NCBI GenBank assembly: GCA_034670405.1
Contig: JAXDDX010000018.1
Span: 372,501 to 436,500 of the forward strand
Origin: Hoplostethus atlanticus
Lineage: Eukaryota > Chordata > Actinopteri > Trachichthyiformes > Trachichthyidae
Length of the DNA: 64,000 nt
Direction: 5' to 3'
Both the position numbers and the translations under genes were made by a program. Below, in pieces: positions 1-64,000 of the stretch. The notes under the pieces were generated by a model. It saw only the letters and a list, made by a program, of their open reading frames with translations, was not told the origin of the DNA and made no database searches. Numbering within the stretch: position 1 is the stretch's first letter; each line of letters opens with the position of its first letter.

Positions 1-126
1 GAGTGTACAGGGAAGCATTATGGCATCTACCATGTCAGCTTGCACACACTGCCGGAAGACAATTTGAAACTAGAGAGAATAAATGAATCTGGCGAGTTCA
101 TTTAAGATTTAACTGAGTTTATTTAT

Positions 127-142
127 AAAATCATCAAATCAC
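127..142. repeat. Left target-site duplication of the LINE insertion
   Basis: The 16 bases AAAATCATCAAATCAC are repeated exactly at 1450-1465, immediately after the LINE A-rich tail. This marks both ends of one target-primed reverse-transcription insertion. Confidence 0.85.
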
Positions 143-1449
143 TAAATTACTAGATAAACTAAGAATACTTAGATGGTGCGCCTATGACCCAGATTTTAAG
201 CCTAATCAATTGGACTCTAGACTTAAAAACTGGATAGCCAAAGGAATAACAACATTTTACTCAATAACAGATAAGGGACAATTAAAGGATTTCCAAACTT
301 TAAAAGAAAAATATGCTCTGGAAAAACAAGACTTTTATAGGTATCTACAATTACGTCATTATTTTGACCAAGTTATTAAAGAATACCCACTAGATATGGA
401 TGACCCAGTGCTGAAAGAAATTTTAGGAGCCTATCTATCAAAGTTAAACAGAGGTATTATATCTAGACTGTATAAGGGCTTCATGACAAAAAAATCTCAT
501 TCCCAGAGTATGTTAAAAATAAATGGGAAAATGAAGGTAACTTGGAGATTTCGAAGGAGGAATGGTACAACTATTGCATCTTTCAATGGAAATGCACCAA
601 TTCGCATACATGGAGAGAATTTGGATGGAAGTGTCTAATTAGATTTTTTATTACCCCAAAGCAGAAAGCACACTTTACAGGAGAGGATTCAAGGTGCTGG
701 AGACTGTGTGGGAGCCGGGATGCAAATCACTGGCATATATTCTGGGAATGTCCAGTACTAAGACATTTCTGGTTAGAGATACACAAAACATTGGAAGGCA
801 TATTTAATGTGAAAATACCTTTCCAGTTCTGCATTCTTATTTTAGGGAAAGCTGACTTTCACCGAGGGCACTTGGCGTTCTGATATCTGTTTGGCGTACA
901 GAAAACCTGTCACTAGGCGCTGGCTGCTTCCTGACTCCCCCACAATAGAGGAATGGATAGATATAGTTAATGAAGTATACATAATGGAAAAAATTACTTT
1001 TTCACTCCGCCTACAAATGAACAGATTTATTAAGTTATGGTCAAAATGGGTCTCTTATGTACAACAGTCACGGCCAGACTTTGTGGAGTTAACAAATTGA
1101 TAGATTTTGCTTTTGTTGTGGTGTTTTTTTGTGATCTTTTATAATCTGATACACAGCTCTACTGTCTAAGGAAAAGGTGGCTTGGTCTCCTAACCAATCT
1201 AGATAACTTATTGGATTGTCTCCCAACATACCAATGTATATTTCTGCTACATCCCTTTTTTCAGAATGTAAATAGTTATTAAAATTTTATAGGATGCATA
1301 TTGTTTAAGAAAAAGGATAATGAGAAGGGAAGGGTATCAAGTCATGCTGTGCATTTGTTGTATATTTGATACTCTCTGTAACTGCAAGGGAAAGCAACTC
1401 TGTAATGTTCTCAACTATCCTATAAATAAAGAATTGGAAAAAAAATAAA
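143..1449 (+). mobile_element. 5'-truncated L1/Tx1-like LINE (ORF2 C-terminal end, degenerate)
   Basis: This is a retrotransposon remnant covering the C-terminal part of a LINE ORF2. Frame one (210-638) contains DFYRYLQLRHY, typical of the region after the reverse transcriptase in L1-clade elements. After a frameshift, frame two (542-883) contains CWRLCGSRDANHWHIFWECP, a Cys/His motif of the zf-RVT type near the ORF2 C terminus. A third short frame (891-1100) continues the tail. An AATAAA signal at 1425-1430 and an A-rich tail end the copy. A 16-bp direct repeat, AAAATCATCAAATCAC, flanks it at 127-142 and 1450-1465 and is read as the target-site duplication. The frameshifts mean it is dead. 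It lies in the last intron of the bco2-like gene in the same orientation. The exact LINE family is not determined. Confidence 0.88.
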
Positions 1450-1465
1450 AAAATCATCAAATCAC
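1450..1465. repeat. Right target-site duplication of the LINE insertion
   Basis: This is the exact copy of 127-142. Its first A residues merge with the LINE poly(A) tail, so the boundary is uncertain by a few bases. Confidence 0.85.
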
Positions 1466-1734
1466 AATCATCATCCTTTTTCAGAACTTTTCAGTAAGCA
1501 GTGAGGAACATTCATAGGTAACGCCTGTTAGTTCATGTCTGCCTAGTTGACAGTGATGCTACAGTTGGATTTTAAATGACCACACTGAACATGCTCTAGA
1601 TCAGCCTCTGGAAACCCACCAAGTCAAAACGTTTCTAAAACAAAACGAGTATAAAGGTGCAAGTATATGCAATACCAGCAACATACTAATGCATTCCTGC
1701 CGTAGTGTTAATGGATGTGACCTCTTCTCTCCAG

Positions 1735-1851
1735 GATAAAGGCACATTTCTCCTGGTCTTGGATGCCAAGACATACGAAGAGCTGGGAAGAGCCAACGTG
1801 CCTGTCAACATGGCCTACAGCTTCCATGGAACCTTCGACCCCTCCGCCTGA
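1735..1851 (+). CDS. bco2: Terminal coding exon of a beta-carotene oxygenase 2-like gene (partial, 3' end only)
   Basis: The gene encodes an iron-dependent carotenoid cleavage dioxygenase; BCO2 performs 9',10' eccentric cleavage of carotenoids at mitochondria. Only the last exon is in the window. It follows a CTTCTCTCCAG acceptor (AG at 1733-1734) and reads 38 codons to TGA at 1849-1851. The peptide contains FLLVLDAKTYEELGRA and then VPVNMAYSFHGTF, the conserved C-terminal strand of the family. The His at 1825-1827 lies in the FHG(T/L)F motif and corresponds to the fourth iron ligand of this family (His527 in RPE65). ELGRA-VPV-FHGTF fits BCO2 better than BCO1 or RPE65, which is a family-level judgement from memory. 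Upstream exons lie left of the window, and the previous intron carries a LINE. Confidence 0.85.
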   Translation, partial: DKGTFLLVLDAKTYEELGRANVPVNMAYSFHGTFDPSA

Positions 1852-2165
1852 ATCAGGGATTTCTGTTCCAAACCACGAAGTGACCACAAAGACCAGGAAG
1901 TGACCACAAAGACCAGGAAGTGAAGGATGTCGTGTTCAGTGTTTCTCATATAGCACCAGTATCCCTGATGGTACTCCGTTATTGCACTTTTGCACACCTT
2001 ATTGCAGCAGTTTTGCATCTGGTGACTTCAGTGGGTCGATGTGTCACTGACTGAATGTTGTAGTAATAGCTATTTACTCTTTAAATTTGGTACTTAACCA
2101 CTATAATTGTCTGCTTAAAGATATTACACACAGTATAATTAGGAATTAAATTCTTTGTATATCCA
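1852..2165 (+). other. bco2: Probable 3' UTR of the bco2-like gene
   Basis: The sequence follows the TGA stop. It contains an exact 20-bp tandem duplication at 1881-1920 and a possible ATTAAA polyadenylation signal at 2145-2150. The true cleavage site cannot be seen, and a SINE begins a short distance downstream. Confidence 0.5.
1881..1920. repeat. Exact 20-bp tandem duplication in the bco2 3' UTR
   Basis: The unit TGACCACAAAGACCAGGAAG occurs twice without a mismatch, then restarts with TGA. No mismatch suggests a recent slippage or duplication event. Confidence 0.9.
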
Positions 2166-2189
2166 TCTTAGACCCCCCATGTATGCAGA

Positions 2190-2340
2190 GAGAGCAAGAT
2201 CAGACAGAGCTCCTGGAGCAGGTAGGGGTTCAGTGTCTTCCTCAAGGAAACATCGACTAGAGTGGATACATCAGCTATTATAGGCATGAAGCCTGGCATG
2301 TTCTGGTTGCAGGATGGTCTCTCTAACTACCAGGCCACTC
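2190..2340 (-). mobile_element. tRNA-derived SINE copy (family A)
   Basis: Read on the minus strand, this starts with GTGGCCTGGTAGTTAGAGAG, an A-box-like pol III promoter segment. It ends with a tail containing GAACCCCTACCTGCTCC. The copy at 4580-4692 shares both the head and the tail, which supports one dispersed family. The B box is degenerate. Boundaries are approximate. Confidence 0.6.
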
Positions 2341-2359
2341 AAATACCAACTGGAAGCCT

Positions 2360-2790
2360 TAGCTATGATTCAGTCCTGAATTTAAACACAATTTTCTACT
2401 ACTTACTACTTTTACATGTATGTGTTTAATGACAAAGTTTGTATCTTTTTTACCTGAGTGCATTTAGAAAATAATTTTTTGTCTGATCATGAGTGCGCAG
2501 AGGGCATTTTAATTACTTGTTTGTTTACATTACATTATTTACACTATAATGTGTTTGTGCTTGTGCCAATTTTGTATTATATTCACAATACATTTCACAT
2601 GAACATTATATACACAGAACTGTTGATTTACACTATGTATACATTGTATATTAAAGATCTACAGTCTATATTTTCTTGTGAAATGTCAATATTAAAGTGC
2701 AATATCCCACAGATGAGGTGACTGACACGGTGCTGCATGGTTATGTATGGACTGAGCTAATGAATGGGCTGTTCCGCCTCAAACTAGATA
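2360..2790. other. AT-rich intergenic sequence
   Basis: This stretch is AT-rich with only short chance reading frames. No splice signals, repeats or motifs were recognised. Confidence 0.5.
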
Positions 2791-3015
2791 TCAAATCACA
2801 TTTATTTGTATAGCCGTTCCAGTCTCTAAGGGCTTCACATTACCCAAAGTGTGAAAACAATAAATGGTTAGTACACGACATCCCCCAGCCTTGGACCCTC
2901 ACAGAGGACAAGGAAAAACTCCCACAAAACCTTTTAGGAAAAACTGGGAGAAACCTCGGGAGGGGCTACTCAGAGAGGGATCCCCCTACCAGGACGGTCG
3001 GGCATGCAATAGATG
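2790..3015. repeat. Dispersed teleost repeat fragment
   Basis: The sequence contains ACAAGGAAAAACTCCCA, GGGAGAAACCTCGGGAG, GGGATCCCCCTACCAGGACGG and GCAATAGATGCCG in that order. I recognise this series from a very common interspersed repeat of fish genomes. Its class cannot be assigned here. Confidence 0.55.
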
Positions 3016-4260
3016 CCGAGTTTGAGCAAGCAGCGTATACAGAGTGCATTAAAGTTTATTTGGATGGGACACTGCCCAGCTGCAGCCTGGGAGCAGATGG
3101 GAGACACCCATACACACATGACCAGCGTCAGTGGATATATGAAGTCTCAGCATATACTTGCTTGCTTTTTCTCACAAGTCTCACAAGTGTTTATTGTCCT
3201 TCCCTTGTCTATCAATCTCCTCCACTCCAAATCCCTGTCTGTTTTCTTGCCTTGAGGATTGAGACATTTTCTCAAACAATCATCTGAGTCTAATCTTTTC
3301 TCCGCGGTCTAGGCAAAAAATAAAAAAGGGGAAGAAAATCTGATTTCGCACAGTTTCTTTCTGTGGCTAAATGGTTTGATCTGTGTCACAAAAACTGTCA
3401 CCGTGCAATTTCAATACTCACAGCAAAACATCAGTGCATTTTCCTAATGTTAAGTGTCCGAGGACAACTTACCATGTGTTTTAGTTGTAGTAGGCCTAGA
3501 TATGAGCTAACCTACTCGGTTGCACTGCGGTAGTTCCTAAAGGCTTATAAATGGATGCAAATGTGTCCTCATATCATTTAATGGCCGGGTGGTTTTATGA
3601 AAGAGTAGCCTGTCCTTTTCAACACAGCAGCCTTTCACAATAATTTACCAGAATAATGCACATGTGGAAATCACTAAATAAATACTTTCAGTAAATGGTG
3701 CCATAGTTACATTGAAATTGTAACATGTATAAAAGGCACAGGGTAAAAAGCACATACATGCATATTTTACTCCTTAAAAAGAGTATGATCACAGTCTGTA
3801 TCAATAGTATTTAGCGAATTATTAACCACAAGGTATCAATATTAGCATTAGCAAGCTATGGAAATAAAAGATGTGCTGCAGTCAAACAGAGCATGCTCTC
3901 TAAATTGGGGTTGAAACAATGTGATCAGTGTGCATGTGTGATTATTGTAGACCAGGAGACTGGCTCTGCTGCAGGACAGCGGTAGCTAGCATGAAAAAGT
4001 TGATTGCTTTAAAATCCTTAGTGCAGGGCTGAACATTGGCTTTGGATGAGTTATTTGAATTTCTGGATTTTTGTGGCTTTTGGCAGAAGCAACCATCTCA
4101 CTTAAAACATTGTTTTTCTTTCATTAACTGTGTATCCAGTCAGGTTGGTGCTTGCCTTACCAGGAGATAATTATAAACCGAATAGCTGAGCCACCTCATA
4201 ACATCTGACTCAAAGCTGAGCGCCTGCAATTTGGATTTCCTGTAAGTAATTCACCCACCA
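3016..4260. other. Intergenic sequence, nothing recognised
   Basis: Two overlapping short frames at 3013-3287 show no family motif. No RNA gene or repeat was identified. Confidence 0.4.
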
Positions 4261-4261
4261 T

Positions 4262-4276
4262 CCACTAGAGGGCAGC
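4262..4276 (+). promoter_or_regulatory. CTCF-like motif
   Basis: CCACTAGAGGGCAGC matches the core CTCF consensus CCASYAGRKGGCRS at every position, in forward orientation. Occupancy cannot be judged from sequence. Confidence 0.5.
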
Positions 4277-4579
4277 ACCTGATGGCTACATTCAGCCACA
4301 TGGAGCTACATTGAGTCTATACTACCTCACCAGGATCTGTTACTAATTACAAAAAATAGGAAAAAACGGTGACATTAGCAGTACAGTTGCAACAATTCTC
4401 AATCAACAGTTTTCTTCGACGGCTATATTGCACTTATTGAGCTGCTGAAGGGGAAATTCACATGGAGACAGGAATCAAGCACTCAGCCGTCATACTACTC
4501 ACTGTAAATAAGAAAGTGGATGCTAACATATCCCTCTGAGGCACATACAAATGTTTGTATTTCAACAAAGGGGCCAGGC

Positions 4580-4692
4580 AGGGGCAGTGTGGAGGAGGTA
4601 GGGGTTCAACACGGGCACACTCGGCTGTTGGAGGGATCAAACCTGTGACCTTCTGATTACAGGACAGTCTCTGTAACCACCAGCCCACGCTG
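4580..4692 (-). mobile_element. tRNA-derived SINE copy (family A)
   Basis: On the minus strand, GGCAGCGTGGGCTGGTGGTT gives an A-box-like head and CAGGTTTGATCCC is a good B box. The tail GAACCCCTACCTCCTCC matches the copy at 2190-2340. A 76-codon frame across it is a by-product of the SINE. Confidence 0.7.
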
Positions 4693-4780
4693 CCGCCTCA
4701 AACAACACTGGATACACTGGAGGAGGTGGGAATTGAACCTCAGACCTTTAACTTGCAAGTCTGTGACCTTCCGCATTTAC
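4693..4780 (-). mobile_element. Second tRNA-like SINE fragment
   Basis: On the minus strand GAGGTTCAATTCCCACC is a B-box-like element, preceded by GTCACAGACTTGCAAG. It abuts the family A SINE and may be a tandem or nested insertion. Confidence 0.45.
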
Positions 4781-5453
4781 AAAACACTTGAGACGGTGTT
4801 CCTCCTTTGGAAAAACAGACAAGGAAAAAGACAATATGCAAGGCAAAGATGAGTTCATGTAGTTAAAGGATGGATTTAAGTTGGCGCTGAACCTGAATGG
4901 AAAGAAATGGAGAAAGAGGAGGAAAAAAATGAAATGAACCCATGAAAAAAGATTTAGAATTGGATGGAAATCGTAACAATGAATTAAAGCAGAAAATTAA
5001 CCACAGCTTCATGTCACTTTTAGGCTGTGCTACGTGTGTGGCCACAGGGCAGATGTACATTTCCATAGAGGAGTGAAAAGAGGGAATAATACTCTCTATG
5101 TTTCTGACAGCTGGTAAAAGCTCCAGGACCCAACCACTTAAAAAGCTCCAAATCTAACTGTTCATACTGAGTGTCTTTTTTTCTTGCTGATTTACAAGTT
5201 TTAGGAGTGTTTTTCAGACTGTTGGTGGTTATATATAAGTATATTAATATGGTAGATGGTATATGATGTTAGAGCAAAGGTGATTTATAAAACCAAAAGG
5301 ATTTTAAGAACAATGTGTGATCATACACTGGCACAAAATAATATGTAAACACACATTGTCCTATCTATTAGCCAAGCGGGGAAAAGGGGTGTGGCATCTG
5401 ACTTGTCGCCCTAAAGGTCCAAATGGATGAAGTAATTGACGTGTGTCATTTGA

Positions 5454-5595
5454 CACTCCTAATTCCCAGAACATTTCTGTCATGATGCTGAACTTTAAAG
5501 GAGTACCTGGTGATTCACAACAGGCACTCCTAATTTACAGAACATCTTTGTCATGATGCTGAATTTTAAAGGAGTACCTGGTGATTCACAACACA
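5454..5595. repeat. 71-bp tandem duplication
   Basis: Two adjacent units begin CACTCCTAATT (5454 and 5525) and end GGTGATTCACAAC. They differ at only a few positions, mostly in the first third. No coding content was seen. Confidence 0.9.
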
Positions 5596-5599
5596 TGAA

Positions 5600-6937
5600 G
5601 CATTCGCATCATCACTGGCTTCTTTTCTATAGGGTGTGCAATATACCCACATAATGTCTATTACCAACTAAACAGATGTGACACGAAAAAAAGACAAAAT
5701 AAATCTGTCTAAAAATATTGAAAAGCAATTGACATGATTTCACAATGATCCTCTTGCATTCAAGATAGTTAATTGAATAAGCATCCACCAGCCTCTTCCT
5801 GGGCTAACAGATAGCTTCCTTCTAGCAAGCAATCCCTGTTATCACTCAAAATAACATTCTTTCCCAGCCACATAAGACAAATCTTGGTACAAGGGTAAGA
5901 CCAGTACTTTTTAATTCATACTGACTATTTTATTCACTGTGCTGTCACTCAACTCAATTTGGTAAGCTAGCAATGCACATGTACCAGCAATTAACTCCTC
6001 GCTAGCTGGAAGATTCGCTAGCTTATGGAGTTGCTGCAGGTAAGCTAGCTGTTAGCCATTCAATAAAGTAAAGCATGGAAAGTAGGTAGTGGGTAGCATC
6101 TGCAGTTCAGCTAGCTACTTTGGCAGTAAGAGCACCATTGTAAAATAATGTAAAATAGGTGATTTAACCCTTTAAATACGTGGGTATTATGCATGCGTGG
6201 CAGCTGCCAATTTTATTCAGCTAAGAAAGCAGTATGCTCGATAGTCTAATACAGTGAGCTACATTAGACTCGAGAATCAATACAGTCAGGGTTAGAATGA
6301 GGTCTTGAGTGGGTGCCTTGCCGACCTCGTTGCCATTTGGCACTGCGGCTGTGGTGAGGCATGGCTGGAGAATACAGCACCATAGTGGAATGTGGAATCA
6401 AAGTGAAAAGTGACAAATGAAAAGCAATGAAGCACAAATAATGTTATTATAAGTATATTGATCATGCCTACCTATACTTAAAATCGTTCATAGAGCTGCT
6501 GTTGGATGACACGGTCAGTTATTTTAGTTCGGTTTTAACTTGTATCTAGATAAAAGATGTACTTTTGAAGAAAAATGGTTTGCATGAATGCTTTTTTATT
6601 ATTATACAAAAATATGACTTCTCGGGGGAAAAAACCCTTTTGAGATTGAGGTCAATATACATTTTAAAATTAAACACTAAATAATATTAAAACATGAGAT
6701 TCACATGATAACTATAAGGAATCCTATTTCCTATTTCCATGCCAATCTGTTTTGTGTTTAGTTAGTCAGTACAGTAGGTCGTGGTTGTTTTGTGTGTGCA
6801 TGTGCGTGTATGTGAACATCTTTTCCATTTTGAATCAAGAACATAGTTTGACCTCAAAGTACAGTGTGTGTTATGTCTGTATGCATGTAGGTGTGTTCCC
6901 CTGACATGTCTGCATATTGTGCAGGTATGCGTAGACT
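5600..6937. other. Intergenic sequence, nothing recognised
   Basis: The sequence is AT-rich with repeated GCTAGC-containing words around 5965-6110, but has no clear periodicity. No gene or transposon motif was found. Confidence 0.4.
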
Positions 6938-6980
6938 CACACACTCACACAGACACACACAGACACACACACACACACAC
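6938..6980. repeat. (CA)n-rich microsatellite
   Basis: Imperfect CA repeats are interrupted by AGACAC units. Confidence 0.9.
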
Positions 6981-6989
6981 AGCTCCACA

Positions 6990-9900
6990 CACTAAATCCG
7001 TGCTGCAGTCTTTTCAATACATGTAGCCTGATTCACTTTAACCCATAAAACATGTCTGACATATTAATCAGGTCTGCATGTGGGGGTAGCTCTACTATTC
7101 TATTGCTTCTGGGGGAGGGCTCTCATTGGGCCATCTTACGCATCCTAGTGGCCAATAAGAGAAGGCTGAATCTCTCCTCTCCTAGCAACAAGACTCCTTT
7201 TCTCTAAGCGGTGCAGTGAGCAAACTGACACCCATAATATTACAATATGAATAACGGCAACTTAACAGCTTTGCAACAGGAGCAAGGAAGTTTATTTGTT
7301 CCTGCGTCCCCACTAGATGGTCTCTCTGTCTTGTTTTCTCTCTTTGCCTCCTTCTCTCTCCATCTTGGCTGCTGCTCTGCCTCAGAGTGCATTCAGGCGG
7401 CTCCTGTCCTACCATCTTAAAGGAGCAGCCCTGCATATTTAATTTTTTTCCCTGTTCAGGGGAATTGTGGGTAATGGTCTGTACTCGTTGACCTCACAGT
7501 GCTGAGCGGCGGGGCCTCTCTCAGGAGGCACAAGGAATACTTTGGCACAGGACTATCACTTCCCTGAGATACAACCAACCCTCTCCAGTATGAGCTTCTC
7601 TTTCTGTGCAAATGTTCCATTCACAGCTCGGCCGGCTCGTCTTTTAGACACATAACATCACTTTCAACAACTGTAATAAAAAGTAGACTGAGTATTTTGA
7701 GATCCTCTCTTCCAAAATACATATTTTTTGACAAAACCAGATGAGAGGCATTACTTTGGAAATGGATTATCCGGGAAAATAAGGAAATTTAGCTCGACAA
7801 AAGAGGTTTACCGCAATGCTAAGTGACGACTTGGCCGAGGCTGTTGCACAGCACCTGTTGCCAGGCTACAGCAATGCACGTGAACATAACTGTCTGACCA
7901 CTGACCCTGACTGCATTCCTGTCTTTGCCCCTCTGGGAGTTGGAGAGAGCAGAACACATGTTGGATGTCTGTACGTCGGCTTCAGCGAACCAGGAACGCG
8001 CCATATTTTTTGGGTTATTGTAGAGCTTGTATGTTGTCCAAAGTCTGATGTATCAAACCAAATCGTTTTCTATGGTGTCTCCACATGCGCTGTTAAGCTT
8101 CACCCTATGAGCTGCCAAACAAACCACTGGCAGTTAGTACCGTCATCCTATGCCCTGCATGATTCTGATTGATTGATTGATTGATGGATTTCTCCAAACT
8201 GGTGCAGGAAGCCACGAGGTAGCGGACAGAAGCACAAACTGCTTATACTGCTGCTTCTGTTACCTATAACCAAAATGCCTCCTCTCAGACTCTCCCAGTC
8301 ACATGGAAATGTGAAATTTGACATGTGGCAATTGTAGGAACAATCAGACCTTACACTCGGTAGACTTCTCAAATTTAGCAGAACAATATCTCATGACCAT
8401 TATAGGTCAATCGGGGTAGCATGCAGAAAGAGTCTGGCAGGTTGGGAAGCAGATAACTAAGTGTCCATATGACCTCCTGTCCTTTCCAGCGTCTTCCGTC
8501 CAGTCTCTGTATTGTCTCACTGCAGGAACAAAAGCCCCTCCAAAGCTCATTTAGTCCAGTTTCAATGAGGGGAGACAAGGAAAAAGCATTCTCTCTTTGA
8601 AGTGTGTTCCCTCCATCCTCCCCCGGCCCCACCTCCTGTCCAGTAGATCAGACCGTTACAGTACAAGCTGCTCCACACACAGCCACCGTTCAACCTTAGC
8701 TGACCCTTGCTCCCGTCAGACCCGCCCTCCTCTGGAGGAATGCTGCTGATGGTAGTTTTTAATATTCCATGGCCCTGTGTGCCCTCAAATTTGGCGGTGC
8801 GGCGTTAACGTGAGCTGACACCACAGATTAGCCACAGACATCAGGAATGCCGCGGCCTTTTTGTGCCACGTGGACTTCGGCCAAAAGAGCCTTTGGTAGG
8901 AAGGGCCACGGGAGACCCAGGGAAAACAGGTCCATGAAGGAAGAGATGGACACGGCACAGTGTAGCCATCTTACAGTGAGGTAGCCAGGACGCCGCAGCG
9001 AGCTCCAGAAGTATGTGGACAGTGACACATTTTAGGCATCAAGGTTAAAGTACAGAAATTTATTTGGAGGGTAAATTTGGACAGATTAGTATTTGATAGT
9101 TATATTTTATAGGTTCAAGACAAATGATTGATATCTATGTAGAATGAAAATGCCTTTAGATTAAAGCTGTCTGTACTTCAGCCTCAAAGCCATTATATCA
9201 TTTCAAAGTGAACTACAGACCTAAAATATATAAAAAAAAGCTCTAAAGCATCTAAAGCACAGACACATTTTGCTGGTGGTCAAGGTTGCTATGACAACTC
9301 TCATGATGACTCCTCTGCATAGTGTGTGTGTGGCTGTACCCGCTTCACATTCTCTAATTTCAAAAAAGAACAAATGTTCAAATAAAGGGATGAATAAACA
9401 CCTAACCTCTTTAAGAGATTAGTTTGATCATTTTTCTTGGCAGGACTAAGACGTGAGCACCGCTTGGACACAGAATTGAAACAACGGTTTTCTCTTGCTC
9501 TGCTTTTTCACCGATATCAACTCCTGGCAAGACCACAGTTAAGAGAGCAGAAAAGTGTGGAGGCTGGAGAAGAGATCCCGGGTGAACACCTTCAATTTTA
9601 TCTGACTTGATGCAGGGAGGATAGTCATGGTGTCCATTTTAGCACATCGTCTTCCTCAGACCTGCAATCAGACTTAACAGCGTAATGCATTTGTGTTACT
9701 GCAAACTGTGTGCAGTCTACACAAGGATCCCTGTAGGTCAACGTGGTTATCCTTTATAGAATTACAGCATTACTTACATGTTTTCATCAAGAAAACCTCA
9801 CAGAGAGCCAGTAAAAAAAATGGGAAAAATCCAACGTATATATGACACGCAACGCAATGCATCTGCGGAATGATCCAAAGCTTTGGCAGAGTTGTTGTGA

Positions 9901-12160
9901 CAGACAGTGTGAGACCCTGTGAAACAGCTTGAGGCCTTAATCAAACACATGCTATTTGTGCATGCTATTGCACGCTCATCGGATGGTGCAATAAGCTACA
10001 GCTCTATACAATAGGTAATACATTCCCAAGAAGAGGCACACATGAGGTTCGCCCTGTGTCTTTCATTTTTAAATGAACTCATTTGAAGTCTGTATTGTCA
10101 CAACAACAGCATTCTGTTTTCAATTAGACATATTTTAACTTATTGTAACTACATTTAACTAAACTGCCACATTGTTGTCTGCTGTGTGGATGAAATGCAT
10201 ACATGAGAGTCTACAGAGCTGCTTTTGAATGAATTTTCAAAAGGGTAACCCAAGCCCTGACCGAAAATTAGGCCCGGTTGAAGCTGCTGGAGTAGCTTAG
10301 TCTGACTGAAGTGGTCGTAGGTTGTTTCACTGGGAGTGCTGCTCAGTCAGTGCTCACTATATCACTTGCTGTTATTATGGAGCACTTGTACAGTAACTAC
10401 AATTATAACTAAAACTACCCTACTAAAATATAGGCCCTCGGGTAAACTGTTGCGGCAAACCTCTGATGTTGTTGCTGCATCAAGTTGAATGTTTTCAAAC
10501 AAATCTGTTTTGTGGCAAACTTGTGGTTTCCTTCTGGCGCATAGCTGTGGCAAACTTCTTCTAAACATCTTGCATCTTCTGGTTTCTACTGTTTTCCACA
10601 GGTTTGCTGCAGATTTGATTGTTTTTAGTTTTCTGTAAAGTCATTTTTTTTTTTTTTAACACATTTTGGTAAAAAACAAATAGTCTACCACACAGTTTAT
10701 ACAGCTCTGCAATGTTGATTATTATCATAGGTTAGTAAAATGAAAATGCATAAAGTAGAAAGGCTGCTGAATTTATTGGTCTATTAATAGACAACTGAAA
10801 AAATCAAAAAGACATTTATCTCAGAAATAACAAAACCACAATTTGATCATGAAATCATCAAAGAATCACCATGATCATCCCACCAAATATGGACACATGA
10901 ATGAAGTTAATGTGAATTCGTTCCTGTTCCACTCAACAGTTAATTTACAGAGTTGCTGAATGCTGCAGGCAGTAAACACAAATTGAAACCAAAGGGAAAA
11001 AAACAATGAATTGATTAATCTGATTTATTATTTGTTCAGCTGAATTGAATTGTCCTAAAAGCAATATTTTAAAAACTCTGAGGTCAGTTTATGTGTTTTT
11101 TCCCCCCCAATAAAACATGTTAGGAGTTATGAAAACTAAACTATAGGGGGGCTCATCGCTATAGTGAATGCAAGGCAACAGCTCAGTGGCAGTAACTGAT
11201 TACACAATATGAAGAGGTGGCACCACAAAACAAAGAGCAACCGTTCACATAGCAACATGATAAACAAATCAGTGGAAGTCCAGTCATTTCCTATAGAGCT
11301 GAGCAACCAGTGAAACTCGGCCGATGTGTGAACGGTCAACAAGCTTGCCGGCCAAGAAAGGTTGGCCGCTGCCAAACTTTTCACGGTCACCGCCCATCAA
11401 GAGCCAATCAGATTTCCGCACTTCCTTGTTTCCTTACCAATGTGATTTTGTTTGCAAGTGCAAAATGGACAAGAAATTGATTACAGCCATTCAGAGCTTC
11501 CCAGTTCTCTACGATGTTTTTGGAAAGACTGCAGAAATAAACATCTAAAAAACGATGCTTGGAGAACGGTCACATGCATCGTTGGGGTCGATGGTAAGCT
11601 CTGAAGTAATTTTATTTAGTTTATTTTTGATTAATGCTACCTATTGTCTTTCATTGTATGAAAGACAATACCAAAGCATTAAACACAAATTGTCTGTTAA
11701 AAACATTGGAGCTGCCTGAGACAACGCTATAGAGAACCTCAACTGGTCAGAATAGAGATCTACCAAATTGCTTGCAGGGTCAATTCCCTGTAAGTGATAA
11801 GATTTGATTGCAGTCAAATAAACTTCAGCACACTTACTGGGATCATCTTGCACTTTTCCTGAAATTGCTAGCATATAACTTTACATACATCTTATCCTTA
11901 CAAATAAGTTTCCAGCGCAGCAACTCAAGCTTGCCAAGATATGTCAATTAAGGTGCCCATGAGTATAGGTTGTGCAAGCTAGTTATTTTGGGCTGTTTTG
12001 AATACAAAGTTCTCCAAGGCTCCTCAGACTACCTGATGGTTAAGTACATCACTTATCTCATTTATTTAATATCACTTAACTAGATATCTTTTCTTTTAAT
12101 TTCATGGGATGTTTATTTCCTAGGAGAACACTGAGCCTGCATAAGACCTTTTCACACGCA
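6990..12160. other. Long noncoding stretch with a few GC-richer islands
   Basis: About 5 kb without a recognisable gene. GC-richer patches at 7080-7650 and 8700-9030 resemble conserved noncoding or promoter-like sequence. The 118-codon frame at 7816-8172 has no family motif. A short GATT repeat lies near 8166-8186. One X-box-like site is listed separately. Confidence 0.4.
9285..9298. promoter_or_regulatory. RFX X-box-like half-palindrome
   Basis: GTTGCTATGACAAC resembles the RFX X-box GTTGCCATGGTAAC, with a few substitutions in the central half sites. Confidence 0.35.
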
Positions 12161-12165
12161 ATTTG

Positions 12166-12552
12166 GTAACCAAGGGCTAGACTTAACCCATGGCTAGTCT
12201 TCACCCAGGGCTAGTCTTAACTAAGAACTAATCTTAACTAAGAACTAATCTTAACTAAGGGCTAGTATTAACCCAGGGCTAGTCTTAACTAAGGACTAGT
12301 CTTAACTAAGTGCTAGGTTTAACTAAGGGCTAGTCTTCACCCAGGGCTAGTCTTAACCCAGGGCTAGTCTTAACTAAGGGCTAGTCTTAACTAAGGGCTA
12401 GGTTTAACTAAGGGCTAGTCTTCACCCAGGGCTAGTCTTAACTAAGAACTAATCTTAACTAAGGACTAGTCTTAACCCAGGGCTAGTCTTAACTAAGGGC
12501 TAGGTTTAACTAAGGGCTAGTTTTAACCAAGGGCTAGTCTTCACCCAGGGTT
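12166..12552. repeat. 17-bp minisatellite, about 23 copies
   Basis: Units of the form AGGGCTAGTCTTAACTA run in a near-continuous array. Two main variants end in AACTA or ACCC. Some copies have GGTTTAACTA or GAACTAATCTTAACTA forms, implying higher-order shuffling. No open frame crosses the array. Confidence 0.93.
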
Positions 12553-12758
12553 AATGGAGTCAATTGGGTCATGTGCCTGTGTCACATTCTAGAAAGATAC
12601 ATGGTCTTGCATAGTTCAGTTTACATATACTGGACATCCTCTGATGCATCCTCGGACACATCGCCTGTGATGTAACCTGAGGTCATCGGATGCATCGGGT
12701 ATTTCAATACATCCGAGCATGCTCGCTCCTCTTTCTGCAACTGGCCCTGATCGTGGCT

Positions 12759-13087
12759 TCAGGCCCTCTTGTGGGAAGTTGTTGGAGAGCTTCTAATTGT
12801 TGCCCACCTGGATGCCACTGCCCCCACGGACATGCTGTCACACCGCCGTGACTCAGCCTGCTCAATTGCTTCCTGTGATCTCCCAGACCTCACCTCTATG
12901 CCAAACAAAGACATTTTAGGGTCCCAGGATTCCCTGCACTGCAACACTTCTATTGCATGGGTGACCTTGACCCTTGCAGTCAGCCCTCTGAGGAGGAGCT
13001 TTGGATTGTTCTTCTGCTCATACAAAGTGATGTTGCTTAGTTATCGTGGTAGGCCCAACCACTTGTGGAAGTAGTGCCTGAGCTTCC
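12759..13087 (-). mobile_element. Non-LTR retrotransposon reverse-transcriptase fragment
   Basis: On the minus strand a single frame with one stop reads WKLRHYFHKWLGLPR, then after the stop LSNITLYEQKN and LLLRGLTARVKVTHAIEVL, then WDPKMSLFGIEVRSGR. The K-WLGLPR-L-LY, R-V-RA-EVL and GIEVRTGRKW pattern is one I recognise from the post-palm region of LINE-like reverse transcriptases in fish and amphioxus. The clade is not determined. The copy is truncated on both sides. Confidence 0.6.
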
Positions 13088-13099
13088 ATTGAACGCTGT

Positions 13100-13811
13100 A
13101 GACTTGCAGTGCGTCTGAAAATGTACTCAAATGTACTCAAATACATCACTGCATTTGAAGAACATTCTATGCTTATCTCTCAGGTGTCATTGTGCCATAA
13201 CACAACCCCTGAGGAAGAGACTTGTAATTCAAAGACATTGATAACACTGATCGCTGGCTGGGTACAGTTACCTGTCATACAAAGTCCTTTAAGGCATTGT
13301 GGACTTAAAAGAGTGAAAGTGAAAAAACATTGTTCCTTACTAAGTTGAATGGCTCCAAGACCCAATACAAATTAAATTGATGTTCACTCTATAAGGAATT
13401 GTTGGCTCCACCTTACTACTTACATTAATTCTCATATATTTTTAGAAAAGCCAATAGTAGTGGTTCTATGAATCTAATGATGAATCTATAATCTGCTCCA
13501 ACTAGTTCATGAAACAAGCTTGCAAATGGACCACATACGACTATTGAACAACTGGTCCTGGAAGGATTCTTCTTCTTATGTCAAGAGTAAAAGTCAGCTA
13601 ATAACAGTCAGATCGGCCAACCCTGAAGAGTTTTTGAGTACCACTTAGCCAGTAGAAAATACTTGTTAATAGCAAGGTAACATTAGAAAAATGATGATGA
13701 TGCATTGGCTAATTGTCTACTACATCGTTGTTTAACCCTGTACTGTAGCTTTAATAGTAACCACCTCTCAAGAAGCTGTCAGTGGGGCTGCAACAGTTAA
13801 TTATGTTCACT

Positions 13812-13814
<3 letters not shown>
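13100..13814. other. Intergenic sequence, nothing recognised
   Basis: Short opposing frames at 13109-13365 have no known motif. Confidence 0.4.

Positions 13815-13856
<42 letters not shown>
13815..13856. repeat. (AAT)n microsatellite
   Basis: About 13 near-perfect AAT units. Confidence 0.95.
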
Positions 13857-13857
<1 letters not shown>

Positions 13858-13859
13858 GT

Positions 13860-14880
13860 TCAATCTTATACATTTCCATATTTGAATAATCTATAAAAAT
13901 ATAAATTTTTTAGTGTTTAATAAATCAATACTACCCAATACAACTGTCTGTAAACCTTCTACTGTTACCATTTATTGGCATGCTATTTGTTATCGCCCAA
14001 GGGGCATTTGCACAATTTTCCAGACACTCTGTAACTTCAGACTTTGTACACTACGGCACTATTATTATATTAATAATATATAAATTATTTCATAAATCTC
14101 ATTGCATTCAGCATAACTACCTCAAGGTACACTGGAACAACACACTACCCACTCCACCTTTTCCACAGCTGCAACCATACTGTACAACATGCTGCTTGGA
14201 TTCACATGTGTATTGAATGTTGAAGGTACCTGTGGTCATATGTGCTCTTTATCGTGCTGTATGTCCTGCACTGTCCTTTAAAGGGTCATGATACCTTCAG
14301 TTTGAGTCTCTCTCCGCCAACTGTTCGATTTTGGAAAATGCAAGCGGCATGAGGAGTGAGGGGACAGGGAAGGAGTTGGTGAGAGGGAAAGATTGTACGA
14401 TGGATGACGATGTCACTAGCTGGTGACATTAAACCGGGATTGCCGCAGAAAACATGATGTGATGTATTGTCAAGATTATGAACAGGACGAGTGTCATCAT
14501 AAAATTGCCATGAACTGCATGTGAGGGGCGTGAATATGTTCAAATCAACAGAGCAGCCAAAGCTCTCAACCCACCACAGTCTTATCTGCCCTTTGATGGT
14601 ACAAGAGGGAAGCAATGAAGGATGAAAAATAGACGTCTTATGGCCACATTTGTCATTTGGGACCTGCGGGAATCAGGAAAGTGAGCAGAATCTGTTCTCT
14701 AGACACTACATCCACTGCCTTGGGCCTGTTTTACCCACAGGAAAGCAAAACCCAAGAAGAGATCTCATATTTTATCCTTTATTTCTCCTAGACAGTCGCT
14801 AAGATTAAAGGCATTTTCTTCTGTTTCTCAAATTCAACTCAACAACCGCATATAAGCTCATGTTCCTCTCATTCTGCTCA
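13860..14880. other. Intergenic sequence, nothing recognised
   Basis: The 109-codon minus frame at 14286-14615 has no family motif and no splice context. Confidence 0.4.
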
Positions 14881-15225
14881 AAACAAGAGATCTCCAAATG
14901 ATCTGAAATAAGTGTCATTTAACTTTCCTGCATGAGACCATGAGATTAGAGAAAGATCTCAAAGAAAACTCAATATGATGTATATGATGACTCCTTCTTG
15001 TCAAACATGAACAGTTATCACATCCTGCTGCATTTTCCTATTGAAGCCACGGGAGCAGCAGCCATGTAGCAGGAGCTTATTACCATTATATATGTCACAT
15101 GTTAGCATCTTCACATTTATCTCAAGAAGTCTCAAGGATTTGTTCTGTCTCCTCTTCGCTCCTAAGGGGGTTGAGAGAGACACTTCAGATGGCGCTGATC
15201 ACTTTCTTAAGAGATGAAGAAAAGA
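14881..15225. repeat. Duplicated element, copy A (142-bp core at 15005-15146)
   Basis: This segment is repeated in the same orientation at 56469-56757. The core 15005-15146 aligns gap-free to 56556-56697 with four mismatches in 142 positions. Flanks align less well, with indels, but are anchored by the shared start AAACAAGAGATCT and by the shared end TTTCTTAAGAGATGAAGAAA. No terminal inverted repeats or A tail were seen. It may be an unnamed dispersed repeat or a duplicated conserved noncoding element. Confidence 0.9.
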
Positions 15226-15229
15226 CAAT

Positions 15230-16010
15230 TTACTAGATGCACACACACATATACGTGTACACTAGCGGTCATAAGTCCTCACTTTATCGCAATAATACAA
15301 ACATGATACAAACACATCAAAGACCATCACCAACCTCCACGTACAAGAGTGTGAAAATAACAGACTGGATCAATACTTTGTTTGGCTTGAGAGCAGCTGT
15401 TGGCGGGGAACCGAGATCACAAGAGCTCAGTTTCAATGACCACACTAACAGCTGCACTGAGATGCTGAATGCAGGGAGGAGACCTGGGCTTCTGAGTTGG
15501 GCGGATGCCTTGTGTGCTGAAAAAGCTCCATCTGCTCCTTCGAGTCTTGGATCAGTCCTCAGCATCAGACTGCTTTTGAAATGGTGCCTGGGTGTTTGTG
15601 ATCTACGTATGCGTGGACAAACCCCAGATCAGTTCCAGGTGCAACAGGAAAGAACTGTCCGGACAGTCGGAGGATGCCAGTGATGTGTGAATAAAAAAAG
15701 CATGGTGGAGGATTTGAAGTTCATGCGGTGTTGTTTGATAGGTCTGCCGTTAGGTCTGCCGTTGGGATTACTTTCACCTCTCACCCTCGCGTTCTTGCAT
15801 TAATTCATCAAAACAAATGAGAAAGAAATAGAAGAAATGCTGATGAAGAAAAGATGGTGAGAAGAGGATAAAAGATATGATGGCAAAATTGTGCGAGCGA
15901 GAATGTGGGGCTGCCTGAGAGGGTGGGGAAAATGAAAGAGTTTGCCTCAGAGTCCTCCGTCATTTATGCTTGGAAAAAAAGGAAAAAAACACATAGAGGG
16001 CTCCTGTCTC
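15230..16010. other. Noncoding sequence, possible conserved element
   Basis: A 148-codon frame at 15237-15683 has no known motif. TTGCATTAATTCATC near 15797 is POU/homeodomain-like. Confidence 0.35.
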
Positions 16011-16024
16011 GTTGCCATGGTAAC
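16011..16024. promoter_or_regulatory. Perfect palindromic RFX X-box
   Basis: GTTGCCATGGTAAC is a complete 14-bp palindrome and an ideal match to the RFX-family X-box. No transcription start is known nearby, so it is a candidate distal element. Confidence 0.6.
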
Positions 16025-16029
16025 CCGAA

Positions 16030-19000
16030 GGCTATTATCGTACCTTGCCATTCATTATGAAAGGACTTCAGTTGACAGAGAGAGACGGGAGGGGAGAGTG
16101 GAGGATGGTGTGGTGCATTTTCCTAGCTCACAGCTGGGAAACAGAGGGAAAGAGGGACTGAATGAGTGAAAGCGACACTCCACTACGCAGTGTAGTGCCT
16201 GCAGATCAGCACACTGACACTGAAAATCAGTTTCTGTTGAGTAGACATCAAGAAAATAATATAATGGAAACCTACCCATAATTCCGTTCAGCATGAGGGA
16301 TAGTAAAAATCGACCAATCACGCGAAGCAACGACACGGCGCTGAACACGTCCACATTCGGGCCGCAGTAATTTTGCATGTGGAAGTTGTTGTGTAGCGTT
16401 TTGATAATACTGCGTACTGAAAATACACGTTTAGCAGGGTTAGTGCTGTAGGATCATGTGTGTAGTTTTTGGACGTAGGGTGAGAGCAGGGGTGAACAGG
16501 TTGGCTTTGAGCTGTTTGTTTTTTTTCATCTTCTGTTTGATCGATGCGGTCCTCCACTTTCCCTCAATTTACCACCAGCCGAAGCTCAGCGCTGTGAAGC
16601 TGTGGGTGCTTTTCTCATACGCAGGCCTGTAAATGTGTTGGGACTTGAAACGGTATTTCACTTTGCTAGAATATTAGAACTGTTCACCATACTCACCTAT
16701 GAAGACTGGAACTGGGAGAAATAGCTGCCTTGAGGAGCTGTATTTGTGAGTTTGCTTTTTTCACTCTTCATCCAGCGCCATTGTTTGGAAACTAAACACT
16801 GTACTTTTAACGCACATATAGCAGGGACTACAGCAATGCAGATGCCAAAAGAAACGTGTTATTACATGTTTTAAAAAGGACTGGGCAGCTTCTAGGAGTT
16901 TAACTTTTAAAAATGAAATAAGTTCCTGTTATATCCTGTTGGTCAACTCTAAGTCAACTTCTGTGCTGTCAGTGTAAACAGTGAGACAGATTGCATAGCT
17001 ACAGGCATTGCATGCACCATAGGGCCTGAGAACAATAAATAATCATTTAAAATAATTGCAATATAAAAATGATAATATAATAATAATACTTCTTTACAGA
17101 GAATGCTTATTATATACAGTATATATAGAATACTTTATGAAACAATCTGTTCCAAAACATGAAAAATTCCTTTTTTCATAGTTCATATAGTGTTTAGCTA
17201 CTGTCGAAGGAGTTCATATGGAGGAGAGGATGTTAAACAGTGCTGGCAAAGTTACACACAACACACGTCCCAACAGACATAACTTTGTGCATGGACAGGA
17301 GTTAGCATGTAAGTAACCGAGAGGCGTTCCAGCAGATGATTCAGGAAGCTGTCAGTCTGGTTAAATCATTCTCAGTACGGCTGTCAGAGATCAGCGCCGG
17401 CCCATGCAGTTGTGCTGCTGTTGCTTTCTGTGCGAGGGGAGCGAGGCAGGCCAGTGTGACAGTGCATTAGCAGCCATAGTCCATTCCCTCCGTCCCCAGA
17501 GAAACCAGAGGAGGCATATTAACATTCTCCTCAGAAGAGCCACAGGATCTGCCTTCAATGCCGTCTGACCCCGAACAAAAGACAGTGTGTGCGAGACGCA
17601 GAGAGAGACAGGCCGGGGGTGTGTGTAACTGTGTGAAAGACGAGGAGAAACAGACAGGGAAGGTGAAAGAGGAAGAAGGGCGAGGAGAAGGAGATGAGTT
17701 TCAGAATACATGTACAGGCTGCTGTGCGTGGATTTTGCCCTGCACCGGTTAACATCTCCTCTTCCAACATACTGTAACCTCAGAGTCCTGCAAAAAACAG
17801 AAACCTTTCAGGAATTTAGGAACTGGTTGCTTTTCCCGAGTAGTTTCAACCAAGCAATCTGATTGGTCCCAAGGCCTATTTCAACCATCCTGATGGCTCC
17901 ATGAGAACATAGTATGTACTGCTCTATACGAAACAGGATTGGTTGCTATGTCAACTCTTTTGGTAACCACAGAATTCATGAGCAATTCCTTGTGCTTAGT
18001 CTTCTACTGTTTTCTATTCTTGTTTATGTACTCTTTTTCAGTTAAAGAACATGCACTGGTAAGCACTGTTAGCATAGCAACCAATAACATTTTTGATACA
18101 ACAGCTTCCTGCACTTTACATGCACAGTTGGAACGAGTAGTCATACATCCCATTGCTGCCCTTGTTTCTCTTTCGCCACCCAACCCACAGCAGCTGCCTT
18201 TATCTCTGCCCATTATGAAATATCCATATCAAACAGCATTATTTGCTTTGTTGTTGTGCTGCATCAATAATTTTCCCTCTACAGCCTACTGAGCTTATTT
18301 TGTCAGCCAGTAAAATATGATCATTCCTATATCATCTGTGAACGATAAAAATAAAGTAAAAGATTATTGGCAGCAATACGAGAAAATGGCAGCCCAGCTT
18401 CTCACAAGAGCATGAATGACTTATTCTGTCAACAGTATCCTAGCTGAAGAAATACTTGTCAATAACCTATAAGGTCACGTTCATTAAAAGTGTGAGTATT
18501 TCTGTCTCAAATGAAACATTTCCATTTCTATTTTAGGTGTTTAGCTGATGCTGTTATCCTGGGCGATTTCCAACGCAGCAGTGGAACGAGCTTCCACTCC
18601 TAGATCACCACTATTCCAGGCAACCAATAATAATGTGTGCCAGGCTCACAGCACCCAGACGTATAGATGTAACAAATATTCCTGTGTCCCTAGAATGATC
18701 ACGTATTATGGGGAAACGCTTGGTAAAAAATAAATAGGAATTAGATGCAAAACAGGCAAATCTGCAGTGTTTCAAAACCTTTTTTATAATTGCAGAAGTT
18801 GACAGGATAGGGCCGTTCGGCTTGTTCATGTGCACAGCTTTTGCTGATGTTTCAAGTTCAAGTCTGATTTATAACCAGAAATGTGTGTAGTGATCCATAT
18901 GCAGTGTTTTATAAATCTGAGAACGAGTGTGTTTGCACCTTTTTACCTGCACACACACACACCAACAACTGGAAATAGCATTTTAGTTGTGAATCTGCAG

Positions 19001-19841
19001 GTTTGTGAAGTGAACCACATGATGTATCCAGGGTCTGATCAAATACGACTGTGATGTGCATACTGTTTAGTAGCTCTGACTAAACTGCTCTCTGATTGGC
19101 GTAGCTGGTGGGACTGAGGCTGGGACTCGGATAAAATATTGACAAAATACTGACAAAATATTAACTGTAAAGCAAAGAGAAAAAACATCCTAATGTATAT
19201 TACACAATGCAGGAGCAGAAAAAAAAATAAAACTGACAACCTCAGATACATCGATTTATTCTCAATGGACAGTTCAATGTTTAATACTCCTTGTGATTGC
19301 ATCGGTACAGTTTCTCCTCCGCTGCGTGTCTGACAGGGACGAGGACCTCCTGAGCTCACCACTGTACTGTAAAACTGCACCTCCACCCACTCACATCCAC
19401 ATCCTTTTCACCCACAGCAAAATATAACTTCCACAAAAGATTAAATACAGTAATTGTGTTTGCGCCATGACCTTTATGACACTCATTTATGACAAACGGT
19501 ACATTACTGCAACTCATATTGTATGAATAGTTTGTATATGTATTCTGAAGGACATCTGATGAACAGAAACATTCAAATTGAATACAATACATAGTAAAGC
19601 TGCAGGCTGTCGCATCACAAGGCTAAACTTTGAAAGTAGCAAATGATTTATGTTTTGGTGAGTTATTTATCTACACGATCTGATCAATTTCTGATGTGAA
19701 TTGATGTTTGGAGTGAATGTGAGCATGTGTGAAGCACAGTCTTATTTTTATGATGGGTGTCTGTTCTGAGCACATATGGTCAAGGAATGCAGCGGCTGCC
19801 AAGGAGAGTTATCAGTACTTCTCTTAGCACTGCACTCTACG

Positions 19842-19845
<4 letters not shown>
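16030..19845. other. Noncoding sequence with weak promoter-like and exon-like signals
   Basis: On the minus strand a strong donor (GTGAGTATGG, around 16695) follows a possible short exon. The GC-richer stretch 16300-16620 could be a promoter. Neither can be tied to a gene. The frames at 17391-17770 are compositional. Confidence 0.35.
17942..17955. promoter_or_regulatory. RFX X-box-like site
   Basis: GTTGCTATGTCAAC is a degenerate X-box palindrome, very similar to the site at 9285. Confidence 0.3.

Positions 19846-19847
<2 letters not shown>

Positions 19848-19895
<48 letters not shown>
19848..19895. repeat. (CA)n microsatellite
   Basis: About 20 uninterrupted CA units followed by CGCACACA. 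Confidence 0.95.
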
Positions 19896-20548
19896 TGTAT
19901 GTTCTCTCACATACTCCCAGCACACACTGGCTCCTGGAACTAAACCAGTGATGAGTCAGGTACAGATTGTTCAATATCAAGGTTAACAGGTAACAGTGGC
20001 TGCAGGAATAGGTCACTAGCCTCCACTCCATGACAACGGTGCTATTTTATAACAGGAGTGGTTGCAGTAGGCGTGTAGCTTGCATACTGTGATAAAATGT
20101 GGTAGCTGGGTACAGGCACGTATTGCGATATGGCTGTGCTGGGGCGGTGTTGGCATGGCACAAAACAACAGCGGCAGGAGAGAGAGGCTGGCAAACGCTG
20201 GAGGCTGGGTTAGATGATTTGGGTTGAGTGCAGCAGAGGCGGGGAGCGTGAGTAGCAACAAGATGGCGGCAGTCTGCAGCACAGTGTAGTGTAGCTCTGT
20301 CCAGGGGGAGAAGAGACTCTTAAGCCAGAGGCGTAACCTGCACAGGGCACCTGGGTGCCAAGTATCACAGGGAGTTGGAGCCGGGCCTTTCCACGGGGTG
20401 GGGCAGGCAGAGTGGCGCCAGCACCCAGAGGAGCACAGATAGGTGAAGGGGGCGCGAGAACAATAGAATGGCTGCCTCCCAGACAGAGCTGCCGTACTGC
20501 AGCGTGATAAGAGAAGGGGAAGGAGAGGGGGGTGGGAGGTAGACACAC

Positions 20549-20729
20549 CTGCTCCTGCTGCTGGAGCTACAGCAACTAACCCAGCAGCAGGCAGAGTGAA
20601 TCGAAACGGAGTTGAGCTACATTCACACGCGAGTCCAGCCTCTCATCCAGGGAGCAGAGGGCATCTCAGGTCTCTCTGAGAGCATGGGGGGTGGGGTAGG
20701 GGCAGTGAGTTCACGGCACAGGGGAAGAG
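20549..20729 (-). ncRNA. Candidate exon of the microRNA host transcript, downstream of miR-125b
   Basis: On the minus strand a strong pyrimidine tract and acceptor (CATCTGTCTTTTCCAG) precede 20729. A possible donor (GAGCAG then GTGTGTCT) follows 20549. The only frame open at the start closes after 34 codons and shows no known motif, so a noncoding exon is more likely than a coding one. It lies about 3.6 kb downstream of miR-125b on the same strand, where a later exon of the host would be expected. The donor is weak, so the exon could instead be terminal and longer. Confidence 0.35.
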
Positions 20730-20935
20730 CTGGAAAAGACAGATGAAGATGCAAGAATACACTCACTGACATATGCAGTATACTCACATGACACAAAAAG
20801 TATTTATTCATGCATTCGGAAGGTGAAAAGGTATACTGCATCTGAAATGTTGAGGTTTGCTCCCAATATCTTCACTCATAAACCTTCCAGGACTTAATAC
20901 CTCTAAAACAATCACATTCTAAAGCATTAATAAAA

Positions 20936-20954
20936 GTGTGTGTGTGTGTGTGTG
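20936..20954. repeat. (TG)n microsatellite
   Basis: Nine to ten TG units. Confidence 0.9.
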
Positions 20955-21570
20955 CTGGCCTATACATTACATTGGCATCAGTCTGGAGATTAATGACAGT
21001 GACTAGTACAGGCATTATAAAATGAATAAGCGCGTTTAAACTCCAATTCAGCGACAACATCCATAGTAGTTTATTTAGTTTGAGAAAGGCTGCATCATTC
21101 AAATCTCACAACAAAGCGTTGTTGACATTCCTGCCACGCCTGCTTGGTCAGTCAGCCCGCGAATGACTGACAGTATGAAAGCGCATGCACTGTTGAATGC
21201 TCGTCTGTGAGGTAACCATTATCTGAATAACATCTAATTACATGTAAAGCACAACGTGTGTAATGCAGTCTGACGTAGAAATGGAAACACAGCACAGGCT
21301 CGCTCTCTGGTATTTATGTTCTTCCTTTCTTTGTCCATCAGTCTCCGCCACACTGTGACCTTGTCTATACACTACACCTGCAATGACACTATAATGTGGC
21401 AACACACATCAAGCGAGTCATCACTGGAAAACACCGGAGGATCTTTAGTGCCGTCAATAGTCGGCCATTTTACTACTTGGAGAAAATATGGCAGAGACGA
21501 GGTGGCAGTGCTGTGGTGGAACGTCTCGTCTTCGTTCATTTTGTGGAACGTGTTTGCGCACGCTCGCTCG

Positions 21571-21574
21571 CACA

Positions 21575-21611
<37 letters not shown>
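21571..21611. repeat. (CA)n microsatellite with CG interruptions
   Basis: CACACGCG followed by about 15 CA units. Confidence 0.93.
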
Positions 21612-21613
<2 letters not shown>

Positions 21614-21993
21614 TGATGAGAGGACTTGGGGTTGCATGTCCTCTCAAGGTACAAAATCCAATCCAAAAGTGAGAATAAAATGCCTCGGCCAACTTGTGCG
21701 TAACTGCAAACACGGAACGTCGGCACCTTTCATCCTCTTTAGTTATTACTTTTGTGTCAAAGGATACGATAACGTTGCAAAACCAAACACAGAAATCAAA
21801 TCCGGTATCAATCTACAAATATTCCACGTGTAGCCGCTCCCTCTCTCTTACTTGCTGTCTCTCTTCCTGTATTTCTCTCAGTCTGTGTGTCTGCTGGCTG
21901 AGGCAAACGCTGCCCTTCTGACACCATAACCTACTGCTGCAGACCTGCTGCTCTGAGCGGGAAACCCCTATTGAACTGAGTTGACCCCACATG

Positions 21994-22008
21994 CCACCAG
22001 AGGACAGC
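21994..22008 (+). promoter_or_regulatory. CTCF-like motif, one mismatch
   Basis: CCACCAGAGGACAGC differs from the core CTCF consensus at one position. Confidence 0.3.
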
Positions 22009-22255
22009 ATCACACATACAGTATATACATATACACACATACATAAATGTGTGTGAACCTTTTGGGCATACGCAAATAATAGAAAGCAGATTGATAATAC
22101 ATACAATAATCTGAAGCCACGTGTGCCCGAATAAAACGTTAGGGTTTTATTAGGTTAAACATCTTTGTAGACACATACGTAAGAGAAGACATGCTCAGAC
22201 AGTAGCATGTTTATAGCCACCTACATCCACACAAGATAACGTATGTGCACAGATA

Positions 22256-22257
22256 AG

Positions 22258-22288
<31 letters not shown>

Positions 22289-22289
22289 A
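22256..22289. repeat. (CT)n microsatellite
   Basis: About 15 CT units with one CG interruption. Confidence 0.93.
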
Positions 22290-23418
22290 CTAACTGACTC
22301 GTTTTCACAGGCAAGCCTCTGAGAGTTGCAGAGATTATATTGCGATAACACAAGACATCAAACCCCTAAACCTAAACCACTCCAATACGCACATGATCCC
22401 CAAGATGGAGACAGCAGCAGTGATGTATTGCAAACCACGGAAATGGCAGATCATGGCATGCACAGAAAGTTGGATTCAAGATCACAGATCAGTGTGACAC
22501 CCTACAGCAATCATTATCACGTTCTACTGCGAGTTCAGTACAATTATTAGCAGAGAAAAGAATACATTCAAGTTATTTGTGTCTATTTTGTTTCATTTGC
22601 AGTAACAGGATGATTGAAGGTCCATTTAATAAATCATACCCTTGTTTGCTTACAGTCAATCCTCATAGAGATACGATGAAATGCAACAAAGCTAGAAAGA
22701 CAAACTCCCAACAAGATATCAATATGACCTCCAGAGTGTTTGACCACATACTAAAAATGCCTACTTAATGAATCTGTCCAACTCTTTCAGCATGGGAGGT
22801 TCGTAACAATAAAGGGCAGTCATCTCTTTAGCTGTTCATGTGATACGGCTGAAAATACCATCAAATCTCGAATGAAAGCTGACTATCTGCTGACTATTAG
22901 AGCTCACTGAAAGATACTGCACACACAAGGAGCTACTTCAGACTGTGGCTGGAAAAGGGAGGACACATAAAGGGTTGCCGTCACAGATCACCAACCAATT
23001 ACAGAGAGAGAGAGATCCTCCTCCCAGCCGGGTTTCGACATATTTTAGGAGGAGAACTGTTGAGTATTGAAATTAACCCTCCTTAGCATCGCACAGTGGA
23101 TTACACCAGCTGAGGACCTGGGATGATCCCACCTATTGGCCAACGTATCAAAAAGCTTTCATCTATCACGGTCTCATCCATTCTCTCTTTCCATCACATC
23201 CATTATCACATGGCATATTTTCACATCTCAGCACCATCCTGCTCCGTAGTTTTGTGATGTATTAAAGGGCACGGCGCCCTGCTGCACACTAGCAAAAGTA
23301 GCTTACTACTTCAGTTTCACTATCCATCCCTTTCCAGATGGGAAACGGCTTTGTAGAGGATGCTTATCATTAACACCCACATGGATGCGTATCCACCATG
23401 CATGCCACACATCACACA

Positions 23419-23419
<1 letters not shown>

Positions 23420-23449
<30 letters not shown>
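23420..23449. repeat. (CA)n microsatellite
   Basis: About 15 CA units, followed by a short GATA run. Confidence 0.93.
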
Positions 23450-23451
<2 letters not shown>

Positions 23452-23856
23452 TAGATAGGTGCACTGGGCACAGTGGTAGACAGATGAGAATTTCCATGAG
23501 GTCAAACACAAGTGTACTGAGCTTTCAGTGTCACGCTCTCACCAGTACTTTGTGCAGCTCTCAAGATAAGGCATGCAGCCGATGGTCAGATGGAGTAGAG
23601 CAAATATTAACTGGGATGAATTCTCTGTTTCTTCTCCTATTTATATAGAAAACATAAGGTTTTTACACTTTACAGTAAGACTATCTGTGCACTGCTACAT
23701 TGTCCAACTCATCTTATTGTATTTGTTCTATTCTTTGCAGTCACTACATTGTCTTCAATAACTGCTATCTTATTGTAGACCAATGCTGCCAAGTTGCATA
23801 CATGAATGTATATTGGTATACTGTAGTCAATGTGTATGTGTGAACTAATGAATGTG

Positions 23857-23886
23857 TATATATATATATATATATTTTTTTTTTTT
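23857..23886. repeat. (TA)n and poly(T) tract
   Basis: About nine TA units run into a T12 run. Confidence 0.9.
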
Positions 23887-24327
23887 CATGTGTCTATAGG
23901 TCTAGTCTCTTATAGCCTCCTGTATGTCCTTGTGCCATATGTGTATGCTATTATGTGAAACAATGGGGGTTTGGAAAATGTGTCAGCATGTCGCCATATC
24001 ACCCCACCTAGTCTGGTCATCCCTCCATCCCAGTCACATGTGCTTCATACCCACATTCCACTATCCATCGACCCCCCGCCCGTACCCGACACACTGCGCC
24101 TCCCTCTGGGTCTAACCCTCCATATCCGAAAAGAAACTCAACGTTCTTCCCTTTCTTTTCCCGCTACCTCTCTTTCCTCCGTGTGGGTGGATCAAGTGAG
24201 CATTCCTCGCCACCATGCCTAGCTGACTTAAAAAAAAAAAGCCATGTCTTCCCTCTTCTTTTGCGCTTGGTGTCCTTCCGCCATGTTAAGTCTTTTCTGG
24301 CGTTACAGGTTTCCTAAAGAGATGTGT

Positions 24328-24413
24328 GAGTGCCCCTCGCAGCTCCCAAGAACCCAACCCGTGCACATCACAGCAAAACGTCACAAGTTAGGGTCTCAGG
24401 GAATGAGAAGGGT
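24328..24413 (-). ncRNA. mir125b: miR-125b precursor (mir-125b-1 type)
   Basis: The precursor lies on the minus strand. The 5p product occupies 24381-24402 and begins UCCCUGAGACCCUAACUUGU, which is exactly miR-125b (seed CCCUGAG). The 3p arm at 24341-24362 begins ACGGGUUGGGUUCUUGGGAG and pairs with the 5p arm across an 18-nt loop. The 3p arm is close to the mir-125b-1 form of mammals, with two substitutions as I recall it. The product loads into Argonaute and represses targets by seed pairing; the family (lin-4/miR-125) acts in developmental timing and neural and muscle differentiation. It is the last member of the cluster in transcription order, about 4.8 kb downstream of let-7a, and is inferred to lie in a host intron after the exon at 25355-25415. 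Confidence 0.97.
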
Positions 24414-24959
24414 ACAGATAGTTTTTTTTTTTCGTCTGGCCTTTCCTAAGCCAGACTGATAGGACATCTGCTGCTCGGCTGCCATGACTGATAACGGAGC
24501 AGACAATGGCAGCTTCCTCTCTCCTTCGTGCTAGAGCGCTGCACCCTAGGTCTCAGTTTTGTCGCACACAGTAAGTCCAATCTGGTCACGGTAAGTCAGG
24601 GTCTGCACAACCCCATCTCCCACGCATGGGTGTATCCATAACACATAGCATATATGCACAGATATACACACATACAAAACAAAAATATGTCATGGCATTC
24701 TAGTCGAATACCGATACACACCACCAGCACACTGAATGCAAAGAGTATAGTACAAAAACTGAACACACACTTACACACACTGCAGTCACACTGGATGCCC
24801 ATTCACACCCAGACAGACAGCACTTCATTATCACATGATGATCATAGGAAAGGCTCTGCCTCAGTATGTTTTGGCCTTTCTGTCACAGCCCCAACCTGGC
24901 TGGTCCAAAGCGTGGGATCGATAATGAAATATCTCTGATCTCTAACTTAAAATAATGCG

Positions 24960-25000
24960 CGCAGACACACGCGCGCACACACACACACGAGCGCGCACAC
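24960..25000. repeat. CA/CG alternating tract
   Basis: The sequence ACACGCGCGCACACACAC and a later GAGCGCGCACACG form an alternating purine-pyrimidine stretch. Confidence 0.85.
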
Positions 25001-25263
25001 GCTACAGTAGCAGTCAGATCATCAGGGCTGCAGCAGACACCCAAAATGGATTGCCAGGGTCTCGCTCTAATGAAAAATCCCTCCCCTTCAGTTAAAGAAC
25101 CGATGTTCCTAATCACCTACATTCCCACTAGAAGATCTCCCACCTCTAGACATGCCAAGCCCCTCCCCCCTCTCCGAGACTGCACCTGTCAATCATGCTG
25201 CTGTGACTTTATGCATGTAAAACTTATTTGTCAGGTGGACAGAATGAGGTCTCGCTGTCTGAA

Positions 25264-25308
25264 AGACGGGGGAGGAAGAGGAGGTGGGGGTGGGGGAGGG
25301 GGAGGGGG
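25264..25308 (+). other. G-rich tract with G-quadruplex potential
   Basis: Runs of five or more G separated by single A or T residues satisfy the four-run quadruplex pattern on the plus strand. It lies between the candidate host exon and miR-125b; in the minus-strand transcript this is C-rich. Confidence 0.7.
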
Positions 25309-25354
25309 GTGTCACGAGACTCGATTAGAAGAGAGCGAAAGAGAGAAAACTCAC

Positions 25355-25415
25355 CCAGCTGACCGTGGTGGCTGAGGCTGCCGCAGTCCTCTCTGTGTGC
25401 CTACGCCGGGTTAGC
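25355..25415 (-). ncRNA. Candidate 61-nt exon of the microRNA host transcript
   Basis: On the minus strand the acceptor TCTGTCTCTTCCTCTGCTAG precedes 25415 and a strong donor GTGAGTTTT follows 25355 (AGCTGG then GTGAGT). Both signals are near consensus. Two frames contain stops; one is open but shows no protein motif. The exon lies between let-7a (3.8 kb upstream) and miR-125b (0.94 kb downstream), as expected for a spliced noncoding host. Confidence 0.55.
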
Positions 25416-25625
25416 CTAGCAGAGGAAGAGACAGATGATGTGGCGAGAGAAAATGGAAAGAGAAGGGTGTGAAGACAGGAAAAGGTGGAGAGGGGAGTAG
25501 AGGAATAGATTTTAGTGCTGCCTGCTTAGGCTTTTGTTGAATGGATCCTTCGGGCTAGCACATGAGGCTGCTGTAGCAGATTGCTGCTGTCTAGCCGTCT
25601 GCTGCTCAGACATGCAAGACTCCAC

Positions 25626-25670
25626 CATGTGCAGTGAGAGAGAGAGGGAGAGAGAGAGAGAGAGAGATGG
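25626..25670. repeat. (GA)n tract
   Basis: Imperfect GA repeats, continuing as purine-rich sequence to about 25750. Confidence 0.9.
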
Positions 25671-26653
25671 AAGAGAGGGCAGGTGAGAAGTTGAAGGGTT
25701 AAAGTAGGTGAACGAGAAATAGAAAGAGAAAGAGAAAGGAGGTGAGAACAGATCGAGAAAAAATGGAGGAACGAATCCACCAGACAAAGAGACAAAGTAG
25801 CTAATGGAAAACAGAGGAAACAAAAACGAAATCATTTTTAAAAAACTGTCTCTAGGAGAGCAAAATGCAAGAGGATGTAGGCACCAGTGGGGGAAAAGGC
25901 ACGCACTAGGAAAAAAGCCAAGAGCAGATCAATGGGCCTGTACTGCTGCATGCTGACTATCAAGAGAAAGAAAGGAAGAGAAAGAAAGGGAGGAAAGAGT
26001 AGCAGAAAGGAAGAAGTAAAAACGACTAAATGCATTCACATAACCTACTTCCTACAAAGATAAGTTGCTTGACAAGAGAAATAAAAGCCCAATACATACA
26101 GTACACCGATACACACCAACACACACCGGCATGCTGCAAACCGCACAAACCAATTACATGTAAACGTACGCACAATCTCTGCGCACCTTAAAGTTTTCCA
26201 CGTACCACGCAGCTCCACGTCCAGCCCCAGACAGAAAAAACAAACGGAAGCTCCCACAATCATCTGATTTTTTTTTTTGTTGCAGAGACGGTTTAAGAGC
26301 TATGGAAATAGAAACAGAAGCAGAGCCCCAAAACAGCAAACGGCAACTGAATAATAGGAAAGAATGTGTCAACGCCTGTTGCTGTAGCCTCTCCTGCCCA
26401 CTGCTCCTCACCCCTCGTCTCCATGTGACACTACTACCCATCTTTTCCTCCTCTTTTTCTGTCTGCCGGCTCCATCTGTCTCACATTTTCTTTCTGTTCT
26501 CGCTCTGCGCTCAGACCTCCTTTAGTCTCACTGTATCGCACCTCTCTGTCTCTGTCTGTATTTTCCTTTCCTCCTCTGCCTGCATGCTTCATGGATTGCA
26601 GGCTTAAGTCCCCAGGGCAGAGAAACTGTAGACTCCCTGCTTGCCCATACCCT

Positions 26654-26693
26654 AACCCCCCCCCCGTCCCCCCGTCCCCCCTACCTCCATCCC
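26654..26693 (-). other. C-run cluster, G-quadruplex potential in the minus-strand transcript
   Basis: The plus strand has runs of ten, six and six C separated by GT-type spacers. The minus-strand RNA therefore carries long G runs. It lies in the inferred intron between let-7a and the exon at 25355-25415. Confidence 0.7.
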
Positions 26694-27813
26694 CGGCCTG
26701 TTAAAGACAGCATCCAACAGCAGTAGCAGAGCGGGGGAAAGAGAAATAAATATCATCCATTCATTTCCTCCCACAGCTGAAATCAGTTAGACTCAAAAGG
26801 CCCACTACGCAGAGAAGGAGAGATAAGGAGAGGTGGAGGGAGAGAGAGAGGCAGAGCACAAAAGAGGAGAGAAAGAAAGTCAATCGCATTTTTGTCTTAC
26901 AATGTCTCTTTTCAAGCTCCTTTTCATTAAAAGAGGAAAAAAAAATCAGAATCCTCCTCCAGTCAGCAAAGTCCGGTACTCGGTTCCTGTCTCTCTCTCC
27001 CTCTGTGTCTGTGAGAGTGACTGGGTATTAGAGCATGTGTTTCATGGAGAAAAGGAGGGTGGGAACAAGAGAAGATTGAAAGAGAAAAGGAGGGAGCAAG
27101 GGAGAGAAAATGCGTGAGTGAGTTCAGGGAGTGGTAAAGGGAAATGTAACCAGAATACCGGTGATGTGGTAGTCCAATATTTTTATCAATATTAGCTGTT
27201 GTGAAGCTGCAGAAAATGGGCATGAAAAAAAAAGGACAGGAAAAAGATGGTAGGTAAGCGAGACAAATGGGGAGGAGAGGGAATTTGCCGCAGCAGGGTT
27301 CTTCTGACGGACAACACGCAGTGGGCTCAGATCAGTGACAGGAGAAAAATGGCCTACATAGTCTCACACTCTCTTCCTCTTTTCCTCCAGTGAGTTTAAC
27401 GGATTTCTGCGAGAGCTTATTCGCTGTAATTTCAAAGTAAATCAGAAAAAGGACCAACCAAAGCAGAACATATTTACTTCAGCTGCGTTTTCTTTTCTTC
27501 TTTTTTTCTGCGCGCTGACATCCGAGTCAGCAGAGTCTCATCCATTTTGTCTTTTCTATGCCAGCGTGTTTCTAAAGCTGGTATTTCTCTGGGTCACAGA
27601 CGTCACATGCTATGTTGGCTCATCACATCACATGCACTTCAGGCAGCGAAGAGTTCGTTCCTGTAATCCCCGTTTTACAGAGAATCGCTCTCTCTCTCTC
27701 CCTCCGTGTCCTCTCGCGCTACACTGTCGCCACACAAAGAACTAACATTAGAACAGTTAAACCAGACTATTTATAGAAATACTCAATGAAGAGAAAACCT
27801 ACATTTAGATTCC

Positions 27814-27846
27814 AGCGGAGAGAGAGAGAGAGAAAGAGAGAGAGAC
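27814..27846. repeat. (GA)n microsatellite
   Basis: GA repeats with one AAAG interruption. Confidence 0.9.
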
Positions 27847-27903
27847 AAGGCGGAGCTGCTGCTGTATACTGTCACACACCCTACGGCCTCAACACTAGAT
27901 CAG

Positions 27904-27928
27904 ACACACACACACACACACACACACC
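27904..27928. repeat. (CA)n microsatellite
   Basis: About 12 CA units. Confidence 0.9.
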
Positions 27929-27929
27929 A

Positions 27930-29200
27930 AACCAAAACACTTTTATCTGACCAGCCTGACTAAGCCTGATTATGTACTGAGGCAAACACTGATAGATTCT
28001 CATCACTTTTCTCGTACTGTAGTTGCGGCCCCACACCAAGGGCCCCCACTCTATACTGGACATCATCACACCACTCCCTGCTCTACCCCCTAGTCCACCG
28101 CAGTCCACCGCACTAAGCCCACTCCTGGAGGCTACCACTATCATCTCTCTCTAACAAGGGCAGCATCCACTACCTTACTCTAGCTGTGCCTGTGCCCCAA
28201 AAGAGTGGGATCAGTTGAGTTGAGGACTAACATGGCAGAACAAATGAAGCGAGTATAATTTTCTATCCGAACTGCGTTATTCGCAGAAATCAAGCAGCAA
28301 CTCTAGTTTCATTTTTCAGCGAGCGCTTATTGACAGGAACCCATAACTGAAAGTCCAACATCTCAAAGGTCAGGAGCGTAGAAAATGACAGAGAAGGTAA
28401 ATTTAGCCGCCCCAACAGAGATCAAAACTAAACGTCACACAGTTTATTACAAAGCTCAAGCAACTTGGAAATGCCTCAGACAGAGTGATGCACGGTACCA
28501 ATAATGTGCTTATGTTACATTTCTCAGCCACCTAAATGATTTCAGAGATCAGTGCTTTTCTTGACTCGATGCAGTGAAAGTAGTTACTGGCGGTTTTGAT
28601 CACAGCAGTGTCTTTACCACATAGCTGTGTGGAGGAAGTATGTCGTTTTGGTTAAGTGAAACTGAACTTTGTACAAAATTGGCTGCCAAGTCCAAGTTCT
28701 TCCCCCTGCGGCTGTATGGTTTTTCCCCTCAGTGGCATCTCTTTCATTAGAACGGGCCACAATCATCGCTGCTCCAGCATGTTGGTGCTCTTTGCCCATA
28801 TTTCCGCCTCCATTGTCTTTCGATTTTCACTGACTCATCTTCTTTTTATCGCCCCTTACTGTTGTTAATTCTTGTTCGGTCTCATCGCCACACACACGAT
28901 TGCGATGATGAATTTTTGCAACGTTCATTCTAGACGGCGCAGTAAATTTTTTACTTCCTCCTGTGACCTAGAAAAAATGCGGACTCTATTTCAATTTTTG
29001 GAAATTTTCTGGTTTTTTTTGTGAAACTTAAAGAACATTATTTTGGGACCAGACAACATGCACAACACCCCTTATATAGAAAATAGTGTAATTACAGTAT
29101 ACTCTCTGTCTGATGAACCCAGTGACTTCGCCCAATATTGCGATGTGGAAAAAGTAAAAACCGAAGGAATATTCCATAAATATCCAGAGTGTGTGGTGTT
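27930..29200. other. Intronic sequence of the inferred host, nothing else recognised
   Basis: No exon signals, transposons or motifs stood out. The reading frame starting at 29043 on the plus strand runs antisense through let-7a and is not a gene. Confidence 0.4.
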
Positions 29201-29203
29201 TCC

Positions 29204-29278
29204 TCAGGGAAAGCTAGGAGGCTGTACAGTTATCTCCTGTGGTGTCACTCTAAACTATACAACCTACTACCTCAGCCT
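29204..29278 (-). ncRNA. let7a: let-7a precursor (let-7a-2 type)
   Basis: The precursor lies on the minus strand. The 5p product at 29253-29274 begins UGAGGUAGUAGGUUGUAUAG and is identical to let-7a (seed GAGGUAG). The 3p arm at 29208-29229 begins CUGUACAGCCUCCUAGCUUU, the arm specific to let-7a-2. The loop retains GGAGAUAA, which contains the GGAG motif and the GNGAY-type element bound by LIN28. The product promotes differentiation and represses growth regulators such as LIN28, RAS and HMGA2 in vertebrates. It lies only about 0.4 kb downstream of miR-100 and is inferred to share its intron. Precursors of this genomic cluster type are processed without prior mono-uridylation in mammals. Confidence 0.98.
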
Positions 29279-29325
29279 GCGGAACACTGTCTGCTGGAAA
29301 CTGGAGGACGGCCAGCATCTGGAGT

Positions 29326-29337
29326 GGGGGGGGGGGG
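29326..29337. repeat. Poly(G) run
   Basis: A run of ten or more G lies about 50 bp upstream of the let-7a hairpin on the transcribed strand, where it reads as C. Confidence 0.9.
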
Positions 29338-29650
29338 TCGCTGTCAGTACATAAAGATGAGGCAGGTAGGACAAGGTTTTATACTACTGAAGTTGGGGTT
29401 GGAGCGGTTGAGGACATCAAGTATCAAGGCCGTTTGATTGTACTTTTGGATAATGCCCAAAATATGGTGAGGTTTAAGTGTGGGAACACAGGTGGGGGTA
29501 AGTGGTGTTAGGGATGAGTATACACGAGACAGCAATGAAGTCTAACCATAATCATCTATCTAGTCCAGACCTGCTTCTAAGGTAGTCACATTCTGCTGGT
29601 ATTTTTTTATTTATTTTTTTTTACATGCGAAGGGCAGGTGCTGTACTGGC

Positions 29651-29729
29651 CGGGTAGACACATACCTATAGATACGAGCTTGTGCAGCCAGTCACCACAA
29701 GTTCGGATCTACGGGTTTGTGGCAGCTGG
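29651..29729 (-). ncRNA. mir100: miR-100 precursor
   Basis: The precursor lies on the minus strand. The 5p product at 29696-29717 begins AACCCGUAGAUCCGAACUUG and is identical to miR-100 (seed ACCCGUA). The 3p arm at 29661-29682 begins CAAGCUCGUAUCUAUAGGUA, one substitution from the mammalian 3p arm as I recall it. The arms pair across a short loop and the stem continues outward. miR-100 belongs to the ancient miR-10/99/100 family, shared by bilaterians and cnidarians, and represses targets such as mTOR in vertebrates. It is the first member of the cluster, about 1.25 kb downstream of a candidate host exon. Confidence 0.97.
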
Positions 29730-29739
29730 CATTACCTCT

Positions 29740-30980
29740 TCAGGAGCGAATCAAGAGGAAGGGACACACACATGGAAACAAGAAAGCCATTCTATTATCT
29801 CCACCCCTAAACTCCACCCCTCCCATTAGAGGTACTACTGGGCTTACAAGCAAACTTGCCACAATGAACATTATAGTATTTATTGATTGGTTTAAAATGT
29901 TGATAACTATGCACAAGGTCAATATCCTGCATTGTTTTGGGTGAGCTGTTTATACAACAAAAACAATTCAAGGTCAAGGTCATCTGATTTGTCTTCTATC
30001 TGATTTGTCTATCTTCATTTTTACTCATCAACTACTTACAATATTTAGAGAAAAATCCTTGCCTGGTATTAAAGGAAAGAAAGGAAAGGAAAAAAAATAT
30101 GTCTATATACATTTACAGTTATAAAACGAAGAGATTTTGTAATCTTGGGTAGACAAACAACTATCATATATTATTTATTTACTTCATTAAATTAGATCTT
30201 CACAATGTGGCTATAAACCTTCTGTCCTATTCACATTACTGAGGAGAGGCATGAAATATAACTATGAACGGGACAGATGGACGTGGTGTTAGTATAACGT
30301 ATTGATCACATAGTTTTGGGACTCCATATTAAATTCTGAAAGAGAAGAGAGAATAATAGATGATGTTTTATGTCTGGCCATTATAACATAGATTGCCAAT
30401 TACAAAGGCCTGATTTCAAAATAATCTATATGCCACTTTAGTCTAAACTGAGTGTTATTATATGAAATATTACAATATTAATAAAATGACTATTACCAGG
30501 CCGATTGTATTGTATTGTATTGTACTGTAAAAACCGAAACAAGGATAATTGCAATCACTAGCAGAGACAAAAAAAGCTAATTCTACAAAATATCGGACAA
30601 CTCCAGGTAAATATTTAACTATGAGTGAGTGTGACTGTGAATTCATATTAAACCGCACTTGTGCAAAATACTGAACGTGATGACAATTTGAATTTGGCAT
30701 AGAAAATCTGTATTGTTACCGTGTAATTATCACCTAAAATACCTTTTTTCATAATTCTTATAATACTGTTCATTAACTTACTACCTTTTACTAATTCACC
30801 AAGAATAAACTATAAAATATTTGGTGCGTACAGTGTACACAAGACAAACAGCAAGTACCATCAAAAATGTGCAGTGCCTGAACAAATCTTGAGGTACAAA
30901 TTCTTAGGGTGGATTCAACGCTTATTAAACTATACTGTACCAAGATAACAGAAAGTATAAGTATAATGAAATGCCAACAT
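29740..30980. other. Inferred host intron upstream of miR-100
   Basis: The sequence is AT-rich, with a short (TGTAT)n run near 30507-30526. No other feature was seen. Confidence 0.4.
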
Positions 30981-30982
30981 AC

Positions 30983-31088
30983 CAGTGGGGCACAGGCTGG
31001 ACTGAATTGGTCAGACATCCTCTGGCATCAAAATGGAGTCAGGCTTGGGGGGCACTGTAGGCCGATCCTCCAGCAGAAATGCAGAAAC
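30983..31088 (-). ncRNA. Candidate 106-nt exon of the microRNA host transcript, upstream of miR-100
   Basis: On the minus strand the acceptor ATATCTGTTTTTCTAG precedes 31088 and the donor GTATGTTGG follows 30983. Two of three frames close early. The third reads 25 residues (ending PPKPDSILMPEDV) before a stop and resembles no protein I know. Its place 1.25 kb upstream of miR-100 supports a host exon. No plus-strand alternative is convincing. Confidence 0.5.
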
Positions 31089-31099
31089 CTAGAAAAACA

Positions 31100-32560
31100 G
31101 ATATACAAATCATCACAAACCGATTGTGAACAGGCCAGAAAGTCTAACAGTCTGAAATAAGATACCCCTGCGCACACACACCCAAAAGCACACAGTTACA
31201 AACACGTGCAAATCCAAGCACGCCCTTAAACACACAAGAGGTTCAAAACTGTAAGCAGAAAAAAGATTCAATGACAATAACAAATGAAAAAAATGCTAAC
31301 TAACAAGCAAAAGTGAAAAGATACTGTCCCCTCGTTTTCTCCCTGTTTCGCCCCTTCTGTCCCGCTGTCCAGTCCCCATTTTTCGGGGTTCAAAAAAAAC
31401 CTCAAGACGGCTTTGAAAAAGGTACGGCAAGAGAGAAATGGCAAAAGGTTGAATGCGGTAAGATGTGGATGAGGAGGAGTCGCAGCGCAGGGCTGGCTAC
31501 AGAGAAAGTGGAATTTGTGACCAAGCAAAGGAAAGGGTGGTGTTTTCTTTTTTTTTTTTTGGTGCTTCATTCTGCTTGGCTTTTTTGGATCCCAGCAGGG
31601 TCCTTGGCTGCAGCTCTGTCTCTCCTTAGTGCTGCCAAAATTTGGACATTTCCCTTTGTCTTAAACTCTCTTGCATAAAATCAAATTGAGAGATGAGAAA
31701 AGATATAACCTAAAAGAGACGAGGGGAAAGAACCCACTAATGTAACTAGAGAAGTTATTAAAGAAAAAGAGCATGAAAGAAAGTGCACAGCAAACAAGAG
31801 AGAGGCTTAACAGCAGACTGAAAAGCAAACCAAAATTCATAAAGTGAAGACGGAAGACGGTTGTTTCGCGTCACATTTGTTTTTCTTTTCTGCAAACACG
31901 TTATCCCCCACGGCTGCAAAGTGTCTTGTCCGCTGCTGCTTCACCACACAGCAGCCAAAGCCTGTCCAAAGCTATGCCACGTAGTGAGTGAGGGAGAGAG
32001 AAAGCAGACACTTTTTTCCCCTCTCCAAAATGGCTGAGGGCCGGGGGAAAGCAGCTATGAGCAGAGAGCAGAAGAGTGGTGGTGCTCCCCGTCCTGCTTG
32101 GAGGGAGGGCTGGGCGATTCAGCGAGCATCTCTCCCTCTTTCCCCTTTCCTCACTCAGGTTTCGCTCCTTTGTCCCGTTAACCCTTTTTCAGGCCGGAGG
32201 AAGGGTGTACAGCTGTGTTGTCGGTCCATAAGAAACTCTACTCGGCCCACCATGCAGGGGGGAGGCTACGATTGTAAACCAGTAAGGGTGATATGGCTTA
32301 TTGTCCGTCTCCCTCATCCTGTCTGTGCCAGTGTTTGGTTCTGTGTCCTCCTGCTGATGTTGCCAACATGTGTCTGCATACACTTCTGTGTATATATGAG
32401 TCTGCTTATATTGCAATTCTTCTCAAATTTTAATTTAGATATTTGCTATTTAGTGCTATTTTCACTCTATGCTGACCTCGCTTAGATGTCTTCTGTAATT
32501 TAGTCCTCAAATAATTACAATCTTTTCTGTCTAAATTCTTGAATATAAACAATTACATCT
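31100..32560. other. Noncoding sequence; GC-richer patch at 31860-32270
   Basis: The patch at 31860-32270 is richer in G+C and CpG than its surroundings and could be a promoter for the minus-strand host, but no TATA box, initiator or supported first exon was found. The 165-codon plus frame at 31988-32485 shows no motif. Confidence 0.3.
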
Positions 32561-32569
32561 TCTACGAGT

Positions 32570-33340
32570 CAATACTAGTGACTGTTGTATTTTTGCTCTA
32601 CTTGACCTTAGCGCTGCTTTTGACAGCACAACAGTAGGCAGTTCAATAGGCAGACTTTGGCAGTTCTCCTCAGCACAGTTTATCTGTGGAGTACCTCAAG
32701 GGTCCATCCTCAGCCCTGTTTTGTTCTTGATCTCTATGCTCCCACTTTGCCTTTTACAGGCAAAGTGGCAGATGTAGCCTTCATATCGTCTTAACAGACT
32801 TATTAGCACATCTGAAGTTGTTATAGCTAGCCCTCTGAATGCAATATGTAAAATTCTTGGCAACCTATGACATGAAAACAGCTGCCAGACATTTGGGAGT
32901 TATCTTTTATTTTTAATTGTCCAAAGATATGCTCAGTCTTGTTTCTACCAGTACCACATATTGCTAGTACAGGGATATTTTTAACCTAGTTATTCTTGCT
33001 TTTATTTAATCTTGTACTACTGACCCTCTATTTTCTTCTCTCAACTGTAAAGCTCGTTCTCGTCTGCAGTGAGCTCAGAACGTAATAGCTACACTTGAAA
33101 TAACTTTCACTTCAGCCACCTTGTTGGATTGCAGTTGATTTTTAGGAATTCATTGATTACTTTTAAAGCGAGGAATGGCTTAAATCCAGTTTACAGTACA
33201 GGATGGCGCCCACTGTACAGAAGTCTAGTCTTAGATCTGAAGACAGATCTTTTGCCTGCTATGAAGGCTACATTAAAGTAAAAAGTGATACATCATTTGC
33301 AATCAGGGCCCTTAAATGTTGGAACAGCTCAACTACATAA
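32570..33340 (+). mobile_element. Degenerate L2-like LINE (reverse-transcriptase region)
   Basis: Scattered in several broken frames are LLDLSAAFDS, then CGVPQGSILSPVLFLISMLPL, and further on LITFKARNGLNPVY and a degenerate PRLWNSL-like end. The order DLSAAFDT, GVPQGSILGPLLF-YMLPLG, TYKALNGLAPSYL is that of L2/Rex-type LINE reverse transcriptases. The YADD box is deleted and many stops are present, so it is a dead fragment. Confidence 0.75.
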
Positions 33341-33344
33341 CTGT

Positions 33345-34400
33345 ATTAACTGTATCAACTGTAATGTCATTTTTGTGAACTCGCTCTCATTATTGTATAG
33401 TTGTTTTTTTAATTTGCTTGCTGGGAGTCACGATGGTTTCTGAATTTTAGAGTAGACATTAACAATCTGCAGGCTTACACTGAGCCAGCAGTGCAAGTCT
33501 TGCCTTTATTATTTCTTATTTATTTTATAGCATTTTGTAACTTTGTAGAGACAAATGCTATAAAAATAGTTATTTTATGTCATATAACTATTGTCCCTAA
33601 GTTTGAAACACCAAGGCTTTTCAACTGTGAAAGCTTTTTAGACGTACTGCAAAAATCTTCTTCACAGAAACAAACCCTTATGGGTCTATGAAATGGGTCT
33701 AACCAGGCACTGCAATCCTTCGTTCTACAGAGGGGGCAGCAATATGGCAATTACAGAAAATGGTCAAACTCTAAATCAATTGCATATTCTACAACTGGCC
33801 AAAGACTGAATCAGCCTGAAGATTCAAACTTGTAAATATTAAGAAATGGGAAGAAATTTGCAATAAGCCATTCTTTACATGTATGGGGCAAATTAGATAG
33901 TGCTTTAGCTCTAATGCTACTAGACTAATTTAACAGCAGAAAAGCAATGACAAGCTGAAGGACAACTGGTAACGTGCTGAAGGGTAAAGCGGTTTATTTT
34001 CTGTGCACACTTAGTATCTAATAAAGACAAGACATAAATATAGCGACAGCATTATTTATTCAGTGGGTTAGATGACCTTATGTAAGCCCATCCTGGTTTT
34101 TCCCATTAAAAACCCAGGGATGAGTATAAGGGAAAAACCCATCCAATTACATACACTCATCCCTATTTTTTCTCCCGTTACGATAACAAGCCTTGTTTTT
34201 TTATATATATATTCCTAGTCGAAAACACAGATGTGAGTTTCCAATGTCTTCTAATGAAACACTATTAATTTACAAAGGATTTCTGTCCTACATCAGAGGC
34301 CAACCATTCAGCAGCCACAATGGAGAGAGACACACTGTTTTATTAGATTATTAGAAATACACTGTTACACAGTTTTGAAGTTATTCTAGACTCTGTCCTC
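33345..34400. other. AT-rich intergenic sequence
   Basis: No gene or identified repeat was seen. Confidence 0.4.
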
Positions 34401-34429
34401 TACTCTCTAAATTATATTCATCTCAAACT

Positions 34430-34590
34430 CCGTGTCGGCAACCATCCAGCCTGCTGAAGGGTCCTTGAGCAAGACATCGAATCCCTACAAGCTCCAGGGA
34501 TGCTGCTCTGTGTCTGACCCTGACCTCTGACCTCCCTGGCAGCGGCAAATCAAAAATGAGGATCAATAAAGTTAACCTAGATTAATGTAG
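34430..34590. repeat. Dispersed teleost repeat fragment
   Basis: GGGTCCTTGAGCAAGACATCGAATCCC followed later by ATGAGGATCAATAAAGTT resembles the GTCCTTGGGCAAGACAC...TATAAATGC-type repeat common in fish. The copy is diverged and its class is not assigned. Confidence 0.45.
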
Positions 34591-34599
34591 GAACATTCT

Positions 34600-37500
34600 C
34601 TTTCACCTGTTGCAAACAAGCCTTGGTGTTTCATCTTATTTAATCTATAACTTCATCTATCAATTAGAAAAAGGATATCCTTCGCTTATAAAATAATCCA
34701 TGTGTATCAATGTGCTAGTATTATGAAAAAAGAGAACGGTGGATTGAGGATAATAAGTGCCCTGGATACAAGTCTGCCAGAGTGTGCCAAGGGGCTGCTG
34801 TCTCCTCCATGGTCACCACTTGAATCTAAATGAACAGATTTGACTTTCAGGATATTGCCAAGAACCCTGTCACACAGAGAAGGGCCTCTCCAGAGCAGAA
34901 GGGTGAATAAAAAAGAGCGACTAACATGGGCATAACCCAAGACTTCAACCCAAGTAACCCGTTAAACCCGCACACAAGAGAGAGAGATTGATGGCTGACA
35001 AAGATGGGCAAAGCTCGTACCACATACTGTATTACAACCTTTTCTGGACTGAAAGTTCAGGGTTTTAGTAAATTGCAACATAAATGAGCATTGTGTTTAA
35101 TTATTTTAGTTTTGCAATGTGTTTACTGACTCATACTACATCTTGGGTCCTCAACCTGGGGCCTGGAGGTGTCTCTGGAGCTGTAGTAAAGAGTCTTTTG
35201 AGTTGAGTCAGATTTCAAAAACTAATTACAATTTTATGTTCAATTTACAATTTAATCATCAGTAAAGTTACACAGTTACTTTATCCTCCTCCTTTCCCAT
35301 CTCTCACAACCAAATGATCTGTGAACAGTACATAAAACTGAATCAAGCAGAGCTTTCCTAGGCACAGCGATGTGCACAGAAAGGAAATGTCAAATCATCC
35401 CGTCAGTCTGGTGGACACTTCGATGCTTAAATCGGGCCCTACGATTCACACCTGAGGGGCACCTTTAAGGGGCATTTTAATATAATAACAAACCCCACCC
35501 AGGCCATACATCTGAGGGCTGTGTGTGAGAGTAAGTGGGATGCTGAGGATTGACCTTTATTGGCAGTGGCCGCCCTTTTAAAATAATACCACAGCTAGAA
35601 CGCAGCCTTATTTCTTGCTATTCACTGGACTTATTTTATTGGTCAATCAATAATATGGTAATGCTTCACTTCAACATGGCCAGGGTTTCTTAGGCAAATT
35701 ATGAGTTTTCCAAAAATTGCTGTATGCTCCCGGACTTTTTGTAGGGCAGTGCCTGTTTTCTGATTTTACTCCCTGGCCTTGAGAGGGGCAGGGAGTGTCT
35801 GTGCAGACACTTGATAGATTACAAGCTAAACTACAGTCTCTTGGAAACTCAAGGCATTCTTGATGACTTGTAAAGTATCTCAGACTTTAATCTCCTCACC
35901 AGCCTACTGTATGTTAACAACAAATACTGCAAACAAAATCACCTCTTACTCATCCAAACAGATCTAAGTAAATCAAAAGCCCCATGCTTGTGTAAGGCAG
36001 CTTATGTTATCAGTCTATTGCAAAATGTATTTATTATAAATTGAATCCCCATAATAATAGTAATAATAAAAATAATAATGTTAGACATTTTAAAAGCTCC
36101 CTGTCCTACATCATGAAGTGCCCTTATCTACTGTAGTATCAACTAATATATTAAAACATAATGATGAGTGACTATTTAACACCCCTACTCTGATTGTGGG
36201 AATAACATGATTAAGATGTTTACATGCCTAGAAGAAGAATTCGGCTCTTTTTCCTGCAAAACACCTTTTGTTAATTGAATATTGTCATGTTCCTCTTCCG
36301 TCTGAAGAATTTACGCAACTCAAGTCTGCCAACTCTAAATCACAGCCCTAGTACTGAGACAGGAGACATGAAGGCTCGATGTAAACAAAGAAAACAGCTG
36401 CACAAATTCACAACTTGGCTTACTTGGAGTCTGGTGCTTACAAATAATAAGAACTAATATACTAATAAAGATAACGTGTCTTAATCACAGTATTGATTCT
36501 CCAAATAAGACCATAATTAAAGTAACACAATTTGATTAAGGTGTTCACATTACCAATGTCTTATTCATAGTATTGGTGTGCATGTAAATGCAGCCTGTGT
36601 GGTAGATTTTGTTTACCAAAATGTTATTGCTTATTGATACTCTTGTCTGAAACTCATGGCAACCAGAAGCAGACATAAGGACATTACATGTAACCATCTG
36701 TCTGCCAAAGACAGGATTGCTAAGAGAACAAAAGGAGAAAATGCATGTAGCTTGGATAATAATCAAGTGATTTCATAAGAGATATTGGTCTGTGGCTCTT
36801 GGGGGCTTGAGGATAAACTACTCATGAAGTTTCTAGTCTCAGAAACTGAGACAAGAAGGTGATTCAACAAGTAGTTTGTGTGTTAATGAGCTGCAAACCT
36901 AGCCAAATGACAAGCAACAGGAAAGACAGGAAATAGTCTGTATATCTTACTTGATTATCTCTGTGTGTAATTTACTAGCTTTATTCATCCATCAATTTTG
37001 TTTTGTGGTCTAGTCTTTAGGGATATTGGTCCTTGCCATTGGACTCCACTGAGGTGTACATAACAGCTGTCTATGAAGGAGGCCTCTGCGTTGATTTTAC
37101 CTCAATATTCAGCCCAGTACAACTGGAAAGAATGTGTAAAGCCCACACTGTAGAATGTAATCACACAAGACACTAAGATGAAGAACCTGAGGGAGATGTG
37201 AGACAGCAGCAGTATTTATTACTCAACATGTTTCAGTCCTTTTTTTTTAAATTTCCTTTTCTCCTTTCATCTCACCAATCTCTTGCAGTTGCTTGGCCCT
37301 CACTTCCCTCACTGTTCCCTCCTCTCGCTCCCTCGTTCAAATATTCTGCTCACGCACAACTGCGGCACCCTTTCTCCAGTCCTCCCCATTAATCCACACC
37401 ACAGACATCTTGGCCCACTGTCTCGCCTCTCCTAACGTGCACTCCAAACTCTCAAAGTCCAGGCCATGACAGGACAGAGTGCCCGTACATTATACACTGG

Positions 37501-40500
37501 CCACGAGGCCCACTGAACATGCTTGTCACTGTACAAACTACAACTACAGTGAATATTATCGAATATTTCCTCCCTCTGAATACCACCGATTAGAAATACC
37601 TCAGAAGGAATCCGGGTGAAAGCATCATAGAATTTCAATAAATGACCGTGTGGAAAACTTAATATTGTTTTCAGGGAGTTTTAGACCACCTTTACACCCC
37701 TGACAGAAAGAATACAAAGTAAACTAAATGAAAAGTAATATGTGGTTTAAATATTGTTATAATAGCTCCTGAATTGGTTGACATGCAGAATGAATCAAAG
37801 GCATTTTAAAGCACAATGCCATGTCTCTGTCAACTCTGTTCAGCCCAGCTTAGCATTTTCTGCAAAACAAATGGCAGAAAAATTTAATTTCCATTGTCAT
37901 ATTTCTCCAATCACTTAATTCCTGAAACAGATACAATTGTAATATTCCAAATATTGCTACAGTAAAATATTGCCCTTATAGGTGAATATTAGTCAAACTT
38001 TTCGATCTACAGAATACACTCTAATACAAATCAATGACAGTTTTATGTCTTATAGCCTGCTTTGGCCAGGCTGTGAAATGTGGCCGGCTCTGTCGTGTTG
38101 CAGCCAGGTTTGGCCAGTTCCTGAACACGACGGAGACGCTGGCTTTGAGTCAGACAGGCCATGGAAAAACGGCTAAATCCTAGCCAGTGGAGACAAAACT
38201 TCATCCTGAACATGCTCTGCAATGCTGTCTGTTGGCAGTGTTGAAAGAATGATGCAGTTGAAGAATGAACATACAAGTCTTTGATTAGCAGACGAGAGAA
38301 TCACTCTGGAAAAAAAGAGCTGTTTCTCGTTCATGCTTGTCATTTTTGGTCATATGTTCGATAAGATGGTTGATTATAGGTTGATTATATTAAGACGTGT
38401 TAATCAAACACAGAAAGCACCAATAATTATCACAAAGCTGCACTATGTTGAGAAATAAATGACAGTACAGATTTCTAATCTCACTGTGATCTAATCTAAA
38501 TCACCATTTTAAAATAACTTTTAGCTTTGAGCTTGTTCCAGGGTACAAATTTCCTCTTGGGACATTTAACTGTTGGTTGGACAACATGAATAGTCTTATC
38601 AGCACAAAAAAATGCAAACAAATCCAATGCAGACAAATACAAAGCAAAAACTATCAACAATGGGTGGCACGCTGCTTGAACAGATGCTTTCCAGAATAAG
38701 TTGAGAAAGCACAGAGCACAAAAACAAAACAACAGTAAGGTGGTCGGAAAGAGAAAAGAATCTAATTACTGTATTAATGACTTAGTTTCTATTAATCTGC
38801 GGGAGCCACTGGCTTGTGCTAATCACCCTGAGAATGCAGCCAAATGTGCAATATTAACACATCTTCCATGACAGGAGGAAGAGTAAGAGTGCAGAAGGGG
38901 CACTGGGATCTGATGAAGAAATGCAGAGATTTACAGTGAAATTAAACCAACTAATGCCATTAATCTGGCAGGGGAAGCAGCTCAACATGGACAAGAAGGG
39001 GAAAAAATGCAGGGAGTCCACAGTTTTTACATCCTTTGTGGAATGCATTTTTCTTTCCGCAGATGCCTGATTTTATACGGCAGTGTTTTGTAGCACAATG
39101 CAGATGGATAGGTATCTCCAGGTATTTCAGAGAATAAACATGAGGACTGTCAGTTTATACTCTCAATCTCCTTTCTCTGAAATAAGGGCTCAAGTTAAAT
39201 TTTATAGCAGGGCTTAGAAATTGCCCACAGTGCCTCATCAGCCACCCTCCTGTCTTGCCATTTTCCTGCCATTCTTCCCCTCCCTCCTCTCTCTCATTCA
39301 TTCAGTTTAATTTTGAACTCTGCACTGGTAGACAGGCAAAGAGGGTAGCTCCATGGTTACCTGGCACCAAGCCATCTCATTACACCGCCAATTGATTCTG
39401 GCCTGCTGCCATGTCCGCTGCCTACCTCCCCCACACCCCACACCATCCACCCTCTATGCACCCCAGACTGTCTGCAGTAAAGGAGGATTTCAGAACACAG
39501 AGGAAGGAAAGAGGGATACAGCTTCACTTACTTCAAATGCGCTTGCATTCATGCACTGTTGCATACAACAAGACCAGAAAATCCCCAAAATAGTACGTGA
39601 AAAGCTTTGTCCAAGAGTAAAAAACATACACCATATTTTGAAGGACAGTCTGCTGTTGAGTGTAACCGTCAGATCCTTAGTTTGGCCAGAGAATGAATGA
39701 AACATATGACACATATGCTCTAATGTCTTGGCAATGTCCAGAATTTAATGTTTGTAATATAGTGTCCAAGTCAATTGCAACATTGGTAAAGATACGCTAA
39801 AAGGCGTGTAAAACATTAACAATACAAATGACAAAATAAATGATGTGCTCACACAAAATTATAACACAATGTGTGTAATTATTCAAACAAATGTAATTTT
39901 ATTATTTATAATTCTATTCTTTTGAGCTCCACCATCAAGCCTTTTGGATTGAAATGCTACTGAAAGGTTTTGTGTAGTGGATGGTAACATTTTCAATGAT
40001 TTAAAAAAAAGGAATCTGTTGGGAGAAGGTTAAAATAGGCCACCAAATTACTCTGCATACAGAAAAGAGGATTTTTCCCAATGTTAGCAATATATTGTCA
40101 TAATCTTTCTAAGACTTGCAGCAAAAGGTAGACTTGAATGTTTGGAGAAACAGCAGCACAGTGTCTCTTACTTAGGAAGATGAAGAATGAAGAAAAAACA
40201 TTTCCTTCCTCACAAGCTTGAACCATGGTAGGATAGTTGAATAGTAGGCTTAAAACAGGGGTTTTGTTTCATTCGCCTTCGCAATAGCCAATAAAATCAA
40301 CTCGTCACAAGAAAGAATTTCTGATAATGATTTGAGGACCTGTTTTATTTTATTCTTCCCAGAAGGAGGTTCTCATTTGCAGTTTTCAAAAGGACAACAG
40401 CTAGAAGAACCCCTCCCCTCAAACTAAACATGTCTAGCTTAAGTGTGGTAATAAAGTTAAAGCTTTAAGGCAATTTATTTCATTTGAATCCCTACCAGAT

Positions 40501-41690
40501 GCCTTGAAAATGCAGTAGCCTACCATGTAAGCATAATCATACAGAATAAACAGCCAAACCTGATCTACCTGAAAACCCTTAGAGATAAATTACATATTGT
40601 ATTGCTTGATAGAGCATCTCAGAGGAACAACACCATGAGTCAGAACGTATCGTACCTTTTACAGGAAGACTTTAATTAGCACGACAACAAAGGGCACAAA
40701 TAAATGTGTCATTTTTAGAATCACACACTACAAATTAACATTTCTTTCTAAACAATTGATTGTAAGAAAAGATAATCCCCTCAATTTTAGGAGTTAGCTC
40801 AACATAGCTCATTATTAGAGTTTTTATCTGTCCTAGTTCTTCTTTTCAAAGGGTACCAATAATTTGGAAAGGCATTGCATCAATCATTTAACAAAATAAC
40901 CTCAATTCAACTACAAATAATCCTCTGATAATAGATCCCTGGCATATCCTGATATCTCAACTGTCTGCTTCAAATCGTTTGATGTACCTTGATGTAGCCC
41001 AAGAGACAGTCAGAAGTCAGAATCAATGTCATATGACTCATCCTGCCCTATAAGACTTTCATCCAGTGGCATAAGTGAAGGGGCGGGTTCACTGCTGTGC
41101 CCTCAGCTCATAGGGCATCTGTCTAGGTGTGACTCAGACAATCATAGCCTGCCTCTCTGTCTGCCACCACTGGCAGATGCCAGGGTCATGGCCTCTGGGT
41201 CACCGGGGGATTTGAGGGGATCAGGAGTCAAAGGGATGATAAAGCCATATGACAGTGTGTCTACTGTGCCTTTAATATTACCAAATTCAAGAGCCACCCA
41301 TTCTTCCAGTCAAATGCCTGCAAGGCAGAGCATGATAACATATCTTGACTGTTGTTGCAGTTACTGTAGGTCAAATTAAAACCGTATCCAATTGAAAAGA
41401 AGGGCTGTTTTGTTCATGCCATCCTGGTCATTTTCTTAGACATTCAGCCCTATTAAAGGATGCACAACCCTTCTCCTCCAGCAGGAAAGTTGAGCAGGTA
41501 TATGCACATGTACAATATAGTATGTAGTGCATTTGTCACATTCACAGCTGATTCATATTCCCCAGCACTTCTGAGGGACAGCTTAATGACAGAGCAGTTT
41601 CCCAGTCCTGAAAAACACCATTACTTCCACTCAGAAAATGAATCCCATTAAGACACCCGATAGGAAGCACATACCTTCCTGTCATTTTTC
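34600..41690. other. Seven kilobases of unremarkable AT-rich sequence
   Basis: Only short frames are present. A loose AAT-rich tract lies near 36053-36080. The 115-codon frame at 39353-39700 and the 117-codon frame at 41026-41379 have no family motif or splice support. The slightly GC-richer patch at 41040-41240 could be conserved noncoding sequence. Confidence 0.4.
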
Positions 41691-41699
41691 TAAAAAGCA

Positions 41700-42080
41700 T
41701 TCTTCACTATTAATCTTTCCTCAGGCCATCAGGACTGTGAACTCTGACCTCACCAGGGCCCCCACCAAGACACACACACTGCCCCTCTTATGCACACACA
41801 CACTTAGGTAAAGACTACACATAATTTATAATTTATATTATATTATACATACAATTTCCCTTTTTTACTATATTTTTATAAAGTGCTCTTATTGTAAATA
41901 TTGTGTTGTTTTTTATATAGAGCTCTTACTGTGACATTGTAAATATTGTGTTTGTTTTTTTTATTGTAAACAGTGTGAACCTGTTATTTGCCCTTTGCAC
42001 ATTTCTGCTGAGCATTGCCACTTTACATTTCACTGCACACCTCGTGTGTGTATGTGACAAATAAACTTGAACTCTTGAGC
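41700..42080 (+). mobile_element. 3' end of a LINE (tail segment)
   Basis: GCCATCAGGACTGTGAACTC is the AIR-VNS segment at the very end of a LINE ORF2. It is followed by a CA-rich stretch, then a low-GC 3' UTR. The copy ends TATGTGACAAATAAACTTGA, a terminal sequence typical of fish LINE tails. Confidence 0.6.
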
Positions 42081-42164
42081 TTTGCATCTCTTTCATACAA
42101 AGGCAAAGTGCGGGTGCTTTTTCACCACCCATGTGAACATAGATCAAACTGTGCACTGTTTAGC

Positions 42165-42335
42165 TAACTTATTGCACTTTTACCTTAGCACAGGTTCTGC
42201 TCTTAGATGCTTGTTTAGGAAGGAAATGCACTTATGATTTCTGGTGACTAGTGGTTCTCTTGCCTTGAATGCACTTATTGTAAGTTGCTTTGGATAAAAG
42301 CGTCTGCTAAATGCCTGTAATGTAATGTTTACATA
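42165..42335 (+). mobile_element. LINE or SINE 3' tail (L2/HpaI-like)
   Basis: GCTTTGGATAAAAGCGTCTG then CTAAATGCCTGTAATGTAATG is the widely shared 3' tail of L2-type LINEs and of the SINEs they mobilise in fish. Upstream body sequence is compatible with a LINE 3' UTR. Confidence 0.7.
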
Positions 42336-42339
42336 AATC

Positions 42340-43183
42340 AGCCATTCATACATTGAAATCAGAATCATGTGTTAATTTCCTTCCTAACCTCCACACCCTG
42401 AGGTTTACTACTTACAGCTCCACCTTTTTTGGTAAAAGCATACTACAGTATCTGTAGAGCTAGTGAGTACAGAAGGAGCAGTTGCAGTGTAATAATATGA
42501 GCCTATATCACTGCCAAGGAAAATGGGGAAAACCTTTTAATTCTTGTCACATGTTTGATGAACACTTAGTGTTTGTGACATGGACATCCTTGTACAGCTC
42601 ACACAAAGGCTACATTTCTATAAACTCAAATGGCATAGAAATTTACTTGAATTTGCTACTGCCAAAGAGCTATTTGAAAGCTTTAGATTCAATTCTGACA
42701 AACTGCTAGCTCTCATTCAAAGGCTTCACTCTGGAAAATTACAAATGAAAGATGATTCTGAAGTGGTACAGTAAAGTAATGTACAACAAGTGTAGATAGT
42801 TTCCCTAGTGTTAAGGTAGGCAGTACATACATTTCACATTTCTATATAAAACTCCATTTCACCGACCCTTTTATCTACTGAACAATTATAAAGAACATAA
42901 TTCAATGCAACAGACCCTGCTCTTCACAGTGGACCTATACACTTATCCCACTGGAATGCAAAGGCCTTGGAAGAATAGCTCAACTTTGTCTTTTTGGCTT
43001 TTCTTACTTCAGAATATGAACAAATAGAATCAATAGAGTAGTGTAAATAGGATGGCATTGGAAGGTTTAGACCCATGGCATTCTACAACATTCTCCGTTA
43101 TTCCAGTGTGATGATGTCAAAGGCCTCTGGATCTCTACAGCTCTGGCCAAGGTTACCTTTTATGCAGCTAACGTACAATGTCT
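42340..43183. other. Intergenic sequence, nothing recognised
   Basis: Overlapping short frames at 42482-42774 show no motif. Confidence 0.4.
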
Positions 43184-44158
43184 TCCTTTGACCAACTGTA
43201 CATTTCACACCATCGGTTCTCAATGGGATTGAGATCAGGACTCATCACTGGCCACTCCAGAACAGTCTAACGTTTTCCCATGAACCATTCCTGATGCTTT
43301 TGGCTGTGTGTTTGGGGTCATTGTCCTGCTGGAGGACCAGTGACCTTCGATTGACACCCAGTTTTCTGACACTGGGTAGCACATTTCACTCCAAAATGCC
43401 TTGGTGATCTTCTGATTCCATGATGCCCTTAATACGTTCAAGACATCCAGTACACGAGACAGCAAAGCATCCCCACAGCATTATGAACCTCCACCGTATT
43501 TGACAGTAGGTAGGGTATTCTTTTCTTTAAAAGCTTAATTTTGTCATCTGTAAACAAAGTTCTGATCTGCATTGCCAAAGAGCTCTAGTTTGGTTTGATC
43601 GGCCCACAGAACATTTTCCCAGAAGGATTTAAGTTTGTCCCCCTGTTTGGCCTCCGACCGTAAAGCCCTTCTTGGTTCAGTGTCCGGTGTATCATACGGC
43701 TGAAACCATTACCCCAGACCTCTCCAGGTCAGCCTTGAGATCTTTGGATGTCATGTGTTTTCCAATGGCTCACACCAACCTTCGATGCCACCACATTCTG
43801 AGAGATTATTAACAATTCCATGTGCAGCAAACTTCTTAATATTTATATTTAATAACATTGAACTGTGGAAACAGAATACCAAGGTCTTTAGAGATAGCCT
43901 TACAACCTTGTGAACGCTTGGTGTTCACAGTTTTCTGACATCCTCAGACAGCTCTTTTCTTGTCACCATTTTTACAGACGACCAGGGAAGCAGAACAGAC
44001 TGTTTTATCACTTTAAAATTCATTTAATTCCCACATGGTTCATTAATACCATGTGGGAACTTGCAGCCAGGTGAGTTAAATTACACTGCAAATGAGAATT
44101 TGAGAACTCCAACAAAAGTGATTTGAATTGTTCTAAAGGGTGCCAATAAGTCCAGTCC
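43184..44158 (-). mobile_element. Tc1-like DNA transposon, 3'-truncated copy 1
   Basis: On the minus strand the element starts with a TIR containing TTATTGGCACCCTTT. Its transposase is broken into frames. It retains the first catalytic Asp segment (WENVLWADQT), the second (QQDNDPKH) and the third-residue context (DLNPIEN), i.e. a DD34E Tc1 family. Homology to copy 2 stops abruptly near 43184, so the transposase C terminus and the far TIR are missing. A hairpin at 44028-44059 sits between TIR and coding start and is absent from copy 2. Confidence 0.88.
44028..44059. repeat. Perfect 12-bp inverted repeat (hairpin) in the Tc1 copy
   Basis: TTCCCACATGGT (44028-44039) and ACCATGTGGGAA (44048-44059) are exact reverse complements around an 8-base spacer. 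Confidence 0.9.
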
Positions 44159-44159
44159 A

Positions 44160-44680
44160 TTTGAGTCCACAAAGACAAATGTAAGATTAGGATGTGGCAT
44201 TCTTGTAAATATTACCAAAATCATAAACTGTAGCATTTAAAATGGATTATTCTGTACACAGGCTGAATTGCTACTACAAACTCACAACTAGCAACGGCAT
44301 ACACATATACACGTACGTCTTGTCTATGCATATGAACGAATTATGACACTGATATTGTTGCTGATGGTGATGATGATAATTATGAAGTGTATTGATAAGG
44401 AGAAGGCAGTAAAGAGATTTTCTACTGAGACTTTGTGTCTGAAACCTAAGGGTTAGAGATGGGCCTCCCCACTTTGGGGCCCCTTTCCTGTACATGCACA
44501 CGGGTTGTCTAAGGACACAGTGAACCGGGCTACCCGATCTAGGGATGGGGCCAAGCAGGGGGAACAGTGACGGGACGGCCAACTGGAAGAAACTCTCATG
44601 GAATCCTAAGAGCTCAAGCTGCTGGCTTAAAGCTAGAGGGAGTAGAGAGCACTGGTAGGGAGAGAGGATTGGCTGATCTG
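44160..44680. other. Intergenic sequence, nothing recognised
   Basis: The 102-codon minus frame at 44274-44582 has no known motif. Confidence 0.4.
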
Positions 44681-44689
44681 AAAAGAGAG

Positions 44690-44818
44690 GAGGAGGAGGA
44701 GGAGGAGCCTGTTCCCCAGGAGTAGGGCAGGATAGATTTATAGACTGGACCGGCAGTAAAAAAAAAAAAAGAAAAAAGAATAAAGGTACGGGGGATTGGG
44801 TTCGGATGGGGGGGGGTG

Positions 44819-44877
<59 letters not shown>

Positions 44878-44902
44878 CGGGGGTGGGGGGGGGGGGGGGG
44901 GG
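44690..44902. repeat. Complex simple-repeat block: GGA, A-run, (GT)n, G-run
   Basis: A short GGA repeat and an A-run are followed by about 27 GT units (44822-44876) and a G-run of about 18 (44885-44902). Frames across it encode only Pro/His/Thr repeats. Confidence 0.95.
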
Positions 44903-44909
44903 CGACTGA

Positions 44910-46660
44910 GCACAGTCTTCTATCAGTGACAGAACTTGCTGCTAGTTTTTGATTCGGCCAGTTTTAAATGACCACCCATCACACCTGCATTCTCAAGGGA
45001 ATGGGAGCTGCCACACAGACCTTCTCCCATTGCCCCCCCCCCGCTCTCTGTCTCCATTTTCTCTCTCCTTGTTACCTTGCCCCCCCCCCCTCTCTCCTGC
45101 GTTCCTCTCCTTCTGTTGCTCCCCTTTCTGTGTGAGTGTGTCTGGGTCCCGCTGGAGGGGCTTTGTCTGTGAACACTGGAGCCCGGACCAGCCCACAGGG
45201 GCCAGAGCCATGAATACCCACACTGTGAGAGCCACTCTTTCACTTCACACCACTTTCTCTGCAGGAATGCCTGAGCAGTGAGGTAAGAAACATACACGCA
45301 CACGGCGTCATGTGCACGCACACACACAAACGTACAGTGCCAACACACACACACACACACACATTTTCTCACTTTCCCTGCCTCACACACAAGCACACAC
45401 ATCCACACAAACACCATACTATACACACAAATTGAGTGAGTCATGCAGTGATGAAAAGCCAGTGTTTTGTGTGTGAACCCTCTCACCCTGGACTCACATC
45501 CTGAGAGCCTTTCTCCTCCATCAGTCCCTGCCAAGCTCTCCCTCTAATTAAAGACCATTGGGTCCAATAGCATGGGCCCAGCTTCCCCCAGACCCCTAGA
45601 CCATGCCCCATCCCCAGCCCATGGAGGTCCTGAGCAGAGTAGAGTCTATGTGGAATGTGAATGACTGTGGTGATTAACAACTTCTCAGGGTTTCTAATTC
45701 CCCAGTTAATGGTGTGCTTGGCCTCAAAACTCATGGCAGCTTTACAGAGGGGCTGGCTTAATAGATAGCCTTCAGCTGACTGGCAAGGGATATGCTACAA
45801 AAGCCCCTTAAAATGAGTTGTTTCATCAAATGATGTTGGGGGGTTTTCAACCCAAATACTGTAAAGAATAAGCAATTATTTTCCAGGAAAACCATATGAA
45901 AACATCTTCAAAATGGTTGATTTTGTTTTCCTAGCCCAATTCTAAATCAACAAAAATATTTCACACAAAAACACAACATCAAAACATTTGCCTCCCAATC
46001 AGCATATGAATAAGCCATTCATGGTGTACAAGCATCTGCATCGGTCTTTCTGTCTATATACGCCTTGTCCTGCACCTTCCCTCCCTCGTACAGCTGATCA
46101 GGTAATGCACAATTATTTGTTTATTGGCCTCAAAACATAACCATTTTTGAGTTTATTAATTTTAATAACCTTTAACAAATAATATTCTAGGTATATTTAC
46201 TGTAGCCTGCTTCTATATTTATTTCCCCTTATATAATGTCTTGGTGTGTACATCTAGGCACTTGAAAGAAGGAGGTGTGGTAGCTTGAATTTAAAAAAAT
46301 CTGAATTTTTGAACATACTACTGCTTTTCTACTTAAGAAAGAAAGAAACGTAAGAAAGGTTAGCTCATATATCCGTAGTAGACACAGGGAAAACAAAAAA
46401 GTACAACTGTCCTTAAAGTCTAATTTGTGCTGGAACTGGACCTGACCTGTACAATGTGGGGATTATGTGTACTGTGTGACTCATGGCATTAGGAATTAGG
46501 CTAACAAACATGTGTATCATTTTCCACAAGTACATTCATTGGATATATTTTTACTATATTTTTAGTGGCACACTTGCATTTTATTCAAATAATGTAAAAT
46601 ATCTTCTATCGGTTTAACAACAGCAATTGATCAAACAATAAGAATTAAAAAATATATATA
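44910..46660. other. Noncoding sequence with C-runs and CA repeats
   Basis: C-runs lie at 45036-45046 and 45080-45090, and CA tracts at 45300-45362. A possible 18-nt plus-strand microexon (45265-45282) lies between TTTCTCTGCAG and GTAAGA, without other support. The 203-codon minus frame is low-complexity. Confidence 0.4.
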
Positions 46661-46669
46661 TTTTATGGT

Positions 46670-47922
46670 TTGTAGCCACGGACATAATTATTGCACCCTT
46701 TGGAACAATTCAAATCAAATAAATTTTGATGGAGGAAATAGATTCTCAGTGTAATTCAACTCACCTGTTACAGTCGTTCTGCTTCCCTGGTCATCTGTGA
46801 AAATGGTGAATAGAAAGGAGCTGTCTGAGAATGTCAGAAAAACTATTATCACCAAACATAAGCCTTCACAAGGCTGTCTCTAGAGACCTTGGTATTCCTG
46901 TTTCCACAGTTTGCAATGTTATTAAGAAGTTTTCTGCTCATGCAATTGTTAAGAATCACCCAGAAAGGTTGGTGTGACCCATTGCAACATTGAAAAAAGA
47001 TCTCAAGGCTGACCTGGAGAGGTCTGGGGTAATGGTTTCAGCCTGTACCATACACCGGACACTGTACCAAGAAGGGCTTTATGGTCGGAGGCCACGGAAG
47101 ACCCCACTGCTGAAAGAGAAACACAAGATGGCCCAATATGCCAAGACCTACCTGGACAAACCTAAATCCTTCTGGGAAAATGTTCTGTGGACCGATGAAT
47201 CCTAATTAGAGCCCTCTGGCAATGCAGATCAGAACTTTGTGTACAGACGACAAAATGAAGTCAAATAGTCAGTCAAATACGGTGGAGTTTTCATAATGCT
47301 GTGGGGATGCTTTGCTGCCCCTGGTACTGGAAGTCTTGAATGTATTAAGGGCATCATGAAATCAGAAGATTACCAAGGCATTTTGGAGCAAAAACAGGGT
47401 CTCAATCGAAGGTCACAAGTCCTCCAGCAGGTCAGACCCAAAACACATCCAAAGCCCCCAGGAATGGTTCAAGAGAAAACATTGAACTGTTCTGGAGTGG
47501 CCAACGATGAGTCCTGACCTCAATCCCATTGAGAACCAATGGGGAGACGTGAAATGTGCAGTTGGTCAAAGGAATCCTTCAAACATTGAAGAACTGGAGT
47601 GGGTTGCAGTTGAAGAGTGGGAGAAACTGTTAGCAGAAAGGTGCCCGAAGCGTATTAATAGTTACAAGAAAGGTTTGGAAGCAATCATCATTGCAAAAGT
47701 GTAACTAAGTATTAGAAAAGGGTGCCAATAATCATAGCCGTAGCCACTTTTCAATTTTGACGCCATAAAAAAATGTTTTAAAATATTTGTATTCTTATTG
47801 TTTGATCATGTTCTGTTAACTAAAACAGATCAAAAGTTGATTCAATTTCCAATTATTTCAGAGGATGTTGTACATTATCTGTATAGAATGCAAGGGTGCC
47901 AATAATCTTAGCCAGAACTGTA
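46670..47922 (+). mobile_element. Tc1-like DNA transposon, copy 2 with both ends
   Basis: Plus-strand element with a left TIR (TTATTGCACCCTTT, 46688-46701) and right TIR repeats at about 47717-47750 and 47893-47922 (GGGTGCCAATAAT), resembling the inner and outer direct repeats of IR/DR-type Tc1 elements. Frames read LYQEGLYGRRPRKTPLL, ENVLWTDES (first Asp), MLWGCFAAPGTGSLE and SPDLNPIENQWGDVK (third catalytic Glu). The second Asp motif QQDNDPKH is destroyed by an indel near 47430-47447, and stops and frameshifts are present, so it cannot encode an active transposase. It lies in inverted orientation to copy 1, about 2.5 kb away. Confidence 0.92.
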
Positions 47923-47929
47923 TTAGCCT

Positions 47930-50910
47930 AGATTTGGCTTGTTGTATCTAGTCTAGCATATGACCGTTATAGCATATACAGCAGTCCCTATTACACAGCC
48001 AAGTTATCTAGGAAATTAGAATGTGACATTTGCAAATATGTGTCTTCGATTTGGATCAAATGTAAAAAAAATTAAAAAAAGTCCCTGCCTTGGCTCTATC
48101 AAACCTTTGGTCTTAAATGCAGTATAAAAAGTTAATGTGAATGGAGGGCCAATAGACGCATTCCTTCTGACACTGTAAAAAAACTAATGTCGCAGTCTTA
48201 TAAAGCACTTAAGGATTCAAAAGGATTAAAAAAATTCCAATGCCGTAAAGGTCCTGACTGCACTAGACTGTTTTGACTTTTTGAATTCTGCAATTGCAAC
48301 TATGTGCATAGCATAGAAAAACCTTGGATCCTGACAAGGCAGAATTCAGCAGTAACACTGAGGTGTCGCTTCAACATAGTTTTATTCTATTCTATTCTTT
48401 GTTCTAGTTTTACTATTCTCTTTTTCATGGTTGATTAAATCTTGATTCGGTCCAAGATCAAAATCATTTGCATCAAGAATTGGTAATTGAGTACAATCAT
48501 GAGTGGTATTGTGAATCCTAATGTGTTTCTCATCTTAGATTATTTTTGTTCAGCATGTTCTTCCATTATTGTGATATTTTGTATCCATTTTTCTCGGTTT
48601 AACACTGTCATTGACTCCTAGTGAATCTGACAATGTACTTTAAAAAAAAAAAAACACACAAAACTTTACATTTGATACAACATTAGAAGAAAATGCCATG
48701 CTACTCAGGCCCTGATCAACTAACGGTTTGAGTTGCGTGGAATGTGCACTTGGAATGATATGCTATTCATTCACCAGTCGCAATGAGCAGAATGAGCAGA
48801 ATGAGCAGAATGTGCCTAATGCTGCTGGAACAGAAACACAACTACATTGTGCCATATGCAGCACCTAGTAATGATGTTTGGGAGAGGCTGGGAAGATTAG
48901 AGGTATTCACCAATACTTTGCAACATCAGCTCCGTCAGCACAAATTAGATCTTTTGAAAGGCGATGTTAAGTCAAAAGACTAGTTATTCAGAATGGCTAC
49001 AATAGGCAGGTGATGCAGCCAACAAGCAAGTGAGGGGATTCCATCCATATGGAGAGTGCTTCAACTGATTGAATTGGACTAGCTGGGTATGCAGCTCTGT
49101 TTCGGTGGACATATTTGTGCCACAACGTTGCATATTTTGTCAATTTGCACACAATTTATCAGTGAATAAAACGGAACGCTTGCAGAACTGAGTAGCAAAC
49201 AATTGCCCAATTTTCCCACACAATGCAACCTTTAAACCGATAACCGATAGCCTCAGATACACTGGAAGAGTCAAAACAGGTATAAGGTATCAAGTGTGAC
49301 ACATGCCCATGGTCACATGCCAAGCCTTCTGCCTCTAACAACTTAGAGTCTTTTTTTGTGTTGGATGTCGTAGGAGGCTGTTTGACTGGGACTGTTTAAT
49401 AGAAAACTAATCCGACTTACAGAAGGAAAATGCCAAACATTACACAGACATTACCAGACTGTTACACACGTCTGCTGTGGAGAAGGAATAGGCCGACCAA
49501 CATGCTGAGTCACAAGAGGCCTCTATGAGCCGGCAGTAATTAGTCTGAAATGAATAGGAGTCAGAGTCAGTGTAGGACAACAAACAGGGTAGCAATAGAC
49601 ACTTCTGCACGAGTATTTTCTCTGGCAATAACAGTTCAGTGACTGCAAGCTCAACTCAAACAAGGAAATGACTTGCCTGCATGGATGCCAAATTACGCCT
49701 TTCGACATGGGTAATTATTGGCCGTGCAATAGGGTGGGGGGTGGGGGGTGTGAGGCACCTAAACACCATGTAGATGTTACCATAAATAATGTTAACGACA
49801 GTACACAGTGCCAACACAACAGCACACAGGATCAAATGCATCAAATGATGTCAAGATGATATCCAGTGAGTCATGGATAACCAATAATCATAATAACCAA
49901 TACAAATAAAAGGCAGCTTATACATCACATTAACATTTTTAGTAATTACCCTCATTTTAAAGATTTATCTATGTAGCTACTACCTAATTCCTCCATTAAC
50001 AGCCCAATCAGTAAGTGCAGTATGTCACCACTTGTTGCCCTATCACTGGCTTTGTTCATGTGAAGATGTATAGGATTTACATTTTTTTTCCATTATGAAA
50101 ATTCTTATTTTATAAAATGCTGATAATTATTGTCTGAGGTTTTGATACTACATGTGATAGTACTGTATGTGACAGCCTGTACTGTATTGTCATTTTTACA
50201 AACACTGGAGTAGAACAGACCTTTATTTTGATTTATGATGGCATAAGAAAGCTTGAAACCAATTCTCAAAGTCAGCTCAACATGCTGCATATAAATTATA
50301 GACATTCAATGGTTTCTATTGAAAAAGAGGTGGAAATGGAAACCAATCGGCATGAGCTGTTAATTATTTTGTCTATGAGTCTTACATTTTTTGTTTGCCA
50401 AAAGCTCTAAATCAAGATAGAAACAAATAACCAGAGGGAGTGTAAAGTTGACTCAACTGGAAGAATGGATACTATGTAGTCATTCATGGTTTCACTACAA
50501 AGGAAACACGACTAGTGCCGATGTGGTTTGTTCTTAATTTTTAGGTCAGTAGCCCAGATGTTAAGCAAGATCGTCTGTGTCGCCCTCTAAAACAACACAT
50601 ATTGTTTATAGAAATAATAAATCAGACAACACTTACTTGGGTGTGTCTTTCCAATGGCCTTTGAGACATGATTCAGAGCAGTGGAAAGCCATTATGAGTA
50701 AGCAAAATTCCACATTTTCTGCAATCCAGTAACTGTGTGTATGTGCATGTGTGCTTGTGTGCGTGTGTGCACGGCATTGGGGTGTGTAGACACTATTGTG
50801 GCTAGCTGTACTATTCCCCTCTGTCTGATGACTCAGTTGCACTTTCATTTGTGGCAAGGATATGACATGAACTGGTCATTCACTCTCTTCTCCTCTCAGT
50901 CTGAATCATA
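47930..50910. other. Intergenic sequence, one small tandem repeat
   Basis: ATGAGCAGAA repeats about 3.5 times at 48783-48815 and opens a 66-codon frame without a recognised motif. No other gene or repeat was identified. Confidence 0.4.
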
Positions 50911-50918
50911 TCCTCGAC

Positions 50919-50960
50919 CACACACACACACACACACACACGCACGCACACACACACACA
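50919..50960. repeat. (CA)n microsatellite
   Basis: CA repeats with a CGCACG interruption. Confidence 0.93.
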
Positions 50961-51070
50961 ATCAAGAACAATCAAGCACATCTCTTTGTCATATCCTTGT
51001 GTAGGGATGAGGAGGTGAAGGGCAGACACACCCAAGTCTACGCATGTGCTCCTCACCCTGTCTAGCGCGT

Positions 51071-51123
51071 ACACGCACACGCACACACACACACACGCAC
51101 ACGCACACGCACACGCACGCACG

Positions 51124-51154
<31 letters not shown>
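51071..51154. repeat. (CA)n/(CACG)n microsatellite
   Basis: About 80 bases of CA with regular CG interruptions, ending four bases before the donor of the candidate exon at 51160-51309. Confidence 0.95.
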
Positions 51155-51159
51155 CCTAC

Positions 51160-51309
51160 CTTGTGAGTCATGGACTAAAGCTGTGAAGCTGGGAGGGATG
51201 CAGACACGGGGCAGAGGGACTAAGGTCTGCAGTGTCTCTCCTCCCTGCAGCTCAAACACAAGTTGCAAGCCACCCAATCCCATTTCCAGAATCCTCCTTA
51301 CACCCCACC
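51160..51309 (-). other. Candidate 150-nt minus-strand exon, phase 1-1, unknown
   Basis: On the minus strand TTATGCAG precedes 51309 and a donor GTAGGG follows 51160 (ACAAG then GTAGGG). A single open frame crosses it in phase 1 to phase 1 and reads 50 residues, including ILEMGLGGLQLVFELQ and RVCIPPSFTALVHDSQ. I do not recognise the peptide. The acceptor lacks a good pyrimidine tract. It might be a coding exon of an unknown minus-strand gene or a 5' exon of the microRNA host. Confidence 0.3.
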
Positions 51310-51319
51310 CTGCATAATG

Positions 51320-52620
51320 ACATTGTAAACTATCACACTCAGACAACGAACACCGTGTATGTCGGTGTACCCCTCAGAGTTTTACTTTAGTGGGGGAGAA
51401 TGTGCGGGTTTGCCTGCCTCCTCTTTCTCTCCCCCACATCCTCGTGACTGAGGGTGGTGAGAGAGACGAGGCTGCAGAGTCATTCCTCTTGTGCCCAGGA
51501 ATAAAGTAAGAATCTCAAATATGTGGCTGCCATCCCAGCAGAGGACTGAACAGCACTTGAAGGAATGATAAACCAATATTAGGGCATAACACTCTGGAAA
51601 GTAAAACATTTTGCTATACGGTTCAAAACCAGAAGGTAATTTTACCAACTAATGGAAAAAACAGATGGAATGACCTCCAGGGCATAGAAATATGTTTAGC
51701 TATGTTAGCACTGACCGCTAAAAACATAACATAATCATATAAACAGGTTGAAGGTGTGAAGTGTGTGGCATTCAATAACAACACATTAACACCTACATTA
51801 TGGAGGAATGACTGCAATGTATTTTTCACTGATAATGCTGCACTTTTCAAACCACTGTCACAAACCACAATACAACCTAATATAGGAGAAAATTGTGAGT
51901 ACGTAAACAGAAAATTGTTACGCACTTAAACATGTAGTCTTGTTTTTACTAGAATAAAAATGCATTGCTCTATTTTATTAAAGATTTAAAAGGAGTAATT
52001 ATCAATAATACATAATAAAAATGCACTGCAACCTAATTTTGTAGTACATCAAATAAATATAGATTACAGAAGACCTCTTAAGAAGAGTTTCGCAAACACA
52101 CAATACAGAGCAGATGCATTCCTTCTGCTTGGCACGAACAGAAATGACAATGAGATATGGCCTATAAAATGTGAATCAATCAGCCCCTCTGTGGTTCTGC
52201 TGTATGACCGTGAATTAAACAGACTGAGAGGGCTGCAGATGTGGTATCACACACTGCACTGTATTACTCATACCTACAGTATCAGTACTTTACAGAGGAC
52301 GCAGACTTCCCTTTTTCTTTTCGAGCGAAGGCTTATCATAAAAGAGTGAGTGGTTTATTTTTCCAGTCAGAGACAGGATATGCTGTAAAAATCTACTAAA
52401 CCCAAAAATGTACAACCCGCTCTGTGTACCTCCACCTTTACTACCCTCGAAGGAAATGGCCCACCTGGATCCTGGCAATCCACCTCAGCATCCACTCATT
52501 TAGAGTTTGTTTGTAGAAAAATATATCTGTCAGGGCTTTGTCAGTGTTGAGGTCAACACTACGATGGGGGATATATTACTCAAACACACTGGCCACTGGT
52601 GTCTGGTGTGTATCTCCAGC
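51320..52620. other. AT-rich intergenic or intronic sequence
   Basis: The 100-codon minus frame at 51623-51925 has no known motif. Nothing else was recognised. Confidence 0.4.
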
Positions 52621-52630
52621 CGTTAACACG

Positions 52631-52650
52631 GTGCTGCTGCTGCTGCTGCT
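52631..52650. repeat. (CTG)n trinucleotide repeat
   Basis: About six CTG units. Confidence 0.9.
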
Positions 52651-52659
52651 TCGGTGCCG

Positions 52660-54770
52660 GGCGAAGTAACAGGCTTTTTCGTCTGTGATTAACTAGGCAG
52701 ACACTGAGGTTGACAAGTCACATCTGGGGGTGATTCTTTCAGAACATCGTCACTGGATTTAAGTTGGAGATGCAGTAAAGGTAATAGAACAGCGCTCCAC
52801 ATATTCAGGGTAGCAGGAAGGTTGAAGCAATACCGGACGGGAAATGCGGAGGTGTATGGCTCCATTTTAGAGCAGTAAGGTAACTATCCCCTTTCACCCT
52901 ATGATGGAAAACTGCTCTTCTTCTAGAAGACACTGTGACATTGACATTCAATCATGTACTGGATATGAATAAAATGAATGAAAAAGCTGTTATTATTTTT
53001 CCTTGCTGTCTCTGTGCCTAGTGTCTATAGGTAATGTGTTATTGTGGAGGTTATTGAGATGTCCCTGCACCAATGCCACCAAGACAAACTGCTCTACATT
53101 CATTAAATGAAGTGAATCTGTTTCTGATCAAAGTGAGCTGGGACTAGCCAGGCTCAGATGTAAAAAGGAAAGCTAAGAAAGTAGAAAGGGTAAGAAATTA
53201 TAAAAAAAATTTAAAAAAATGGTACTGAGAGCATACCGTCCTCAGCATTTGTCTTCCTTTATATATGTCTTTGCAAAGTTTTTCCCCACAGTGAACTGCT
53301 GAGCGGGCTGTTTCAAGGCAAAAGGGTCAGCCATCCCATTAGCCTATTGTTGTCAAGATTAATGCTGAGACTGGAAATTACCGATGAGATGTTGTAGGGT
53401 AAGTGTAAGCCTTATTGTAGGCGCAATGTCAGTGTTGTGTAGTTGAGTATAGGTCTGACTCCGGGAAGCCAGACAGACATCTGTAGGCAACTAATTCAAC
53501 ATTTATAATAGCAGGTGTCCACTTAATACTCTAAATGACATCCAAGCCAGGTTTCTATGTCGGCTCTCACCTTAGTTTAACAGCACAAGGAATAGTTACA
53601 TTTGATCCCCTGGACTGGTAAATCTTGTGATGTCCTCTCAGTCATAGATTGCTGTGACTTGTACCTATTGGATAGCACAAAAAAAGCTGTGCCTCTAATA
53701 AAGTCTCACTCTATTTACACTCTTTTGTTTTTTACTACTGCTGCTGTCTTTGCTGCAGTGCTCTGCGATTGGCTGAATACCTGTCTCAAATCACTTTAAT
53801 GCCGCCTGGATGAGGAGCGCTATTGGTTGCTGTTCCACCCCCCCCCCACACACACACACCCACCACCCCCACATCCCCGGCCTAGATGAGCAGGCAAGCA
53901 GATGCGTGCATGAGGTGGGGCTATTCTCCCAAAGAGGAGGAGGCGCTCGGGGCCAGGCAAGGTAACAGAGTTCCAGCATGGGGCACGGTGAGGCTGGCTG
54001 CTCTTCACTACCACAGGTATACTTTCGTGCAATCACTTTTCAGAATGAAATACATCTTTAGAATGTAAATATCAAACTGCTCTGGGTTAAAAGATCTAAG
54101 ATTTAAGGAGAAAATACATAAATGAATGATTTTCTGAAAATGGAGTCGATTTGCCTTGGTGGTTGTTTGCCTTGAGATGATCAGAGACTGGAGGTACTTT
54201 TACGTCACTGGACCAACAATATACATCTCTGCAGAGAAGTCTGAAACCTATTCTGTCCCCCTGCTGAGTCATGGCCTCTCTCAACCCCTTAACCCTCATC
54301 CAGCCCTCCCCGACTGAGGAGACTCACTGACAAGCTCCAAACTCACTTCAGGGCAGCACATCAAAGCTTAACAAGAACTGGCTGGCATCCCACATAGACC
54401 TCACAATGACACTGTGGTAAAAGAAATTAGGTCATGCCAATGCTGTGAGTCACTTCACGTGGTCTTAAGCCACACAACCTAACACAAATACACAAACAAA
54501 CACGCAATGCACTCTAAAAACACACCGTCTGTAAAGTGAAGTGGCTATCAGCTTTGGAACGTTGTCTACGGGAGGGCTGGCATGGACGCTCAACAGTCTC
54601 TCACATCACCACGTCTTGCTTTACAGTTAGGGATGGTGAAATGGGAGTGGAGATTTTTTTTTTTCCTGCAACAGCCGCCATTGGTGCTGCTACTGTATAT
54701 GTACAACAGTGGGTGTGACTTCCACCTGCAGGCCAGCCCAAGAAGTGAAGCTCGATAAAGTCTGGACTTA
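52660..54770. other. Noncoding sequence, nothing recognised
   Basis: A C-run followed by CA repeats lies at 53837-53862. Frames at 53791-54068 are compositional. Confidence 0.4.
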
Positions 54771-54771
54771 C

Positions 54772-54825
54772 CATTAGGACCAGGGGTGCGCTCATTCCCA
54801 TCCCTCCGTCAGTTACCACGGCCAC
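54772..54825 (-). other. Candidate 54-nt minus-strand exon with near-consensus splice sites
   Basis: On the minus strand TGTCTTTCTTGTGTCCTTTAG precedes 54825 apart from one or two bases, and the donor AATG then GTAAGTCC follows 54772. Only one frame is open and reads the 18 residues VAVVTDGGMGMSAPLVLM in phase 0. The peptide is not recognised. It could be a 5' exon of the microRNA host, 25 kb upstream of miR-100, or an exon of another minus-strand gene. Confidence 0.4.
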
Positions 54826-54829
54826 CTAA

Positions 54830-55415
54830 AGGACACAAGAAAGACACGTCATTGCATGACATGGGGCACGAGGGAAAAAGGAAGTAGAGAGGTGTTATGC
54901 ATCAAATGTCCATCAAAACATCAAACTGCTAACAGAAAAGCCATGATGACTAACATGTTATGGCTCTGCTTTGACTAGTCCATAGCATCTCCACAAAAAA
55001 TTCAGCGTATGTTATCAGCGGTGATAAAATGGAGTCTAATACTTGAATCAGAGCGACAGTGGTTGTTTGGTAGATTGAGGTCAGGATTCTGCTCGCAGTG
55101 TTACGTAACCTGGTATATGGGCCAGAATAATAGTATTACATATGAGATTGCGGTTCAAACAGGAGTCACGGTGGTAAACGCCAGACTGATGCAGACTGCG
55201 GCAGTGTCTGAGTTTTCAGGCTGTGGCTTTGTACACATAAAAGACATGTATGCCCCTGAGTGCACTGTAACTCTTTTTCTTCTTTCCTCCTTTCATTTCT
55301 TCCTCCGTCAGTTTGTTCTCTCCAATATTTCATCAGCGGTTCTTTGCTCTATTTTTTCATTTGCCTCCATTGCCACATTTACTCTTCCCCTTCCTCATTC
55401 TGAGTCTGTGTGGTG

Positions 55416-55416
<1 letters not shown>
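54830..55416. other. Sequence without a recognised gene
   Basis: A 135-codon plus frame (55009-55416) runs up to the GATA repeat. It has no known motif, and its C-terminal half is hydrophobic only because the DNA is pyrimidine-rich. Confidence 0.35.

Positions 55417-55486
<70 letters not shown>
55417..55486. repeat. (GATA)n microsatellite
   Basis: About 17 perfect GATA units. Confidence 0.97.
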
Positions 55487-55969
55487 GGCTGACTATTTAG
55501 TCTGTTTCTCTCTCTACCCTCCATCTCATTTGGTTCTTGTCAATTTGTCATTGCCACTTTCTTTTTTTATGTCTTGCTCTGGAAGGGTGGGATATCCGCA
55601 TTGGTTGCTATGGCACCAGACAGCTCCTCGTTTCCTCAGACAAGGGCTAGCTGTGATTGTGTGTCTGTGTATGTATGTCTGTGCGTGTGCATGTATGTGC
55701 GTCCACATGTGTAATTGGGTGTGCACGCAATGTACGCGTGTGCAAGGTCTCGTGTGTTTCATGCGATGAGGAGTGGCAAAGTAATCATCATCAATGTCTG
55801 TGTTAGGTTTACATTCGGAGTAATCACTGTTAGGTCTCATTGAAGATTCATGATGAAGGTGTTAAAGCTGATGAGCTATCTTAATTTTATTCATGAGATT
55901 TGAATTAGGTTACAGCTGGCAGACAATCCTTTGATTTTTGAGATTTAATTTCTATCAGTCCTATATTTC

Positions 55970-56117
55970 TTTTTTTAGAAGATTTTTTTCTGCCTTTATT
56001 CAATATTTAGTAGAGAGAGACAGGAAAGATTGAGTGAGAGAGGAGGGAAGACATGCAAGTCCCGGGCCGGATTCAAACCCGGTTATGTGGTATACCGCTG
56101 AGCCACCAGGACGCCAT
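55970..56117 (-). mobile_element. tRNA-derived SINE (family B) with target-site duplication
   Basis: On the minus strand it begins GGCGTCCTGGTGGCTCAGCG (A box TGGCTCAGCGG) and has the B box GGTTTGAATCC. It continues through a CT-rich body and ends in an AATAAAGGCAGAAAAA tail. A 13-bp duplication with one mismatch flanks it: AGTCCTATATTTC at 55957-55969 and AGTCCTAGATTTC at 56118-56130. Confidence 0.88.
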
Positions 56118-56247
56118 AGTCCTAGATTTCAGTACAGTGCAGTGAATGTGTGCATAGGCACGTGCACATGTGGGTCTGTGTGCACACATTTTCCCTGCCA
56201 CATCTTGGGCCACTCCTTGTTGACCTGCCCTGTATCCTGTTTTCACT

Positions 56248-56262
56248 CCAGCAGGGGGCACT
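56248..56262 (+). promoter_or_regulatory. CTCF-like motif
   Basis: CCAGCAGGGGGCACT is a full match to the CTCF core motif in forward orientation. Confidence 0.5.
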
Positions 56263-56468
56263 GTCTGCCTGACACTAAATGCCTCCTCCTTACACCCATT
56301 GAATATTGGGTGATACTATCTTAATTTTTCAGAAAACACAAACTGACCTTGCCATTTTTGATGAAAGAAACCTCAGTAAATCAGACTTTATGCTTAACAC
56401 CTACTTGATGTGATGAGTAACACCTACTTGATGAAAAGAATGAGTAACAGCTGATCTCCCTCCGATCC

Positions 56469-56757
56469 AAACAAGAGATCTTCAAATGATCTTAAATAAG
56501 TGTCACTCTCTCCTGAATATGAGAGGTGTTTGATCTATGATGTTTTATGACTCACACATGAACAGTTATCACATCCTGCTGCATGTTCCTATTGAAGCCA
56601 CGGGAGCAGCAGCCATATAGCAGGAGCTTATTACCATTATATATGTCACATGTTAGCATCTTCACATTTATCTCATAAAGTCTCAAGGATTTGTTCTCTC
56701 CGTTATCTCCTCTTTGGGGGTTTTAGGAGAAACATTTCTTAAGAGATGAAGAAAAGA
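56469..56757. repeat. Duplicated element, copy B (142-bp core at 56556-56697)
   Basis: This is the partner of 14881-15225, in the same orientation. The core has 138 of 142 identical positions and no gaps; flanks are more diverged and shorter by about 56 bases overall. Confidence 0.9.
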
Positions 56758-56759
56758 TG

Positions 56760-59745
56760 ACTGAGCAAAAATTTCTGATCTGAAGCGGGATCTCAGGACT
56801 TGGTACGTTACATTAGCTGCGTAGAGATCCTCCAAACGAAGAGATGGCTGGTAACTGTCGAAACCAGGGGAACTAGCTGCTCTGACAGCTGGGGTGGTAA
56901 AGAAAGGGAGCACTTAAGCACGTGTGTGTGTGTGTGCGTGTGCATGTGCATGTGGGACGGTTGTGGTACTGGGTGAAAGAGGTGTGTTTTTTCCACCCTG
57001 AGGGGCCTCAGGCTGGGGAAGGGTGAGGCGGAGCTTTGGGGAGGCGCACATGGGGCGGGCTGTTTCAGCTGAACTCAGTGCACTGTAACAGCGCTCGGGG
57101 CGGGAGGTCATAGAGTCCAGCATTCCTCTAGAGCGATGTCTGTTTACACGACTGCCGCTGTGCAGGGGGGAGGTGGCAGCTCTGCATAACTACACCATCA
57201 GATAACACTCATTGCTTGCATTTATGTACATCATCGGCCAGGGAGATAAGACTCCTTTATTCATTGTTTCAAATGTGGGAACGTTTTCAGAAATTATATG
57301 TTTTAACCCACTCATTCATACACACAAATTCCTCAAGTCAACAATGGTTTCAGAGTAAACCTAACTGAAGAAACAGGCTTCTGGCTGGCCTCAAAGTATG
57401 TTTGTGCAGTAATACAGCACAGTGATATACTGCATGCCGCCGCATATCACCCTTGTGTAAATCACATACAGAGAGATAGTGAGAGTCTAAGCCTGCTAAG
57501 CCTGTGATATGACTGGGTGAACTCAGCACAACCTTGGGCTGAGCAGTGATCAGTGAGACTGGAGCAGTGATGGGTAACTAGCAATTTGTGAGCCACATCT
57601 GGTAGCGGCACTATTTTTTGCCTATATGTGTGCAGTAACAGGCACCGGTGCTTAAACTATTTATGTTTTATGATTGCATCTCTGTCAGATGAACATAGTG
57701 ATAGCAAGAGGTCTTGTCCAATGCTCTCTGGGTTTACGACAGCCTCTAGGCATGTCACAGACAAATGTCACGCATCATATATTATCAGACTTGTCATTTT
57801 TCATTGAACAAGCTCTTTTGAAGGTTTATTTTAACAATTAACTCAAATTTAGGATACATTTAGCCTAAATATATATAATACAATGCACAAAATACAACGC
57901 TTCATTCTTATTAGAACAGAATCTAAAAGTTAAATGATACTCAATAATACATAATATCCAATCATCTCTGTTACAAATGTTAGTCCATGTAAAATATAGA
58001 CTATAATACTGAAGATCATAGCAATCTTCTGCACGTTACCTCTACATTAAGTGTACTGTATGTAGAAATACACAGCCTCCAGCCCCTAGTAACTACATGG
58101 CCAAAAGCGGCATCATATTTGCCCGTCCCTGGACTGGGCTAGGCCAAACCTGAGCTGAGATTATCTAGGCTCAGTTAGGCTAAAGAGGGCTGGTTTGGCC
58201 TCGTCTGAAATGAGCCGAGCTTATCGGGTTATTTATGTAGGAATGGGTTGAACTTGGCTGAGCTGAATCTCTCTGCTGGGCTCTCTGCTTGGCTGACCTT
58301 GGCTAATCTGGGCTGAACTTTGACTGTAGCTCCTCTGTGCTGCGGCTTTCACATCGCAGAGCCTGGAGGCCAGCTGGTCAGCTCCAGGGGAGTACAACAG
58401 AGATGGGGAGTGACACCCAAGCCCCAGAGAGACAGTGCTCTGACTGTACTGTGGACTTGGGAGGGTGCTATGGCTGTCAAAGGCCCCATTGTTTGACAGG
58501 CCAGCATGGTTTCACATGCAGCACATGATTCTCGCTGTGGGTCTGAACTGCAGCCCAGTCTGACCTAAACTGTCCGGGAGGATGTAGCTGTGGCCTCCCT
58601 GGGCAGGTTAAAGTGTAACCGTGTCCGTGTTTTCTCAGGAAAGTGTGTTTATCTAGAGGACCAACACGGAGGCCCTTTTGTTTAACTAAGTAGAAAGGCT
58701 CGCCCTAAAAGTAAAGCTCTCTGAAAACACACAGGAACCAGGTGGCCCTTCTCTGTTCCATTTACTGCTGGTTATGTACAGTGTACATAAGAGTGTGTTT
58801 CAATGCTTGTACACATGTGAGAAGAAGCATAGGACAATGCAGATACTGTACATAGAAAATTAAAGGTCAAACAAATCAGTCAGCAGGACAGAGGAAACCT
58901 GAGCTGAGATGTTTTATCCTCAACAATGCAAACTGCATTTAATGAAAGTGCGCAGAGGCACCTATCCACTGCGGGGAGTAAAACAGCTGCAGCCAATTAA
59001 ATGCAAAGTAGTGTGAGGTAAATGATTGAGCACAATGTGGCACCGTTCAGCATGCTGCAAAACTGGTTAGATGAGTTTCTGAGGTGTTTCTAGAGAGGCG
59101 GAAGGCATTATCCATCACCAACAACTATACGGCTGACTGAGGCACAAAGAAAAATGTCAAACCTTGAAGATTTTGATGGATACAACTTGAAGGATTTCAT
59201 TCCAAGCCACATTATTTTGAAAGATAAATTCCATGAGTTCTTTGTTTTCAGAAATACAGTATATTATAGTTTTGTTATATTTGTAAGCAGATATCTTACA
59301 ACTAAAATATTATCTTATTGTGAGTTTTACTTTCATGTCATCAATGTTAAATCGATCCAAACTGGATATATTTAAAAAATGTCTGTATGGTAGTACTTTT
59401 GGTAAAGTAGCAGAAACTGGAAAAGACTACAATGAAAACATTCAGTGTATGGGCATATGTGCTGTTTTCAGTTGGATATGTGTTGTACATTGCCCTGAGG
59501 CAGAAACTGCAGAAGACATTTGAGACATTCTCCAGGGTTACACTTTGGCCTGCATCTTTTCAAGAATGGTACAGTATGTACTGTCCTTAGGTTGTTAGAG
59601 CCAAAAGCTGTTACTTATTTTAGTGTTTGAAATTATTTTGAATCTCCTGATACGACAGGTCATGCCTTGACAGAAGAAGTCAGAGGCATCAAGTTAAGAC
59701 ATGTTATCCGAAAAGTTTGAGGGAAAAAATAAAGAAGTTTGAAAT
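56760..59745. other. Noncoding sequence, mildly GC-rich
   Basis: A GT repeat lies at 56920-56940. From 58130 to 58330 there are imperfect repeats of GGCTGA/GGCTAA words. The 63-codon plus frame at 58337-58528 and the frames at 59154-59523 show no family motif. Confidence 0.4.
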
Positions 59746-59750
59746 GTTAG

Positions 59751-60391
59751 TGTGGCAGACTGGGGGGGAGGGAGTGGGTGAGGCGTAGGCTGGATCCAGG
59801 GGAGTCGAGTCAGTGGACTGATCCTCCCTGGATCCAGCACGGCTGCGGCCAATTAAGGCTGATTGCAGCCCGGCCCTTTTAACCTGAGTGTGTGACTGTG
59901 TGAGGGAGAGCGGTTGCGTCAGTGTGAGAGGCTGACGGAGTGAGTCTGAGTTCGACAGCAGACGAGGGAGTCGACTGTCTGCAGGATGGAGCGGAGAACG
60001 AGACCAGCAGCAGTGACCGAGCGAGGTCCGCGGCTGGGTTGCCGGCGAGATGCGCAGGCGGGAGAGACAGAGTGGGGAAGCGGCCGTCTCCAGCAGCGAC
60101 GACCGAACCAGGGAGGATGCGACCGGGAGCAGTCTGGAAGAGCTGCCCAGTCGGGCTTGGAGCAGGACGCTCCTGGAAGCCTGGTGGACTGGCAGCTTTG
60201 GTGCCAGCTTTGGTGCTGACCTGCCGGGACGGAAGGGAGGTGCGCCAGCTGAGGGAGACGGCGCCAAACACCTGCCGTCAACACCGGGTCGTATTATTCA
60301 TTGCTATGTTGCAAATAAAACGACCCTGCTGGCCCGTTAACTCTGCCCTCCTGCCTGTGTCTCTGTCTGTCACGGACCCGATATCATAACA
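59751..60391 (+). mobile_element. GC-rich dispersed element, possibly a solo LTR
   Basis: The block is much more GC-rich than its surroundings. It starts TGTGGCAGAC and ends GATATCATAACA, i.e. TG...CA ends. It has a TTTTAA-containing promoter-like stretch near 59878 and an AATAAA signal near 60315, shortly before the end, as in an LTR R/U5 region. A clear target-site duplication was not found. Frames on both strands are compositional. Confidence 0.5.
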
Positions 60392-60554
60392 AGTTGCTAC
60401 AGTTAGGGAGATGGCATAATGCAAAAGTTAATGACAAAGACCCGTTTCAGGTGAAGTAGCTAAAGTAGGCAACAATGAGAGGCACATCATTGCAAGCAGG
60501 TACGTTGCAGCTGTGGTGTATACATTTCGGGCTGATGTGACTTTGACGGATGTG

Positions 60555-60600
60555 CCCCAATTAAGAGAAACTCATGATTATGAGAAACTCATAATTGGGG
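60555..60600. repeat. Inverted repeat with internal direct repeat
   Basis: CCCCAATTA (60555-60563) pairs exactly with TAATTGGGG (60592-60600). The loop contains GAGAAACTCAT twice. Confidence 0.8.
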
Positions 60601-60699
60601 TGGGACTGAAAGTCAAGACATCTAATTGTGTCAACTAGTCAGACTAATTAGACTCTCCCTTTTCTACAGCAATGTTGTCATCACTCTACCCAGCCTGGA

Positions 60700-61870
60700 C
60701 TCTTCTCCATACTGATTCTCCAATGGTCCAATGACCATTCCACCCATATAGCTCTATCACTCTCCCATCTTCCTCCTCTACTTGCTCTAAAATGGTCCTG
60801 TCTTGTCTTTAAAAAAAAGTTCTGGTTGGTTCTTATTTCTTTAGAGACAACATCAATGGGTGGTCTCCCAAATTTGGAGAAAGTTTGGAAAGGCAGACTT
60901 GAATCTCTGCCTCCAAAGAAAACGTACACTCAGCAAGGATACTCCACTGGGAAGAGATGCACTTCCTTTCCTATGGCCCAAGGGTCTGCATTTCCAATTG
61001 GGGTACTGATTCAGCCACAATGCAGTATGTCAGGAGAGGCTTACTATGAGGGTTATTATCACTGTATTGGCTCCCGGCTGGCCCAAGAAACAGTATTTGT
61101 AACAGATAATGTCTCTGTTCCACTGAGCACTGTTGGCACTTGCACTGCTCAAAAACCTATTGACACAAGCAAGAGGAGAAATCTGGTTCCCCAAGTCAGT
61201 GTTGGAACCTGTAGGCTTGGCTGCTAGAAGGAACAAGGATTACCTCCTAATGACATTAATACTTTACAGAGTGTCATCAATGAGAAGCCTTCAAATGGTC
61301 TTTGGTGTGAAACTGTGGATATCATTAATTTTGATGCCTTGATAGAGGGCATTCCCACTTATTGGCAGGATATTTTTCAGCAGGGGCTGCTGTATTTGAC
61401 TATCAAAGTTTACCTAGCTCCTATCTCAGCAGGCTACGTGAGTATGAACGGCAAATCCCTTGGGACCTACCCCCTTGTTATTCAGTTTATGAAAGGTGCA
61501 TGCTACCCAAGGCTAGTGCATAAGCAAGCGTCTCCTCGTGAGACTATGCAAAGCCCTCTTGAAACCTTTGGATTCTGTGGGTTTGGCTCTCATACAACAG
61601 TGCCTTAGTGCTCACTTCATCTTCTGCCAAAGAAAGATATCCATGTTGAATCGGTCCACCCCTCCTGTACTGAGTTTGCTCGCGACTATTGGTTGATGGT
61701 TACTTTACCCTGGGATATAGCATATACACATAAAATACCCAGCCTCATCAATGAAACCATGGCTTTTGACTATGGGACAAGACAATGCCTTTCCCATTGA
61801 AATGAGCTGCCTGATAGCATTAAGACCACCTGTATGGCACACAACTGAGATGGAACAGTTATTAATATAA
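60700..61870 (+). mobile_element. DIRS-type tyrosine-recombinase retrotransposon remnant
   Basis: Across several frames the order of motifs is that of the RNase H/YR end of DIRS-like elements. At 61136-61210 the frame reads LLKNLLTQARGEIWFPK (the DLLSQARGEIWHP motif). At 61390-61500 it reads KVYLAPISAGYVSMNGKSLG and VIQFMKGA (the KVYVAAI...GKSLG...FMKGARRL motif). At 61650 it reads VHPSCTEFA and then VTLPWDIAYTHKIPS (the VHPSC-F...V-LRPNPAYTPKV motif of the recombinase). Stops and frameshifts make it inactive. Confidence 0.8.
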
Positions 61871-61874
61871 CGCC

Positions 61875-62310
61875 AATTCACTGAAAGAGGAGGAGGAATT
61901 TGTCACACAATTATATTTCATGAAATTATTTTTTAGGCTGCATTGGAGTTTGGTGTCTGCAACAACAGTGAATCAAGCAAATGACACCTTAGTTAATGCA
62001 AGTGTATATTTACTGTTGCAATATTTTTTATAATTTAGGACAAATTTCTCTGCTCTGGTAATGATTAGATTTGAGATCCATTAAATACATTCATATCCTA
62101 ACCCCTAATGGAAGCTTTACTGAAACCTGAAAAAGAAAACTCTAATAAGCCTCTCTGACAATGTGTTTGACAAAGGAAAAGAAAGCAAAATTATGGTATC
62201 AGGTAATTGTTTTTTCCCTGTGGCCCACATCCAGCCCGGTTAGCAAGTTCATATCATGTTTATTACATGGATAATACACCAAATGTGCTACTACATAACC
62301 AAAGTTGGTT
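61875..62310. other. AT-rich sequence, nothing recognised
   Basis: No motif or repeat was identified. Confidence 0.4.
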
Positions 62311-62316
62311 TCACAA

Positions 62317-62317
62317 T

Positions 62318-62413
<96 letters not shown>
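62317..62413. repeat. Compound (CT)n-(CA)n microsatellite
   Basis: About 20 CT units change into about 20 CA units after CTCACTCTCTC. Confidence 0.97.
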
Positions 62414-62415
<2 letters not shown>

Positions 62416-62924
62416 CTTAGAGCAGAGGTAGTGGAGGTGTTCTGAGCCTTTGGATGTAGTGGCTAAGGATACTGACTTCAGGGCTAGGACTAGACTTGGG
62501 GATGAGAGGTCCCAGAGAGGATGCAGAAGGCTACGGGGTGATTGATAGAGTAGAAGGACTACAGGGCTTACACTGAAATAAGTACCTGCCAGGAGACAAG
62601 ATGGACTAACAGTCTTCCTCAACCATGGAAAAATATCTGTGAAGATTAATGAGCCTCACTCAAACCCTCTCCCTTTACTTCTGCTTTTCTGTGACCGTAC
62701 TCAGTCGCTATACAAGTCACCTTGCAAGTCTCCAGCTCTCTCTGTTTACAAAGTCTGTCATCTTCTTCTTCATCTTCTTCTTCTCCTACCTTTATTAATC
62801 CCATTACGTTATATAATTACCATGACAATCAAGCTAGCCAGTGCAAGGATGAGGCACAGAGAAGAAGAGTGAGCGTTTTGGGTGAGAGGATGACTGAATG
62901 CATTCTATGGAGGGTTAAATGTGA

Positions 62925-63105
62925 CAATATTAAATAAATAAATCGTTAAATAAAAGGGGAAATATATTAATAATTAATTAATTAAAATCGGAAATATAAG
63001 CTATTTAATTGTTCATTTCCACATTTCTTTAATTATTTCCACATTTATTTAATTATTTCCATATTTAATGATTTATTTAATGATTTATTTATTTCAGGTT
63101 GCAGG
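62925..63105. mobile_element. AT-rich palindromic MITE-like repeat
   Basis: TTTAATTATTTCCACATTT units of about 20 bp repeat at 63010-63065. The left half (AAATAAATAAATCGTTAAAT...GGAAATAT) is roughly their reverse complement, giving a long imperfect hairpin of a type common in fish. Confidence 0.55.
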
Positions 63106-63149
63106 TCTGTGTGTGCATTGTGAAATGTAAATCTGTCAACTCATCCATC

Positions 63150-63345
63150 AAAGCCTGTGGGCGGAATCTAACATCTGATTGACCGCACAGTAAGTCAAGA
63201 GCAATCGATAGCAGGCTACTCGATGTATGGGTGTCAGCTGTGTGTCTTCACATTCTCGTCCAGTTGGTGGCGGTAAGGCGCCAATGAGTTGGATTGCCAA
63301 CCATTTCTCAACGACCAAAAAGAACACCAAGAACTTCATCAGTTA
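63150..63345. repeat. Dispersed teleost repeat fragment
   Basis: TCCAGTTGGTGGCGGTAAGG then GTTGGATTGCCAACC matches a repeat I recognise as very common in fish genomes. Its class is not assigned here. Confidence 0.55.
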
Positions 63346-63811
63346 CTTGAGGAAATAGTTATGACCTTCAACTTAATGTTACAACTCATTTATCAGAATG
63401 TCGAAAAGCTGTCCAGAACTTTTGCGGGAGGCAGCCAATGTAACCCCCAGTAGAATTCTAGAATGTTGCCGCAGTTCACTGAGTTAAATGAGCATTTTCT
63501 TACTCATTCCAAACAAACAGCTCTATTTAAAAAACAAAAAGAAATTGGTAAATTAAAGTTGTTTTCCATTTTAAAGAACACATGACAAAAGATGTATGTA
63601 CAACTTTCTTCAGATGGTACAAAGAAACTTTATTACTTCATTGGCATAACAGTGAAAGTTATCATATACTGTAAAACCAGTTTACAAAATGTATGACTTC
63701 AAAAGTCAACTAATCATATCCTATAATCAATACTATTTATTTTTACTTGTATATAAATATTATCTATCTAAAAGAAGAGAGTCTCTTCAGGTTGAGATCA
63801 CTAGTAACGTT

Positions 63812-64000
63812 CAGTGTTGGGCAAGCTACTTGGAAAGTGTAGTGAGTTAAGCTACCAGTTACTCTACATTAAATGAAGCTTCACTACACTGAAGCTACCC
63901 CCCAGAGAAATGTAGCAAGATAAGCTACAGCAACATGGCAAAAGTAGTTTACTACATAGAAGCTATTTTTTTTTTTTTTTACATTGAACCAACTTCATTC
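63812..64000. mobile_element. hAT/MITE-like dispersed repeat, cut by the window end
   Basis: CAGTGTTGGGCAAGCTACTT is the start of a widespread DNA-type repeat family, followed by AGCTAC-rich body sequence (AAGCTACCAGTTACT, AGATAAGCTACAGCAACATG). The right end lies outside the window. Confidence 0.6.

Follow-up and report, generated by a model that had tools for sequence, protein, structure and literature searches.

A conserved mir-100/let-7a/mir-125b microRNA cluster on the minus strand of a Hoplostethus atlanticus contig

Three microRNA hairpins lie on the minus strand of the window, by which we mean the whole 64-kb stretch of DNA that was analyzed (C18:372501-436500). Sequence matching places mir-100, let-7, and mir-125 on this one strand, with the transcriptional order running from mir-100 through let-7a to mir-125b. 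The 22-nt mature 5p sequences are exact in all three cases, with miR-100-5p at 29717-29696, let-7a-5p at 29274-29253, and miR-125b-5p at 24402-24381. Each of them has a single exact place, on the minus strand, and the next best place in the 64 kb carries at least five mismatches. In addition, the 3p arm can be read in all three hairpins. The spacing is uneven: from 5′ end to 5′ end, mir-100 and let-7a are separated by 443 nt, while let-7a and mir-125b are separated by 4872 nt. An earlier note on this DNA had claimed exact 5p sequences that begin at 24402, 29274, and 29717, along with the minus strand, readable 3p arms, and distances of about 0.4 and 4.8 kb, all of which were borne out by direct sequence match.

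Searches with Rfam models recovered two of the three hairpins above cut-off. At curated cut-offs, Rfam returned three matches across the 64 kb, which belonged to the mir-10 family, let-7, and UnaL2. The mir-100 precursor (29655..29724, 3p arm at 29682-29661) matched the mir-10 family model RF00104 with 73.8 bits (E 7.9e-17, cut-off 47.5), while the let-7a precursor (29204..29280, 3p arm at 29229-29208) matched the let-7 model RF00027 with 64.6 bits (E 3.4e-11, cut-off 53.5). No Rfam model rose above its cut-off at the mir-125b precursor (24330..24412, 3p arm at 24362-24341), for which the best score was 24.7 bits against mir-10 in a permissive search of 23000-31000. Similarly, a search of the genome for the lin-4 family yielded no matches among the 69 scored of 23897 candidates. 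Despite its sub-threshold Rfam score, we accept mir-125b as a hairpin because it combines an exact 5p sequence, a 3p arm, and a strong fold. The permissive search listed six matches in total. One of these, SCARNA7 at 27872-28027, was dismissed, since it scored 21.8 bits against a cut-off of 65 and overlaps a CA repeat.

Folding, one of the checks that the earlier note had proposed, produced stable hairpins at all three loci. Specifically, folding energies were −29.1 kcal/mol for mir-100 (29645-29734, z −2.21), −37.0 kcal/mol for let-7a (29198-29286, z −4.95), and −41.2 kcal/mol for mir-125b (24317-24412, z −4.58). Shuffled sequences were at least equally stable in 8 of 200 cases for mir-100 and in 0 of 200 cases for each of the other two. 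When 6392 80-nt windows from both strands were ranked by energy, the top minus-strand windows for mir-125b and let-7a stood at ranks 27 and 40, and the minus-strand windows of mir-100 at ranks 293 and 330. The folding energy of mir-100 is thus unremarkable within the window and fails by itself to single this hairpin out. Given ranks of 27, 40, and 293, folding supports the hairpins but cannot alone identify them; it is the exact sequences that do so.

Motifs associated with microRNA processing were distributed unevenly as well. TG and CNNC serve as Drosha signals, while GGAG is a LIN28 signal. Both mir-100 and mir-125b have TG at −14/−13 from the 5p start, with CNNC at +18 and +17 past the 3p arm, respectively. 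At let-7a, there was no TG at −14/−13, and CNNC occurred only at +10 and +12, off its usual place; its terminal loop holds GGAG.

The window has 54 open reading frames of at least 100 amino acids, and none of the 30 that were compared with Pfam had a match at E ≤ 0.01. As far as these 30 frames go, this is consistent with the earlier description of the window as gene-poor. UnaL2, the 3′ end of a LINE linked to fish, was found by Rfam on the plus strand at 42266-42320 (59.9 bits, cut-off 55). Four pairs of inverted arms, 66-111 nt long and 84-91% complementary, connect 43205-43996 with 46776-47547, which are probably two copies of a mobile element in opposite orientation. Furthermore, a tandem array of about 22 copies of a 17-bp unit occupies 12167-12541, and a 175-nt direct repeat that is 90% identical between 15001-15175 and 56552-56726 is probably a dispersed element.

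The arrangement of the three microRNAs is a familiar one. In human MIR100HG, the trio is spread over much longer distances than at the locus described here. Nevertheless, mir-100, let-7a-2, and mir-125b-1 are shared between the two, and compared with the human sequences, the 3p arms differ by one base from miR-100-3p, by none from let-7a-2-3p, and by two from miR-125b-1-3p. The identity with let-7a-2-3p supports the name let-7a-2, which the earlier note had used, and the third hairpin is of the mir-125b-1 type. According to PMC9544809, the human trio sits within introns of MIR100HG. Among fishes, PMC5372658 reports a mir-100/let-7a/mir-125 cluster from the teleosts under study, listing medaka, fugu, and Tetraodon along with two zebrafish clusters (mir-100-1/let-7a-2/mir-125b-1 and mir-100-2/let-7a-4/mir-125b-2), with which our locus shares all three families in the order given there. 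In Drosophila, the let-7-Complex likewise encodes these three families (PMC9247461). The earlier note took the order to be the ancient one of bilaterians, and it is indeed that of the fish clusters. PMC5372658 also suggests an origin of the cluster after the divergence of lampreys, which fits poorly with the amphioxus cluster that it tabulates. Spacing of the mir-100/let-7a/mir-125b cluster is not mentioned in the excerpt of PMC4159003, and we found no literature joining MIR100HG, zebrafish, and let-7a-2.

Taken together, our results indicate, with a probability of roughly 95%, that the locus is an intact orthologue of the mir-100/let-7a-2/mir-125b-1 cluster. Its conservation suggests that the cluster is functional. 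Sequences, hairpins, strand, order, and spacing can be read directly, and its transcription, processing, expression, and targets are inferred. RNA polymerase II transcription proceeding from right to left would carry all three hairpins, most likely within one long noncoding transcript, as in human MIR100HG (PMC9544809) and the Drosophila let-7-Complex (PMC9247461). Drosha and Dicer would excise miR-100, let-7a, and miR-125b, after which the mature microRNAs would repress target mRNAs through Argonaute, as they do in other bilaterians. Where such a transcript begins is a matter of speculation; one possible host promoter is a CpG-rich stretch at 59701..60300, about 30 kb upstream of mir-100. Two 400-nt rows (59701-60100 and 59901-60300) had CpG observed/expected ratios of 0.81 and 0.85 and GC contents of 0.59 and 0.65, compared to 0.369 and 0.418 for the window as a whole. 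The row between them failed the CpG filter, and one other row passed it (21301-21700, GC 0.49).

We consider it reasonably likely that the trio is carried by a single shared transcript. Yet an uninterrupted transcript is not certain, because AATAAA hexamers occur on the minus strand between the hairpins, at 29615 and 29611 in the mir-100/let-7 interval and at 28448 in the let-7/mir-125b interval. Alternatively, the hairpins could be intact while mir-100/let-7a and the distant mir-125b arise from separate or alternative transcripts. Along with the hexamers, the 4.9-kb gap that follows let-7 is in keeping with this arrangement, as are transcripts of the human locus, some of which, according to PMC9544809, contain miR-125b-1 without let-7a-2 and miR-100, and others miR-125b and let-7 without miR-100. 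We view separate transcripts as the less plausible arrangement, however, given that order and strand are conserved and that such hexamers are common, with 11 AATAAA or ATTAAA sites on the minus strand of 15000-31000.

It is very improbable that the putative products of the locus include antisense microRNAs as well. On the plus strand, the let-7 hairpin (29202-29283) scored 86.5 bits against Rfam mir-3596, which is under the cut-off of 96, and the mir-100 hairpin (29656-29725) scored 47.2 bits against mir-10, where the cut-off is 47.5. The 70 nt of the mir-100 precursor folded with −29.5 kcal/mol on the plus strand versus −25.5 kcal/mol on the sense strand. These plus-strand scores probably just reflect the palindromic nature of hairpins.

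There is little to recommend two other interpretations of the locus. Since teleosts own several paralogous clusters, including mir-99/let-7c, according to PMC5372658, the locus could belong to the mir-99/let-7c/mir-125b-2 type. We rejected this interpretation, which we regard as highly unlikely, on the basis of the 3p arms. The 5p sequence is exactly that of miR-100, and the 3p arms fit human let-7a-2 (0 mismatches) and 125b-1 (2 mismatches), whereas miR-99a-3p fits worse (4 mismatches) and 125b-2-3p has no place on the minus strand within 6 mismatches. Even less credible is a decayed, nonfunctional copy, which we rejected because all three mature sequences are exact and the hairpins are intact.

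The orthologous cluster is one of many places in this genome where let-7 is found. In this respect the genome differs from that of the fly, which has a single let-7 locus. Across the 632.8-Mb genome, at least 21 let-7 matches exceeded the cut-off (21 of the 22 matches listed), which is a lower bound because 57 of 95069 candidates were scored. Eight of these loci, some of them overlapping, were fetched and correspond to six distinct let-7 pairs, which by mature sequence we take to be two a/b pairs, two e/a pairs, one g/h pair, and one a/f pair. Pairs of these four kinds also stand in the fish table of PMC5372658. Taken with the UnaL2 match, this let-7 complement suggests that the DNA is that of a teleost. 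Furthermore, a stand-alone let-7 locus (C25:4034672-4034748) is 77 nt long, equal in length to the let-7a hairpin described here, and may be a duplicate of it.

Our analysis shows that the annotation in the earlier note was correct, and that the cluster is conserved, ordinary, and of an already known kind. As such, it raises no new question. Protein-based pipelines would overlook a cluster of this type, and the short distance between mir-100 and let-7 may serve work on the processing of microRNAs that lie in clusters.
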